Part shown: in pieces, positions 1-64,000 of the stretch
Layout of the letters: every line of letters starts with the position of its first letter
Position numbering within the stretch: position 1 is the stretch's first letter
Assembly: GCA_015063645.1 (NCBI GenBank)
Contig: SVTS01000003.1
Coordinates: 1 to 64,000 of the forward strand
Length of the DNA: 64,000 bases
Direction: 5' to 3'
Source: Oscillospiraceae bacterium
GTDB lineage: Bacteria > Bacillota > Clostridia > Oscillospirales > CAG-272
Position numbers and translations under genes: made by a program
Notes under the pieces: model-generated
Told to the model about the DNA's origin: nothing
The model's input: the letters and a program-made list of their open reading frames with translations, nothing else
Databases searched by the model: none

Positions 1-66
1 AAAGTTTTTTCAAACTTTTTTCAGCCGCTTGTCTCAGCTCGGCGCATCGCTCAGAGCGACCCGTAT

Positions 67-95
67 ATTATATCACTTCGCGTTCCCTTTGTCAA
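67..95 (-). promoter_or_regulatory. Sigma-A promoter P2 reading left out of the window: TTGACA-17-TATAAT
   Basis: Minus strand TTGACA (95-90), 17-nt spacer, TATAAT (72-67). Confidence 0.75.
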
Positions 96-167
96 GAGGT
101 TTTTTAACTTTTTTGAAGTTTTTTGCGATCCCTTATTGGATGCGCTCTTCTCTTGAGGACGTGCTAT

Positions 168-196
168 AGTATACCACTTTATTCCTCATTTGTCAA
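168..196 (-). promoter_or_regulatory. Sigma-A promoter P1 reading left: TTGACA-17-TATACT
   Basis: Minus strand TTGACA (196-191), 17-nt spacer, TATACT (173-168). Confidence 0.75.
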
Positions 197-273
197 CACC
201 TTTTTTCAAAAAAGTTCATCTATTTTCGGATTTTCTTTATTATTCTGTCCACAATATCCTCCGAGGTGACTGT

Positions 274-936
274 ATGCTGACCGTTTTGCTCCGAACGCTC
301 CTTATTTATTTGCTTCTTATTGCCTCGCTGCGGCTGATCGGCAAGCGTCAGATAGGGGAATTACAGCTTTCCGAGTTAATCACTACGCTTCTTCTCTCGG
401 AACTTGCCGTTGCTCCCATAAGCGACCTGCAGCTGCCCATGTCCCGCGCTGTTCTTCCCATCATCACGATTCTTATACTGGAAATCTCCGTTTCCTTCTG
501 CACTTCCCGTCTGCCGTGGCTGCGAAAGCTGCTTTACGGTGCGCCGAGCATCCTGATTCACAAAGGTAAGCTGAACATGAAGGAGATGCTTCATCTTCGC
601 ATGGACATAAGTGAACTCATATCCGAGCTCCGCCTGAAAGATATCGCGGATATCGCTGACGTTCGCTGTGCGATCCTGGAGGATAACGGCAAGCTTTCCG
701 TATTTCAGAACGCAAAAGGTGTCGAGTACGGCATTTCCCTGCCCGTGCTTGTGCACGGACAGTATATGACCAAAGCAATGCGCTTCGCCGGCGTAAACAA
801 AAAGTGGATTACGCAGTGGCTGGAAAGGCACAAGCTGAACCGCCGGGATGTCCTTCTTCTGTCTGTGGATGAGCGCCGCAGGGCAGTATATATATTGAAG
901 GATTCCCCGGATGGAGCGATCGTGGAAGAAAAATGA
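274..936 (+). CDS. DUF421 (YetF-like) membrane protein
   Basis: MLTVLLRTLLIYLLLIASLRLIGKRQIGELQLSELITTLLLSELA is DUF421-like; start at 274 after GAGGTGAC RBS; the upstream ORF start at 190 overlaps a promoter. Confidence 0.85.
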   Translation: MLTVLLRTLLIYLLLIASLRLIGKRQIGELQLSELITTLLLSELAVAPISDLQLPMSRAVLPIITILILEISVSFCTSRLPWLRKLLYGAPSILIHKGKLNMKEMLHLRMDISELISELRLKDIADIADVRCAILEDNGKLSVFQNAKGVEYGISLPVLVHGQYMTKAMRFAGVNKKWITQWLERHKLNRRDVLLLSVDERRRAVYILKDSPDGAIVEEK

Positions 937-944
937 GGGCTGGA

Positions 945-2447
945 TCAGCCCTCATTTACATAGTTGACGAAACGCAGGAACGCCTCGCGGCCTGCCGCAT
1001 CGCATTTATAGACGCCGGCGTCACAGAGAACACGGACAAAAGTATTGCCTATCTCACGGCGGAGTATTTCCTCCGTATTCTCTTCCGTGAAGGAGTATTT
1101 ATCCCGGAAAGAAGCCAGCCAGTCGGCGTGCTTGGACAGCGTTTCATCGGCAGAAACATCCGCGCCGGCGAGGATAGCAGTCCGCAGCGCTTCCATCTCC
1201 GCTTTCAGGCGGGCAGGAAGGACAGCAAGTCCCATGACCTCGATCAGACCGATATTTTCCTTCTTGATATTATGCAGTTCTTCATGAGGATGATAGACGC
1301 CCAGCGGATGCTCTTCGGTGGTGATATTGTTGCGCAGAACCAGATCCATCTCGTATGCATCGCCGCGGCGGCGGGCGATGGGCGTAACGGTATTATGGGG
1401 TTCTCCGTCGGTTTCCGCATAGATAAACGCGTCCGCATCAGTATAGCCGCGCCACAGATTCAGAATCTTCACGGAAAGCGCCGTAATCGCCTCTTTATCC
1501 GAAGAAGTGAGTCGGATAACGGACAGAGGCCAGCGGACAATGCCCGCATGGACATTCTCAAATCCGGCGAAGGTCAGCGGGATCTCCATTTCCGCACGTT
1601 CCATGGCGAATTCATACCGACCGCCCTGCATATGGTCATGGCTGAGGATGGAGCCGCCCACGATGGGCAGATCAGCATTGGAACCGACGAAGTAATGCGG
1701 CAGGACGGAAACAAAATCCAGCATCCGGCGGAAGGTTCCCTCCTCGATCTTCATCGGCGTATGAGCGCCGGAGAGAACGATGCAGTGTTCATTATAATAT
1801 ACATAGGGGGAATACTGGAAGAACCAGTCCGCGCCTGCCAGCTGCATGGGAATGATGCGGTGATTCTGTCTGGCGGCGGTATTCAGCGTACCGGCATAAC
1901 CCTCCGTTTCACGGCAGAGTACGCATTTGGGATAACCGCTCTGAGGGGCGCGCTTCGCAGCCGCGATGGCGCGGGGATCCTTCTCCGGCTTGGACAGATT
2001 GACAGTGATATCGATCTCACCGAATTCGGACGGAACCGTCCACTTCAGATCGCGCTTCACGCGGTATGTACGGATATAATCCGTTGCACGGCTGAAACGG
2101 TAGTAGTCATCAGTGGCAGTCTCAGGGGATTTTTTATACAAAGCATTCCAGCGGTCAATCACATCGGACGGACGGGGCGTCAGGATGCCCATCAGCTTTG
2201 TATCAAACAGATCGCGGCAGACGACCGAATCCATCTCAAGCAGTCCGTTTGCGGCGGCGTAGTCGCACATCGCACCGAGGATCGTTTCCAGATCCGTCTC
2301 GGGCGCGCCCTCCGTCTCCTCATATTCGCTCAGATGCAGCGCTTCCAGCAGCGCGTTTGTGATATACACTCGATCCTCCGCTCGGATCAGAGCATTTTTC
2401 AGACCGTACTCCACCAGGCTGCGGATCCAGAAAGAAATGGTTTTCAT
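945..2447 (-). CDS. galT: UTP--hexose-1-phosphate uridylyltransferase (Firmicutes-type GalT)
   Basis: 500 aa; class-2 GalT motifs including ILSHDHMQGGRYEFAMERA. Confidence 0.9.
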   Translation of the reverse strand: MKTISFWIRSLVEYGLKNALIRAEDRVYITNALLEALHLSEYEETEGAPETDLETILGAMCDYAAANGLLEMDSVVCRDLFDTKLMGILTPRPSDVIDRWNALYKKSPETATDDYYRFSRATDYIRTYRVKRDLKWTVPSEFGEIDITVNLSKPEKDPRAIAAAKRAPQSGYPKCVLCRETEGYAGTLNTAARQNHRIIPMQLAGADWFFQYSPYVYYNEHCIVLSGAHTPMKIEEGTFRRMLDFVSVLPHYFVGSNADLPIVGGSILSHDHMQGGRYEFAMERAEMEIPLTFAGFENVHAGIVRWPLSVIRLTSSDKEAITALSVKILNLWRGYTDADAFIYAETDGEPHNTVTPIARRRGDAYEMDLVLRNNITTEEHPLGVYHPHEELHNIKKENIGLIEVMGLAVLPARLKAEMEALRTAILAGADVSADETLSKHADWLASFRDKYSFTEENTEEILRREIGNTFVRVLCDAGVYKCDAAGREAFLRFVNYVNEG

Positions 2448-2557
2448 ATAAGTTCTCCGTTATTATATATTTCAGTTTAATATAATACACCTTTTTTTCC
2501 GTTCTGTCAACAAAGGATTCGGCATCCGCGCCTTTATGTAAAAAATTTTCTGCTCCT

Positions 2558-2586
2558 ATTGACAATTTCCCGGGCATATGATATAT
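2558..2586 (+). promoter_or_regulatory. Sigma-A promoter for nitroreductase
   Basis: TTGACA-17-TATATT. Confidence 0.6.
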
Positions 2587-2619
2587 TGATGATACATACA
2601 TACGCGGAGGAATATATCC

Positions 2620-3141
2620 ATGAACGAAACCGTAAATACTCTCATAACCCGCCGCAGTGTGCGGCAGTACCGGGATGAAATGATCCCGGACGATATTCTG
2701 AACGCCATTCTGGAAGCTGGACTGTATGCACCCTCCGGACGGAATTTCCAGCCGGTAACACTGGTTGCCGTCCGTGACCGCGCTGTCCGCGACCGTCTCT
2801 CCAAAATGAACGCCGCTGTCATGGGCGCGGATAACGATCCGTTCTACGGAGCACCCGTGGTGATCGTTGTTCTCGCCGACCGCAATCTCAGCCACCTGTG
2901 CGTGGAGGACGGATCCCTCGCCATGGGCAATCTGATGAACGCCGCGCACGCGCTGGGCATCGGTTCCTGCTGGATCCACCGGGCAAAAGAAGAATTTGAA
3001 AGCGAAGAAGGCAAAGCTCTGCTGAAAGAATGGGGACTGGAAGGCGATTTCGTCGGCATCGGTCACTGCATCCTCGGCTATCCCGCAGCGGATCTGCCGC
3101 CGGCAAGAGAACGCCGACCCGGCCGCAGTGTGATTATCTGA
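2620..3141 (+). CDS. Nitroreductase family protein
   Basis: N-terminal TLITRRSVRQYRDEMIPDDILNAILEAGLYAPSGRNFQP. Confidence 0.9.
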   Translation: MNETVNTLITRRSVRQYRDEMIPDDILNAILEAGLYAPSGRNFQPVTLVAVRDRAVRDRLSKMNAAVMGADNDPFYGAPVVIVVLADRNLSHLCVEDGSLAMGNLMNAAHALGIGSCWIHRAKEEFESEEGKALLKEWGLEGDFVGIGHCILGYPAADLPPARERRPGRSVII

Positions 3142-3261
3142 GAGTTGTATAAACATTTTGCCAACATTCCCCCCTGCCCTTGACAGAACAATTTCCGTTG
3201 TGTTATCCTATAGCTGTAAAGGCATAATGCCAAAAATAAAAAAGTCAAGGAGTATTCCGCA

Positions 3262-4302
3262 ATGACAAACAAAGAATGGTTCAAAGAAGCCGGGTTCGGC
3301 ATGATGGCACACTGGGGGCTCTATTCCCTCATCGGCGGCGAATGGAAAGGCAAGCGTATGGGCGGCATCGGCGAATGGGCACAGTCCTATTTTGAAATTC
3401 CGATCGCCGAATACGAACAGCTGGCAAAGGTCTTCAACCCGATCTATTTCAACGCTGACGAGTGGATCAGCCTCGCCAAGGAATGCGGCATGAAGTATTT
3501 CGTCATCACATCCAAGCATCATGACGGATTCTGCCTCTTCCACTCGAAAGTGGACAAGTGGAACATCGTGGACTCCACGCCTTTCGGACGCGACGTTATC
3601 GCCGAGCTTGCTGAGGCCTGCTACAAGCACGGTCTGAAATTCGGCGTATACTACTCCCAGGAGATCGACTGGCATGAGCCCAACGGCGGCGGCTGGACAC
3701 GCGGCAGAACCTGGTGCGGTGCCGGTCAGCCCAATTCCTCCTGGTGGGTCAACAACTGGGATTTCCCGAACAACGAGGTGAAGGATTACGCCCAGTGCTT
3801 CAACGACAAGATCAAGCCGCAGGTTACCGAGCTTCTGAAAAACTACGGCGATCTCTGCCTGATCTGGTTCGACACCCCCCACACCATCTCCGAAGCACAG
3901 AGCACGGAGCTGTACAATCTGGTCAAGTCCATTCAGCCGGACTGCCTGGTCAACTCCCGTATCGGCAACGGTCTGGGTGACTACCGCTCCACCGGCGACA
4001 ACCAAATCAACTTTACCATGGAAGACTCCAAAAAAGTTACCAGTACCGGTGCCGGCGCCAAGTACAACCTGGTACAGACCGGTCTGTTCGAATGCCCCGC
4101 CACGCTGAACGACACCTGGGGCTACAAAACCTTCGACCAGAACTGGAAGGATGCAAACCGCATCCGCGAGATCCGTAAGGGACTCAAAGAGCGCGGCATC
4201 AACTATCTGCTGAACGTCGGTCCCGACTATCTGGGCCGCATCCCCGCTCCCTCTGTGGATATTCTCCGCGAAGTGGGCAAACTGGACAGCGAGGAAAAAT
4301 AA
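3262..4302 (+). CDS. Alpha-L-fucosidase family (GH29)
   Basis: WFKEAGFGMMAHWGLYS, YFVITSKHHDGFCLFHSKVDKWN, GVYYSQEIDWHEP; TTGACA promoter upstream near 3180. Confidence 0.85.
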   Translation: MTNKEWFKEAGFGMMAHWGLYSLIGGEWKGKRMGGIGEWAQSYFEIPIAEYEQLAKVFNPIYFNADEWISLAKECGMKYFVITSKHHDGFCLFHSKVDKWNIVDSTPFGRDVIAELAEACYKHGLKFGVYYSQEIDWHEPNGGGWTRGRTWCGAGQPNSSWWVNNWDFPNNEVKDYAQCFNDKIKPQVTELLKNYGDLCLIWFDTPHTISEAQSTELYNLVKSIQPDCLVNSRIGNGLGDYRSTGDNQINFTMEDSKKVTSTGAGAKYNLVQTGLFECPATLNDTWGYKTFDQNWKDANRIREIRKGLKERGINYLLNVGPDYLGRIPAPSVDILREVGKLDSEEK

Positions 4303-4329
4303 TTCAATCAACAATCGGAGGGCATACAT

Positions 4330-4992
4330 ATGCGTATTGCTTCTTACAATGTATTTCACGGCGGGCTGGTGGAATTGAACATGCCCGTTCTGGGTAAGGA
4401 TATCGCCGAAATCGGCGCAGATCTTGCCGGTCTGCAGGAAATCGATCAGTTTGTGAAGCGTTCCGGCAATCAGGATACGCTTTCCCTGATCGCCGAAGCG
4501 GCAGGACTGCCGCACAAGGGATTTTCCCGCGGCATTGATCTGCAGGGCGGCGAATACGGCACCGCGCTGATCTCCCGCTATCCGATCCGTTCATTCACCG
4601 TGACCATGCTGGAATCCGGCACAGCGGAGCAGCGTTCCTTCGGACACGCCGTACTGGACGTGGACGGAAAAGAAATTCATTTTATCAATACGCATCTTTC
4701 CCTCGGCGGCGCAGAAAACCGCGCACCGCAGTTTGCGCAGATCGCCGCGGAGCTGCCTGCCGATGCTCCGTGGGTCGTAACCGGAGATTTCAACACGCAG
4801 GATTTTGACGAATTCTCGCCGCTGGACGGTCAGCTCTTCAACTGTCCCGCAAGACGCTTCGGCTCTTTCTATCCCAAAGATTCCGCCATTGACAACATCG
4901 TCCTCTCCCATCACTGGACGATTACGGACGGCGGTATGGTGGATAAAAAGGACTCAGATCACAATATGATCTGGTGTGACGCATCTCTGTAA
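4330..4992 (+). CDS. Endonuclease/exonuclease/phosphatase family protein
   Basis: MRIASYNVFHGG, GLQEID, INTHLSLGG, VTGDFNTQ, SDHNMIWCD. Confidence 0.85.
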   Translation: MRIASYNVFHGGLVELNMPVLGKDIAEIGADLAGLQEIDQFVKRSGNQDTLSLIAEAAGLPHKGFSRGIDLQGGEYGTALISRYPIRSFTVTMLESGTAEQRSFGHAVLDVDGKEIHFINTHLSLGGAENRAPQFAQIAAELPADAPWVVTGDFNTQDFDEFSPLDGQLFNCPARRFGSFYPKDSAIDNIVLSHHWTITDGGMVDKKDSDHNMIWCDASL

Positions 4993-4995
4993 TAC

Positions 4996-5030
4996 AAAAA
5001 ATCCGGAAGAAATCTTCTTCCGGATTTTTT
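4996..5030 (+). terminator. Intrinsic terminator
   Basis: 15-bp perfect stem aaaaaatccggaaga/tcttccggatttttt. Confidence 0.8.
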
Positions 5031-5136
5031 ATCCCGTAAAATCTCATTTTACCCGTTGCCCGCCGCGCCATTCCATGATATAATATAAGAAAGTATGACA
5101 AACACATGCAAAAATCCCGGGAGTGAGGAGTACGGA

Positions 5137-6252
5137 ATGCTGAAAATTTTACATACGGGGGATATTCATCTGGATTCTCCCTTCGCCCGCCTGGATGCGG
5201 ACCGCGCACGGAAGCGCAGAGAAGAGCTGCGCGCCGCTTTCTCCGCCATGATCGCCTATGCACGGGGCAGTGCCGTGGATCTGGTTCTGATGGCAGGCGA
5301 TATTTTTGAAAGCGAATTTGTCACCCGTCAGACGGAAGAGATTCTCCTGCGCGAGCTGTCCCGTCTCAGTTGTCCGGTGGTCATTGCCCCCGGCAATCAC
5401 GACTGCGCCTCCCCCGACAGCATCTGGATGCGGGACATCTTCCCGGACAACGTGTACATTTTCCGCACACCGGAGATCACAAAATTCTCCTTTGATCATC
5501 TGAACACCGATGTGTACGGCTACGCCTTTACCTCCCCGGAAATGACGGTTTCGCCCCTGTGCGGACGCCGCGTACAGGATCCCACCCGGATCAATCTGCT
5601 CTGCGCCCACGGGGATACTTCCTCTCCCATTTCCCGATATGCCCCCCTCACACGGGCGGATCTCTCCGGTTTCGGCGCGGATTATGCCGCACTGGGGCAC
5701 ATCCACAATCCGGGCGTTATCGAGTGCCGTGACCGGACAGTCAGTGCATACTGCGGCTGTCTGGAAGGACGGGCACCGGACGAGACCGGTCCCAAGGGAG
5801 CCGTTGTTGCGGAGATCAGCAAGCAGGGCACCACGGCAACCGTGCGTGCGGGCAGAATCCGCTTCTCCCGCCGCCGTTACGAAAACGGCACCGCCGACTG
5901 CACCGGCGCAGTGACGCTGGGAGATATCGAAACGGCGATTCATCATGCGATCACCGCCGGCGGCTACGGCGAGGATACTCTGCTCCGCCTCACCCTGAGC
6001 GGAGCTGTGGATCCGGCACTGATTGTGGATACCGATGCCCTGCGGGATCGGATTTCCGGCGTATTTTCTCTGGAGATTACCGACAGCACTCTGCCTGCAC
6101 TCCGGGCGGAGGATTTTGAAAATGACCGCACCGTACGCGGTGAATTCTATCGCTCACTTCTGCCCATGATCGAAAACGGAACGCCGCGGGAGCGGCGGAT
6201 TGCGGCAGCGGCACTGCGCCGCGGGCTGGCAGCAATATCCGGCGACAACTGA
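5137..6252 (+). CDS. Metallophosphoesterase, SbcD/YhaO-like DNA repair exonuclease
   Basis: MLKILHTGDIHLDSPF, LMAGDIFE, APGNHD, LGHIH. Confidence 0.88.
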   Translation: MLKILHTGDIHLDSPFARLDADRARKRREELRAAFSAMIAYARGSAVDLVLMAGDIFESEFVTRQTEEILLRELSRLSCPVVIAPGNHDCASPDSIWMRDIFPDNVYIFRTPEITKFSFDHLNTDVYGYAFTSPEMTVSPLCGRRVQDPTRINLLCAHGDTSSPISRYAPLTRADLSGFGADYAALGHIHNPGVIECRDRTVSAYCGCLEGRAPDETGPKGAVVAEISKQGTTATVRAGRIRFSRRRYENGTADCTGAVTLGDIETAIHHAITAGGYGEDTLLRLTLSGAVDPALIVDTDALRDRISGVFSLEITDSTLPALRAEDFENDRTVRGEFYRSLLPMIENGTPRERRIAAAALRRGLAAISGDN

Positions 6253-6263
6253 CGGAGGCGAAT

Positions 6264-8588
6264 ATGTACATCAAAAAACTGAAAATCGACGCCTTCGGCG
6301 TTCTGCGAAACCGCGAGATCGAATTATCCCCCACGCTGAACATCATCGAGGGAGAAAACGAATCCGGCAAGAGCGCGCTGGCGATGTTCATCAAATTTAT
6401 TTTTTACGGACTGTCCGGCAAAGCGGCAGGCGGAGAACTCTCCGAGCGCCGCCGCTACGTCAATTGGGATACCGGTACTGCCGGCGGATACATGATTCTG
6501 GAAGAAAACGGACGTCTCATCCGCATTGAGCGGAATCTGAGCGTATCCGGCGTGGATGACGGAGCCAAGACCAAAGAAACCGTCAGAGAATCCGTCCGTA
6601 TCTACGATATGGACGCGGACACGCTGATCCACCGGGGGGAGATTCCCGGCGAAGCCCTTCTCGGCGTGCCGGAGAACATCTTCATGAACACCGTATTCGT
6701 AAGACAGATCGACGGAACCCGCCCGGCGGGCAGCAGCATTCTCTCCTCCATTGAGAATCTGCTCTTCTCCGCGGATGAAAGTGTCGGCACGGACAAGGCT
6801 CTGGCAAGCCTTGAGGAATCCCGCCGGCAGCTGCTGCATAAAAACGGCGGCGGAGGTGCATTGTATGAAGCGAAAGCACGCCGTTCTGCCCTTGCGGCAG
6901 AATTGCAGACCGCACTCTCCCAGGGGAATGCGCTTCTCGGCGCGGAAGAGGAGTTGTCTCAGGCGGATGAGGAATGCGCGCAGCTGGATGAGCAGATCAA
7001 AAAGCAGGAAAAAATCTGTGCCTACGGTGAAATCAGTCTGCTGAAACGCCGTTTTGACACTCTGCACAGTGCCGGAAAAAAGCTCACTGCCATGCAGGAA
7101 GAAATCGCCGCAAAAAAACAGTCCGGTGTGGACCGCGCCTATCTGGCACAGCTGGAGGAATGCGAAAAACACATCAGTGACTACACCATGATTCTGGATA
7201 AGCTGGATGCGGAAGAAACCACCGCCGGTGAGGAACTCCGCGCCGCCTCCGAAAAATCAGACAAAATCGAAGCGGAAACAGAGCGGGTGCTCACCCAGGC
7301 GGAAGGACTCCTCTCCCGGATCCGGAGCATGACGGCGGCAGCGCTGACCCTGTTCTTCTTCGCCATTCTCGCCGGAATCGGCGGATGGCTTCTGTCCATG
7401 CTGCATGTATCCATTTTTGCTGTGCCCATCGCCGCCGCGGCGGTGCTCGCCGCACTCGGCGTGCTCTGTCTCATCCTGCGCAGCCGCGCCGGAACGGAAC
7501 TGGCAGATCTGCTCCGCGAATGGGGTGCGGTCAGCACCGGTGATCTGGCAAAAGCCATTGCGGAAAGCATGGGCGGCAGCGCCGGCACATCTGCTTTGCA
7601 GATGAAAAAGTCTCAGCTGGAAGCAGCCGCATCAGATGCCCGTGCCAAACGCCGCGACGAAGTTCACCGTGCCTTTGTACTGGCAGAACGGGTAGTGGAA
7701 ACGCCTGACACCCAATCCGACGAGGATGACGAGCGGCAGGAAGCGGCGCTGGCTTCCCTGTCGGCAGCCCGGGAAGAAGCATCCCGCATCTGCGCCGAAA
7801 CGGACGCCATGCAGAGAGAGGCGGATACTCTTGCCGGACGCCTGTCCCTGCTGAAAGAGCAGCTTTCCGGCAAGGACGAAGCCGCCATCCGCCGGGCATT
7901 CGCCGAAAATATCAAATCCGTGGAAGGACGCATCGCCTCCGGGCTGGATACTGCCCGTCTGGAAGCGGCACGCAGGGAGCTGCAGGACATGCAGGAAACC
8001 CGCCGCCGCTCCGTGGAGCGCCATCATCAGCTGGATACGCATGTTGCCGCATCCCGCGCCACGCAGATGTCCCCCGCCGCACTGGCTGAGGAGATCTCCC
8101 GGCTGGATGCCCGGATCGAAGAGATGACCGAGGAGCATGAGGCATGCTGTCTCGCCATCGAAACGCTGGAGCGGGCTTCCGCATCCATGCGCGCCGGTAT
8201 TCTCCCCCAGATCGTCCAGCAGGCATGCGCCTCCGCCAACCGGATCAGTGACGGACGCTTTGAAGCTATCGGCATTGACCATTCCCTCTCCATGAGTTTC
8301 ACCCGCGGCGGTCAGACCCGCGGCATTGAATATCTCTCCGAAGGCACGAAAGATCTGGCATACATCAGCCTGCGCCGTGCACTTTCCCAGGCGCTGTTCG
8401 GCAAAGCCTGCCCGCCGCTGATCTATGACGAAAGTTTCGCCCGGGTAGACGAAAACCGGCTCGCCAGAATTCTGGATATGCTGAACACTCCCGACGACGG
8501 AAATTCCCAGAGTATCGTTCTCAGCTGCCGCCGTCTGGAGGCGGAGCTGGCATCGGAGAACGGCGGTGCCGCCGTCATCCGTCTGTAA
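6264..8588 (+). CDS. AAA family ATPase, SbcC/YhaN-like
   Basis: Walker A EGENESGKSALAMFIKFIFYG, central coiled coil and TM pair, C-terminal LSEGTKDLAYISLRRALSQ...LIYDESFARVD; adjacent to the YhaO-like gene. Confidence 0.88.
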   Translation: MYIKKLKIDAFGVLRNREIELSPTLNIIEGENESGKSALAMFIKFIFYGLSGKAAGGELSERRRYVNWDTGTAGGYMILEENGRLIRIERNLSVSGVDDGAKTKETVRESVRIYDMDADTLIHRGEIPGEALLGVPENIFMNTVFVRQIDGTRPAGSSILSSIENLLFSADESVGTDKALASLEESRRQLLHKNGGGGALYEAKARRSALAAELQTALSQGNALLGAEEELSQADEECAQLDEQIKKQEKICAYGEISLLKRRFDTLHSAGKKLTAMQEEIAAKKQSGVDRAYLAQLEECEKHISDYTMILDKLDAEETTAGEELRAASEKSDKIEAETERVLTQAEGLLSRIRSMTAAALTLFFFAILAGIGGWLLSMLHVSIFAVPIAAAAVLAALGVLCLILRSRAGTELADLLREWGAVSTGDLAKAIAESMGGSAGTSALQMKKSQLEAAASDARAKRRDEVHRAFVLAERVVETPDTQSDEDDERQEAALASLSAAREEASRICAETDAMQREADTLAGRLSLLKEQLSGKDEAAIRRAFAENIKSVEGRIASGLDTARLEAARRELQDMQETRRRSVERHHQLDTHVAASRATQMSPAALAEEISRLDARIEEMTEEHEACCLAIETLERASASMRAGILPQIVQQACASANRISDGRFEAIGIDHSLSMSFTRGGQTRGIEYLSEGTKDLAYISLRRALSQALFGKACPPLIYDESFARVDENRLARILDMLNTPDDGNSQSIVLSCRRLEAELASENGGAAVIRL

Positions 8589-8618
8589 TTCCCGCACAAC
8601 TGAGGTAAAATCTCCCCT

Positions 8619-10181
8619 ATGAAATACTGGAACTATATAAAAAATCTTCTGCTCCCCGTGGCGATCTTCGGATCGCTTTCGGGGATCCTGACCGGTGCAG
8701 TTATCTCGCTGTACCGGTTCTGTGCTTCTCACGTCATCCATCTCTCCGGCGGAATATACGCGCATCTGCGCGCGCATCCGCTGTGGATCATCGCGGCAGT
8801 GGGCGTGATTGCTCTGGCCGCACTTCTGTACAGCCGTGTATACCGGCACCTGCCTAACCTGCAGGGCGGAGGCATTCCTACCTCCATCGCGGCACTGCGC
8901 GGGCTGTCTCCCGTGCGGTGGATATGCGATCTTCTCGGCGTATTTATCCTCTCGCTGGGAACATTCCTCCTCGGTGTTCCGCTGGGGAATGAAGGACCGT
9001 CCGTACAGATGGGTACCGCCATCGGCGCAGGATGCGTCCGCACTATGGCAAAAAAACACCGGGCATGGAACCGTTATTCCATGACCGGCGGCGCCTGTGC
9101 CGGATTTGCCGCCGCAACCGGCGCGCCGATATCCGGCATCCTCTTCGCACTGGAGGATGCCCATCGGCGCCTTTCGCCCATGATCATCATGGCGGCTTTT
9201 TTCTCCGTTGTTTTCTCCTCTGTTACCTGTACCCTGCTGGCACCTGTTTTCGGAATCGACACCGCGCTGTTCTTCGTTCCATCCCTGCCCGTTCTCACAC
9301 CGGGACAGATGTGGCTCCCCGCCCTCACCGGACTGGCTGTGGGGCTGTTCGCCGTGCTCTTTCTGAAATATTACGAACGGATCCGCCGTTTTATTAAGAA
9401 AACACTGCGCGATATTCCTCTCTTCTGCAAGCTGTTTGCGACTCTCCTTCTGACGCTTGGCGCCGGTCTTCTTGCGGATGATTTCATCTCCACAGGACAT
9501 CACCTGATCGTGCATCTTCTGGACACAAGACTCCCGCTTCTGCTGCTTATTGCTATTATCCTGATCCGTGCAACGCTGACGCTGCTTGCCAACACCTCCG
9601 GTATGACCGGCGGACTGTTTCTGCCGATCATGGCGCTCGGCGCGGCTTTCTCCGCCATTCTGGCAGAGCTGGCGTCCGTGATTCCGGGAGGCGAGGCGTA
9701 TCACAGTATCATTCTGACATTGGGCATCACCGCCTGCATCTCCGGCATGATGAAAACACCGATCACCGCCATCGCTTTCGCGGTAGAGGCACTGGGCTGT
9801 CACGAAAACATCATCCCCGTCATCATCGCCGCCGCGCTTTCCTTTACTGTCACGGAGATCTTCCGCGTGGAATCCATCAATGAACGCGTTGTGGAATCCC
9901 GTCTGGAATCCCAGCGCCGCGGCATCACGCCGCAGGTTGTGGAGCGTGAAGTAACCGTCTCCCCCCAGGCATTTGCCATCGGGAAGCAAGTGCGCGATAT
10001 CTTCTGGCCGAACAATCTCTTTGTTCTCTCCATCCGTCATTCTGCGGACAGCACCGCCATCGTATCGGAGAGCGAGGATCGATCCATCCGCACAGGCGAT
10101 GTACTGCGGGTACGCTACACCACCTATAATCCCGCTGCCACCGAGGCGGAACTGGAAGCAATCGTCGGTGAACAGCAATGA
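8619..10181 (+). CDS. ClC family chloride channel/transporter with C-terminal TrkA-C-like domain
   Basis: GNEGPSVQMG, GxxxG-rich helices, FVLSIRHSADSTAI...GDVLRVRY tail. Confidence 0.9.
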   Translation: MKYWNYIKNLLLPVAIFGSLSGILTGAVISLYRFCASHVIHLSGGIYAHLRAHPLWIIAAVGVIALAALLYSRVYRHLPNLQGGGIPTSIAALRGLSPVRWICDLLGVFILSLGTFLLGVPLGNEGPSVQMGTAIGAGCVRTMAKKHRAWNRYSMTGGACAGFAAATGAPISGILFALEDAHRRLSPMIIMAAFFSVVFSSVTCTLLAPVFGIDTALFFVPSLPVLTPGQMWLPALTGLAVGLFAVLFLKYYERIRRFIKKTLRDIPLFCKLFATLLLTLGAGLLADDFISTGHHLIVHLLDTRLPLLLLIAIILIRATLTLLANTSGMTGGLFLPIMALGAAFSAILAELASVIPGGEAYHSIILTLGITACISGMMKTPITAIAFAVEALGCHENIIPVIIAAALSFTVTEIFRVESINERVVESRLESQRRGITPQVVEREVTVSPQAFAIGKQVRDIFWPNNLFVLSIRHSADSTAIVSESEDRSIRTGDVLRVRYTTYNPAATEAELEAIVGEQQ

Positions 10182-10627
10182 AAAAAACATGGCTGTTTTA
10201 TCTGCTCTCCTGCACATGGGGACTGCCGATGACGCTGTGCGGTGCACTGGTTATCGGCATTCTCCGCCTGTGCGGACATCCCGTCCGCCGCTTCGGCGTT
10301 TGCCGCTATATCGAGATCGGCGAAAGATGGGGTGGGCTTGAATTGGGCATTTTCTTTCTGAAAGACAGAACTTCCTCCGCACACATCTGCATCCATGAAT
10401 CGGGACACGCCGTTCAGAATATTCTCTACGGTCCGCTGATGCCGTTTCTGGTCAGCATCCCCAGCGCGATCCGCTATCACATCCGCCGCATCGCCATCCG
10501 CCGCGGATACAGACCGCGCCGCCATTATGAGGATATATGGTTTGAGCGGCAGGCAACGGCATGGGGCATAAAATATTTCGGAAACCCAGAGCAGCCCCGG
10601 GAACAATCTTCCCCGCATTCCGTCTGA
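10178..10627 (+). CDS. Small membrane protein with HESGH motif (putative zincin-like)
   Basis: 149 aa; ICIHESGHAVQNILYGPLMPFLVSIPSAIRYH; overlaps the ClC stop by 4 bp. Confidence 0.7.
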   Translation: MKKTWLFYLLSCTWGLPMTLCGALVIGILRLCGHPVRRFGVCRYIEIGERWGGLELGIFFLKDRTSSAHICIHESGHAVQNILYGPLMPFLVSIPSAIRYHIRRIAIRRGYRPRRHYEDIWFERQATAWGIKYFGNPEQPREQSSPHSV

Positions 10628-10657
10628 ATACACATACAGCCGCACAGGAGGTACAAC

Positions 10658-11521
10658 ATGAAAAAACGCGTTATTCTGCTTGTCTCCGTGATTCTTCTTA
10701 CCGCAGTTTTTACCCCGGCGGTTTTCGCCGACATGGGTCCCAAGGATTCTCTGACCGTATATCTGGAGAATCCGCCCGATGAACTGTATTATCTGGATCT
10801 GCTCTACGAAACCGATCGCGATCAGGTTTATCCCAATCTATCGGAGGATGAACTCGCCTCGCTGGACAATGACATGCTGAATGCCATCCGGGAAAACAAA
10901 TTCGGTCTCACCGCGGCGCTGACAGACGGTACCGGCATCCCCACATTCGGTTCCCTGACGGGGAAATCGGACGGACTGTGCATGAAGCACACCTTCAGTT
11001 ATTACGGTCTGCCGGACACATACCGGATCATCATCGTCACCGAAAGCGGCAGAGTTCATGTCTCCGAGGAATATACCCGCAAGGCGATGCAGAGCAGCAT
11101 CACCTACGATTACCGCAGCGGCACGGCGGAAATTCCGCCGCTGTGGACACAGTATGCACTGCAGTTTCTGTACACATTTCTGATGACGCTCATAATCGAG
11201 GGCGCGATCTTTTTGCTGTCCCGATTCTCTCTGCGCCGCGATGGCGCTGTATTCCTCTGCGTGAATCTGATAACACAGATTGCGCTGAGTGTTTTCGTCG
11301 GTCATGCCATGATCATGGGCGGCTCGGTCAATTCATTTATCCGCCTTCTCATGTGTGAGCCGTTCATACTGATCGCGGAAAGCACGGCTTTCGCCTTTCT
11401 GATGAAAGATCACACCCGTGCCCGGCGCATCTGTTTCGGCATTACCGCCAATCTGGTCAGCTGGATTACCGGTATGCTGACAAACGGCATTCTGTATTCG
11501 ATCATCGTGCGCATTGCGTAA
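10658..11521 (+). CDS. Secreted/membrane protein of unknown function
   Basis: Signal peptide MKKRVILLVSVILLTAVFTPAVFADMGPKDS plus C-terminal TM helices; RBS present. Confidence 0.75.
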   Translation: MKKRVILLVSVILLTAVFTPAVFADMGPKDSLTVYLENPPDELYYLDLLYETDRDQVYPNLSEDELASLDNDMLNAIRENKFGLTAALTDGTGIPTFGSLTGKSDGLCMKHTFSYYGLPDTYRIIIVTESGRVHVSEEYTRKAMQSSITYDYRSGTAEIPPLWTQYALQFLYTFLMTLIIEGAIFLLSRFSLRRDGAVFLCVNLITQIALSVFVGHAMIMGGSVNSFIRLLMCEPFILIAESTAFAFLMKDHTRARRICFGITANLVSWITGMLTNGILYSIIVRIA

Positions 11522-11522
11522 C

Positions 11523-11557
11523 AAAACGGGAAGATACCACGTATCTTCCCGTTTTTT
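11523..11557 (+). terminator. Intrinsic terminator
   Basis: 15-bp stem aaaacgggaagatac/gtatcttcccgtttt. Confidence 0.8.
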
Positions 11558-11645
11558 ACTTCCCCGAAAAACCGATTCCGCATTGTATTTCCGCACCAGA
11601 TATGATATAATAGTAATATATTTTTTCATCCGCAAGGAGGCAGTC

Positions 11646-12026
11646 ATGCCGAAATACAGAATCAACCGAATCAATGACAGCGTTGCTCAGGAGATTTCCC
11701 TGATCCTGCGTGACGTGAAAGATCCCCGGGTCTCCGACGGAATGCTCACCGTCACCGGTGCTGATGTCAGCCCCGATCTCAAGTATGCCAAAATCTTCTA
11801 CTCCAGCTTCACAGGCGATGACAAGGAAACCCAGCGCGGTCTGCGTTCCGCCGCAGGATTCATCCGTTCTCAGCTGGCACACCGTCTGAATCTCCGCGTA
11901 ACACCGGAGCTGACTTTCGTCTACGATCAGTCCGTCAGCCACGGCGCGCACATCGCCAAGCTGCTCCACGATATAGGCGCGTCTGAAAACAGCGCCCCGG
12001 AGGCGGAAGAAAATGACGGAGAATAA
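11646..12026 (+). CDS. rbfA: 30S ribosome-binding factor A
   Basis: YRINRINDSVAQEISLILRDVKDPRV...VTGADVSPDLKYAKIFYS; AAGGAGG RBS; trimmed from ORF start 11514. Confidence 0.92.
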   Translation: MPKYRINRINDSVAQEISLILRDVKDPRVSDGMLTVTGADVSPDLKYAKIFYSSFTGDDKETQRGLRSAAGFIRSQLAHRLNLRVTPELTFVYDQSVSHGAHIAKLLHDIGASENSAPEAEENDGE

Positions 12027-13050
12027 TTTTCCCGCGCTGTCCCTTGGGGATGCCTCCCGCATCCTGCTTGACGCGGACAGTGCTCTGATATTCATCCATC
12101 GGAATCCCGACGGGGATGCGCTGGGCAGCAGCTTTGCCCTTGCGCAGATGCTGCGGCAAATGGGCAAGACCGCCCGGGTAGTATGCTGTGATGAAATTCC
12201 GCGGCGTCTGCGGTTCCTTCTGCGTGAGCAGGATGACTGCGCTTACACCGAGGGCATGGAAGGTGCCTTTGCACTTCTCTGCTCCGTGGACACCGCATCT
12301 CCCGCTCAGCTGGGCGGACTTTCCTCCATGGCAGAGAAAATTTCTCTGGCGATCGACCATCATGGCGCGAATGAGCCGTACTGTGCCAACTGCACCGTTC
12401 CCACTGCCGCCGCTGCCGGCGAGCTGATCTGCAATCTGTACCGGATGTGGACGGAGGCGGGACTGCTCCGACGTGATGCGGACATCTGCCGTCTGCTGTA
12501 TGCCGCCATCGTTTCGGATACAGGCAGTTTCAAATATTCCAATTCCACAAGAGACACGCTTCTCTGTGCCGCCGATCTGATGGGAGAGATCAACGCCGCA
12601 GATGACGGCGGCGACGATGTCGCCATGATCTGCCATCGGATTTTTGAATGCCGCACGCTGACGGAGCTGTACGCCCAGCGGGCGGGCATTGATGCGCTGC
12701 GCATCACCCACAACGGAGAATTGGGCATCGTGCTCTTCACGCTTGAAATGATCAAAAATGCCGGCATCACCCAGGAGGATATCGGCAACATCGTCGGTCT
12801 TCCCCGCACGGTAGAAGGGGTAAAAGTCGCGCTTTCCGTAAAGCAGTCCGATGATGATCCCACGGTGTGGCGTGTAAGCTCCCGCGCCTCCTGCGATATC
12901 GACGTATCGGCAGTCTGCGCCTCCTTCGGCGGCGGCGGACACAAGCGTGCCGCAGGATGCACGATCACTGCACCGGATGCGGACACCGCATTCAGCATCG
13001 TTGCGGAGGCGTTCGGACGCGCGCTGGATGAAGCGGAGGCAGAGGCATGA
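12013..13050 (+). CDS. nrnA: DHH family phosphoesterase / oligoribonuclease NrnA-like
   Basis: IFIHRNPDGDALGSSFAL, DHH motif AIDHHGANEPY, GGGHKRAAGC. Confidence 0.9.
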   Translation: MTENNFPALSLGDASRILLDADSALIFIHRNPDGDALGSSFALAQMLRQMGKTARVVCCDEIPRRLRFLLREQDDCAYTEGMEGAFALLCSVDTASPAQLGGLSSMAEKISLAIDHHGANEPYCANCTVPTAAAAGELICNLYRMWTEAGLLRRDADICRLLYAAIVSDTGSFKYSNSTRDTLLCAADLMGEINAADDGGDDVAMICHRIFECRTLTELYAQRAGIDALRITHNGELGIVLFTLEMIKNAGITQEDIGNIVGLPRTVEGVKVALSVKQSDDDPTVWRVSSRASCDIDVSAVCASFGGGGHKRAAGCTITAPDADTAFSIVAEAFGRALDEAEAEA

Positions 13051-13952
13051 GTGAATCTGCCGTCAGCGGCATTCTGATCGTCCATAAGCACGCGGGTGTC
13101 ACCTCCAATGATATCGTGCAGAAACTCCGCCGTCTCTACGGAACAAGACAGGTGGGACACACCGGAACGCTGGATCCCATGGCAAGGGGCGTTCTGCCCG
13201 TCCTGATCGGCCGCGCAGTAAAAGCATCGGATTTCATCACGGCGGAAAACAAACGCTACACCGCCGAGATGAAGCTGGGGCTTGAAACGGATACGGAAGA
13301 TATCACGGGCACCGTCCTGAAAGAATGCACACAGATTCCCGGTAAGGAGGCGGTTCTTGCCGCCTGTGCATCCTTCGTCGGCGACATTGAGCAGATTCCG
13401 CCCATGTACAGCGCGCTGAAAGTAGGCGGAAAGAAGCTGGTGAATCTCGCCAGAGAGGGGATCACCGTGGAGCGGCAGCCCCGTCCCATCACTATCTCCG
13501 CCCTGGATGCACAGCGGCTGAGCGAGGACATCTACCGTCTGGACGTGCGCTGTTCCAAAGGTACATATATCCGCACGCTGTGCGCCGATATCGGCAAATC
13601 ACTGGGCTGCGGCGCGGTTATGTCCGCACTGATACGGACGGAAAGCGGTCCGTTTTCCCTGGATCAGGCGTACACGATCGCCGATCTGGAAGCAATGACG
13701 GAAACAGAGCGGAATGAAAAGCTGCTGCCGCTGGAAACCTATTTTGAAAGCTGTCCGGCGATTCATCTGCCGGAATTCTATGCGCGGCTCGCCCGCAACG
13801 GATGCGAGATCTACCAGAGCAAAATCCGCACCGATATTCCCACCGGAACGCTGGTGCGGCTGTATCGTGGCAGTGAATTCTTCGCGCTGGGGCGCGCAGG
13901 CGATTATCCGGGCGGCAGTGCGCTCAAAGCCGTCAAAATCTTTTCGCTGTGA
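13047..13952 (+). CDS. truB: tRNA pseudouridine(55) synthase
   Basis: LIVHKHAGVTSNDIVQKLRRLYGTRQVGHTGTLDPMARGVLPVLIGRA. Confidence 0.95.
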   Translation: MSESAVSGILIVHKHAGVTSNDIVQKLRRLYGTRQVGHTGTLDPMARGVLPVLIGRAVKASDFITAENKRYTAEMKLGLETDTEDITGTVLKECTQIPGKEAVLAACASFVGDIEQIPPMYSALKVGGKKLVNLAREGITVERQPRPITISALDAQRLSEDIYRLDVRCSKGTYIRTLCADIGKSLGCGAVMSALIRTESGPFSLDQAYTIADLEAMTETERNEKLLPLETYFESCPAIHLPEFYARLARNGCEIYQSKIRTDIPTGTLVRLYRGSEFFALGRAGDYPGGSALKAVKIFSL

Positions 13953-13962
13953 GGTATCCTTT

Positions 13963-14538
13963 ATGATGCTTGATCTGATCAAGAAAAACCGGAGCTACCG
14001 CTCCTACAACAAGAGCCGTGCGGTCACGGAAGCTGAGCTCCGTTCCCTCGTGGAATGCGCCCGCTTCAGTGCCTCGGGCAACAACCGGCAGCTGCTGCGC
14101 TTTCTCCTTTGCGCATCTCCCGACAGAATGGCACAGATTCTCCCCTGTGTGAAGTGGGCTGCCGCCCTGCCCGACTGGCATCTGCCTCCGGATGGGCACG
14201 AGCCGCCTGCCGCCATTGTTCTGTGCCATGACACAACAGCCGCATCCGAGCCGCAGGCATCCGCGCGGGATGTGGGCATTGCCGCCCAGACGATTCTGCT
14301 TGCCGCCTCAGAAATGGGGCTGGGCGGATGCATGATCGCCAATTTTGCGCCCGCAAAACTGGCGGAGGCACTGGCACTGCCGGCACATCTGATTCCGGTA
14401 CTGGTGATCGCCCTCGGCGAGCCGGATGAGGAGATCATTCTGGAAGACGCCGCAAAGGGCGGCAGTGTATCCTACTACCGTGACGAAAACGGCGTACATC
14501 ATGTGCCGAAACGCACGCTGGACGAGTTGATTATTTAA
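13963..14538 (+). CDS. Nitroreductase family protein
   Basis: LDLIKKNRSYRSYNKSRAVTEAELRSLVECARFSASGNNRQ; trimmed from ORF start 13714, which overlaps truB. Confidence 0.85.
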   Translation: MMLDLIKKNRSYRSYNKSRAVTEAELRSLVECARFSASGNNRQLLRFLLCASPDRMAQILPCVKWAAALPDWHLPPDGHEPPAAIVLCHDTTAASEPQASARDVGIAAQTILLAASEMGLGGCMIANFAPAKLAEALALPAHLIPVLVIALGEPDEEIILEDAAKGGSVSYYRDENGVHHVPKRTLDELII

Positions 14539-14544
14539 AAACGG

Positions 14545-14593
14545 AATACTGCTGCCCACGGAGAAATATCTCTCCGCCGGCAGCAGTATTTTT
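14545..14593 (+). terminator. Intrinsic terminator
   Basis: aatactgctgcc...ggcagcagtatt followed by T-run. Confidence 0.75.
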
Positions 14594-14615
14594 CATTGGT
14601 ATATATGGGTATGTT

Positions 14616-15437
14616 TCAGTCATACAGGAATTCATAATCGGGCAGGGCTTTCCATTCCTCACTGTCAGTCAGTATCTGCGAGATCGCCTGACAGGTGCTG
14701 AGAAAGGTCTGCCCCTTATCGTTGTCCGATGTATAGGAAAGGGAGATATCTTCCGCCTTAACCGTACGCTCCGCGCCGCCTGCACGGACGGTAAGGATCA
14801 GCGTCATCGGCGGGCAGGACGCAAGGTCTTTATTGGGATTGTATTCCGCCGGATATGTATTCACATCCATTGCGCGGATATAACTGTAGATTCTTTCCAG
14901 CTGATCTGCTGGGAGTGTGTATTCCGTAATATAGTCCTGCGGTCTGGTGGCATCTCCGGTTTTTACCAGTTTTCCCGACCGGCTGTCGTAGGAACTGATC
15001 CCGTAGACACCCCACCGCAGAGCGAAGGAAAAATCCTCCGGCATACTCTCCGGAAGAATCAGATTGACCTCTGTCTTCCAGCCCAGGCGGTTCAGAACTG
15101 CCCGTACATCATAGGAAACATCCCCCACCGTACCGTCCTGCAGCTTGATCACCGCATAAACCCCGGTCTGACCGGGATAGGATTCGGCAATACCGTCATG
15201 CAGAACAAGAATTCTGTCCCCATCCGAAAGATTGTCGAATAGTCCGTCCGCATCTGTGCGTACAGACATCCGAATCGGTGAACCGTCCATAATCAGCATG
15301 GGATTACCGCCTGCCATCAGATACCGCCCGGCTGAAATGCCCATGGAGCGGCTGGTCATATACAGTACACTCCCGCCGACAAGCAGAAACAGTACAAGCA
15401 CTGCACACAGCGGGATCATCCATTTTTTATGTTTCAC
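14616..15437 (-). CDS. Hypothetical protein with N-terminal signal anchor
   Basis: MKHKKWMIPLCAVLVLFLLVGGSVLYM; 273 aa; no family recognised. Confidence 0.65.
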   Translation of the reverse strand: MKHKKWMIPLCAVLVLFLLVGGSVLYMTSRSMGISAGRYLMAGGNPMLIMDGSPIRMSVRTDADGLFDNLSDGDRILVLHDGIAESYPGQTGVYAVIKLQDGTVGDVSYDVRAVLNRLGWKTEVNLILPESMPEDFSFALRWGVYGISSYDSRSGKLVKTGDATRPQDYITEYTLPADQLERIYSYIRAMDVNTYPAEYNPNKDLASCPPMTLILTVRAGGAERTVKAEDISLSYTSDNDKGQTFLSTCQAISQILTDSEEWKALPDYEFLYD

Positions 15438-15529
15438 AGTCTTCCTCCTGTCATAATACGCTTATACCGTATAACACGGATTTTTCCGGAAAACATTTCA
15501 GTTCCCGCAAAAAAATATCCGAATAAAGC

Positions 15530-15560
15530 AAAAGGGATACCGTTCACACAACGGTATCCC
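15530..15560 (-). terminator. Intrinsic terminator for the GDPD gene
   Basis: GGGATACCGT/ACGGTATCCC with U-tract on the minus strand. Confidence 0.7.
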
Positions 15561-15565
15561 TCAAA

Positions 15566-16408
15566 TCAGCCTTTCAATAGCTCATCCACATTCTCACAGA
15601 TGAACCCGTCAAAATGCGGCGCGGCTTTCCGGTATTCCGCCACTTCCTTCACCGTCCAGGCGAAGGTGACCGCGCCCATTTTCCGGCAGAGACGCACCGG
15701 GAGAAATATCCCATACGGATGACGCACCGCCACAAAATCCGGTCGGCAGAGGAAGTTCAGAAGCATATTCGTCAGCGCCCAGCCGAGAATACCTCGCTTT
15801 TCGCCGTCCTTGCGGTATTTCGTGGTGAGAATTCCCCGCATTACGTGGGGAGCCAGTTTCGCATATGCCCGCACGAGAAGCGGATTGAAGGACTCCACGC
15901 AGTACGCGCCGCGGTAATTTTCCAGAATCGGCATGGCGGCATCGCACAGGGAGGTATCTCCGCTCTCGCCTTTCAGTTCCACGATCAGCGGGACCCTGCC
16001 GTTCACCAGCTGCAGCACTTCATGAAGCGTGGGAATCGTCTCGGCGGTACCGAGCAGGCGGCATTCCTTCAGCTGCGCCAGCGTCATCTCCTCCGGACGG
16101 CGGCTGTCGCGGCACATCCGTGCCAGCGTATTATCGTGGAACACCACCACTTCCCCGTCCGCGGTACGGTGGATATCCAGCTCGATCCCGATCCGACGGG
16201 ACACAGCGCCGCGGAACGCCGCAAGGGAGTTCTCCGGAACGCGCTCATTATCGTACACGCCACGATGGGCATAGATCCGTCCGAGAAAGATTTTGTATGC
16301 TTTTTTCTTCTTTGCGCCGCCCCGCGGTGCGATCAGGCACAGATATGCGCCCAAAACGCATACCACGGCTGCCGCAAGAGCGATCAGCGAAAACATCCAG
16401 TCTTCCAT
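15566..16408 (-). CDS. Glycerophosphodiester phosphodiesterase family protein
   Basis: IYAHRGVYDNERVPENSLAAFRGAV...IELDIHRTADGEVVVFHDNTLARM; N-terminal TM; start trimmed to MEDWMFS. Confidence 0.9.
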   Translation of the reverse strand: MEDWMFSLIALAAAVVCVLGAYLCLIAPRGGAKKKKAYKIFLGRIYAHRGVYDNERVPENSLAAFRGAVSRRIGIELDIHRTADGEVVVFHDNTLARMCRDSRRPEEMTLAQLKECRLLGTAETIPTLHEVLQLVNGRVPLIVELKGESGDTSLCDAAMPILENYRGAYCVESFNPLLVRAYAKLAPHVMRGILTTKYRKDGEKRGILGWALTNMLLNFLCRPDFVAVRHPYGIFLPVRLCRKMGAVTFAWTVKEVAEYRKAAPHFDGFICENVDELLKG

Positions 16409-16409
16409 A

Positions 16410-17699
16410 TCAGTCGTCCGTATCCAGGTATTCCAGGGCGGATTTCTTCGCCGACGGGCGGACATCGCCGTGACGCACCTGCGTCATGGTGACAAACGCC
16501 ATGGCGGAGAAGAAAACGGCGTAGGGGAAGAGCACCCGATAGCCGACCAGCTGAATCAGCAGCCCGGAAAGCATCGGCGTGATGATCTGCGCCGACATGG
16601 AGAAGGTATAATAAATACCGGTATACCGACCCACATCCGCGCCGGAGCTCATCTCCACCACCATGGGATAGGAGTTGACATTGATCGCCGCCCAGCCGAT
16701 GCCGATAACCGCCATAACGATGTAGGCGGCAAAATGATAGGATGTGAAGAAGAACGCGCTGAGATATGCCAGCGTCATGGCGGTTACGCCGATGAGGATC
16801 ATCTTCTTCCGTCCGATACGGGCGGAAATAATGCCCACGGGGATATAGCTGGCGGTGGTCACAACGGTGGCAACCAGCATCATCGTGGCACCTGTTCCCT
16901 CGGAAATCCCCCATACTTCCAGCACATAACGGGAGTAAGCGCTGGAAATCGCATTGTACGCGATATACCACATGGCAACGGAAAGCAGAATGAAAATCAG
17001 ACTGCGGCGCACCTCGGGTGCAAGGCGGATGCCCGCACCGGGATTTGCCTCATCGGCTGTTTCCTCCTCCGGCGGCATGGCGTCTGCCAGTTTCCGTTCA
17101 CGGATCGTCAGAAAGAAGATGATAACAGCGGCAGCCATAAAGGCGGCAACAACGCCGAAAGTGGCGATATAGCTCTGCGCCTTTTCGCCGGTGGCAATAT
17201 CAATTTTCGGGAGCATCAGAATGATGATACCGTAGGTAAAAATCCCGCCCAGCGCACCCATCAGATTGATCACCGCATTGGCACCGCTGCGCAGCGGCTT
17301 CGGAGTCAGATCGGGCATCAGCGCTACCGCAGGGGAACGGTAGGAAGCCATCGCCAGAAGAAGCAGGGCAAGAGAAATGATGAACAGCGGCAGATTGCGT
17401 GTCCAGTCCGCATAGGGAACAAGAATCATCAGAATCACCGCCGCGGCGGTACCGACGAGGATGAACGGCGTGCGTCGTCCAAGGCGTGTGTTTATCTTAT
17501 CGGAAAGAGAGCCGAACAGCGGAAGCAGAAACAGCGCCAGCAGATTATCCGCCGCCATCACCGCGCCGGTGACACTCTCGGGCAGTGCAAAGGTGTACTG
17601 CAGAATATACGGCACAACGTAATCGTACAGCTGCCAGAACGCGCAGATGGACATGAACGCAAGGCCGATAAAAAATGTGCGTTTGTAATTCAGTTTCAT
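16410..17699 (-). CDS. MFS (GPH/SLC45-like) transporter
   Basis: About 12 hydrophobic segments; FGSLSDKINTRLGRRTPFILVGT. Confidence 0.85.
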   Translation of the reverse strand: MKLNYKRTFFIGLAFMSICAFWQLYDYVVPYILQYTFALPESVTGAVMAADNLLALFLLPLFGSLSDKINTRLGRRTPFILVGTAAAVILMILVPYADWTRNLPLFIISLALLLLAMASYRSPAVALMPDLTPKPLRSGANAVINLMGALGGIFTYGIIILMLPKIDIATGEKAQSYIATFGVVAAFMAAAVIIFFLTIRERKLADAMPPEEETADEANPGAGIRLAPEVRRSLIFILLSVAMWYIAYNAISSAYSRYVLEVWGISEGTGATMMLVATVVTTASYIPVGIISARIGRKKMILIGVTAMTLAYLSAFFFTSYHFAAYIVMAVIGIGWAAINVNSYPMVVEMSSGADVGRYTGIYYTFSMSAQIITPMLSGLLIQLVGYRVLFPYAVFFSAMAFVTMTQVRHGDVRPSAKKSALEYLDTDD

Positions 17700-17722
17700 G
17701 ATATCTCCGTCACCCGATTAAT

Positions 17723-18313
17723 TCATGCGCCGTATGCGGCACAAGCCTCATTTATTGCCGCTTCGCAGTCACGCATTGCGGAAAGAGTGCGGTCAAGCAG
17801 CGTATCCAGCTCCCAGCCGAGCCGCTCAGCTCCTGCGCGGATCACCTCGCGGTCGCATCCGGCGGCGAATTTTTTATCTTTGAATTTCTTTTTCAGGCTG
17901 GACAGCTCCATATCGGTACAGCTTTTGGAGGGACGCATCAGTGCTGCCGCGCCGATCAGCCCGGTCAGCTCATCCGCCGCAAAGAGCACCTTTTCCATCT
18001 CATGGATCGGTTCCACGTCGGAGCAGATGCCGTATCCGTGGGAGCAGACTGCGTGGATCATCGCATCCCCGACGCCGCCTGCACTGAGCAGTTCCGGTGC
18101 CTTTTTGCAGTGCTCCTCAGGATAAAGTTCAAAATCGATATCGTGGAGCAATCCCACCTGCGCCCAGAAATCCGCCTCATCGCCGTATCCCAGCGAATCC
18201 GCATACCAGCGCATCACTGCCTCCACAGTCAGCGCGTGACGGATGTGGAAAGGTTCTTTATTGTATTTCGTCAGCAGTGCGAGGGCATCCTCGCGGGAAA
18301 GAATGGATTCCAT
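17723..18313 (-). CDS. HD domain phosphohydrolase
   Basis: HIRHALTVEAVMRWYA...VGLLHDIDFE; start trimmed to MESILS. Confidence 0.85.
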   Translation of the reverse strand: MESILSREDALALLTKYNKEPFHIRHALTVEAVMRWYADSLGYGDEADFWAQVGLLHDIDFELYPEEHCKKAPELLSAGGVGDAMIHAVCSHGYGICSDVEPIHEMEKVLFAADELTGLIGAAALMRPSKSCTDMELSSLKKKFKDKKFAAGCDREVIRAGAERLGWELDTLLDRTLSAMRDCEAAINEACAAYGA

Positions 18314-18365
18314 CTTTGTTACCTCGATTATCAAAATAAGTTCCGGGGACAGCGCCCCGTGCCGC

Positions 18366-18917
18366 TCACAGCCCGAACGCCGCAATAATCCGCTCCGCCG
18401 TTTCAGCGGCGGACAGATCCGCATTCTCGATACGGATGAAATGTTCAAACGGCACCTCGCCGTCGCGGCTGATCAGGCGATACTTTTCATTTGCATCCCG
18501 CAGGCGGCGGTCGGACAGTTCCAGATCCCGCTTGGATGCCTTATGCGCCAGGCGGTTCTCCGTCCGGTTGCGGGCAAGCCGCACCTCCTGGGGCGCATCC
18601 AGCTCCGCACAGTAAATTTCTGCCCCGTGTGCGCGGAAAATATCCGCCACATGGACGATATACTCCGTATCCGCCGGCACGTCGAACACCCACATATAGG
18701 TGAAGATCATTCCCTTCGCGTCCGACGCGGCAAATTCCTCAAAGATGACTTCCCGCAGGCGGGACACGACACGACCGTTATAGGTACCGAAAATCTCGAT
18801 CACCGGCTCGATGGTCATGTGATTATGGAAAAGCCGCAGTCCGGTACGTCGGGCAATCTCCTGTCCCACGGTCATCTTGCCGACGGCACAGTCCCCGGCG
18901 ATGATCAGCAGTTTCAC
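18366..18917 (-). CDS. P-loop kinase-like NTPase
   Basis: KLLIIAGDCAVGKMTVGQEIARRTG; GTG start overlapping the upstream stop (GTGA). Confidence 0.75.
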   Translation of the reverse strand: MKLLIIAGDCAVGKMTVGQEIARRTGLRLFHNHMTIEPVIEIFGTYNGRVVSRLREVIFEEFAASDAKGMIFTYMWVFDVPADTEYIVHVADIFRAHGAEIYCAELDAPQEVRLARNRTENRLAHKASKRDLELSDRRLRDANEKYRLISRDGEVPFEHFIRIENADLSAAETAERIIAAFGL

Positions 18918-19399
18918 GCCTGCTCCCCGGGACGCCAGCCTTTGCAGACGTCCACCCATCCTGCGCTGCGGGATGCTTTCTCCAGCTCCTGCGGCGTCAT
19001 GCGCACGGCGCTGGATGCACTTCCTGCGGCAGGATACACCGTCTCAAAACGGAGCAGGGATTCATCCAACCATACCGTTACGCCATCCGGCAGTGCGAAC
19101 GGGCATACGCCGCCCACCGCGTGACCGGTATACTGAATCGCCTCGTCGGGCGTGAGCATCTTCGCCTTCTGGGAGAAGCGCAGTTTATAGCGGGAATTGT
19201 CAATGCGTGCATCCCCCGCCATAACGATCAGGACAGCTTTATCCCCCTGCATAAAGGAAAGCGTCTTCGCGATGTGCGCTTCTTCGCATCCCAATGCCTG
19301 TGCCGCCAATGCGACCGTCGCACTGGATACTTCAAATTCAATCACACGGTCTGCCAGTCCGTAGGCGGACAGATAGTTTTTCACAAGTTCAACAGACAT
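18914..19399 (-). CDS. YbaK/EbsC family aminoacyl-tRNA deacylase
   Basis: KTLSFMQGDKAVLIVMAGDARIDNSRYK...TGHAVGGVCPFALP. Confidence 0.9.
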   Translation of the reverse strand: MSVELVKNYLSAYGLADRVIEFEVSSATVALAAQALGCEEAHIAKTLSFMQGDKAVLIVMAGDARIDNSRYKLRFSQKAKMLTPDEAIQYTGHAVGGVCPFALPDGVTVWLDESLLRFETVYPAAGSASSAVRMTPQELEKASRSAGWVDVCKGWRPGEQA

Positions 19400-19410
19400 G
19401 ATTTTTCTCC

Positions 19411-20670
19411 TTATCTCACCTGACCGCTGCCGTTTACGAGGAACTTTTCCGTGGTCAGTGCGTCAAGACCCATGGGACCGCGTGCGTGGAGTTTCTGGGT
19501 CGAAATGCCAAGCTCTGCGCCGAAGCCGAATTCGCCGCCGTCGGTGAAGCGGGTGGATGCATTCACATATACCGCCGCCGCGTCCACGCTCGTCTGGAAA
19601 AATTCGGCGGCAGCCAGATCGTTCGTCACGATGGCTTCACTGTGACCGGTGCCGTAGCGATTGATGTGAATCCGCGCCGTATCCAGTGTATCCACAATCT
19701 TCACCGCAACGATCAGATCGTTATATTCCGTATCCCAATCTTCCTCCGTCGCCGGTGTCACGTCGGGCAGAATCTCTCTTGTGCGCTCACACCCGCGGAT
19801 CTCGCAGTGATGTTCGTCCATCGCCGCTTTCAGCATCGGCAGAAAAGCCGGCGCGATCTGCGCGTTCACCAGAATCGTCTCACATGCATTGCACACGGAC
19901 GGGCGGGAAATTTTTGCGTTTACGGCGATCTTCAGCGCCATTTCCGGATCGGCATCCGCGTGGATGTACAGATGGCAGTTGCCTGCACCGGTCTCGATTA
20001 CAGGTACCCGGGCATTCTCCACCACGGCGCGGATCAATCCCTTGCCGCCGCGGGGAACCAGCACGTCGATCAGCCCGCGCATCTGCATCAGTGCCTCGGA
20101 GGAGGCGCGGGTGGTGTTCTCAATCAGCTGAATGGCTTCCGCCGGCAATCCGGTTTCTGCCAATGCACGGCGCGCCAGCGATACGACGGCACGGTTCGAT
20201 TCGATGGCTTCCTTGCCGCCGCGAAGCACAACCGCGTTGCCGCTCTTGATGCACAGGGCAGCTACATCCGCCGCCACGTTGGGACGGGCTTCAAAGATCA
20301 CGCCTACCACGCCCATGGGCACACGGATACGGCGTATCATAAGACCGTTGGGACGCGTCCAGCACTCGCCCTTGCCCACAGGATCCGGCAGTGCGGCGAT
20401 ATCCTCCGCCCCCTTTGCCATTCCTTCGATACGTGCGTCTGTCAGACGCAGGCGGTCCAGCATGGTGTCACGGACACCGTTTTCCGCCGCGTTTGCCAGA
20501 TCCTTTGCATTCGCTTCCAGAATCACGGATGCATTCTCACGCAGCAGCCGGGCAAAGGTGCAGAGGGCGCGGTTCTTCACCTCGGTGCGGGCTCTTGAAA
20601 GCATGGCAGAATTCACCTTTGCCCGCATACACAAATCGTACACTTCGTCGAAAATTTTCTTTTCTTCCAT
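19411..20670 (-). CDS. proA: Glutamate-5-semialdehyde dehydrogenase
   Basis: RVPMGVVGVIFEARPNVAADVAALCIKSGNAVVLRGGKEA; NASTRFTDGGEFGFGAELGISTQKLHARGPMGL. Confidence 0.96.
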   Translation of the reverse strand: MEEKKIFDEVYDLCMRAKVNSAMLSRARTEVKNRALCTFARLLRENASVILEANAKDLANAAENGVRDTMLDRLRLTDARIEGMAKGAEDIAALPDPVGKGECWTRPNGLMIRRIRVPMGVVGVIFEARPNVAADVAALCIKSGNAVVLRGGKEAIESNRAVVSLARRALAETGLPAEAIQLIENTTRASSEALMQMRGLIDVLVPRGGKGLIRAVVENARVPVIETGAGNCHLYIHADADPEMALKIAVNAKISRPSVCNACETILVNAQIAPAFLPMLKAAMDEHHCEIRGCERTREILPDVTPATEEDWDTEYNDLIVAVKIVDTLDTARIHINRYGTGHSEAIVTNDLAAAEFFQTSVDAAAVYVNASTRFTDGGEFGFGAELGISTQKLHARGPMGLDALTTEKFLVNGSGQVR

Positions 20671-21458
20671 CAGTTTTCCTCTTTCTTCGCGGCGAAATAT
20701 GTACCGGTGCGCTGACCGTCGATGATGCCGTAGAGCACTCTGGGATCCCGTCCGTTGAGAATCTGCATGGGAATACCGGCACCGGTGGCAATCTGCGCCG
20801 CTTTCAGCTTGGTGATCATACCGCCCGTACCGCGGGTAGATCCGACACCGCCCGCATAGGCGAGGATCTCTTCGCTGATCTCCTCAACTGTACTGATGAG
20901 GCGGGCGTTTTTATTCTTTCGGGGATCGCTGTCATACAGACCGTCGATATCACTGAGATTGATCAGCAGATCCGCGTCGCAGATGATGGCAACATAGGCG
21001 GACAGCGTATCGTTTCCGCCGAATTTAATTCCCTCATAGGAGACGGAGTCGTTCTCGTTGACAATCGGAATACAGCCGAATCCGATCAGGCGCGCAAAGG
21101 TAGATTTCGCCAGCGCAAAGCGGTTCTCATCATCCACTACATCCTTGGTTACCAGAATCTGACCGACGGTGATGCCGTATGCGCCGAACAGCCGCTCATA
21201 CAGCCGCATGATCTCGCACTGTCCCACTGCGGCAAGTGCCTGCTTTTCCTCTGTTGTGCGGTCGGTGATCTCAAGCCCAAGACGGCTTGTGCCCGCAGAC
21301 ACCGCGCCGGAGGACACCAGAACCACTTCCAGCCCCGCGTTATGCATATCGGACAGGACGCGCACCAACGTTTCGATGCGGCGGATATTCAGTTTTCCCG
21401 TGGCGTAGGTCAGAGTTGATGTACCGATTTTGACCACAATTCTCTTATATTTACCCAT
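20670..21458 (-). CDS. proB: Glutamate 5-kinase (without PUA domain)
   Basis: KRIVVKIGTSTLT, VLVSSGAVSAGTSRLG, VNENDSV, GTGGMITKLKAAQIA; ATGA overlap with proA. Confidence 0.95.
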   Translation of the reverse strand: MGKYKRIVVKIGTSTLTYATGKLNIRRIETLVRVLSDMHNAGLEVVLVSSGAVSAGTSRLGLEITDRTTEEKQALAAVGQCEIMRLYERLFGAYGITVGQILVTKDVVDDENRFALAKSTFARLIGFGCIPIVNENDSVSYEGIKFGGNDTLSAYVAIICDADLLINLSDIDGLYDSDPRKNKNARLISTVEEISEEILAYAGGVGSTRGTGGMITKLKAAQIATGAGIPMQILNGRDPRVLYGIIDGQRTGTYFAAKKEEN

Positions 21459-21664
21459 TTGTTCCATGACTGTCAGCAAAAAGCTCCCGATTTCCAAAAA
21501 ATTTTCACAAAATGTATTTCTTTCTCCGCCGGAATAGATTATAATTATATATGTATACCTATGCGTGAAGAAGTTACACCTTTATTATATCACACTCCCC
21601 GAATAAATCAAGGGGGAGCGAATGAAATCACGCATCGGAATGAAAAAAACGAACGGAGACTGAG

Positions 21665-22369
21665 ATGAAGGAAAGATATACAATTTCAATTGCGGATATC
21701 CAGCTCAACATTCTCTCGGATGAGCCGGAGGATTATGTACATTTCGTCGTCGGACAGCTGGATCAGATCGTGCGTGAGATGACCATGAAGAATCAGCGGT
21801 GCTCCAAGCTGGATGCGGCGCTTCTCTGCGCGCTGGATTCCCTCAGCGAAAAAAACAAGAGCGACAAGCGCATCAAGAATCTGGAAGCACAGATCTCCCT
21901 GTATGAAGCGACGATCAAACGGCTCCGTCAGGATATCGCCCAGATGCAGCAGGCAGGCATTCCGAAGCCCGCACCTCAGCCGATCAAGGAGATTCTGAAA
22001 GAGGATGCCGCGCTGTTCCGGAAAGAGGAAAAGCCCGCCGAGGCAAAACCTGCGGCAAAAGAGCTCAAAGAAGAAACTCCGGTACAGGTTCCGCTGAATA
22101 CTGTCAGCGAAGAAGCCCCCCGGCAGGCTGATACGCCCGCTGAGGAGAAGCCGGAGGAGGAAAAGCCCGCTCTGCAGAATGCCAAGCTCCGCCAGATTGA
22201 GGAGCTGCTCCGCCGCCGCAGTGAAGACGGTGCCGGCGATGATGCGGCAGAATCTGCCTCCGAGAACAGCAGCCGGGATGCCAAGCTGCGTGAAATTGAA
22301 GAACTGCTGCGCAAAAACGGCGGCGGTCAGTCCCTGAGTGAAGCTCTCCATGATGCGATCCGGAGCTGA
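21665..22369 (+). CDS. ZapA-like cell division protein with long C-terminal extension
   Basis: N-terminal YTISIADIQLNILSDEPEDYVHFVVGQLDQIVREM and coiled coil. Confidence 0.75.
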   Translation: MKERYTISIADIQLNILSDEPEDYVHFVVGQLDQIVREMTMKNQRCSKLDAALLCALDSLSEKNKSDKRIKNLEAQISLYEATIKRLRQDIAQMQQAGIPKPAPQPIKEILKEDAALFRKEEKPAEAKPAAKELKEETPVQVPLNTVSEEAPRQADTPAEEKPEEEKPALQNAKLRQIEELLRRRSEDGAGDDAAESASENSSRDAKLREIEELLRKNGGGQSLSEALHDAIRS

Positions 22370-24413
22370 TTTTCTGCCGGAACTGCTTGCCCCCGCCGGT
22401 TCGCCCGAGGCTCTTGCCGCCGCCATTGAGGGAGGCGCGGACGCAGTTTATTTCGGCGCAGTCAAATTCAGTGCGCGCATGCGCGCCAAAAATTTCTCCG
22501 AAACGGAGCTGTACGATGCCATCGCCCTCTGCCGGGCATACGGCGTACGTTCGTACATCACGGTCAACACCCGTCTGCGGGACGGCGAACTTCCCGAGAT
22601 GCTGGACACAGTTGGCATCCTCCACGATGCCGGCGCGGATGCGCTGATCATGGCAGATCTGGGGGCGGCGGCAATGGTCCGTGAAAAATATCCCGCGCTG
22701 GAGCTGCATGCCAGCACACAGCTCTCCGGCTGTTCCGCCGAGGATGCACGGGTACTGCAGACACTTGGATTTTCCCGGATGGTCTGTCCCAGAGAGCTGT
22801 CCCTGAAGCAAATCTCCCTGCTCTGCGGCGCATCCCCCATTGAAATTGAAATGTTTATCCACGGTGCGCACTGTGTTTCCTATTCGGGACAGTGCATGCT
22901 CAGCTACGCCATGGGCGGCAGAAGCGGCAACCGGGGTGAATGTGCTCAGCCGTGCCGGCTTCCTTACATGATCAGCTGTGCCGCAGGGGCAAGCAAAAAC
23001 GAATATCCCCTCAGCCTGAAGGACATGTGTCTCGCGGGACATATCCGTGAGATCATTCTCAGCGGTGCATCTTCCCTGAAGCTGGAAGGCAGACAGAAAT
23101 CCGCCGATTACGTCTGGGGCGTTACCAAAATGTACCGGACACTGCTGGACGAACGCCGGGATGCAAGTACGGATGAAATCGCCTCTCTGGCGGCGCTGTT
23201 CAGCCGGGACGGATTCAGCGACGGCTATTTCCGCGACCGCTACGCCGACATGCTGGGCGTACGCCGCCGGGACGACACGGAGATGTCCAAAAATGCACCT
23301 GCGTTTCCGGGGCTGACGAAAAAAATCCCGCTGGATGCTGCATTCCGCATGCGCGCCGGCGAGCCGATTTCCCTCTCGCTGACAAACGGCGAGAAGACCG
23401 TCACCGTCTGCGGTGACATTCCCGATGCGGCACGCACTGCCGCCATGGATGCGGAAAATGCCAAAAAGAACCTGTCCAAATTCGGCGGAACGCCGTATGT
23501 TCTGCGGAATTTCACAGCGGAAATCGATGACGGACTGTTCTGCACCCCCGCAAAGCTGAACGCTCTGCGCCGGGATGCCATTGCCGCACTGAACGCGCCG
23601 GCTGTCCGTGAAATCCAGGATGCTGCGGTGCCGGGGAAACCGGCATCCGCACCTGCCGCGCCGCTGCGCCGGACGGCAGAATTCCTCTCTCCGGATCAGA
23701 TTCCTCCGGAAGCGGAGGAGTTCTTCGACGAGATCTATCTGCCCCTGCGCTGCCGTGCACGGGATTATTCCGTAATGCTCCCGCCGTATGCGCCGGACAA
23801 GACGCTCAGCCGCGCCGAAGCGGCACTGTCCATTGTATCTCCCCGCTCGGTTCTGGTGCAGAGTCCCGCACAGATCGCGCTGGCGGTACGCAGCGGTATC
23901 CCCGCATTTGCCTCCCTGCGGCTGAATGTATTCAATGACCGCTGTGCGCAGGAAATCATCCGGCTGGGTGCCGCCGCTATCACCGCATCGCCTGAGATCC
24001 CGCTGGGCGCTGTACGCGCCATGTCGGTTCCCCGCGCCGTGATCGCCTACGGACGACTGCCCCTGATGCTGACGCTCCGCTGTGCCATCTCCGACGGCGG
24101 AAGCTGCTGCACGCTGGACGGCACAGGCGGATTCCATGAGAATACGGAAAAGCCCCATCTGTGCCGTGCGTCCCTCACTGACCGTACCGGCACATCCTTC
24201 CCACTGATCGGCATGTATGACGGCTCCAACGTGCTCTACAACAGCGTTCCGCTGTACATGGCTGACCGCATGGACACCCTGCTCCGCTGCGGCGCAGGTG
24301 TGCATCACTTTATTTTCTCCGATGAGACGAAAGCCGAAGCGGCACGGGTTATCCGCGCATACCGGGACGGTATGCCGCCCGCTGATCCTGCCGCCGTACG
24401 GCGACTGAAATAA
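22338..24413 (+). CDS. Peptidase U32 family protein
   Basis: LLAPAGSPEALAAAIEGGADAVYFG; U32 signature EMFIHGAHCVSYSGQCMLSYAMGGRSGNRGECAQPCR; start could be 22350. Confidence 0.92.
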   Translation: MKLSMMRSGADFLPELLAPAGSPEALAAAIEGGADAVYFGAVKFSARMRAKNFSETELYDAIALCRAYGVRSYITVNTRLRDGELPEMLDTVGILHDAGADALIMADLGAAAMVREKYPALELHASTQLSGCSAEDARVLQTLGFSRMVCPRELSLKQISLLCGASPIEIEMFIHGAHCVSYSGQCMLSYAMGGRSGNRGECAQPCRLPYMISCAAGASKNEYPLSLKDMCLAGHIREIILSGASSLKLEGRQKSADYVWGVTKMYRTLLDERRDASTDEIASLAALFSRDGFSDGYFRDRYADMLGVRRRDDTEMSKNAPAFPGLTKKIPLDAAFRMRAGEPISLSLTNGEKTVTVCGDIPDAARTAAMDAENAKKNLSKFGGTPYVLRNFTAEIDDGLFCTPAKLNALRRDAIAALNAPAVREIQDAAVPGKPASAPAAPLRRTAEFLSPDQIPPEAEEFFDEIYLPLRCRARDYSVMLPPYAPDKTLSRAEAALSIVSPRSVLVQSPAQIALAVRSGIPAFASLRLNVFNDRCAQEIIRLGAAAITASPEIPLGAVRAMSVPRAVIAYGRLPLMLTLRCAISDGGSCCTLDGTGGFHENTEKPHLCRASLTDRTGTSFPLIGMYDGSNVLYNSVPLYMADRMDTLLRCGAGVHHFIFSDETKAEAARVIRAYRDGMPPADPAAVRRLK

Positions 24414-24435
24414 ACGACAACCGAAAGGACTCTGT

Positions 24436-24888
24436 ATGACTGCATCATTTCCCGTCCGGATCCGCCTTGTACGCGATGGCGCATCCATCCCCCGCTACGC
24501 CACCGCAGGCGCTGCCGCCTGCGATCTCACCGCCGCCGTGGAGCAGCCGATTCTGCTGAAAGCCGGCGAAAGTGTCTCCATCCCCACCGGCATCGCCATC
24601 TCCATGGAGCAGAGCGGCTACGTCGCCATCATCTGCGCCCGTTCCGGACTGGCATTCCGCCACGGCCTGAATCTGGTTAACGGCATCGGTGTCATCGATG
24701 AGGATTACCGGGGCGAAATCTGCGTGGGACTGCGCAACAACAGCAGTGCGGATTATGTGATCCAGCCGGGCGAGCGTATCGCCCAGATGATGTTCATGCC
24801 GTATGTGCAGGCATCCTTTATCGCCGCAGACTCGCTGGATGATACGGAGCGGGGTGAGGGCGGTTTCGGTTCCACAGGAAAATTCTGA
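24436..24888 (+). CDS. dut: dUTP diphosphatase
   Basis: ARSGLAFRHGLNLVNGIGVIDEDYRGEICVGLRN, RIAQMMF, GEGGFGSTGKF. Confidence 0.95.
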   Translation: MTASFPVRIRLVRDGASIPRYATAGAAACDLTAAVEQPILLKAGESVSIPTGIAISMEQSGYVAIICARSGLAFRHGLNLVNGIGVIDEDYRGEICVGLRNNSSADYVIQPGERIAQMMFMPYVQASFIAADSLDDTERGEGGFGSTGKF

Positions 24889-24898
24889 GGTATAGACT

Positions 24899-25156
24899 AT
24901 GAGAAAGAACTTCTGGCTGAATCTGTTTCTGATCTGCGTGGGCGTTGTTGTCGGCACACTTGCCGCCAATCTCTGCGCCGGAATCCCGATGCTCTCCTGG
25001 CTGGCTTACGGCATGGACTTCGGTATGGCGGCTCCCGCCACGGTGGATCTGCAGGTGATCTCCTTCACCATCGGCATCACCCTGAATCTGAACATCTCGG
25101 TGATCATTTTCATCACACTCTCCGTACTTTTGGGCAATCTGATTGCCCGCAAGTGA
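24899..25156 (+). CDS. DUF4321-like two-TM membrane protein
   Basis: 85 aa with two hydrophobic helices, located just upstream of maf. Confidence 0.7.
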   Translation: MRKNFWLNLFLICVGVVVGTLAANLCAGIPMLSWLAYGMDFGMAAPATVDLQVISFTIGITLNLNISVIIFITLSVLLGNLIARK

Positions 25157-25187
25157 GTACAGACTGCGGAAAGGAACGTACAGCATC

Positions 25188-25793
25188 ATGAACAACACAG
25201 CTGCCGGACGCCGGCTGATTCTGGCATCCGGCTCTCCGCGGCGGCACGATATTCTGTGCACCGCGGGCATCCCCCACGAGATCCGTGTCGCGGATGCGGA
25301 CGAATCGCTGCCGGCGGGCATCGCCCCCTCTGATGCGGTGGAAATGCTCTCCGCGCGCAAGGCGTCTGCGGTTCTGCGCACTGCCGCAGCGGATGAGATC
25401 ATTCTCGCGGCAGATACCGTGGTCAGCCTGAACGGTGTCATCCTCGGGAAACCGCTGGATGAAGATGACGCACGGGCAATGCTCCGTGCCCAGTCGGGGA
25501 ATGCCCAGGAGGTATATACCGGCATCACAATCACGGACGGACACACGACCGTGACCACGCATGAAAAAACAATAGTCCGCATGCGCACGATCCACGAGGA
25601 TGAAATCGAAGATTATATCGCCTCGGGTGATCCCATGGACAAGGCGGGCGCATACGGATATCAGAGTCTCGCCGGCGTTTTCGTCGCCGGAATCGAGGGC
25701 GATTACTTCAATGTAGTCGGTCTGCCCCTGTGCAGAGTGAGCACAATTCTGCGGGAGCAGTTCGACTTCCGTCCCCAATGGAACCGGCGCTAA
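25188..25793 (+). CDS. maf: Maf family nucleotide pyrophosphatase
   Basis: RLILASGSPRRHDIL, ILAADTVV, DKAGAYGYQ; start trimmed to 25188. Confidence 0.93.
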   Translation: MNNTAAGRRLILASGSPRRHDILCTAGIPHEIRVADADESLPAGIAPSDAVEMLSARKASAVLRTAAADEIILAADTVVSLNGVILGKPLDEDDARAMLRAQSGNAQEVYTGITITDGHTTVTTHEKTIVRMRTIHEDEIEDYIASGDPMDKAGAYGYQSLAGVFVAGIEGDYFNVVGLPLCRVSTILREQFDFRPQWNRR

Positions 25794-25841
25794 GAATTTG
25801 GAAAGGAATTCCGTGCCCTCCGGCACGAACAGATAAGTATT

Positions 25842-26849
25842 ATGGGAAAAAGCATCGGCATCGATCTCGGCACTGCCAATACGATCGTCTATGTAAAAGG
25901 GCGCGGCATCGTACTGCGTGAACCATCGGTGGTAGCGGTAGAAGCCCGCACCCGCCGTGTGGTGGCAGTAGGCAACGAAGCCAAACTCATGCTGGGCAAA
26001 ACGCCCGGCTCCATCACGGCGATGCGTCCGCTGAAAGACGGCGTTATTGCGGAATTTGACGTTACAGCCGCCATGCTGCGGCATTATTTCGATAAAGTAT
26101 CCGGCACAACACTTTTCAGCCGTCCGCGGGTCATTATCTGCATTCCTTACGGTGTGACGGAAGTGGAAAAGCGTGCGGTGGAGGATGTGGCGCTTGAGGC
26201 AGGCGCGCAGTCCGTTGCGCTGATTGAGGAGCCCATCGCCGCCGCCATCGGCGCCGGTCTGAAAGTGGAAGGAGCCCAGGGATCCATGATCGTGGATATC
26301 GGCGGCGGCACCACGGAAGTAGCTGTCACCAGCCTCGGCGGCATTGTCATTTCCAACTCTCTTCGCTCGGCGGGCGATGAGCTGGACGAAGCGATCATCG
26401 CCTACATGAAGCGGCGGCACAACGTGCTGATCGGCGAAATGACGGCGGAAATGCTGAAGAAGAATATCGGCAGCGTACATAAGCAGTACGACCGGGGCAA
26501 CATGATCGTCCGCGGACGGAATCTGCTCAACGGTCTGCCCGCCACCCTCACCGTATCTTCGGCGGAGATCCGTCTCGCCATGAGCGAGGAAATCGAGCAC
26601 ATCGTTGCCTGCATAGGCAACACACTGGAGAATACCCCCCCGGAGCTGTCCTCCGATATCTATGACAACGGCATCATGCTGGCAGGCGGCGGTGCCCTGC
26701 TGGCAGGACTTGATGCGCTGATCAGCGCCTTCACCGGCATCCGCACCACCGTTGCCAAAGCGCCGCTGGACTGCGTGGCAATCGGCATCGGCAAAGTGAT
26801 CGACAGCGTGGGCGAGCTGGGCGGCATCGTCACGTTCCGCTCCCGCTGA
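25842..26849 (+). CDS. mreB: Rod shape-determining protein MreB
   Basis: GIDLGTANTIVYVKGRGIVLREPSVVA; DIGGGTTEVAV; LAGGGALLAGLD. Confidence 0.96.
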   Translation: MGKSIGIDLGTANTIVYVKGRGIVLREPSVVAVEARTRRVVAVGNEAKLMLGKTPGSITAMRPLKDGVIAEFDVTAAMLRHYFDKVSGTTLFSRPRVIICIPYGVTEVEKRAVEDVALEAGAQSVALIEEPIAAAIGAGLKVEGAQGSMIVDIGGGTTEVAVTSLGGIVISNSLRSAGDELDEAIIAYMKRRHNVLIGEMTAEMLKKNIGSVHKQYDRGNMIVRGRNLLNGLPATLTVSSAEIRLAMSEEIEHIVACIGNTLENTPPELSSDIYDNGIMLAGGGALLAGLDALISAFTGIRTTVAKAPLDCVAIGIGKVIDSVGELGGIVTFRSR

Positions 26850-26864
26850 TACAGGATAACAGTT

Positions 26865-27707
26865 ATGCGTGATTTTCTGAAAAGCAGATTCTTTGTGGTA
26901 ACGGCGATCATCACGCTGATCCTGGTCGCCATTCCCACGGTTCTCTCCACCTTCGGTCTGCAGAATTACCTCCGCGGTGCGGTCAATGTTCTCATGACGC
27001 CGCTCCAGAAGGGGTTCAACTATGTGACCGATGCGCTGGACGGATTTACTTCGTATTTCTCGGAATTTGACGAACTTGTAGCGGAAAACACCCGTCTGAA
27101 AATGGAACTGGCACAGCTGAGCGACCGCATCTACGAAGCGCAGGAAACCGAAACACGCAATGCGTGGCTTATGCAGTTTCTGGAAATGAAGCGCGCCCAT
27201 ACGGATTTCGCCTTCGCGGATGCGGTGATCACCGGGCGTGAAAGTGTCAATTATCTGACTGTCCTCACCGTGGATCAGGGTACCGCTCACGGCATTGCTG
27301 CCGGCATGCCCGTGGTAACGCCGGACGGCGTTCTCGGGTTTGTGGATGAAGTCGGCATCAGCTGGGCAAAGATCCGTACGCTGATCGAGGCATCCGCCTC
27401 CATCGGCGCCTGTGTGGAGCGCACGGGCGAGGACGCGCTGATCGAGGGCAGTTTCTCCCTTGCCAAAGAGGGACTCTGCCGTCTCACCTATCTGGATGCG
27501 GAATCCGACATACAGGTAGGTGACCGCATCATCACGAGCGGCTACGGCAGCGTATATCCCCGGGGACTGGTGATCGGTTATGTAACCGAAATCCTCCCTG
27601 ACGAATACAGCCGCACACTGACCGCTACCGTCCGTCCCGCATCCTCCCTGAGCGGTCTGGATCGGGTTATGATTATTACATCCTATGAAACAACAACTCA
27701 TGAATAA
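26865..27707 (+). CDS. mreC: Rod shape-determining protein MreC
   Basis: N-terminal TM, coiled coil, VITSGYGSVYPRGLVIGYV. Confidence 0.93.
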   Translation: MRDFLKSRFFVVTAIITLILVAIPTVLSTFGLQNYLRGAVNVLMTPLQKGFNYVTDALDGFTSYFSEFDELVAENTRLKMELAQLSDRIYEAQETETRNAWLMQFLEMKRAHTDFAFADAVITGRESVNYLTVLTVDQGTAHGIAAGMPVVTPDGVLGFVDEVGISWAKIRTLIEASASIGACVERTGEDALIEGSFSLAKEGLCRLTYLDAESDIQVGDRIITSGYGSVYPRGLVIGYVTEILPDEYSRTLTATVRPASSLSGLDRVMIITSYETTTHE

Positions 27708-28341
27708 AACATCCCCTCCGGTGCAGAAACGGCAAAGACCGCTTCCGCTTTCCCCGCGGGATAAAGTGTCCATTTTTCTGCGGCGTCATCTGCATATTCC
27801 CACTCTCCGCCCGGACGGCGAAACACTGGGAAAAGCAGCGCTGTGCGGCGCGCTGATCGTCTTCTGCGCACTTCTGCAGACGACGGTTTTTGCACGGTTC
27901 CGTCCTTTCGGCGCCATTCCGGATCTGATGCTCCCGCTGGTGATCGCCATCGCTATGACGGAGGGCGAACGCTGGGGTGCGGTCTGCGGTGTGATCGCAG
28001 CCTTTATTATCGAATCGCTGGGAGCGGATACCATCTCGCTGCTCCCTCTTCTTTATATGCCCGCAGGGTATCTCTGCCCCATCATCACGGAGCTGTATCT
28101 CACCGACACGGTTCCGGTACGGCTGATTTATACTGCTGTCAGTACATTGGGGCGCTCGGTCATTTCTCTTCTGTATCTGGCACTGACAGCGGAGCATTTT
28201 GATCTGCCGGCGCTGTTTGCCGGCGTGATTCTGCCGGAATATGCCTCCGCTTTTCTGATGGCGATTCCGGTGCATATTCTTGTTAAGCTGGTATTCCATC
28301 CCTTCCACAAATCCCGTTCCGAGCGCATCGGAACATTGTAA
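27685..28341 (+). CDS. mreD: Rod shape-determining protein MreD
   Basis: Multi-TM protein, overlaps mreC and precedes PBP2. Confidence 0.8.
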   Translation: MKQQLMNKTSPPVQKRQRPLPLSPRDKVSIFLRRHLHIPTLRPDGETLGKAALCGALIVFCALLQTTVFARFRPFGAIPDLMLPLVIAIAMTEGERWGAVCGVIAAFIIESLGADTISLLPLLYMPAGYLCPIITELYLTDTVPVRLIYTAVSTLGRSVISLLYLALTAEHFDLPALFAGVILPEYASAFLMAIPVHILVKLVFHPFHKSRSERIGTL

Positions 28342-28356
28342 TGAAAGGAAAGACAA

Positions 28357-30447
28357 GTGAACGAAAAACGCGGATTCTTTCTCCGCTATGCGGCTCTGGC
28401 AGCGGCATTCATCATCGTTTGTCTGATCTACACCGTGCGGCTGATCCGGATCCAGATCGCGGGGCAGGATTTTTACACCATGACCTCCGACACCGGCTAT
28501 ACCTACCGCACCGAGACCATCCATGCCCAGCGCGGTGAAATCTACGACACAAACGGCGTTCCCCTCGTTGTAAACGCCTATACATACAATATCAATCTGG
28601 ACAGCGGCAGCATGCCCCGCGCTCAGGCGGATAAGAATCAGGTGATTCTCTCCGTTCTGGCTGATGCAGAGGCAACGGGAGAAGCGGACTCTTTTGCTCT
28701 GCCCGCCTGCGGTTTTTCCTTTGCCGCCACCACGGACGGAAAAAAGATCAATGCCGAATTTGTTCCGTCATATCTCACCACCTCCTCCGGCAAAAAACTG
28801 TCCCGACTTCTCACGGACATGAACATTTCTGCGGATGAGAGTGCACAAAAAGCGGCGGAAGCCCTTATGATCCGCTACGGCATTGCCGCCTATGATGAGG
28901 AAAAAACACTGATTCTGCAGTATGATGCGGAAACGACAGTGCTTCTCTTCACGCTCCGTCTGGATATGGAGCTGAAGGATTTTTCCGCCAGTACACCGTA
29001 CACTCTGCTGACGGACGTCTCTTTCCGCCTGCTGTCCCGCATTGAGGAATCCGGCATCCGCGGAATTGCCCCCGTCACACTCGCCTCCAGAGAATATACC
29101 TATCCCGGCTACGCCTCCCACATTCTCGGGCGTACCGGAAAAATCCAGCAGGCGTATGTGGCGTACTACACCGAACTCGGGTATCCCCTGGATGCCATCG
29201 TGGGCATCAGCGGTGTGGAGCAGGCATTTGAGGAACATCTCCACGGCGTGGACGGTCAGCGTACTATCGTGGAAGATGCCTACGGCAATATTGTGGACGA
29301 ATACATCAGCAAAGAGCCCCAAGCCGGCTCCAACGTCTATCTGACCATCGATATCAAAATGCAGATTGCTGCGGAAGACGCGCTTGCATCCAACATCCAG
29401 TACATTGTGGAAAAAGGCAAACTGACGGAGGACACACTGGACGGCGAGGATGCGGATGCCGCCGCGCTTTCTGCGATAAACGTCCATACGGGTGCTGTGC
29501 TGGCGCTGGCATCCTATCCCTCCTACAATCTGGCTACGTTCAACGAAGATTATGCTGTCCTGTCCAAAGATCCGGCGGCTCCGTATGTAAACCGGGCGCT
29601 GGAAGGATATCCCCCCGGATCCACGTTCAAAATCGGTGTAGCAGCCGCGGCACTCACCGAAGGGATCATCACTCCCACCACAAAGATCCGCACGGAAGGT
29701 CAGTACAAATTCTACTCCACCTATCAGCCTTCCTGCTGGATCTACAACCAGAAAGGGCTGGTTCACGGCGCCATCAATGTCACCTCCGCCATCCAGGTCT
29801 CCTGCAACTATTTCTTCTACGAAGTGGGCAGACTGCTGACTATCGATACGATGAACAAATACTGCCGCGCATTCGGTCTCGGCGTTCCCACGGGAATTGA
29901 GCTGAACGAGAAAACCGGCATTCTGGCGGGTCCGGATTACCGAAGCGAAAACGGTCTCGGTGCGTGGAACCCCGGCGACACCCTCGCCGCCGCTATCGGT
30001 CAGTCGGACAATCTGTTTACCCCCCTGCAGATCAGCGTATACATGTCCTCCATCATCAACAACGGTCAGCGGCTGAATGCCCATTTGCTGGACCGCGTGG
30101 AGGAATTCCACACCGGCAATATTCTCTACAAAGCACAGCCGCAGATCATCGACCGGATTGAACTGGGCGACGGTGTACGGAACGTGCTCCTGAACGCCAT
30201 GAAGAGTGTTACAGAAAACGGATCCGCCGCCCGCGTATTCGCAGGCTATCCCATCGTGATCGGCGGTAAGACCGGTACGGCGCAGGTCTCCAAAACCAAG
30301 AGTGACAACGCCATTTTCTCCGCGTTCGCGCCGTTCAACGATCCCACCATTGCCGTCACCTGCATTATCGAGCAGGGTGCCAACGGTACGGATGCCGGTT
30401 TCGCCGTGCGCGATGTATTCGATTATTACTTCAACATCAAATCCTGA
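28357..30447 (+). CDS. mrdA: Penicillin-binding protein 2 (transpeptidase)
   Basis: GTG start; SxxK in PPGSTFKIG, SCN in VSCNYFFYE, KTG in GGKTGTAQV. Confidence 0.92.
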   Translation: MNEKRGFFLRYAALAAAFIIVCLIYTVRLIRIQIAGQDFYTMTSDTGYTYRTETIHAQRGEIYDTNGVPLVVNAYTYNINLDSGSMPRAQADKNQVILSVLADAEATGEADSFALPACGFSFAATTDGKKINAEFVPSYLTTSSGKKLSRLLTDMNISADESAQKAAEALMIRYGIAAYDEEKTLILQYDAETTVLLFTLRLDMELKDFSASTPYTLLTDVSFRLLSRIEESGIRGIAPVTLASREYTYPGYASHILGRTGKIQQAYVAYYTELGYPLDAIVGISGVEQAFEEHLHGVDGQRTIVEDAYGNIVDEYISKEPQAGSNVYLTIDIKMQIAAEDALASNIQYIVEKGKLTEDTLDGEDADAAALSAINVHTGAVLALASYPSYNLATFNEDYAVLSKDPAAPYVNRALEGYPPGSTFKIGVAAAALTEGIITPTTKIRTEGQYKFYSTYQPSCWIYNQKGLVHGAINVTSAIQVSCNYFFYEVGRLLTIDTMNKYCRAFGLGVPTGIELNEKTGILAGPDYRSENGLGAWNPGDTLAAAIGQSDNLFTPLQISVYMSSIINNGQRLNAHLLDRVEEFHTGNILYKAQPQIIDRIELGDGVRNVLLNAMKSVTENGSAARVFAGYPIVIGGKTGTAQVSKTKSDNAIFSAFAPFNDPTIAVTCIIEQGANGTDAGFAVRDVFDYYFNIKS

Positions 30448-30457
30448 GGAGGTTATC

Positions 30458-32578
30458 ATGTCCCATTCTATCTTCCGCGGCAAGTGGATCTGTGATCCCC
30501 GCTTCGCTGCGCTGGTGCCCCTGCAGGTCTACGGACGGGAGCTGGACACACAAAGCAAAACTTTCAAGGAACAGCTGAAAAATGCACATCCGCAGGAACT
30601 GACGAATGTGCATGTCCTTTTCCGCCGCTCTTTCACCCTTGCAAAGCAGCCCGGCAGATATATTCTCCGCATCTCCGCGGATGATTACATGAAGCTGAAA
30701 GTCAACGGCTGCTTTGTCGGGCAGGGACCGACTCCCGGTTATACTTTCGCCTATTATTACAACGAATTTGATATCACCGACTCCCTCCACACCGGCAGCA
30801 ACACGATTCTGGCGCACGTCCATTATCAGGGGCTGATCAACCGCGTCTGCATGAGCGGGGATCTGCGCATGGGTCTCATCGCCGATCTGATCGCGCCGGA
30901 CGGCAGCGTCATTCTCTCCACGGATGACACCTGGGAATATGCGCCCATAAACAACTACACCGGCAGCCGGAAATGCGGCTATGACACACAGTTTCTGGAG
31001 GATTACGACAGCCGGATTCCCGCCGCCGCTTTCGCCCCTGCAGCCGTACGCCAGTATGACGATATTGAATTCGCCCCCACCCCCGCAGTGCCGGTAATGA
31101 TCTACGAAAAGCTGCCCGCGATTACAGAAGAACTGCCCGGCGGCGGTCTTTTCCTGGATTTCGGTCAGGAGATCACCGGCACGCTGAAAATCTCCGCCAG
31201 CGGCGAGAGCGGCACTGTACTGCGCATCCTCTGCGGAGAGGAGACGGACGGTTCCCCCGAAAAAGTGCGCTGGAAGATGCGCTGCAACTGCGTCTACGAG
31301 GACACATGGACGCTGAAAGGCGGAGCGGACACATGGGAAATGTACGATTACAAGGCATTCCGTTATGTCGCGCTGGTACCCGCTGAGGGTTCTGCTTCCA
31401 TCGGGATCGGCAGCGTTTCCGCCATTGTACGTCATGCCCGTTTTGACGATGATGCATGCACGCTGAATGCGGATGACAAGATACTGGAAGCCGTGTTCAA
31501 TGTCTGCAAGAACGGCGTGAAATTCGGCACGCAGGAAGTCTATGTAGACTGTCCTTCCCGTGAAAAGGGACAGTATGCCGGTGACATGACCGTCACCTCC
31601 GGTTCTCAGCTGTGGCTGACCGGCGATCCTTATATGCTGGAAAAGGCGATCCGTGAACAGGCACGCTCCGCCAGGATCGACGAGGGGCTGATGGCGGTAA
31701 CGCCCGGCTCCCTGATGCAGGAGATTGCGGACTATTCCCTGCAGTTCCCGCTGCTTCTGCTGCGCCATTACCACTGGACGCATGACAAAGCATTCCTCGC
31801 CGAAATGCTTCCCACAGCGGAAGCGATGCTGGACACATTCCGCAGGTACGCCCGCGAAGATGGACTGCTGGACGGTGTAACCAGCAAATGGAATCTGGTA
31901 GACTGGCCGGAAAATCTGCGTGACGATTACAATTTCAAGCTGGTTCGTCCCATCGGGTCCGGCGTGCATAACGTGATCAACGCCTTCTACGTAGGCTGTA
32001 CGCTGAATATTGAAGAGATCAAGGATATTCTGGGCATCCCCCACGATAACGCCGGGGAAAGGCTCACAGCGGCATTCAATGCCCTGTTTCTGGATGCAGA
32101 AACAGGTCTGTATGTGGATGCGGAAGGCAGCCGCCATTCGTCCCTGCACGCCAACATGCTGCCCGCATTCTACGGATTTGTCCCTGAAGCAAACCGCCGC
32201 TCTGTAGGCGATCATCTGGTGAATCGCGGCGTGGTTTGCGGTGTGTATATGACGTATTTCCTGCTGCGCGGACTCTGTCGGCTGGGACGTCACGAAGACG
32301 TCTACCGCATCATCACCTCGCAGGATGAGAATTCCTGGTACAACATGGTGCGCGAAGGCGCTACCACATGCTACGAAGCATGGGGCAAGGATAAAAAATG
32401 GAACACCAGCCTCTGCCACCCCTGGGCAAGCGCCCCGATCGTTGTGCTGATCGAGGAACTGCTCTCCGTCACCCCCGACGGTGATATCGGAGAGCCCCAT
32501 CTCCCCGCCGGTATCGGCAGGATTCAGATGAGGATTCCTACGAATCGGGGATGGGTAGAGGTGTGTGTTGAAAGATAA
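30458..32578 (+). CDS. Alpha-L-rhamnosidase-like glycoside hydrolase (GH78)
   Basis: N-terminal lectin-like FTLAKQPGRYILRISADDYMKLKVNGCFVGQGPTPGY; VYVDCPSREKGQYAGDMTVTSGSQLWLTGD; GGAGG RBS; trimmed from ORF start 30302. Confidence 0.85.
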   Translation: MSHSIFRGKWICDPRFAALVPLQVYGRELDTQSKTFKEQLKNAHPQELTNVHVLFRRSFTLAKQPGRYILRISADDYMKLKVNGCFVGQGPTPGYTFAYYYNEFDITDSLHTGSNTILAHVHYQGLINRVCMSGDLRMGLIADLIAPDGSVILSTDDTWEYAPINNYTGSRKCGYDTQFLEDYDSRIPAAAFAPAAVRQYDDIEFAPTPAVPVMIYEKLPAITEELPGGGLFLDFGQEITGTLKISASGESGTVLRILCGEETDGSPEKVRWKMRCNCVYEDTWTLKGGADTWEMYDYKAFRYVALVPAEGSASIGIGSVSAIVRHARFDDDACTLNADDKILEAVFNVCKNGVKFGTQEVYVDCPSREKGQYAGDMTVTSGSQLWLTGDPYMLEKAIREQARSARIDEGLMAVTPGSLMQEIADYSLQFPLLLLRHYHWTHDKAFLAEMLPTAEAMLDTFRRYAREDGLLDGVTSKWNLVDWPENLRDDYNFKLVRPIGSGVHNVINAFYVGCTLNIEEIKDILGIPHDNAGERLTAAFNALFLDAETGLYVDAEGSRHSSLHANMLPAFYGFVPEANRRSVGDHLVNRGVVCGVYMTYFLLRGLCRLGRHEDVYRIITSQDENSWYNMVREGATTCYEAWGKDKKWNTSLCHPWASAPIVVLIEELLSVTPDGDIGEPHLPAGIGRIQMRIPTNRGWVEVCVER

Positions 32579-32584
32579 AAAGTT

Positions 32585-32622
32585 TAACCGCCCACATCGG
32601 CAATTGCCGATGTGGGCGGTTA
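32585..32622. terminator. Perfect 17-bp hairpin between convergent genes
   Basis: taaccgcccacatcggc-aatt-gccgatgtgggcggtta. Confidence 0.7.
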
Positions 32623-32631
32623 TCTATTCAC

Positions 32632-35600
32632 TCAGTTTTCCAGCATACGTACAACGGGATCATAAGTAAATCCAAAATAGGTTGTATACTGAATCCATAC
32701 ATACTTATAGGATGTACTATAAGGATAGGTACCAACAGGAATATCAAACGAATGAAAAATTGATGAATCAGAAATCGTAATTGAATCACTGCTGGTATAA
32801 TATGAACCATAGGCAGTATCAAAAGTAGTGTTTGTTACATTTGATTCTGTCGAATTCGTAAATACATACTTAACCACACCAGAATACGGAACTCTGAATG
32901 CAATACTGTCCCCAGCTTGGAATGGATCATATACAAATCCGTTAGCAGTGATCGAAGAACTGCCTGTTCCCGTACCTGTCCCCGGGTATCCGGAACCGCT
33001 GCTCGAAGTAAGGATAAACTTGGGGGATGTAAGTGTACCCGCTGTTGTTACCATCCAAACAGTCAAATACTTTTCGGTTGTGTCTACTGTCAGTGTAAGG
33101 GATCTGGAGGAACCGGTTGAAGTAACAGTTGTTTTCCCCCCCTTGCCGATAGAAACAAGCAATCCTGATAGTTCATTATAGTTAGAAGCACCTGCTACCG
33201 CTCCTATTTTGAACATCTCCAGCCAATCATTAATGTCATTTGTATCAGAATAACTATAGTACAATGTACCAGTTACCGCAGGATTATAATACAGACTGTA
33301 CCCGTTCAAATACGGAGTAGAATTAAATGCTTCCTGCATATAGCTGGAACCGCCACCAGTACTGCCTCCGCCTACACGGAGACAGACAGGTTTATAGTAA
33401 CCGCCAGTACCGCCCTCAGCATTCTGAAACATAACAACCACATATGGATATCCAGAAGGATTACTTATCGTATACAGACTCTGTGAGTCCCTGCCAATGC
33501 TTGTACTTAGCGTTCCTCTCAGTCTTTCCAATGTTGAACTGTTATACATTGAGAAAAATGCATTCACTGTAGTGGGGGTATAATTGGTTGAATTGGTGAA
33601 GTAATAATAAATCGTTCCATATTCCATGGTACTGAATGACAGGGTGGGGTAGCCTGATGCGGTCGATGCAGCGGATACTGTCGGGGTTACAGCAAAACCG
33701 GTGGACGCCATAGAATAGCCGGAGGTACCATCTGTCTTGAGATAAATCGGCTCATAGATATTTCCCACATCATCCTGGAAGATAATTGCAATAAATTCGG
33801 GAAGTTCATCTTCGGGAAAATCATTAATGACAATATACTCCGCCTTATTGGCTGTAACTACCTTATGATTATTGTTGCCAGCACCAAACAATGCGTTTGC
33901 AATAATACTATCGACATCCAGTTCTTCATCCTTTGAATCAGTGTAGTAATAGAATATATTACCATTCTTTCTGGCAGTAAAGTCAATCTGGTGAGAAACC
34001 GTAAACACACTGTACATGGGACCTGCGAGGAAGAGATCACCAACTTCTATCTGTGTAATATCCACTTTAGCGAGCGGCACAACGATCGGCTTGTAGTTCT
34101 GACCGTTGACACTCATCATCAGTGCCAAATACTTATAAGTTGTCTGTGTGGTAGCTGCAAGATTTGTCTGCAGCGCAGCAGAACTGAAACTGCTGGTTGT
34201 AATATAACCACCGGTTTTGGATGCCAGGTAAGAACTGACGGAATTCTCATAATTTCGCAGGAACACATCTGCATTGGCAACGCTGGTGCTGTTGGTCATG
34301 TAATAATATACTCTGGAAGAGTACGATGTATTCGGCGTCAGATAGAAATATCCGTTTGCCACAGAAACTGTAGGAACTGCATTGAAACCGGTTCCAGTCA
34401 GATCAAGAGCAACACCCGAAGTAGAAACCACCACAGGATTATACCGGGTAGTACCGGAGGTAAGCCGGAGCACTACATACGGGTAGCTGGATGCAGAAAC
34501 ATTCTTGCCGATCATCAGCGTAGCAGATTTGCCGGCGGTGACAGTGGCAGCACCGGTCATTGCCGTATCCGCCAGTGCAAGATTGGTATCAAACTGTGCT
34601 GCGGAGGGTTCTACGTTGCTGGAGGAGAAATAATACTGCAGCGTACCGGTATTGGCGGCATTATAGCTCAGCGCAATTCCGTCTGCGGTCAGTGTGCACT
34701 TGGGAGTGGAGCTGAAGCCGTTGCCCAGGGAAGAAACGGTTGCCTTAGCGGGAACCAGGACGGGCTGGTAGTTCTCACCGATCTTCTCTTCCAGCATTAC
34801 TGCGATATACGCATAATTGCTGACGCGGGAGGTGGAGAGAAGCACGGAGCTTGCGCTCTTGCCTGCGCTCACGTCCACTGTTCCCTTATAGGAAGTGGAA
34901 TTTGCGGTATAGGTAGAACTGAAGCTGGATACGGTAGGGACATCGCTGTTATTGGTATAGTAATAGTACAGCGTACCGCCTACAGTAGGAGTATACGCGA
35001 GATAGTGATAGGAATTGCTGGTGGAGACTTCCGGAGCAACGCTGAAGCCGGAAGATGCGCGGTTGGAAATCACCAGCGGATCATAAGAGTTGCCGTTATT
35101 ATCGCGAAGCATAACAATGATATAGGGATATGCCGCAGATGCCATGGCAGTAGCGACATTCTTATCCATTGTTGTCTTGGCAACGGTATAGCTTCCCTTG
35201 ACAGCGGAAGCTTCATGGAAGCTGTCAAACGTTGTCTTGGAGGGAGCCGTCGCATTGGAAGTAAAGTAATAATACAGGGTACCGTTGGCGATAGAAGTCG
35301 AGGTCAAAAAGCAGGAGGATGCGGAAGCATAGCTGGAGGGAACTTCCGTAAATCCGGTATTGGCAGCGGTGGTGCTGCTGCCGGAATACTTGATACCGTC
35401 AAAATGAGCGGTAACACCGGAAGCGAGCTCATAGGTCGTGGGAACCTTATCTGCTTCAAATCCGTCGGCATCCACATACAGTTCTTCAACGACACCGTAA
35501 CCGGTAGCGGAAGAATTCTTGGCATCCTTCTCTACTGTCAGCTTACCGATCACAGTACGGGAGGAAACCTCGATACGACCGGGGGTCTTCAGCTGTACTT

Positions 35601-36486
35601 CGCCGATATCCAGACCGCTGCTCATGGTGATATAGGTGGTAGCACCGCTGACAGCGGAATCCACGATAATCTTCTTTACATCGGTATCATCCAGATCTAC
35701 GGTAGCGGTACCGCGGATGATCAGTTCTCCAATATCACAGTCCTCCAGGACAACCTTACCGCCGGAAGCGCCTTCGGTGATGATAAGGCGGTCGGTGATG
35801 CGGGCGTCACGAACGGTGACGTTAGACTTGGTGATCACGCCGTTGCCGGCTGCTGCAGTCAGATCGGTGCCTTCCTGGCTGCCGCGGAAGATCGTACCGA
35901 CGGCACGGTGCAGGATGGCGGCTGCCTCACGGCGCTGCAGAGTAGCATCGGGGTCAAAATTACCGTTATCTCTGCCCTTGAAGAGACCTTCGTAAGTTGC
36001 CTGCAGGACATAATCCCTGTAGGAAAGCTTGATCTTCGAGAAGTCGGGATATGTAGAGGACGGAGCGGCATTATCGGGATCCAGATCCAGATAACGAACC
36101 AGCAGAGCGGCAGCCTCCTGACGGCTCAGCTGACCATTGGGATTCATGGAGGCGCCGTAATTCAGAAGGAATCCCTGTGCGGCGGCTCTCTGGATATAGG
36201 GATAGTACCAATCGCCGGATTTTACATCCGAATAATTGATTGTGGTGGTTGCCGACAGACCGAAGGTCTCGCACATCATTTTGATGAACTCGGCACGGGT
36301 CACGATACGGGTAGGCTTGAACGTGCCATCTTCCGGATAACCGTTCAGGATGCCCTTGCTGACCATGTATTCAATCTCGTTGATCGCCCAGTCGGTCTCG
36401 ATATCCGGGAACGACGCGGCAACGCTTACGCCGATACATGAAAAGACAAGAAGCACCGACATAAGCGCAGATACGATTCTTTTCAT
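32632..36486 (-). CDS. S-layer homology (SLH) domain surface protein with beta-helix-like region and eight C-terminal repeats
   Basis: Signal peptide MKRIVSALMSVLLVFSCIGVSVAAS; three SLH modules (FPDIETDWAINEIEYMVSKGILNGYPEDGTFKP, YSDVKSGDWYYPYIQRAAAQGFL, FSKIKLSYRDYVLQATYEGLF); GTLYYYYT-type repeats; GGAGAAAG RBS. Confidence 0.9.
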   Translation of the reverse strand: MKRIVSALMSVLLVFSCIGVSVAASFPDIETDWAINEIEYMVSKGILNGYPEDGTFKPTRIVTRAEFIKMMCETFGLSATTTINYSDVKSGDWYYPYIQRAAAQGFLLNYGASMNPNGQLSRQEAAALLVRYLDLDPDNAAPSSTYPDFSKIKLSYRDYVLQATYEGLFKGRDNGNFDPDATLQRREAAAILHRAVGTIFRGSQEGTDLTAAAGNGVITKSNVTVRDARITDRLIITEGASGGKVVLEDCDIGELIIRGTATVDLDDTDVKKIIVDSAVSGATTYITMSSGLDIGEVQLKTPGRIEVSSRTVIGKLTVEKDAKNSSATGYGVVEELYVDADGFEADKVPTTYELASGVTAHFDGIKYSGSSTTAANTGFTEVPSSYASASSCFLTSTSIANGTLYYYFTSNATAPSKTTFDSFHEASAVKGSYTVAKTTMDKNVATAMASAAYPYIIVMLRDNNGNSYDPLVISNRASSGFSVAPEVSTSNSYHYLAYTPTVGGTLYYYYTNNSDVPTVSSFSSTYTANSTSYKGTVDVSAGKSASSVLLSTSRVSNYAYIAVMLEEKIGENYQPVLVPAKATVSSLGNGFSSTPKCTLTADGIALSYNAANTGTLQYYFSSSNVEPSAAQFDTNLALADTAMTGAATVTAGKSATLMIGKNVSASSYPYVVLRLTSGTTRYNPVVVSTSGVALDLTGTGFNAVPTVSVANGYFYLTPNTSYSSRVYYYMTNSTSVANADVFLRNYENSVSSYLASKTGGYITTSSFSSAALQTNLAATTQTTYKYLALMMSVNGQNYKPIVVPLAKVDITQIEVGDLFLAGPMYSVFTVSHQIDFTARKNGNIFYYYTDSKDEELDVDSIIANALFGAGNNNHKVVTANKAEYIVINDFPEDELPEFIAIIFQDDVGNIYEPIYLKTDGTSGYSMASTGFAVTPTVSAASTASGYPTLSFSTMEYGTIYYYFTNSTNYTPTTVNAFFSMYNSSTLERLRGTLSTSIGRDSQSLYTISNPSGYPYVVVMFQNAEGGTGGYYKPVCLRVGGGSTGGGSSYMQEAFNSTPYLNGYSLYYNPAVTGTLYYSYSDTNDINDWLEMFKIGAVAGASNYNELSGLLVSIGKGGKTTVTSTGSSRSLTLTVDTTEKYLTVWMVTTAGTLTSPKFILTSSSGSGYPGTGTGTGSSSITANGFVYDPFQAGDSIAFRVPYSGVVKYVFTNSTESNVTNTTFDTAYGSYYTSSDSITISDSSIFHSFDIPVGTYPYSTSYKYVWIQYTTYFGFTYDPVVRMLEN

Positions 36487-36555
36487 TTTCTTTCTCCAAT
36501 TCATTTTATTATAATCCGCATACTTTGACGCGGATAGACGCTCTTTTGTTCCGTA

Positions 36556-37137
36556 TTACAGAACGGATTCCAGTGCGGCAGGCTTGTCCGTTTCAGCAAG
36601 CCGGGCTGCTATGGCTTTCATATCCGTGTACATATCTTCCCGTTTTGCCGGATCTCGCAGCAGAGCTGCAGGATGATAGACAGCACACAGAGCAAAGCCG
36701 CTTTTCTCAAAGAAGACACCGTGCTCCTTTGTGATTTTGAAATCCGGACGGATCAGCCGCATGGCGGAAATGCGTCCCAGACACACGATGATTTTCGGGC
36801 GGATCAGTTTCACCTGCGCTCGCAGATAATCGATACAGGCATCCTGCTCTGCGGGCAGGGGATCCCGGTTATCCGGCGGACGGCATTTCAGGATATTGGC
36901 GATATACACCGATTCACGCTCGATACCGACAGCACCCAGATATTTATCCAGCAGTTTCCCCGCCGCACCGACAAAGGGAATACCGCTTTCATCCTCCCTG
37001 GCACCCGGTGCCTCTCCGACAAACATCAGATCAGCTTCTCTGTTTCCCACACCGAATACACAGTTCGTACGGCTTTTGTGCAAATCACAGCGCGTGCAGC
37101 CGCGGCACGCCGCCTCAAGTTCCTCCCAGGATTGCAT
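36556..37137 (-). CDS. Uracil-DNA glycosylase family 4
   Basis: CRGCTRCDLHKSRTNCVFGVGNREADLMFVGEAPGAREDESGIPFVGAAGKLLDKYL; GAGGTGACATC-ATG start. Confidence 0.93.
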   Translation of the reverse strand: MQSWEELEAACRGCTRCDLHKSRTNCVFGVGNREADLMFVGEAPGAREDESGIPFVGAAGKLLDKYLGAVGIERESVYIANILKCRPPDNRDPLPAEQDACIDYLRAQVKLIRPKIIVCLGRISAMRLIRPDFKITKEHGVFFEKSGFALCAVYHPAALLRDPAKREDMYTDMKAIAARLAETDKPAALESVL

Positions 37138-37295
37138 GATGTCACCTCTTTTCCCGACAGCTTGGGAGTTCGGATAGCGATACATATTTATTATACACTA
37201 TTTTTCCGGAAAAGGAAAGACATCCGGCGTTTTTTCTTTGAGAAATATGCACCTTTTTTAGAAAAATTTCGCAAAAACCGGGATATTTCCGAATC

Positions 37296-39758
37296 TCAGT
37301 ACGGATCGTCGTCAAAAGCGGAGAACAGAGTACCGTCCTCTTTTTTTTTGCGGATCGTTTCAATCAGGGAATCCAGCTGCTCAAACGCCCACAGGATCGT
37401 GCGGAACAGATAGTAGGAGAGCAGAATCAGCACGCCCAGCACCAGTCCGCCGCCATCGGTCAGCGGCACAAAATCGAACACTTTTCCAAATGCCGCAAAG
37501 CACAGAATCACCGCCAGCGCCATGGCACCGATCACACCGCCGCGCTTCCAGTTCAGAGGACGGCAGACTTCAAAGAGAACGAGCAGTCCGATACCGGACA
37601 GAATCGCCGCCGCCATGGTACAGAGTTGATCGTTGGGGAAGGTGAACGCCGCGGCGAATGCCTGCAGAAGAAGGACCACCGCCAGATTGGCCAGTCCGCC
37701 GGGAAGCGCCTGTCTCAGCACGTTGAGCATGAAACGTCCCGTAATCCGTTCTCTGTTCGGCTCCAATGCCAGGAAAAACGCCGGCACGCCGATAGTCAGC
37801 GCGCTGATCATGGACAACTGGATTGGCACAAGGGGATACGGCAGATTGAACAGAAGAGTAAACAGCGACAGCAGGAAGGAGAAGATATTCTTCACCAGGA
37901 ACAGCGTAGCGGCGCGCTGGATGTTATTGATTACCCGGCGTCCCTCGCCAACCACGTAGGGCATGGAGCGGAAATTGGAATCCATCAGCACCAGCTGTGC
38001 CACATGGCAGGCAGCATCACTGCCGGAGGCCATGGCGATGCCGCAGTCGGCATCTTTCAGCGCCAGAACGTCATTGACACCGTCGCCGGTCATGGCAACG
38101 GTATGTCCGGCAGCCTGCAGGGCACGCACCAGCTTCCTCTTCTGATCCGGCGTAACGCGGCCGAAAACGGTGTACTTCTCCACCGCCTCCGCGTAATCCT
38201 CATCTTCCTTCAGCCTTGCGGCGTCGATATATTTCCCCGCGTCGCGGATGCCTGCCTGACGGGCAACCTCTGCAACGGTGCGGGGATTATCACCGGAGAT
38301 AACCTTGACAGTCACGCCCTGCTCGGCAAAATAGCGGAACGTATCCGGTGCATCGGGACGGATACGGTTGGTCAGCGGAATCAATGCCATGGGATAGACA
38401 CGGCTCGGCTGCAGAGGGGCAGTATTATCCGGTATACCGTCATACTGCGCCAGAAGCAGCACACGGTAGCCGGATGCTGCAAGCACATCCACCGCTTCCT
38501 TCAGAAGCCCGAAGCGGGCGCCCATAATGAAATCCGGTGCGCCGATCACATAGCTGCCCTGTCCTTCAAAGACAGCGGCGCTCCATTTGGTCGCGGAGGT
38601 AAACGGAACACGGGCACGGCAGTGCCAGTCCGTCTCACCGCGGTAATATTCAATCATGGCGCGTTCCGTATCGTTTTCTCCATCGGGCAGATTATAGTAT
38701 GCGCTGAGCACAGACTTCACCCGGCTCATGGGGAACTCCTTCTCCGCAAGGAGCACCGGATCGCCTGCCTTCATCACTTCTTCGGTGATGGTGCCCGTTT
38801 TATCCACGCAGAGCACATCCACACGGGCAAGGGTTTCGATGCAGTTCATATCCTGCGTCAGCACCTTGCGGCGGGAGAGACGGATCACACTGACCGCCAG
38901 CGCCACGCTGGTGAGCAGGAACAGTCCCTCCGGAATCATGCCGATCAGTGCCGCGACAGTGGATTCCACCGCCGATTTCACCGGCATTTCCAGAACAAAA
39001 TACTGCTTCATGAACAGGGCGATACCCATGGGAACAAGTGCGATGCCGATGACGCGGATCAGCTTTGTCAGCGACTGCATCATCTCGGATTTCGCCATGC
39101 GGACATTTTTCTTCGCCTCGATCGTCAGGCGGGAGACATAGGACTGGGCGCCCACTTTGGTCAGCCTTGCCCGGCACCGTCCAGCCACGACAAAGGAGCC
39201 GGAAAGCAGCGCATCCCCTTCGGCTTTGGCGATCTGATCCGCCTCACCGGTAACCAGCGCCTCATTCAGCTGTGCACTGCCGGATACGACAATGGCATCG
39301 GCGCAGATCTGGTCCCCCGGACCGAATTCCACGATATCATCCCGCACAAGCAAATCAGAGGGAATCATCTGCTTTTTGCCGCTCCGTATGGCGGTGTATT
39401 TGTGTACGCTCATCAGCGTCATTTTATCGATCGTCCGCTTGGAGCGGATCTCCTGAAAGATACCGATGAGGGTATTGGCGATGGCGATCACCAGAAAGAA
39501 CAGATCCTTATAGGAGCCTACGATAATCAGGCAGACCGCCAGAATTACGAAAATAAAGTTAAAGAAAGTCAGCGAATGCTGCAGAACAATCTGTTTTTCC
39601 GTTTTGGTGGGCGACTCCACCGGCGTATTGGCAAGTCCGTGTTCCCGGCGAAGGAGCGCTTCGTCATCAGTGAGCCCATCATCCGGGGAAGCTTCTCTGA
39701 CGGAAACTGCCTGAGGCGAATACAGCAGCGCCTCTTGCTGCGTCTTATGTTTTTTCAT
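37296..39758 (-). CDS. HAD-IC cation-translocating P-type ATPase
   Basis: DVLCVDKTGTITEE, KVISGDNPRTVAEVARQAGI, MTGDGVNDVLALKDADCGIAM. Confidence 0.92.
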   Translation of the reverse strand: MKKHKTQQEALLYSPQAVSVREASPDDGLTDDEALLRREHGLANTPVESPTKTEKQIVLQHSLTFFNFIFVILAVCLIIVGSYKDLFFLVIAIANTLIGIFQEIRSKRTIDKMTLMSVHKYTAIRSGKKQMIPSDLLVRDDIVEFGPGDQICADAIVVSGSAQLNEALVTGEADQIAKAEGDALLSGSFVVAGRCRARLTKVGAQSYVSRLTIEAKKNVRMAKSEMMQSLTKLIRVIGIALVPMGIALFMKQYFVLEMPVKSAVESTVAALIGMIPEGLFLLTSVALAVSVIRLSRRKVLTQDMNCIETLARVDVLCVDKTGTITEEVMKAGDPVLLAEKEFPMSRVKSVLSAYYNLPDGENDTERAMIEYYRGETDWHCRARVPFTSATKWSAAVFEGQGSYVIGAPDFIMGARFGLLKEAVDVLAASGYRVLLLAQYDGIPDNTAPLQPSRVYPMALIPLTNRIRPDAPDTFRYFAEQGVTVKVISGDNPRTVAEVARQAGIRDAGKYIDAARLKEDEDYAEAVEKYTVFGRVTPDQKRKLVRALQAAGHTVAMTGDGVNDVLALKDADCGIAMASGSDAACHVAQLVLMDSNFRSMPYVVGEGRRVINNIQRAATLFLVKNIFSFLLSLFTLLFNLPYPLVPIQLSMISALTIGVPAFFLALEPNRERITGRFMLNVLRQALPGGLANLAVVLLLQAFAAAFTFPNDQLCTMAAAILSGIGLLVLFEVCRPLNWKRGGVIGAMALAVILCFAAFGKVFDFVPLTDGGGLVLGVLILLSYYLFRTILWAFEQLDSLIETIRKKKEDGTLFSAFDDDPY

Positions 39759-39812
39759 CCGGATCCCTTCAACAAATTTGGATTTTTTCTGACAAAATCA
39801 TATATATAGATT

Positions 39813-39841
39813 ATTGTAGCCCGTTTTTCCCGCTTCGTCAA
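39813..39841 (-). promoter_or_regulatory. Sigma-A promoter of the P-type ATPase gene
   Basis: TTGACG-17-TACAAT on the minus strand. Confidence 0.65.
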
Positions 39842-39967
39842 GGGATAGAAAGTAAGTTTACATTTTAGCAACAGAATATTGATTTCCGTCGGGAAATGCA
39901 CAGCGGTTCATAATTCTGTCTCTTTTGCCATATACTATCCCTATCCCCCACAAAGGAGTTACCCGTA

Positions 39968-40849
39968 ATGCCCTCTCCGCACCGCTCCGCTGTAGTCAGC
40001 CTCCGTACTGCCGTCCGTCTGTGGCGCAGAGCCGCCGCAATTCTGCGTCGGGATCAGCTGAGTGTATACGCTGCACAGGCATCGTTTTTTCTGCTTCTTT
40101 CCGCGATCCCGCTTCTTGTGCTCATTCTGAATGTAAGTCATTTCCTGGCAGGCAGCAGTGTGGATTATTTCATCGGCATGCTGCGCGCCGCCGTCCCGGC
40201 GGATTTCCATGAGGCACTGGATACACTTCTGGATCAGTTGGAGGCAACCGGCGGCATTCCCCTTCTGTCCATCACAGCATTCACCGCGCTGTGGAGTGCA
40301 TCCCGGGGTATGGCGGCACTGGAGAGAGGACTCGGCGGCGTATACGGCATTGACATGAATCACGGATTCTTCCGGAATATTCTGCGCTCGCTTCTGTACA
40401 CGGCTGTCTTTATTCTGCTGATTCCCGCCACGCTTCTGCTGCTCGTCTTCGGCGCGCAGATCGCGGATTTCATCATGTCGGCACTGCCCGCGCTGGAGTC
40501 GCCCATTACCCGCCTGATGGAAGCCCGCGGTCTGCTCATGTTTCTGTTTCTCTCGCTGTTTTTCTCGCTGGAACATCACATCATTCTGCGGCACGACCGC
40601 CGCGGCGGACGCATGCCGCTGTATCTGCCGGGCGCGATGCTCTCCGCCGCGGGATGGATGCTGTTTTCCTATCTGTATTCGCTGTATATCCGATACTTTC
40701 CCCGTTCAGCTCAGCTGTACGGCAGTCTGGCACTGCTTGTGATCCTGATGCTCTGGCTGTATTTCTGCATGATCATTTTCCTCTGCGGAGCGGAGGTAAA
40801 CAAACTGATCAACCGCTGGATTGCGGAAGAGAAACGTCCGCGCCCGTAA
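39968..40849 (+). CDS. YihY/BrkB family membrane protein
   Basis: ILRRDQLSVYAAQASFFLLLSAIPLLVLIL; GSLALLVILMLWLYFCMIIFLCGAEVNK. Confidence 0.9.
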   Translation: MPSPHRSAVVSLRTAVRLWRRAAAILRRDQLSVYAAQASFFLLLSAIPLLVLILNVSHFLAGSSVDYFIGMLRAAVPADFHEALDTLLDQLEATGGIPLLSITAFTALWSASRGMAALERGLGGVYGIDMNHGFFRNILRSLLYTAVFILLIPATLLLLVFGAQIADFIMSALPALESPITRLMEARGLLMFLFLSLFFSLEHHIILRHDRRGGRMPLYLPGAMLSAAGWMLFSYLYSLYIRYFPRSAQLYGSLALLVILMLWLYFCMIIFLCGAEVNKLINRWIAEEKRPRP

Positions 40850-40851
40850 AG

Positions 40852-40885
40852 AACAGCCCTTTCCGATCCGGAAAAGGCTGTTTTT
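40852..40885 (+). terminator. Intrinsic terminator
   Basis: aacagccctttccgatccggaaaaggctgttttt. Confidence 0.7.
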
Positions 40886-40891
40886 GTTTAT

Positions 40892-43543
40892 TCATCGGAA
40901 TTCTTTCAGTTTGGAGGTCAATAGCATACAGCGCGCCGTTTCATGCCAGCTTTCCGGCGTGATCAGCTCCGTTTCACGGGCTATCGCATCGGCGATATAC
41001 TCCGGATTCAGATACTCTGTATTGCCGCAGGCGGTGATCGCTTCCACAACGAGGGTACCGTTATCTGCATCGTACCGCGCCTGCAGTCCCCGCATCAGGG
41101 AAGTAATATCCACTTCTTTTTCGCCGCTCTTGGATTTTTTTATCATGAGCACCGGTGAAGCAAAGCGCTTTTCGATCTGCTCTGCCGCCTCTGCCGACGC
41201 GTGAGGCGTATGGAATATCAGCCGGCAGCGTGCGAAGGCGATCTCCGACAGTTTTGCGGCAGATTCGTAGGCATCCAGGATATCAATCCCGTCCGGTGCC
41301 ACGGCAGTCATCCGTTCTTTGATTTCACTGAGAGACACGTCGGAGCGGACCCGGATATCCAGAATCTCCCGCTCGGATGCGCATCCCACGGAGAGAGGAG
41401 ACGCGAACACCAGCTTCGGACGGGGATTATATCCCTCCGAATAGTACACCGGCAGACCGGAACGGGTCACGATATGCATCATGATCCGCTGCAGATCCAG
41501 ATGTCCGATGAACAGCGCAGGATGCCGCTTGCGGAAGAGAATCCGCACGGGACGGAAGAGTGTTTTTGTGGGATCAATCGGCGGGACAAATCCGGGCAGA
41601 CCCTTGGGCTGTGCCGGCTCAGCCGGCTTCGCAGGAGCTGATGCATCAGGCTTTGCAGCCTTCACAGGAGCATTTCCGCCGCGCATCTTGCCGCCGGGGC
41701 ACCATGTACAGTTCTTCGCATCGGTTATGCCGTCGGCACCGCATCCGGAGCACTGATCGTGACATCCGGGGGTAGGCGTACCCTGCTGTGCCTTGTGGCG
41801 CTCACGGAGCAGATAGGATTTCGACACGCCGCAGTCGATCATATCCCACGGAAGAATCTCGTCATCCGGAATGGAGCGATTGGCATAGAATGCCGGATCC
41901 AGCCCCACACGGCGGAGCACGTCCATCCACTTATCATAACAGAAGTGGTCTTCCCAGGAATCGAAGCGGAAGCCCTCTTTCTGCGCCAGCTCCAGCGCAT
42001 CAGCCAGACGGCGGTCACCGCGGGCAAGCACTGCCTCCATATGGGAAGTACGTGCATCGTGATAATTATAGCGGATCTTACGGTCCGTGATTTTGGAGGC
42101 AATGAATTTCTGTTTTGCCAGCAGTGTCTCCATATCCTCCTGCGGCTCCCACTGGAACGGCGTCATCGGCTTCGGAATAAAGCATGCCACGCTGATGGTG
42201 ACCTGCGGCGGACGGGCACGGTTGCGTCCCGGCGTACGGTAGAATTCATCCAGCACATGCGCCGCCAGATCGGCGATTCCCGCCAGATCCTCCTCCGTCT
42301 CTCCGGGCAGACCGTTCATAAAATACAGCTTTACCTGATTCTTGCCCGCTTCAAATGCGATGCGGCAGGCGCCCAGGATTTCCTCTTCGGTGACGTTTTT
42401 ATTGATCACGTCTCTGAGGCGCTGTGTGCCCGCCTCAGGCGCAAATGTGAGGGTGGATGTCCGGACACTGGATACCTTATCCATCAGTTCTTTCGTAAAG
42501 CTGTCGGCGCGCAGGGACGGCAGTGCCAGATTGATCTTCTTCTCATCCGTCCACTCCAGCAGGCGGTCGGTCAGCTCATCAATTTCGGTATAATCGCTGA
42601 TGGACAGGGACATCAGGGAAATCTCGTCATAGCCGGTATTTTCAGCGGTTTCTCTCGCCAGATCGCAGAGAACGGGGACGGATTTTTCACGCACCGGGCG
42701 GGAAATAAATCCTGCCTGACAGAAGCGGCATCCGCGCACGCAGCCGCGGTACACTTCCAGCGTCACGCGATCCTGCACCGTCTCGATCAGCGGCATTACA
42801 GGACAGGTGGGCACCACGGTATGATCCACATCAGCGACGATGCGTTTTTTTACCTTGGCGGGAACATCGTCATATTTCGGCGTGATCGATGCGATTGTTC
42901 CGTCTTCCTTGTAGCAAATCTCATACAGAGACGGCACGTAGAAGCCCTCCAGCCGTGCCGCGGCACGCAGGAATGCTTCCTTTGTGAACGAGCCGTCCTT
43001 CTTCATGGACAGATACAGCCGCGCAAGCTCCGGCAGGGCTTCCTCACCCTCGCCAATGGAGAATATATCCACAAACGGCGCCATGGGCTCTCCGTTATAT
43101 GCGCAGGGACCGCCCGCCAGAATGATCGGCGCATCCTCACCGCGATCTGCGGAACGCAGGGGCAATCCTGCCAGATCCATCATATTCAGCACGTTTGTGT
43201 AGCACATCTCATACTGCAGTGTGAACGCAACAATATCGAATTCGCCCACACCGTCTCCGCTTTCGTGGGTAAAGAGCGGAATGCCGCGGCGGCGCATTTC
43301 GTCCTCCATATCCGTCCACGGTGCATAGACACGCTCGCACCATACGCCGTCCACTTCATTCAGCGCCTGCGTGAGAATCCGCATGCCCAGATTGGACATA
43401 CCGATCTCATAGGTATCCGGGAAACAGAATGCAACGCGAAGCTGTACCTCATCGGGATTCTTGAACACCGATCCCGGCTCACCGCCGCTGTATCTGCCCG
43501 GTTTTTCCACATCTGCCAGAAAAGCACGGATGTCATCTCTCAT
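40892..43543 (-). CDS. TIGR03960 family B12-binding-like radical SAM protein fused to TIGR03936 (DUF2344)
   Basis: YRGCVRGCRFCQAGFISRPVREKS; FRKRHPALFIGHLDLQRIMMHIVTRSGLPVYYSEGYNPRPKLVFASPLSVG. Confidence 0.9.
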   Translation of the reverse strand: MRDDIRAFLADVEKPGRYSGGEPGSVFKNPDEVQLRVAFCFPDTYEIGMSNLGMRILTQALNEVDGVWCERVYAPWTDMEDEMRRRGIPLFTHESGDGVGEFDIVAFTLQYEMCYTNVLNMMDLAGLPLRSADRGEDAPIILAGGPCAYNGEPMAPFVDIFSIGEGEEALPELARLYLSMKKDGSFTKEAFLRAAARLEGFYVPSLYEICYKEDGTIASITPKYDDVPAKVKKRIVADVDHTVVPTCPVMPLIETVQDRVTLEVYRGCVRGCRFCQAGFISRPVREKSVPVLCDLARETAENTGYDEISLMSLSISDYTEIDELTDRLLEWTDEKKINLALPSLRADSFTKELMDKVSSVRTSTLTFAPEAGTQRLRDVINKNVTEEEILGACRIAFEAGKNQVKLYFMNGLPGETEEDLAGIADLAAHVLDEFYRTPGRNRARPPQVTISVACFIPKPMTPFQWEPQEDMETLLAKQKFIASKITDRKIRYNYHDARTSHMEAVLARGDRRLADALELAQKEGFRFDSWEDHFCYDKWMDVLRRVGLDPAFYANRSIPDDEILPWDMIDCGVSKSYLLRERHKAQQGTPTPGCHDQCSGCGADGITDAKNCTWCPGGKMRGGNAPVKAAKPDASAPAKPAEPAQPKGLPGFVPPIDPTKTLFRPVRILFRKRHPALFIGHLDLQRIMMHIVTRSGLPVYYSEGYNPRPKLVFASPLSVGCASEREILDIRVRSDVSLSEIKERMTAVAPDGIDILDAYESAAKLSEIAFARCRLIFHTPHASAEAAEQIEKRFASPVLMIKKSKSGEKEVDITSLMRGLQARYDADNGTLVVEAITACGNTEYLNPEYIADAIARETELITPESWHETARCMLLTSKLKEFR

Positions 43544-43612
43544 AGCTGTATATACACGGGAAACTTCACACAAGTTCCCCGTATCCTTTCACATAAAGTT
43601 TTGGAAGAGGGG

Positions 43613-43650
43613 TACGGGGAGGGACTTTTTTCAAAAAGTCCCTCCCCGTA
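43613..43650 (-). terminator. Terminator hairpin with GGGGAGGGACTTT core
   Basis: 18-nt arms tacggggagggacttttt/aaaaagtccctccccgta; related copy at 57354. Confidence 0.65.
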
Positions 43651-43654
43651 TTTC

Positions 43655-46078
43655 TTATTTAATATACAATTTCGTTGTCAGTGCGGCGGGGATCATCCAG
43701 AACAGCTGATTTGCCACAACAAGCCAGGATCCGATTGCACTGAGATTGCCCGACAGGGATACGATGAACATGATCGTCAGCGTGACGATTGCTGCGATAA
43801 TGCTGATGATCATATTGGTACGCTTGACGCTGAGCACCGTATCGCACAGGGAAACGACCTGAAGCAACCCCTTGGTGGAACCGCGGGTCACGATACCGCT
43901 GTCTGCGCGCTCACGATCGGCATCGCCGTCATGAAGCTTCACAACCTTCAGCGGGTACTTCTTGCCCTTCACCTTGGAGAAGATCATCTCTTCGTCGATG
44001 TTGGGATCCAGAGTCTTCACGCATACGCAGGTGCCGTTATTGGCGAACTGGCGCACGATGAATTCAAAGTCCGCATCCATGATGTACTTGATATACATCT
44101 TAGCGACGTACTTGCCGTCACGCACCATGTACATGATGCTGAGATCGCCCTCGATGTAGGAATCCTCCTCCACCGTTTCCGCAGGAAGTTCAATTCCAAG
44201 CTCTGTCAGTACGGAAGAACGGCCGAACACGATGCTGCGTCCGTCCACGCTGGCTTCCAGATAGCCGACGCCGGCGCTGAGGATTTCCACGTCATCGGAA
44301 TGTCCCATTTCGATGGTAGCAACATCAAACACATCGCCAAGCGGACCGCCTGCGGCGGAGAATACGCTGGCAGCGTAATACAGAATACGGTCGATACGGT
44401 TATTGCCCACGATCTTGATATTCTGTACCTTTACACCGTAGGAGGGGAACACGTTCTTATCATCAAAGGAGATGATGGACGCGCCCGCATATTCCTCAAG
44501 GGAGGATTCGCCCACGATGGTGCTGTCCATTTCATACGCATCCTGATTTGCCTTATAGAAAGGATAGCTGTATGTAAAAAACATGGACATCGGGATCGCA
44601 CCGAGGATTGCCACATAGGCAATGCTGACAGCATCCGCAGCGGATGCACCGCCGACTGCCGCGAAAATCGCCAGAAGAACTGCGGCGGCGGTGATCACCG
44701 TCAGCATGGCGGTTACGTAAACGCGGGTGGAATTCAGGATAGCTGTGGTACGGGAGAAATATCCGTCCACGAAATCCGCCTGTTCAATCTGCAGAACATC
44801 CGGATTGTCCTCATCCAGCGCGCCGAACGCCTCGCTCTCAGGAGAAGAAGCAGATGAAGGAATGCGGCGGAAGACGAATTTCTGTTTTTTGGAGGAAACA
44901 ATATTAAAGGAGAAAATCTCGCGCTTGGTATTCAGATAGGAGAAAACCAGTGCCATCAGTGCGCAGGCGGCAACGGCGAAGTTATACACCGGCGGTTCCA
45001 CGCCCTGTACGGACAGCATAGCGGCAATGGTGGAATACAGCACGCCGAACACAGCAAGGACAGCAAGAACGCTTTCCGGTGTCGGGCGACCGGTGATCAG
45101 ATTCCGCACGCCGGCGAAAATCTGCTCATAGGCAACTGCGCAGGCAAGCAGCATGATCTGCAGGCTTACCATGATATAGACAACGGGATATACAGCGGGA
45201 TCCAGCGCACCGGCAAACTGCACGCCGAAGATGGAAATATTCTCGAAGAAGAACGCAAGCACTGCCAGGAAAGCGGCAGCAGCCATCTTGATCTTGAGCG
45301 AAGTGAGAGAATACTTATAGGCAGCGGCAATCTTGGGTGTCTGGGAGCGCTCGGTATATTCATACTCAACAACGCGGCGCTGCTGCTCCTCGTATTCCTT
45401 CGCTTCCGCATCATTGCGGGCAGCTACCTTATCGGCGGTACCAACGCCGGCTTTTTTATCCAGCTGATCTTCCATGCCCCAGCCGACGAAGAGATTCTGC
45501 TCCGTATCATCCACTTCCTCGGGAGAAAGCTCATCGGGATCAACGGCGTCTTCTTCCGCTTCGGCTGATTTTTCGGGCTCCTTGGATTCTTTTTTGTCCG
45601 CGGAAGGATCATCCAGCCCCAGAGCCATCAGCAATTCAGGATCAATCTCCTCACGGGGCGCCTCCTCGGAAATCTCCTCCGCGATTTTGATATCTTCATC
45701 CTCATTCTCATCGGAATCTTCCTGTGCAGAGGAAATCTGATCAAAGATTTCGCTGTCAGGTGCCGCAGGTTCTTCCTTTTTCCGGGAAGAACGCAGGCGC
45801 GCAAAGAAGCCCTGTTTTTTCGGCGGATCCTCCTCCGGATAGTCCTCGTCGATAACTTCCTCTTCCTCCTCCGGAACAATCTCTGCCGGAGCGGGTTTCT
45901 GCGCTTTCTTCGGGTTCTCGGACGCAGGTACCTCCTCCTCAGACTCGGCAAATTCGGGGAGATATTTCCGCAGAAGCTCCTGAATCTCCAGATCGCTGTC
46001 GGTATTCACATCCGGACTGGAGGATTTTACGTTTGTTTTCTGCGCGGCGTTCGATGCGGATTTATTTTTCTCATTCAT
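43655..46078 (-). CDS. Membrane protein resembling a catalytically degenerate P-type ATPase, with acidic N-terminal region
   Basis: C-terminal order of segments resembles P1-type ATPases; ISFDDKNVFPSYGVKV in place of DKTGT; HDGDAD in place of GDGxND. Confidence 0.65.
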   Translation of the reverse strand: MNEKNKSASNAAQKTNVKSSSPDVNTDSDLEIQELLRKYLPEFAESEEEVPASENPKKAQKPAPAEIVPEEEEEVIDEDYPEEDPPKKQGFFARLRSSRKKEEPAAPDSEIFDQISSAQEDSDENEDEDIKIAEEISEEAPREEIDPELLMALGLDDPSADKKESKEPEKSAEAEEDAVDPDELSPEEVDDTEQNLFVGWGMEDQLDKKAGVGTADKVAARNDAEAKEYEEQQRRVVEYEYTERSQTPKIAAAYKYSLTSLKIKMAAAAFLAVLAFFFENISIFGVQFAGALDPAVYPVVYIMVSLQIMLLACAVAYEQIFAGVRNLITGRPTPESVLAVLAVFGVLYSTIAAMLSVQGVEPPVYNFAVAACALMALVFSYLNTKREIFSFNIVSSKKQKFVFRRIPSSASSPESEAFGALDEDNPDVLQIEQADFVDGYFSRTTAILNSTRVYVTAMLTVITAAAVLLAIFAAVGGASAADAVSIAYVAILGAIPMSMFFTYSYPFYKANQDAYEMDSTIVGESSLEEYAGASIISFDDKNVFPSYGVKVQNIKIVGNNRIDRILYYAASVFSAAGGPLGDVFDVATIEMGHSDDVEILSAGVGYLEASVDGRSIVFGRSSVLTELGIELPAETVEEDSYIEGDLSIMYMVRDGKYVAKMYIKYIMDADFEFIVRQFANNGTCVCVKTLDPNIDEEMIFSKVKGKKYPLKVVKLHDGDADRERADSGIVTRGSTKGLLQVVSLCDTVLSVKRTNMIISIIAAIVTLTIMFIVSLSGNLSAIGSWLVVANQLFWMIPAALTTKLYIK

Positions 46079-46107
46079 AGCTTTTCATCCAATCATCAAA
46101 AGATTTA

Positions 46108-46944
46108 TCACGGTTTCGGAGTTCGCTGCATCCGGGCTGCGTGACACAGAATCACGGAAGCGGCTGTGGAAACGTTCAGAGAATTGACCTGCCCATACAT
46201 GGGGATGGATACAATAAAATCGCTTTTTTCACGGACAAGACGGCTGACGCCTTCTCCCTCGCTGCCCAGCACAACGGCGACGCCCGTATCCCAATCGGTT
46301 TCGTAATAGGGCGTACCGCCTGCTTCGGCGGTGTAGATCCAGAGACCAAGTTCCTTCAGTTTTTCCACGGCGGAGGCAATGTTCTGCACCTTGGCGACGG
46401 CCATATGCTCCAGCGCACCGGCGGAAGCAGTTGCCACCACGGGGGTAAGTCCCACGGCATGCCTCTTAGGAAGCACGATACCGTGCGCACCGGCGCATTC
46501 CGCGCATCGGATCACGGCACCGAGATTATGGGGATCCTCAATTCCGTCACAGACAACCACAAGGGGACGCTCACCCTTTTCCCGGGCGATTTCCACGATG
46601 GTTTCCAGATCCACGTACTGCTTCTCAGCCGCCATAGCGGCAACGCCCTGGTGATGTGCGCCGCAGGTCATGGTATCCAGTTTGGCGTTATCCACTTCGA
46701 TCACCGGAATACCGAGGCGGATCGCCTCAGCGACAATCACGGTGATGGAGCCCTCACGGTCACCAGCTCGGACGAAGATTTTATCCACAGAACGCCCGGT
46801 TTTCAGCAGTTCACGCACGGAATTCCGTCCTGCGACGACATTTTCCGGCGGCGCCTGCGCCTCACGGCGGGAATCATCCTGCCGGCGGGCGGGGGTATTT
46901 TTGTTTCTTGAAAAATTCTTTTTCTTATTCGGGTAGTTATTCAT
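46108..46944 (-). CDS. rlmB: 23S rRNA (guanosine-2'-O-)-methyltransferase RlmB (TrmH family)
   Basis: VAGRNSVRELLKTGRSVDKIFV, DGIEDPHNLGAVIRCAECAGAHGIVLPKR, VLGSEGEGVSRLV. Confidence 0.93.
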   Translation of the reverse strand: MNNYPNKKKNFSRNKNTPARRQDDSRREAQAPPENVVAGRNSVRELLKTGRSVDKIFVRAGDREGSITVIVAEAIRLGIPVIEVDNAKLDTMTCGAHHQGVAAMAAEKQYVDLETIVEIAREKGERPLVVVCDGIEDPHNLGAVIRCAECAGAHGIVLPKRHAVGLTPVVATASAGALEHMAVAKVQNIASAVEKLKELGLWIYTAEAGGTPYYETDWDTGVAVVLGSEGEGVSRLVREKSDFIVSIPMYGQVNSLNVSTAASVILCHAARMQRTPKP

Positions 46945-47096
46945 TGTGATATCCGACCACCGGTCGGCCCTTTTCCTTCTCAAATAGACGCAGATATAAG
47001 TACTCTGCATACATTATATCACAAAAAAATGCGTTTGTACATATAATTTTATTTTTTTCTCAAAAAGAATATTTTCCTATGCCGCTTTCCGGCAGA

Positions 47097-47128
47097 AAAA
47101 AGAAGGCACACGGAAACCGTGCACCTTC
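47097..47128 (-). terminator. Strand-specific terminator for the zinc-ribbon gene
   Basis: GAAGGUGCACGG-UUU-CCGUGUGCCUUC-UUUUUU, fully paired only as minus-strand RNA (two G-U wobbles). Confidence 0.8.
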
Positions 47129-47148
47129 GATTTTATCAGGATACAGAA

Positions 47149-47427
47149 TTACTGCTGCTCCTTGATGGCTGCAAAGCACTCGCTGCAGTAAACCGGTCTG
47201 TCGCTGGTGGGCTGGAAGGGAACCTTAGCTTCCTTGCCGCATCTTGCGCAAACAGTGGTAAACAGCTCTCTCTGCGTCTTGGTGGCGTTCTTGCGTGCGT
47301 CACGGCAGGTCTTGCAGCGCTGGGGCTCATTCTGGAAGCCCTTCTCTGCGTAGAACTCCTGCTCGCCGGCGGTGAATACGAACTCGTTGCCGCATTCTTT
47401 GCACGTCAGTGTCTTGTCCTGGTACAT
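47149..47427 (-). CDS. Zinc-ribbon domain protein
   Basis: CKECGNEFVFTAGEQEFYAEKGFQNEPQRCKTCRDARK and CARCGKEAKVPFQPTSDRPVYCSEC. Confidence 0.9.
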   Translation of the reverse strand: MYQDKTLTCKECGNEFVFTAGEQEFYAEKGFQNEPQRCKTCRDARKNATKTQRELFTTVCARCGKEAKVPFQPTSDRPVYCSECFAAIKEQQ

Positions 47428-47464
47428 TTCTTCAACCTCGCTTAAAAAATGGATAAAAATTTTT

Positions 47465-47527
47465 GCCCTCGACGGACTTTCACCGTCACCTTTGGAATAC
47501 AACGCTCTGAGATTAAGCTATTCGGGC
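47465..47527 (-). ncRNA. Candidate structured 5' leader RNA (three-way junction with T-loop)
   Basis: Minus RNA: GCCC/GGGC encloses GAAUA/UAUUC and GACGG-UGAAAGU-CCGUC. Confidence 0.45.
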
Positions 47528-47564
47528 TTACATATTAAAAATGCTTTCGCATCTAATATCAAAT

Positions 47565-48146
47565 TCAGTTCTCAAGCAAGCCTTTTATCTTAACACGTAT
47601 CCTGTATACAGCGTTGTGGACGGATTTTTCCGATTTACCGACGCTTAAAGAAATACACTTCACGGACCTGCCACTAATGTACTGCTCAAATATTTTCTTT
47701 TCGTAAGGAGAGAGAACCTGATCAATCCGGTTTTTCAGAGAACCGGATGCATCCCTGGCGGAGGCGATATACAGAGGGTCCTCCACAGGGGACATAACGG
47801 GGGGAGGGGATTTCTTCACTGCACGTTCCCTGCTCGCGGATTTGCGGAGCGCGGAAACAAGAGAATTGCGGATACATATTTTGGCGTAAAGTCCGAAACT
47901 GACGCTTCTCTGGGACAGATTATACGTCTGCGCGGCACGGTACAAAGCAAGCTGTGCTTCCTGCTCCAGATCCTGCACGCCCATCGCGGCGGCATCACCG
48001 AGAGATTCGAAAGACGGCGCAAACCGTGCACTCATGGACTTGACAAGAGGTGCATAATGCTCACTGAGCTGTGCAAAAGCATTCTCATCTCCTGCAGCAA
48101 CTGCTGCAAGAAGCGTTACAAGCTCCTCCTCCAACATTTCCACCAC
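47565..48146 (-). CDS. RNA polymerase sigma factor, sigma-70 family (SigH-like)
   Basis: LSEHYAPLVKSMSARFA...DLEQEAQLALYRAAQTYN; region 4 LSPYEKKIFEQYISGRSVKCISLSVGKSEKSVHNAVYRIRVKIK; start may be 48137. Confidence 0.8.
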   Translation of the reverse strand: MVEMLEEELVTLLAAVAAGDENAFAQLSEHYAPLVKSMSARFAPSFESLGDAAAMGVQDLEQEAQLALYRAAQTYNLSQRSVSFGLYAKICIRNSLVSALRKSASRERAVKKSPPPVMSPVEDPLYIASARDASGSLKNRIDQVLSPYEKKIFEQYISGRSVKCISLSVGKSEKSVHNAVYRIRVKIKGLLEN

Positions 48147-48287
48147 AAATTCGTTACAGATTTATGAATACATTATAGCATGAAATACGGTTTTGTCAAT
48201 AGTTTACCAAAAAATTTTTTAAAAATCTGATATTTTTTGTAAAAAGGCTATCCGGCAGAAATAAACAGCAGCGGAGCTTTCCATATT

Positions 48288-48863
48288 TTATTCAAAAATA
48301 TAGTTTACATCACCGCTGAGCAGCGCAAGGATACCCCGATAGATGATTTCCGGCTTATCGGCGAAGTTCTGCTGGATCCTCTCCAGCATCCGCCGGTCAT
48401 CCACGCGGAGATCCACAGCCAGCACATCTCCGTTTTTATCCTTAATGGAACAGTGGTACAGATACCCGTCGCCCAGGGATTCATAATTCTGATCCACCGC
48501 CGCGCCGAGGCTCTGCAGGGACAGATGACGCAGTGCGCTGCGCGTCCCCTGCTCTCTGACGGTGACCATCAGGTTTTCCCCAAGGACATGAGCCACCTCG
48601 CGCCCGGTATCGGTTATGATATACTTTTCATCGGATTCGCTTCCGGCATGGAGCGGCAGCTGTTCGCCGTCATTTTCCGCCCGGACAACGTGTCCCGCAT
48701 CCACCAGCTCGTAAAACGCATCGGCAAAATCGAAGAACCGGACGATACCGTCCTGCACCACGATGGAGCCGATCGTATTGTAATCCAGCGGATATCCGAT
48801 TTTATCCAGCAGAAACAGAATGAATATTTTTATTTCATTTTTTTCTCGCAATGGCGATGGCAT
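48288..48863 (-). CDS. DUF4364 family protein
   Basis: NEIKIFILFLLDKIGYPLDYNTIGSIVVQDGIVRFFDFADAFYELVDAGHV. Confidence 0.85.
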   Translation of the reverse strand: MPSPLREKNEIKIFILFLLDKIGYPLDYNTIGSIVVQDGIVRFFDFADAFYELVDAGHVVRAENDGEQLPLHAGSESDEKYIITDTGREVAHVLGENLMVTVREQGTRSALRHLSLQSLGAAVDQNYESLGDGYLYHCSIKDKNGDVLAVDLRVDDRRMLERIQQNFADKPEIIYRGILALLSGDVNYIFE

Positions 48864-48892
48864 AGGATTTCCTCCTGAAAATTGCGATAAAA

Positions 48893-48916
48893 ATCGGGAG
48901 GCACAAGCCTCCCGAT
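48893..48916 (-). terminator. Terminator of the oligopeptide-binding protein gene
   Basis: ATCGGGAGGC-TTGT-GCCTCCCGAT-TTTT on the minus strand. Confidence 0.8.
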
Positions 48917-48954
48917 TCATCTTTTATGATAGGGGATTCCCGCGCTCGGGAAAA

Positions 48955-50715
48955 TTACTGAGCGGCGCTTTCCTCAGCCGCGGTGGTGCCCTGCATATCA
49001 GCAGGCAGATACTGAACGTAATCTTTCAGTTTCATGCGCTTGAATTCGCGGGTGCCGAAGTAAGAATCCTTATTGCCGGACAGTTCAGCGTTGATGAGGT
49101 ATGCATCCTGAAGGAATGCCAGAGGAATGATGGGCATATCTTCAACGAGCATCTTCTCTGCGTCGTGCAGGATTGCAGCTCTGCCTGCAGCGGTCTTCTC
49201 TGCGTATGCGGAGTCGATCAGCGCATTGTAAGCTTCGCTGGAATAACCGGTGATATGACCGTGGAGGTCATAATCCTTGGAGTTCATATCCACGCCGTTG
49301 CCGGAGAAGGAGGTTGCAAAGGGAGCCAGAGCGGAGAACGCATCGGGAGCCAGCATCTGGAAGTCCACTGCGATTACATCAAACTTGCCGCTCTTGTAGA
49401 TTTCGTCATAAGCATCAGCGTATGCGTTATCATAGCCGGCGAGTTTCTTGACTTCGGTCTCCTTAACGGTAACCTTGAAGCCGAGGGAGTTCCACACGCC
49501 TGCAACGTACTCAGCAACAGCACGGTCGGTCTCGGTAGCACGGATGGTGATGGTGAAGGAACCGCTGGTCACGCCTGCTTCTTTCAGCAGAGACTGAGCG
49601 CCGGCAACATCGGCGGAGGACTTGATCAGTTCACCGCCCACTGCGCGGAAGCTGGTACCCTGTGCGGTATCGAATACCTTCTCGGGGATAATACCGGTAG
49701 CAGCCTTGGCGTAGGTAAGGATCTTTACGATCTCATTACGGTCGATAGCCATGGAGAGAGCTTTACGAACGCGTGCATCGGAGAACAGCTTGTTGGTGGT
49801 ATTGAAATAGTAGGAATGCGTAGACAGCTCATCGGTGATCACAGCAGTGTCCTTGTACTGTGCGCGGGAAGCCAGCGGGATCTCACCCAGGTAGAAGAGC
49901 TCGCCTGCCTCAAACTTAGCCAGCTGAGCAGCTGCATCGCCTGCAGCGAGGTTGTTCTCAAGACGGTAGGGGATAACGAACTTATCGATCGCCTGAGTCT
50001 CGTTGTCAGCTTCCAGATAGTAGTAGTTGGAACGCTCCAGACGCATAGCGGAACCTGCGGTGAACTCCTTGATAGCGAAGGGACCGTTGGTTACCAGCGT
50101 GGAGGACTGCTTAGCCCAGTTCACATCGCGGGAAACAATATCCTCACGCAGCGGAACGAGAGCAGGGCTTGCGAGATTTGCCAGGAACAGATCCACGTCG
50201 ATCTTATAGTCGAAGTCGATCTGGAGAACGTATGTATCAACGGAGGAAACGCCCACGTCGTCGACAGAAGCGTCACCCAGCTTTACATCGCGGGCATTCC
50301 GGATGTCAAACAGGAGAGCAGCAGCTTCGCTCTTGAAATCGGGGTCGAGAATTCTCTTCCATGCGTACACAAAGTCAGCCGCCTGAACGGTACGGCCGTC
50401 GGTCCATCTGGTGGAGTTCAGGGTGATAAGCAGGCTGTAGCCGTCCTCATCGCTGCCCTTGAATTCATAACTCTTCATCAGAGCCTTTTTCCATTTACCT
50501 TCAGCGTCCAGATCGGTCAGACCTTCGTAAACCATATCAAAGATCTTGATCATGGCACTGTCATCATAGTGCATAGCGGGGTCGAAGTCAGTAAGGGGCG
50601 TGGTCATATATACGTCGATGACCATACCGGAGTTGTCACCCTCGATGGTCGTGCATGCAGAAAGCACGCCGAGAAGCATGACAGCGCAGAGCAGCAGAGA
50701 GATAATCCGTTTCAT
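48955..50715 (-). CDS. Peptide ABC transporter substrate-binding lipoprotein (OppA-like, SBP family 5)
   Basis: Lipobox MKRIISLLLCAVMLLGVLSAC; MTTPLTDFDPAMHYDDSAMIKIFDMVYEGL; RKALSMAIDRNEIVK. Confidence 0.9.
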   Translation of the reverse strand: MKRIISLLLCAVMLLGVLSACTTIEGDNSGMVIDVYMTTPLTDFDPAMHYDDSAMIKIFDMVYEGLTDLDAEGKWKKALMKSYEFKGSDEDGYSLLITLNSTRWTDGRTVQAADFVYAWKRILDPDFKSEAAALLFDIRNARDVKLGDASVDDVGVSSVDTYVLQIDFDYKIDVDLFLANLASPALVPLREDIVSRDVNWAKQSSTLVTNGPFAIKEFTAGSAMRLERSNYYYLEADNETQAIDKFVIPYRLENNLAAGDAAAQLAKFEAGELFYLGEIPLASRAQYKDTAVITDELSTHSYYFNTTNKLFSDARVRKALSMAIDRNEIVKILTYAKAATGIIPEKVFDTAQGTSFRAVGGELIKSSADVAGAQSLLKEAGVTSGSFTITIRATETDRAVAEYVAGVWNSLGFKVTVKETEVKKLAGYDNAYADAYDEIYKSGKFDVIAVDFQMLAPDAFSALAPFATSFSGNGVDMNSKDYDLHGHITGYSSEAYNALIDSAYAEKTAAGRAAILHDAEKMLVEDMPIIPLAFLQDAYLINAELSGNKDSYFGTREFKRMKLKDYVQYLPADMQGTTAAEESAAQ

Positions 50716-51011
50716 ATGTGGGTAAATCCTCCTCGTTTTTTAGCGGATCCGCACGCTAAAGATTTTACGTGCTTTTACTCAATCTATTATATCACTATCG
50801 CGGCGGATAATCAATCATGTATTTTCAGTAATGGAGCAGTTTCGGACAGATGCACAATTATTTCCGCATTTTTTGGTTATTTTGAACATAACATTTTTTC
50901 CATTTTCAGGAATATTTGATATCCCAATGGGTATTTTTGTATTTTCCGCCTCAGCGCATAAAGCGGTGCGTCCGGACAGACAATACATAAAAAGAAAAGC
51001 GGAGGAAAACC

Positions 51012-51896
51012 ATGCACAATTACATGCGCACGGATCTGGCATGCGAAGCCCCGATCCCCCCGGAAAAACGCGGAATTCACCTGACTGAATACAGCCGCTC
51101 AGGCATCCGTATCGAGGAAATGCAGGTACAGGAGGGCGAGGGTGAGAAGAGCATCGGCCGTCCTGCGGGACGGTATGTCACCCTGCACTGCGGAAAAATC
51201 TGGGAGATGGATCAGGATGCGCTGGCATGTACAGCCGAGGCAGCAGCGGAAATACTGCTTTCGTTCCTCACGGACTGCATCGGTTCTCCGCCCGGAACGG
51301 AGAGCGGCATTTTTGTGGCGGGACTGGGCAACCGGTTTATCACGGCGGATTCCATCGGTCCGCGGACCGCGGATCTGGTGACGGTCACCAATCACGCATC
51401 GGGAGAAGATTCCCTGCTGAGCCGGCTTGGATGCTGCCGTGTGTCCGCGCTGGCACCGGGTGTACTGGGGCAGACGGGACTGGAGGCAGCCCGGCTGATC
51501 GCCGAGGCGGCATCTGCCGCCCACGCGGATGCGATCATCGCAGTGGATGCGCTCGCGGCGCGCAGCACCGAACGGCTCGGCACAACGGTGCAGATTTCGG
51601 ACACAGGCATCCGTCCCGGCTCGGGCATCGGCAATCACCGCGCCGCCATCACCGGGGACTCGATGGGGATTCCAGTCATCGCTATGGGTATTCCCACGGT
51701 AGTGGATTCCGCCACACTGGTATGGGATGCCCTCGCAAATGCTGGGATCACGGAAGCGGACGATACTCTCACACAGGTTCTGGAAAACGGGCGGAAGTAT
51801 ATCGTCTCCCCCCGGGAGAGCGATCTGATTGCCGCATCGGCAGCGGAACTGCTTGGCGGGACATTGAATCGGGTTCTGACGCCGGCACTTCTCTGA
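51012..51896 (+). CDS. gpr: GPR endopeptidase (spore germination protease)
   Basis: MRTDLACEA near the N-terminus; VAGLGNRFITADSIGPRTADLVTVTNH; GIPVIAMGIPTVVDSATLVWDAL. Confidence 0.93.
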   Translation: MHNYMRTDLACEAPIPPEKRGIHLTEYSRSGIRIEEMQVQEGEGEKSIGRPAGRYVTLHCGKIWEMDQDALACTAEAAAEILLSFLTDCIGSPPGTESGIFVAGLGNRFITADSIGPRTADLVTVTNHASGEDSLLSRLGCCRVSALAPGVLGQTGLEAARLIAEAASAAHADAIIAVDALAARSTERLGTTVQISDTGIRPGSGIGNHRAAITGDSMGIPVIAMGIPTVVDSATLVWDALANAGITEADDTLTQVLENGRKYIVSPRESDLIAASAAELLGGTLNRVLTPALL

Positions 51897-51967
51897 GGTA
51901 TAATCCACCGGACGGATGCATACACTGAAGCATCGTACAAACCGTCCGAAGTGGAAAAGGAGAAGTT

Positions 51968-53254
51968 ATGGGACAGCAAAAAAACACCGCACTCGTGCCT
52001 ATCGCCGGAAAAGGAGAGAGCCTGCACGCCGTATTCACCCAGATCACAGGGGACGAACCCGCCCGGGCTCCGGGAATTCTGCGGCATGTATGCGCGCTTT
52101 TCTGTGCACTCAGCTGTCTGATATGCATCACGGTGGTATTTCTGATCGCCCTGTCCGCAGCGGCAGGCACGGATTTCCGCATCACTGCGCTCCGCATTGC
52201 CGAGCAGGCGTTTCTGGGGATCGGCATGGTAGAACTGACGGACGATATTCCGAAAGCGGACGGGCGTGATTTTCCTTTTCCTCAGCCGGGCACCTCGTCC
52301 CCTGCGGAGGATGAAAGCGTTCCCGAAGGCACCGCATCACCCGAAACGGGCAGCTCCGGCTCAGGCGGCGGATATCCCATTGTTCAGACGGATCTGAGCT
52401 GCGGTATGGATCTCACCGCCATGTTCAACGAGACCTCCTACACGCCGGACACGCTGGCACTGCTGGAAGAATCGCTTCCCTTCCCGGATTTCAGCACATG
52501 GGCGGCGCAGTACGGCACGGATGTACCGTATATACTGATCCTGCACACCCACGGAACGGAGGCTTATGCGCCGGAAGGCGCGGACAGCTACAGCGCATCC
52601 GACAGTTTCCGCTCACATAATACGGAAGAAAACGTGGTTGCCGTAGGTACTGCGATGGCACAGACGCTGGAGAAGGCGGGCATCCCGGTACTGCACTGCA
52701 CGGAGATGTTTGACGCCGTCTCTTATACGGATGCATACAGCCTTGCCGCAGCGGCGATCCGTACATATCTGCAGAAATATCCCTCCATCCAGATCATTCT
52801 GGACGTGCACCGGGATTCCATCGTCCGCGCCGATCAGACGAAGATGCAGCCGGTCACGAAAATCGGCGGCGTGGAGTATGCACAGTTCATGATCGTCACC
52901 GGGACGAATCACAGAGGAGCGGATTTTCCCCGCTGGACGGACAATCTGAATTTCGCCATGAAAATACAGGAGACCCTCATGGGACGCAGTGATTCCCTGG
53001 TACGGGCGATCAACCTGCGGGGTGCAACGTTCAACGGTCAGTACCGTTCAGGATCGCTTCTGCTGGAAGTCGGCTCCTGCGGCAACACGCTCTCTCAGGC
53101 AAAACGCACCGGCGTTCTTGCCGCCATCGCCATTGCCGAAGTGGTCAAAGGGAAATGCACTCTGACAGTGAACGGCATTCTCGGCGAAAGCGGCGGCGGT
53201 CGGCTGACACTGCCCGTGATGGGCACGTGGGATCAGCAGCCGAAGAGAAGCTGA
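51968..53254 (+). CDS. spoIIP: Stage II sporulation protein P
   Basis: YILILHTHGTEAY, NVVAVGTAMAQTLEKAGIPVLHC, ILDVHRDSI, VGSCGNTLSQAKRT; downstream of gpr. Confidence 0.93.
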   Translation: MGQQKNTALVPIAGKGESLHAVFTQITGDEPARAPGILRHVCALFCALSCLICITVVFLIALSAAAGTDFRITALRIAEQAFLGIGMVELTDDIPKADGRDFPFPQPGTSSPAEDESVPEGTASPETGSSGSGGGYPIVQTDLSCGMDLTAMFNETSYTPDTLALLEESLPFPDFSTWAAQYGTDVPYILILHTHGTEAYAPEGADSYSASDSFRSHNTEENVVAVGTAMAQTLEKAGIPVLHCTEMFDAVSYTDAYSLAAAAIRTYLQKYPSIQIILDVHRDSIVRADQTKMQPVTKIGGVEYAQFMIVTGTNHRGADFPRWTDNLNFAMKIQETLMGRSDSLVRAINLRGATFNGQYRSGSLLLEVGSCGNTLSQAKRTGVLAAIAIAEVVKGKCTLTVNGILGESGGGRLTLPVMGTWDQQPKRS

Positions 53255-54087
53255 TCCGCCTCTCCCAGATTTTCCAGAATGGCATCCGGACGTTCGCTTT
53301 CATCGGCGGCGGCTACATCTTCCAGCGTGCTCTCGCCGCTGAGGACGAGGATGGCAGTGATGCCGTGCCGCTTGCCGGTGGCGATATCGGTATACAGACG
53401 GTCGCCGAAGAGGCACATTTCCTCTTTGGCATACCCGGTGATGGAGCAGATCATCTCCGCTGTTTCCGGATAGGGCTTGCCAAAATAGGTGGGGGTCACA
53501 CCGGTGGATGCAGTCACCGCCGCGGCGATAGCGCCGCTGTCGGGGATAAATCCGGTTTCGGTGGGGCAGTTGAAATCAGGATGGGTAGAGAGATACTCCG
53601 CACCCTCGCGGATAAAGGTGCAGGCGTTGGTCAGTTTTTCGTAGGTCAGCGTGGTATCAAAGCTGGTGACAACGATGTCCGGCCTGGCGGAGGGATCGGT
53701 CAGCGAACCGTCGCGGCCGCAGATCATGGGAATGCCTGCGCGTGTGAATTCATCCCACAATTCGGGAGTACCCAGCAGATATACGCTCTTTCCCGCACGG
53801 TGGGTATTCAGGAATGCGGCGGTTACGTCGCCGGAGGTCATCAGCTCCCCGTCCTGCGGCTCGAATCCCATACGCGCCAGCTTGGAATAATAAAACGTAT
53901 GGGAATGTGAAGCGTTGTTGGTGAAGAAAAGCACCTGTCTGCCGCTTGCACGCAGATTACGGATAAAGCTCCGCGCAAAATCAAAGGGGATTCCGCCCAG
54001 ATAGATCGTACCGTCCATATCGAAGACAAACAGTTTTTTCGATGCCAGCAGCGCTTTCAGCTGCTCTTTTGTCATATTGTTTTCCAT
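53233..54087 (-). CDS. HAD-IIA family (NagD-like) hydrolase
   Basis: LFVFDMDGTIYLGG, FFTNNASHS, FGKPYPETAEMI, CLFGDRLYTDIATGKRHGI. Confidence 0.92.
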   Translation of the reverse strand: MENNMTKEQLKALLASKKLFVFDMDGTIYLGGIPFDFARSFIRNLRASGRQVLFFTNNASHSHTFYYSKLARMGFEPQDGELMTSGDVTAAFLNTHRAGKSVYLLGTPELWDEFTRAGIPMICGRDGSLTDPSARPDIVVTSFDTTLTYEKLTNACTFIREGAEYLSTHPDFNCPTETGFIPDSGAIAAAVTASTGVTPTYFGKPYPETAEMICSITGYAKEEMCLFGDRLYTDIATGKRHGITAILVLSGESTLEDVAAADESERPDAILENLGEADQLLFGC

Positions 54088-54115
54088 AGTGATTCTCCTT
54101 ATCTGTATTGCTGTA

Positions 54116-55174
54116 TTATTCTTCGCCGCGTCCGTAGCGGCGCATAAGATCTTCCGTATCCGTATAGATTACCGGCGGGCATCCGCCCATACGGCAATAT
54201 TTCCCGTATTCCGTCAGCGCATCGGCATACTGCCGCTCGATCTCTGCGGCAGTCGGAAATGTGTCTCCGGAAAAAGCCGTACGGCATGGAGTCCCGAACA
54301 TCCGATACATCTCTTCATAATAGTACATACAGGATGACGCGCTCATAAGCGACAGAAACGCATCATCCGTGCGGGCTGCATGGGTGATTTTACCGCGCCA
54401 GTTGGACACCGCCTCCTCCACCGTTCCGCCGGGAAGCGGATCGGCAGGCAGAAGCGCGGCGATCTCTTCCGTATTCCGCCAGAGGATCCGGCAAACTTCA
54501 ATCAGTTCCTCCGCCGTGCCGGCATGGCAAAGACGACCGGTCAGAGACAGAAAATCTCTGGGAAGCCGTGAAAAAGCTGCCATTTCTTCCGGCATTCCCC
54601 CTGTCCCGTGATGCACACAGGCGCGGTTGAGCCGATAGACCGCCTTAGCCAGCATCTGCCAGAAACAGCCCGCCCACATACGGCGGCGTCCGAAATTCTC
54701 CGTCAGACACATGCGCCCGAATGCTTCCGCTGCACGGTCGAGGATTGCAAACACAGCCTCACGGTCCGCCGGGGACAGCGGTGCGGCAAGCTGTCTCTGC
54801 ATTCTTTCGCCCAATGCATCCCACCGCTGCCGCACAGATTCATCCCGCACATAGACAACACGGGCATCCGTCAGCTTTCCGCAGAAGGGATCGACACAGT
54901 CCACCGCCTTTTCCAGATCCGCCCAACGCTGGGTGTAGAAATCATGGGCGGTATTTCCCATAAGGAAGCAGTGGGAAATCCGATCCTCTGCGCCGTCGCG
55001 GAGAATGAGCAGAAGATCCAGATCGGAATCCTCCCGGAAATTGCCGGCGGCAAAAGAGCCGAACACCGCCAGCAGCTCCAGATCGCCGGGGCAAAGCCTT
55101 CCGACACGTGCCAGCACCGCATCGATGATCGCGCTGTTGCGCGCATGCAAAGCGCGGGCAATCTGCTCGTTCAT
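54116..55174 (-). CDS. Nucleotidyltransferase-domain protein with long C-terminal region
   Basis: ELLAVFGSFAAGNFREDSDLDLLLIL; start trimmed to MNEQIARAL. Confidence 0.8.
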   Translation of the reverse strand: MNEQIARALHARNSAIIDAVLARVGRLCPGDLELLAVFGSFAAGNFREDSDLDLLLILRDGAEDRISHCFLMGNTAHDFYTQRWADLEKAVDCVDPFCGKLTDARVVYVRDESVRQRWDALGERMQRQLAAPLSPADREAVFAILDRAAEAFGRMCLTENFGRRRMWAGCFWQMLAKAVYRLNRACVHHGTGGMPEEMAAFSRLPRDFLSLTGRLCHAGTAEELIEVCRILWRNTEEIAALLPADPLPGGTVEEAVSNWRGKITHAARTDDAFLSLMSASSCMYYYEEMYRMFGTPCRTAFSGDTFPTAAEIERQYADALTEYGKYCRMGGCPPVIYTDTEDLMRRYGRGEE

Positions 55175-55206
55175 TGTACACCTCCCGGGCAAAAACACAA
55201 TATCTA

Positions 55207-55235
55207 TTGAAAAAACACGGATCATGTGGTATAAT
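55207..55235 (+). promoter_or_regulatory. Sigma-A promoter of coaW
   Basis: TTGAAA-17-TATAAT. Confidence 0.75.
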
Positions 55236-55268
55236 GGTAAAAGAATATCCCCAAGGAGGCTTACCATT

Positions 55269-56117
55269 ATGAGTTCCCGCGTTATCCTCGGCATTGATGT
55301 GGGCGGCAGCACCACCAAAATCTGCGGTTTTGACATCTCCGGCGACAAGCCGAAGCTGATCGCGCCGCTGTTCGTCCGCGCCACCGACCCCATTACATCC
55401 GCCTACGGCGCGCTGGGCAAGTTCACCGACCGGAACGCTCTGGCACTTACCGATATCGAAAAAGTCATGATCACCGGCGTAGGTGCTTCCCATTTCGCAC
55501 GTCCCATCTACAATCTCCCCTGCGAGATGACCCCCGAATTCCACTCCGTGGGCATGGGCGGTCTGTATCTCTCGGGGCTTGACCGTGCCATCATCGTCAG
55601 CATGGGCACCGGCACCGCTCTTGTACACGCACAGCGCGGTCAGGAACCGCAGTATCTGGGCGGCACGGGTGTCGGCGGCGGCACACTGCTCGGTCTCTCC
55701 AAGAAGATGCTGGGCATGGACAACATCCAGCACATCTCCGAGCTTGCCAAGAACGGCAATCTCTCTCTGGTAGATCTGAAAATCAACGATCTGACCAAGC
55801 ACGATATTGTGCCGGGCTTCTCCGATCTGATGACCGCATCCAACTTCGGCAACATCAGCGACATCGCCACAAAAGCGGATATCGCTCTGGGCATCATCAA
55901 CATGGTCTTCGAGACCATCGGCATGGTCGCTCTGTTCGCCGCACGGAATCACAATCTGCGGGATGTGGTGCTCACCGGCAATCTGACCTCGGTGGAGCAG
56001 ACGCCGCAGGTATTCGGCATTCTCAACCGGATGTTTGACATGAACTTCATCATTCCGGAGCTCTCTCAGTTCGGTCCCGTCATCGGTGCCGCCCTTTCGG
56101 GAATTACAAAAGATTAA
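55269..56117 (+). CDS. coaW: Type II pantothenate kinase
   Basis: ILGIDVGGSTTKICGF, MGTGTALVHA, LGGTGVGGGTLLGLSKKML. Confidence 0.9.
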   Translation: MSSRVILGIDVGGSTTKICGFDISGDKPKLIAPLFVRATDPITSAYGALGKFTDRNALALTDIEKVMITGVGASHFARPIYNLPCEMTPEFHSVGMGGLYLSGLDRAIIVSMGTGTALVHAQRGQEPQYLGGTGVGGGTLLGLSKKMLGMDNIQHISELAKNGNLSLVDLKINDLTKHDIVPGFSDLMTASNFGNISDIATKADIALGIINMVFETIGMVALFAARNHNLRDVVLTGNLTSVEQTPQVFGILNRMFDMNFIIPELSQFGPVIGAALSGITKD

Positions 56118-56126
56118 CGGATTCAT

Positions 56127-56157
56127 GCGGGGGTGCCTCCCAGAAAGGCATCCCCGC
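56127..56157 (+). terminator. Intrinsic terminator of coaW
   Basis: GCGGGGGUGCCU/AGGCAUCCCCGC hairpin. Confidence 0.65.
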
Positions 56158-56166
56158 AATTCTTTC

Positions 56167-57297
56167 TTATTTTACAAAATCAAAATCCCGCACAGTGACG
56201 TTTATATCACCGCTCAGACGGCACACAAGCCGGCAGTGATACCGACCGGAGGGAAGCGCATCCGCATCCATCTGTCCGATGACGTGGGACCGTTTTTCGG
56301 TGGGGAACAGCTGCATATCAAAGCTTTTCCGATTGCGCATTGCGGGCACAGCCATCCTGCAAAGCTGATTGCCTGCCGCATCGGAAATTGTCATGATCAC
56401 CGCATCAATCAGGCGGTTGGCGCGAATTTCGCCGGCAAACAGAGATGCGCCGTCATATGTATCCAGCGTATCTGTCACGGCAGGTGCGGGAATGGGTGCC
56501 GGATCGGTAAAGGCACGGCATGTGATGGGCATATAGCCCGTCTCATAGAGATTGGCAAAAGTATATTTCACATTGCCGCAGATATCGTAAACATCCTCGC
56601 CCAGCTTTTCATCGAAAGATTTATGTTCACGGCGGATGAAGCCGCGGGTCTGCTCCAGCGTCTCGGCATAACTTGCCGCAGGATCAATACTTCCGTCCGC
56701 ATTGTGCACCACATGAACACCGATCACCAGCCGGGTATGACCGCTGGCGTTTTTTCTGCAGACCACAGCATCGGCTTTCTGCAGAAGTGCATAGGCGTCA
56801 TACATCACCTCGGGCGCGTTCGCCCGGATTTCCTCGGAGGAAACATGATCGAACGATGCGGAAAACTCCCCGACATGCAGAAAGCCGTTATCGGGACACA
56901 TCAACAGCGTGGACACCAGAGGCACATCCGCACCTGCCGCCGCCCAGGATCGAACGACAGAGCCCGAGCAGTCCGTACCGACACGGGCACTGACGCTTCC
57001 GCCGGAGACGGCATCCCACCTCAGTCCTCGAATGACGGGGATTCCCTTTTTGTCCGTCTCATCGGCATAGGCAAAGAAAGACTCCGCCGTGCCGCCTGCG
57101 TAACTGTAGAGTACGCCCCGATACACTCTGCCCGCTTTTATGGCGAAAGCAGACTTTGCCTTTTCGGGCGGAGTATCCTTCTCCTGTGTGCAGAGGATAT
57201 CCTCACCGGCACGCCACAGCGGCTCGGTTATCTTTCTCATATACGCCTCAGCAGCATCCCGTCTCGTTTGCAGAATATCATTTGTGTTCATAATCAT
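56167..57297 (-). CDS. Hypothetical protein with NlpC/P60-like DCSG region
   Basis: RVGTDCSGSVVRSWAAAG...LLQKADAVVCRKNASGHTRLVIGVHVVHN. Confidence 0.7.
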   Translation of the reverse strand: MIMNTNDILQTRRDAAEAYMRKITEPLWRAGEDILCTQEKDTPPEKAKSAFAIKAGRVYRGVLYSYAGGTAESFFAYADETDKKGIPVIRGLRWDAVSGGSVSARVGTDCSGSVVRSWAAAGADVPLVSTLLMCPDNGFLHVGEFSASFDHVSSEEIRANAPEVMYDAYALLQKADAVVCRKNASGHTRLVIGVHVVHNADGSIDPAASYAETLEQTRGFIRREHKSFDEKLGEDVYDICGNVKYTFANLYETGYMPITCRAFTDPAPIPAPAVTDTLDTYDGASLFAGEIRANRLIDAVIMTISDAAGNQLCRMAVPAMRNRKSFDMQLFPTEKRSHVIGQMDADALPSGRYHCRLVCRLSGDINVTVRDFDFVK

Positions 57298-57353
57298 CTA
57301 TTCCTTCAAAATCAGATTTATTCACCGTCGGCGGAAATTCACAGCAAGGAAAC

Positions 57354-57384
57354 GGGGAGGGACTTTTGCTCAAAGTCCCTCCCC
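57354..57384 (-). terminator. Terminator hairpin of hom with GGGGAGGGACTTT core
   Basis: 13-bp stem ggggagggacttt/aaagtccctcccc. Confidence 0.65.
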
Positions 57385-57390
57385 ACCTTT

Positions 57391-58611
57391 TTACAGCATC
57401 CGGACAGCGGATTCCACAGAACCCGGCAGAGACGGCATCGCCTCACGGATCACACGCTCGGCAAGAACGGGCGTGATAAACTCCGTTTTGCCTGCGGGAG
57501 ATGCGTCGAGGATCTCAACGTCACCAAAGAGGAGTGCGGCGCTCTCCTGAATCTCCGCACGGGAGCCGCTCACGCGGATATACATCCGGCAGCTGCTCTC
57601 GGCGAAATCCTTTACGAATCCGGCAGGAGCCGCCTCCCATGTGGGATGGGATTCGCATTTATACGCACCGCTGAACGCGGCGATAATATCGGCAATCACA
57701 GATCCGGCGGTGGGATAGCGTCCCGCGCCGCGTCCGTAGTAAAGCACGTCACCTGTCAGCCGACCGGTAACGGCAACACCGTTATACACATCATTGATAT
57801 GCGCCAGCGGATTATCGTTCATCACAATGCGCGGGCACACGGAAATTGCGGCACATTCACCCTCGCGGCGGAAGGAGCCGATCAGGCGGACAGCGCCGCC
57901 GATGCGCTTCGCCGCATCCATGTCCGCTACGGTAAGGCGGGACATGGTTTCGGTATAGACATCTTCTTCCTTCACGATATAGCCGGTGGCAACTGCCGTC
58001 AGGATCATGATCTTACGCTGTGCGTCAAAGCCGTGGATATCCGCGGAGGGATCCTTTTCCGCATAGCCCAGCTCCTGCGCCTCAGCGAGAGCTTCCTCAA
58101 AGGAGATGCCGCCGTCGCGCATGCGGGTGAGGATATAGTTGGTGGTTCCGTTGAGAATGCCGCTGACCGCGTCGATTTCATCCCCTGCCAGGCTGGTGCG
58201 CATGGAGCGGATTTCGGGAATACCGCCGCCCACGCTTGCCTCATAGAGATATGCCGCGCCGTTTGCGGCGGCAAGCTCCATCAGTTCTTTGCCGTGCTTG
58301 GCGACCAGTTCTTTATTGGAGGTGACCACATGCTTGCCGCGGGAAAGCGCCTCGCGGCTGAAGGTCAGAGCGGGATTCACACCGCCCATTGTCTCCACTA
58401 CAAGAGCGATCTCCGGATCATCCAAAAGGATGTTCACATCGTGGATCACCCGATCCCCGTAGGGGGAATCGGGGAAATCACGCAGATCGAGAATATATTT
58501 TACATGGACTTCGTCGCCTGCCATCCGGCGGATCGCAGGGGCATTTTCGTCGATCAGCGCGGCAACGCCGCCGCCGACCACGCCGAAGCCGATTATTGCG
58601 ATTTCTTTCAT
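57391..58611 (-). CDS. hom: Homoserine dehydrogenase
   Basis: MKEIAIIGFGVVGGGVAALI; HVVTSNKELVAKHG; YLYEASVGGGIPEI; SGILNGTTNYIL; C-terminal ACT-like region. Confidence 0.95.
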   Translation of the reverse strand: MKEIAIIGFGVVGGGVAALIDENAPAIRRMAGDEVHVKYILDLRDFPDSPYGDRVIHDVNILLDDPEIALVVETMGGVNPALTFSREALSRGKHVVTSNKELVAKHGKELMELAAANGAAYLYEASVGGGIPEIRSMRTSLAGDEIDAVSGILNGTTNYILTRMRDGGISFEEALAEAQELGYAEKDPSADIHGFDAQRKIMILTAVATGYIVKEEDVYTETMSRLTVADMDAAKRIGGAVRLIGSFRREGECAAISVCPRIVMNDNPLAHINDVYNGVAVTGRLTGDVLYYGRGAGRYPTAGSVIADIIAAFSGAYKCESHPTWEAAPAGFVKDFAESSCRMYIRVSGSRAEIQESAALLFGDVEILDASPAGKTEFITPVLAERVIREAMPSLPGSVESAVRML

Positions 58612-58741
58612 CGGAATGTCCTTTCCGGCATTCTGCCGTGCGGAATATAGTATACAGTTGATTATACCACAGTTTTTTACAATATGCAAGATTCTGTCAC
58701 GAATTCTTTGGGATTTGTCAGTCTTTCTGCCCGCCGCAGAA

Positions 58742-59305
58742 TCAGATTTCCGCGATGACGCGGCACGGCAGTCCCGTCATTTCCGAAAAATTCATCGGAC
58801 AGGTGCGGGCAGTAAACCGTCCTCCCGCGTCCAGCACCGCTTTCAGATTACAGAGATTTTCGATAACAAACACACCTCTGTCCGCGCAGTACTGATCGGC
58901 GGGAATATGCTCTTTTCCCCGGCGGATACCGGCGAAATCCACACCGATGAGGGAGACACCCTTCTGCACCAGCGCTTCGATCAGTTCCGGCGAAAGCTGC
59001 GGATGATCCGCGAAATACGATTTGGTTCCGTACACTTCCCTCTCCGAAAACCCTGTATAAAAAGCGACAAACATATCGGCAGACACCCCTTCCATATCCA
59101 CATCGGACAGGGTGATATCCCGCGCTTTCACAGAAGAAACATCCAATACGATGCCCTGCCGGGCGGTGTATTCCAGGGGAAATTCCTTATCCATCACATC
59201 AAAATGGGTGCCCAGATGTCCGCTCAGGGTGATTTTCTCATTGTCCTGCGCGTCCGCGGTCATTTTCGGGGTTATTTTCAGTGTAATATCAATCAGCATC
59301 GTCAC
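58742..59305 (-). CDS. Cyclase family protein (kynurenine formamidase-like)
   Basis: SGHLGTHFDVMDKEFPLEY; LIGVDFAGI. Confidence 0.8.
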   Translation of the reverse strand: MTMLIDITLKITPKMTADAQDNEKITLSGHLGTHFDVMDKEFPLEYTARQGIVLDVSSVKARDITLSDVDMEGVSADMFVAFYTGFSEREVYGTKSYFADHPQLSPELIEALVQKGVSLIGVDFAGIRRGKEHIPADQYCADRGVFVIENLCNLKAVLDAGGRFTARTCPMNFSEMTGLPCRVIAEI

Positions 59306-59985
59306 TTTACCGCGCCGTCATGCCCCGTTTCGCTTCCCTGCTGGATAATCTTCCCTACAGTACGCAGACGATCTGCGGCGTGGGCGCAGATCAGATCCGC
59401 CTGCATCTCGATGGCGGGTGCTTTCCAGTGGAATACGTCCCGCATGTGCTCCTCCGACGCCAGCGGTGCCAGCGGCGTATTCAGATCCAGCACGGGAAGA
59501 TTTTTCTCCTCCGCCAGCAGACGGATATATGCATTCAGTTCATCCACAACCGCGTTTCGCTTCGGATCGCTCAGCGGCGTGCAGAGCGTCAGGGTGAGAA
59601 GCGCATCCGGCTTTTTGGCAGAAATGAATTCCGCGGCGGCGCGATAGGCGTTCTGCCACTCCGCACGATCGGTGGTCAGGCTGTGAAGACCGTTGTTGAA
59701 GCTGATCAGATCATACTCCGCACCGTCCAGAATGAAATCCAATTCGCGGAAATAATCGGGATCGGTGACACATTTTGACGTTGCCCAGTAGGTGATATTG
59801 GCGCGCTCCGCCAGCTTTTCCCGCACCTTTCCGTGATAACCGTGGCAGATGGAATCGCCGATCAGAAGCAGGCGCGGCGACACATTGTCCCGTGCGTTGA
59901 ACGCATAAGTGATCGTCCATTCGATGTTTTCTCTTTCCCGGGATGTATTTTCCGGCTGAAATGCGCGGTAATCTGCTGCAGACAT
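59302..59985 (-). CDS. SGNH/GDSL hydrolase family protein
   Basis: RLLLIGDSICHGYHGKV; ISFNNGLHSL; C-terminal DVFHW; ATGA overlap with the cyclase gene. Confidence 0.85.
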   Translation of the reverse strand: MSAADYRAFQPENTSRERENIEWTITYAFNARDNVSPRLLLIGDSICHGYHGKVREKLAERANITYWATSKCVTDPDYFRELDFILDGAEYDLISFNNGLHSLTTDRAEWQNAYRAAAEFISAKKPDALLTLTLCTPLSDPKRNAVVDELNAYIRLLAEEKNLPVLDLNTPLAPLASEEHMRDVFHWKAPAIEMQADLICAHAADRLRTVGKIIQQGSETGHDGAVK

Positions 59986-60088
59986 ATCTGTCCTCCGTGT
60001 ATATAAATAGTATTGTATGTATTATAGCACACCCGACTCCGGATTGCAAGAAATTGCGGAAGCAGGATAAATTTTTTATATTTTCCCC

Positions 60089-60117
60089 TTGACAACAGTA
60101 TTCTACTGTGATAGAAT
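60089..60117 (+). promoter_or_regulatory. Sigma-A promoter of the BlaI/M56-M23 operon
   Basis: TTGACA (60089-60094), 17-nt spacer, TAGAAT (60112-60117). Confidence 0.8.
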
Positions 60118-60147
60118 ACAATCAGAATGCATTCTATCACAGTAGAA
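60101..60147. promoter_or_regulatory. Predicted BlaI-family operator: perfect 17-bp inverted repeat
   Basis: TTCTACTGTGATAGAAT (60101-60117) and ATTCTATCACAGTAGAA (60131-60147); each arm also has ATTCTA/TAGAAT-type dyad symmetry. Confidence 0.8.
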
Positions 60148-60159
60148 CAGGGGATTACT

Positions 60160-60519
60160 ATGGACAAAAAACTGCATCCATCCGAGATCAATGTCATGAA
60201 CATCGTATGGGAAAAGGGGATCTGCTCCGCCAAGGATATCGCCGCCGCGCTGGCACAGTCGGTGGGATGGAGCAAAACGACCACCTACACCGTCATCGGA
60301 AAATGTCTGAACAAGGGCGTTCTGCGCCGCACGGATCCGGGATTCCTTTGTGAGGCTATTCTGTCCCGTGAGGAAGCCCGGGCGGCGGAGACGGGCGAGC
60401 TGATCGACCGCTTTTACGGCGGATCCCCCGATGCGCTTGTAGCATCGATCCTTGGCAGCGGCAGACTGACGAAAGAGGAAATCGACCGTCTGCGGAAAAT
60501 GATCGGTGAGCTGTCATGA
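60160..60519 (+). CDS. BlaI/MecI/CopY family transcriptional regulator
   Basis: LHPSEINVMNIVWEKGICSAKDIAAALAQSVGWSKTTTYTVIGKCLNKGVLRR. Confidence 0.92.
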   Translation: MDKKLHPSEINVMNIVWEKGICSAKDIAAALAQSVGWSKTTTYTVIGKCLNKGVLRRTDPGFLCEAILSREEARAAETGELIDRFYGGSPDALVASILGSGRLTKEEIDRLRKMIGELS

Positions 60520-61958
60520 GCGCCGCCGTGCTCCTGCATGTAACGCTCAGCGGTACGGTGCTCATCCTGTACGGGATTCTGATGCGTCTCATCGCCGGGA
60601 AACGGATTTCTCCGCTGTTTTTCCGCACACTGTGGATCATTGCCGCTTTGCGGCTGTTGATTCTCACGCCCCTTTCCTCTCCCGCCGGGCAGCTTCCCGC
60701 GCCCGGAAATGACGGATTTTCCACCGCCGTTCTGCCCCTGCCGGGCATTCTGCCGTCTGGCGGCGGTACTGTTCCCGCCGGAAAGGATATACCGTGGCTG
60801 ATGCTTGTATGGGGAGGAATTGCGCTGATTTTGGCGACGCGGATCGCAGTCCGGCACGGAATCTGGCTGCACCGCATGAAAAGCACGGCGCAGTCAGAGG
60901 AAATCACTCCGATGACGAACATCCGCCGCACGGTACGTTTGTGTGTATCGCCGGAGGCAGATTCCCCCTGTACAGCAGGCATTTTCCGTCCGATGATCGT
61001 TCTGCCCATTCCCGCCGCCGATTATGAAAGCAGCACTCTCGCCTGCATTCTTGCCCACGAGAGTGCGCATATCCGCCGTCTGGATGCGGCAGTCCGGGTA
61101 CTGTTTTCCGCCGTGCTCTGTCTGCACTGGTTCAATCCGTTTGTCTATATCATGATCCGCCTTGCAAACTGTGATCTGGAACGCGTATGCGATGCAGACG
61201 CCCTCGCCCTGCTTGGAGAGGAACGCCGCACCGCATATGCTAAGGCTTTGCTGGATCTGGCGGAGGCACGCACCGCGGTGCTGTCTCTCGCCGGGCATTC
61301 CATGAGAGAAAGGATCATTTCCATTATGAAAATCAACCGCTATTCCGCGCCTGCCGCCGCCATTGCCGCCGCATTGTGCATCGGCTGTGCCGCCGTATTT
61401 GCCGCATCGCCCCATTCCTTCACGGAGATCCCCGGCTCGGATCTCCCCATATCCGCCGTAACGCTCCCGGCAGAAACTGCCGCATCTGCCGAAACCGCTG
61501 TACAGATGCCGCCGGCTGCGGAAACAGACTCCCCTGCTGTGGAAAGCTGGTTATTCCCCCTTCCTGCAAACACGCCGTGGGAGATCACGCAGCCGTTCGG
61601 CTATATCAGTTATGCGGGAGTCAGCCATTTCCACAACGGAACGGACATTTCCGCCCCGGAGGATACGGTACTGCTTGCCGCGCTGTCCGGAACGGTCATT
61701 ACTGCTGAATATTCGTATGAAACCGGCAATCACATCGTCGTGGAAACCGCCGGAGGCATCCGGTATGAATACCGGCACTGCGCCAGACTTTTGGCGGAAG
61801 CCGGCGACACGGTACAGCGCGGCGACAGCATTGCCGTGATCGGTCAGACAGGAGATGCAACCGGCATTCACCTGCATTTCGGTGTAGAGACCGATGGTGC
61901 AAGCTGTGATCCCATGGGCATGTTTACCCGCCGGGAAGTTACCGCATCCGCCGAATGA
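60516..61958 (+). CDS. M56 (BlaR1-like) membrane metallopeptidase fused to M23 metallopeptidase domain
   Basis: TM helices plus LAHESAHIRRLDAAVR (HExxH); ERVCDADAL; C-terminal HFHNGTDISAPEDT and GIHLHFGVETDG. Confidence 0.9.
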   Translation: MSAAVLLHVTLSGTVLILYGILMRLIAGKRISPLFFRTLWIIAALRLLILTPLSSPAGQLPAPGNDGFSTAVLPLPGILPSGGGTVPAGKDIPWLMLVWGGIALILATRIAVRHGIWLHRMKSTAQSEEITPMTNIRRTVRLCVSPEADSPCTAGIFRPMIVLPIPAADYESSTLACILAHESAHIRRLDAAVRVLFSAVLCLHWFNPFVYIMIRLANCDLERVCDADALALLGEERRTAYAKALLDLAEARTAVLSLAGHSMRERIISIMKINRYSAPAAAIAAALCIGCAAVFAASPHSFTEIPGSDLPISAVTLPAETAASAETAVQMPPAAETDSPAVESWLFPLPANTPWEITQPFGYISYAGVSHFHNGTDISAPEDTVLLAALSGTVITAEYSYETGNHIVVETAGGIRYEYRHCARLLAEAGDTVQRGDSIAVIGQTGDATGIHLHFGVETDGASCDPMGMFTRREVTASAE

Positions 61959-63690
61959 CGGCGAGGACCTCCTCTTTGCGGGGCAGATCCAGAAACCGTT
62001 CACACTCCGTGAAAAAGGAGGAATACACCAGATCCACCCCTTCCAGTGCGATTCGATCGTACAGCGCATCCAGACGTTCGGTGATTCCTCCGTCCCCGTC
62101 TTTGCGGCTCACCGCCAGATAACGGAGAATAAAGCCCAATGCCATCCGCTGACCGTCGCTGACCAGCGCCCGCAGGCCACGGATATCCACCTGCTGATCA
62201 CCGATGCAGATGAATCCCATTCCGGATACCGTCAGTTTTTCACTGCCGCTTCCCTCCGGATAGGAGGAATACCCCTCGCCGGGCAGATGTTTCCTCTGAG
62301 ACCAATCCGCATCGGGAGCCGCATCCGTCCGGATGCCGTATTTGCCGCAGATCCGGTGCGCCTCCTCCGTTACATCGGAAATCCGGTATTCGTCCATACG
62401 GTACACCCGATCCGCGCAGGCAAGATATTCCCCGCTGCCGCCGATCACCAGAACAGAGGACACTCCCCGGCGCGCCGCCTCTCCCACACGATCTGTGAAC
62501 GGCGTGATCGGCTCTCTTGCGATCAGCTCTTTCATCATCCGGTCGCGGATCATGAAATTCGCCGCGCTGCGGTCTTCATCAAGCAGCAGAAGCCTGGCAC
62601 CTGCCTCCACCGCTTCCATAACATTTGCCGCCTGTGACGTGGATCCGGAGGCATGATCCGTGGAAAAATCCGCCGGATCACCGCCGGGGATCCAGCGGAT
62701 AAACGGGGAGATATTTATCCGCCTCACGGCGCGTCCCTCTTCTGCGGAAACGGACACAGCACTCTCATCCGTGATGCACAATTCCCGACCGTCCCCACTG
62801 CAGTGATCGTATATCCCTGCGGCAATGGCATCCAGAAGCGTGGATTTTCCCGAATATCCGCCGCCGGTGATCACCGTAACGCCCCGTCGGATGCCCATTC
62901 CCCTCACACCGGCGATTTCTATTTCATCCCGGGCTGTGGACTGAAACGAAAGTGCATCCCGCAGGGGACGCTGTGTCCCCTTTTCCCGCGGAAGGATACT
63001 GCCGTTGGCAATGAATGCGCAGTATTCGCTGTCCCGGAGCCATCGGCGGATCGCCGCCTGTTTTTCCGCCAGCGCAAGCGTTTTCTCCAGCGCAGTCGGA
63101 TCAAATTGCATCATGAACATCTCCACCGCCTCCGGCAGATCCCGGCAGAGCATCTGCACCGCTTTCCGCAGTTTGCGCCGGGGCAGCTGTACCTGTATCC
63201 GCAGGCACAGGCACATCGCCGGCGGCGGTGGATTTTCCATCAGATATACGGTACTGCCGCCGCCGTTTATGTAATCCTTCTGCGGGCGCAGAGCAAAATA
63301 CGCCGTATTGCGCACAAGAATTTCCCCGCCCGGACGTGCAAGATAATACCTGCCGTTTTCGCTGTCCGGTCGGCTGCGGTTATACAGTCCGGCATTCAGC
63401 GCATCAATATACGGCGCGAACACGCGCAGGCAATGATCTGCCGCGGCGGCTGTGTACGTCTGTATTCCCAACATCTCCGCGGGAATGCGGATCTCCACAC
63501 TCGGCTTATCCTGCGCCAGTTTGTGTGTGCCGCTGATAAAGAATCCGACCGCATCGCTGTAGTATGTGGGATCGTTATCCGCATAGTCCGGTCCGCTGAG
63601 CGGAATCACGCCCATGCTGCCATCGTACATGGCGGTGTAGGTCACCGTGTCCGAATCCATGGCAAGAAGCTTACTTTTCAACCGTTTCAT
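61939..63690 (-). CDS. ABC-class ATPase domain protein (PF09818-like)
   Basis: GVTVITGGGYSGKSTLLDAIAAGIYDH; LLLLDEDRSAANFMIRD; SSVLVIGGSGEYLACADRVYRMDEY; start trimmed to MKRLKSK. Confidence 0.88.
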   Translation of the reverse strand: MKRLKSKLLAMDSDTVTYTAMYDGSMGVIPLSGPDYADNDPTYYSDAVGFFISGTHKLAQDKPSVEIRIPAEMLGIQTYTAAAADHCLRVFAPYIDALNAGLYNRSRPDSENGRYYLARPGGEILVRNTAYFALRPQKDYINGGGSTVYLMENPPPPAMCLCLRIQVQLPRRKLRKAVQMLCRDLPEAVEMFMMQFDPTALEKTLALAEKQAAIRRWLRDSEYCAFIANGSILPREKGTQRPLRDALSFQSTARDEIEIAGVRGMGIRRGVTVITGGGYSGKSTLLDAIAAGIYDHCSGDGRELCITDESAVSVSAEEGRAVRRINISPFIRWIPGGDPADFSTDHASGSTSQAANVMEAVEAGARLLLLDEDRSAANFMIRDRMMKELIAREPITPFTDRVGEAARRGVSSVLVIGGSGEYLACADRVYRMDEYRISDVTEEAHRICGKYGIRTDAAPDADWSQRKHLPGEGYSSYPEGSGSEKLTVSGMGFICIGDQQVDIRGLRALVSDGQRMALGFILRYLAVSRKDGDGGITERLDALYDRIALEGVDLVYSSFFTECERFLDLPRKEEVLAVIRRMR

Positions 63691-63738
63691 ATGAGAATCA
63701 CCTCCAAAAATTTGCCGGGATTGGCTCATATGTCCCGA

Positions 63739-63769
63739 AAAAGAAAAAGCGCATCCGTATCGGATGCGC
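63739..63769 (-). terminator. Intrinsic terminator inside the leader of the ABC-class ATPase gene
   Basis: GCGCATCCG-ATA-CGGATGCGC followed by TTTTTCTTTTT. Confidence 0.8.
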
Positions 63770-63786
63770 AGTGAAAACATTGCCGC

Positions 63787-63837
63787 TCAAACAGACCGGG
63801 CGGCGGTCATGACATCCGGAACATATGAGTATATCAT
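63787..63837 (-). CDS. Candidate 16-aa leader peptide MIYSYVPDVMTAARSV
   Basis: AAAGGAGGCG Shine-Dalgarno 5 nt before ATG, in-frame TGA; sits between the promoter and the leader terminator. Confidence 0.6.
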   Translation of the reverse strand: MIYSYVPDVMTAARSV

Positions 63838-63868
63838 GGAATCGCCTCCTTTGGTGTTTGTTTTATTC

Positions 63869-63897
63869 AGTATAGCAGATTCTCTGGCTCCGGTCAA
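63869..63897 (-). promoter_or_regulatory. Sigma-A promoter of leader peptide/ABC-class ATPase
   Basis: TTGACC-17-TATACT on the minus strand. Confidence 0.75.
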
Positions 63898-63931
63898 CGC
63901 AGAGATTGATTAGAATAAATCTCTACAGCGG

Positions 63932-63963
63932 AAAAGGGAACTTTCAAACGAAAGTTCCCTTTT
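63932..63963. terminator. Intrinsic terminator, likely bidirectional
   Basis: 14-bp stem aaaagggaactttc-aaac-gaaagttccctttt. Confidence 0.8.
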
Positions 63964-63971
63964 AATCTCAT

Positions 63972-64000
63972 TTAAGCGGCAATCATGGGATAAACCATGA
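63972..64000 (-). CDS. Possible C-terminal end of a CDS truncated by the window edge (...MVYPMIAA*)
   Basis: Open minus-strand frame ending in TAA just before the 63932-63963 terminator. Confidence 0.3.

Follow-up and report, generated by a model that had tools for sequence, protein, structure and literature searches.

The locus and its genes

The window, that is, the whole stretch of 64,000 nucleotides that was analysed, carries on its reverse strand a gene for a protein whose N-terminal tail is acidic and whose C-terminal part resembles a P1B-type ATPase, as a sequence-only reading of this DNA had described. The coordinates of this gene, which is referred to here as the pseudo-ATPase gene, and of its parts and immediate neighbours are collected in Table 1. 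Farther upstream on the same strand, a run of genes at 47149-48920 encodes a DUF4364 protein, a sigma-70-like factor and a treble-clef zinc protein and then leads into rlmB, an arrangement that is conserved in the family to which the window belongs. On the opposite strand, a frame of 1032 aa (41759-44857, plus strand) runs antisense to the pseudo-ATPase gene and to its downstream radical SAM neighbour; it looks spurious and driven by composition.

Table 1. Features of the pseudo-ATPase locus (positions in the window; residues of the encoded protein)
Feature	Position	Strand	Residues	Basis
Pseudo-P1B-ATPase gene, ATG start	43655..46078	-	807 aa	Open reading frame, profile match and fold match
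Acidic, mostly disordered N-terminal tail, where CopA has its metal-binding HMA domain	45362..46078	-	1-239	pLDDT <50 over most of 1-184
Short conserved tail motif DLEIQELLRKYLPE	45953..45994	-	29-42	Found near the N-terminus of most members across families
Helices MA, MB, M1, M2	44897..45349	-	244-394	AlphaFold2 helices; profile 256-396 pairs with LpCopA 73-216
A-domain remnant, TGE core deleted	44735..44896	-	395-448	Alignments to rlmB-linked CopA and canonical pumps
IPM at the CPC position	44588..44596	-	495-497	Pro in 124/131, cysteines gone
DDKNV at the DKTGT position	44450..44464	-	539-543	Alignment; family pattern x-D-x-[ND]-[VI]-F-P
GGPL at the nucleotide-binding EHPL position	44339..44350	-	577-580	G577 in 121/132, G578 in 112/132
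TLD at the TGD position	44006..44014	-	689-691	T689 in 109/131, D691 in 131/131
Deletion junction, about 30 residues including GDGxND gone	43901..43933	-	716-726	Alignments
Helices M5, M6	43664..43876	-	735-805	AlphaFold2; conserved Q791..W794..P797 where CopA has MxxSS
rlmB, 23S rRNA G2251 2'-O-methyltransferase, directly upstream	46108..47010	-		TIGR00186, 218 bits, above cut-off
TIGR03960-TIGR03936 radical SAM fusion, downstream neighbour	40892..43573	-	893 aa	Family models

Homology to P1B-type pumps

At the sequence level, a Pfam search with the 807-aa protein returned no matches, and its sole match in NCBIfam was TIGR01525 (heavy-metal P-type ATPase), obtained with an E-value of 3.3e-4 and a score of 19.6 bits that lies far below the cut-off of 346. 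The same model was weakly matched by 22 of 36 members of the pseudo-ATPase family. When a family profile built from 36 homologues was run against the PDB, it retrieved P1B pumps headed by CopA of L. pneumophila (3rfu, E 1.2e-29), with a match that spans the membrane part together with the P and N domains. The alignment to this structure contains no gaps from the proline of CPC to DKTGT, and pairs TLD691 with TGD. An AlphaFold2 model made with 74 natural sequences reached pLDDT values mostly above 90 over residues 190-807, and a Foldseek search of the PDB with this model placed P1B pumps best, over about 680 columns and with a probability of 1.00, 4bbj being among these top matches (E 5.6e-17), although the protein has lost the A-domain core and a portion of the P domain. 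The TM-scores to these pumps were modest (0.4-0.5), as is expected where domains are absent or differently arranged. Profile and structure comparisons both point to a P-type ATPase fold, incomplete in the A and P domains, and by the family profile the protein is unambiguously homologous to P1B (CopA-type) ATPases.

Loss of the catalytic and metal-binding motifs

Motif counts come from an alignment comparing 132 non-redundant homologues with 28 sequences that had been classed as intact pumps. Twenty-seven of the latter are genuine; the other one, L179, is a pseudo-ATPase, that is, the 133rd non-redundant homologue, and had been sorted with the pumps because of a chance DKTGS in its tail, outside the P domain. 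DKTGT is present in the P domain of none of the 133 homologues, which argues against a local mutation or a sequencing error in the window. GDGxND occurs in none of the 132 aligned homologues, whose columns are empty at this place, and the TGE-bearing segment of the A domain is absent from the family alignment. CPC or a variant of it in M4 (now xPx) and YN and MxxSS in M5/M6 have likewise been lost, and the His-Pro nucleotide motif of the N domain, EHPL, is replaced by GGPL. A direct alignment to an intact relative, a CopA encoded next to rlmB, gives the same losses.

The comparison with CopA, the Cu+-exporting P1B-1 pump (LpCopA 3rfu/4bbj; TIGR01525), summarizes what remains and what does not. 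Like CopA, the pseudo-ATPase has the fold, the helix order MA, MB, M1-M6 and the shell of the P and N domains, and it keeps the proline of CPC, the T and D of TGD and the glycine of the GN motif of the N domain. Unlike CopA, it lacks the HMA domain, the TGE core, CPC, DKTGT, EHPL, GDGxND, MxxSS and YN, and possesses the acidic tail, which across the family has a median length of 297 aa and a net charge of -59. In M5/M6 a new pattern is conserved, with Q791 in 104, W794 in 124 and P797 in 116 of 131 sequences. The short motif of the tail was also considered as an element common to other cell proteins, an idea that was discarded when only the pseudo-ATPase family matched convincingly in the six genomes searched.

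From these losses it follows that phosphorylation, dephosphorylation and the canonical binding of nucleotide and metal should all be absent. Judged by its motifs, the protein is almost certainly a dead pump. Its earlier description as such a pump carrying an extra tail has strong support: of the two findings that would have overturned it, a structure search without a P-type ATPase fold and orthologues that retain DKTGT, neither was obtained. Other details of that description have to be modified. It had envisaged a full topology with the motifs lost, and the motif loss stands, but the topology is incomplete, since deletions have removed most of the A domain, including its TGE core, and some 30 residues from the P domain. 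The stretch HDGDADRERADSGI, taken for a decayed GDGxND, is instead the unconserved deletion junction. The proposed degenerate TGD is indeed altered to TLD, but its T689 and D691 are retained.

This retention bears on the possibility of residual or new HAD chemistry, in which D540 and D691 would serve as a phosphatase or metal site, or of an ATP-independent transporter or channel. What the P domain shares with HAD phosphatases is a Rossmann-like HAD core in which D and T/D are found near motifs I and II, and the ends of the former catalytic strands carry conserved residues, namely D691, T689 and D540 (the last in 127/132). These three residues could support a residual HAD-like activity, a point that counts against the non-catalytic role favoured below. 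In HAD phosphatases, however, motif I provides a nucleophilic Asp, and the corresponding position here, D539, is unconserved (D in only 84/132), while motif IV, the GDGxND strand that gives the Mg2+ ligand, is deleted in all members. D540 itself falls at the Lys position of DKTGT in the ungapped alignment. Its candidacy as the retained Asp of DKTGT, or as part of an HAD DxD motif, was rejected on the ungapped count, which puts the non-conserved D539 there. Such a chemical or transport activity is accordingly very improbable.

Distribution and selection

A homologue was found in each of the 39 relatives searched, both close ones and others at the level of the order, and in none of the 39 does the P domain keep the catalytic motifs. 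The named relatives are Clostridia MAGs, some of them labelled Oscillospiraceae or Ruminococcus. Using a scan cut-off chosen to separate the pseudo-ATPase family from true pumps, the gene was found in 141 of 149 genomes of the order, essentially as one copy each. In a class sample of 194 genomes it was present in only seven, all of the same order, and in none of the 187 others. The order is probably Oscillospirales. In phylogenetic trees the members group in a single, fully supported clade on a long stem. At the same time, dN/dS lies between 0.03 and 0.10 in 25 close pairs of pseudo-ATPase genes, and the reading frame is open in nearly all of the 141 genomes. Single in-frame TGA codons were seen in the matches of three loci (L161, L171 and L172).

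The loss of catalytic motifs taken alone could suggest a decaying pseudogene or a sequencing error. This explanation was rejected and is practically negligible in view of the family-wide character of the loss, the low dN/dS, the open frames and the retention of the gene throughout the order. Catalytic loss common to all members is combined with purifying selection, as in a conserved pseudoenzyme family. The order-wide retention of an intact copy devoid of its catalytic parts implies a new job, and it is close to certain that the pseudo-ATPase has been kept by selection for a role other than pumping. With its near-universal presence in a dominant gut order, it is a candidate core gene of common gut bacteria, and it offers a concrete system in which to study how catalysis disappears from a pump and another role takes its place. 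Text searches of a literature that largely omitted subscription journals yielded no account of a pseudoenzyme among P-type ATPases, and a keyword search of a review from 2023 that treats open questions about these pumps (PMC10654040) showed none either. The nearest known parallel is provided by the guanylyl cyclases of apicomplexans, where a P-type ATPase module acts in targeting or regulation and not in plain transport (PMC7858053). However, this appended P4-ATPase domain is eukaryotic, is fused to a cyclase, and retains the catalytic Asp of DKTGT, which it needs for function (PMC7858053).

Genomic context and origin

The conserved neighbour of the pseudo-ATPase gene is rlmB, which immediately precedes it in 124 of 132 loci, most of the others ending at the edge of a contig or locus, and which overlaps it by 4 nt in several families. 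The remaining neighbours vary among over 20 of the order's families and include, by family models, genes for an EF-G-like protein, era, YebC, guaA, an isocitrate dehydrogenase-like protein and TIGR03960 and, as read from the sequence, metG-like and lon-like genes; the EF-G-like gene and era are found among the 3' neighbours. The EF-G-like gene follows the pseudo-ATPase in loci L030, L036, L198 and L205, and in the two tested (L030 and L036) it belongs to the NF009381 EF-G subfamily (NCBIfam). The TIGR03960-TIGR03936 fusion is located downstream in 67 of 80 named loci, mainly of the window's own family, other families being different; it was set aside as a functional partner given that the adjacency is mainly confined to that family.

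The origin of this arrangement is illuminated by a family of another order of the same class (f162). In five of its seven genomes (L272-L276) an intact CopA gene is placed immediately after rlmB, with lysC upstream of rlmB in all seven and thrB-lysC fully visible in L273. These CopAs occupy the same place after rlmB (and lysC) as the pseudo-ATPase and form its nearest branch in the tree, but differ from it in that all catalytic and metal motifs are intact; the one of L276 shares 15% identity with the pseudo-ATPase of the window over 581 columns. Within the order, the arrangement thrB-lysC-rlmB-pseudoATPase is seen in one family (f13, L030), and the lysC context is common to only two or three families. 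With a distant P-type ATPase as the root, an initial tree did not place the pseudo-ATPase family; in a 67-sequence tree that included the CopAs of class and order, the pseudo clade was sister to the rlmB-linked CopAs, with a weak UFBoot of 63. Gene position and tree agree, and on these comparisons the pseudo-ATPase is likely to have arisen in place by decay of an rlmB-linked copA. An intact CopA-like pump is encoded elsewhere in 52 of 59 genomes of the order, and this second pump would have freed the rlmB-linked copy. That one locus holds an intact, ancestor-like form in one order and a dead form in another order of the class makes this origin traceable.

A possible role at the membrane

The protein now consists of a membrane domain, a P/N shell stripped of its chemistry and an acidic tail with a conserved motif, a combination that suggests docking. 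A non-catalytic scaffold or regulator seems somewhat more probable than another activity. Motif loss, conservation, selection and co-occurrence with rlmB are observations, while a link to RlmB and a scaffold, like the 'sensor or scaffold' role previously conjectured for the dead pump, are inferences. The reading that best explains the whole, although it falls a little short of being probable, is that of a dead CopA turned in place into a scaffold or regulator at the membrane whose partner would be RlmB or the maturing 50S subunit. An ancestral copA directly after rlmB would have been stripped of the HMA domain, the A-domain core, the phosphorylation, hydrolysis and nucleotide motifs and the metal sites, and would have gained the long acidic cytoplasmic tail, after which strong selection would have maintained the non-pumping protein throughout one Clostridia order. 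The former pump helices would then anchor the protein in the membrane, while the P/N-domain shell and the tail with its short motif may dock a cytosolic partner, for which RlmB or maturing 50S subunits are the foremost candidates. If true, docking of RlmB or the 50S subunit would tie rRNA modification to the membrane. In its most specific form, in which a single event in the order's ancestor turned a copper pump, in place, into an inactive membrane dock for RlmB or the maturing 50S subunit, the proposal is rather unlikely.

The link to RlmB or the 50S subunit is itself doubtful, since the adjacency has a historical explanation and the tail shows no charge complementarity with RlmB. A pairing of the acidic tail with a basic N-terminal extension of RlmB was considered and dropped, given that this extension has a median charge of 0. 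If the position after rlmB was inherited from the copA ancestor, no functional link is needed, and the pseudo-ATPase could serve an unrelated role, for example in envelope or division scaffolding, and be merely co-transcribed. In favour of such a relic, intact copA already follows rlmB in another order, so that the position requires no new function, and outside the order RlmB exists without the pseudo-ATPase everywhere sampled; RlmB was present in 156 of 156 high-quality genomes of the class sample. Against it, the rlmB-pseudoATPase pair has remained stable while the other flanks turned over in more than 20 families. In the sole clearly unlinked case (G024), moreover, the relocated gene has joined another 50S operon, behind rplU-rpmA-obgE (all 50S genes), with rlmB elsewhere. 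A scan for RlmB in the same 149 genomes was positive in 141, and the eight negatives are precisely the eight genomes devoid of the pseudo-ATPase. Four of them (G380, G407, G423 and G451, two of these from one genus) are at least 95% complete, in contrast to the good genomes of the class sample, all 156 of which have RlmB, and the other four are incomplete, leaving only about three independent losses in good genomes. This joint absence is no more than suggestive, as the genes are adjacent and one deletion or, in the four incomplete genomes, an assembly gap can remove both. The relic is a minority reading, about as doubtful as the RlmB link.

A different possibility is that the pump has become a sensor or receptor, whose membrane domain or N/P shell would bind a ligand (ion, lipid or nucleotide) at a newly formed site and pass the signal on by way of the tail. 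The new conserved polar and aromatic positions in the membrane (E279, Q307, Q791 and W794), the near-invariant Y665 in the old catalytic shell and the conservation of the tail motif fit with this idea. On the other hand, the canonical nucleotide and metal sites are gone, and the neighbouring genes do not consistently include one for an output domain, a kinase or a transcription factor. A sensor is, on balance, unlikely.

Pseudoenzymes often regulate active relatives, and the pseudo-ATPase might accordingly act as a dominant pseudo-subunit or regulatory partner of the intact CopA, or of another P-type ATPase. The CopA-like pump kept elsewhere by most genomes of the order is compatible with this proposal, but seven of the 59 have no CopA match at the cut-off, including the pseudo-ATPase carriers G024, G028, G035 and G348, and the pseudo-ATPase is not linked to copA. 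In addition, P1B pumps are not known to depend on partner subunits. A regulator of this kind is quite improbable, and the non-catalytic membrane scaffold or regulator described above remains the preferred reading.

The intact P-type ATPase that the sequence-only reading had pointed out nearby, at 37296-39758 on the same strand, is real and has all its motifs. It belongs to another subfamily, being closest to TIGR01647/TIGR01494 and not P1B, and it was rejected as a partner as its proximity is not conserved. On the same strand, positions 32632-36504 encode a secreted protein of 1290 aa that reads like a protein with an S-layer-homology domain and, after it, repeats of a YYYFTNS-type module.
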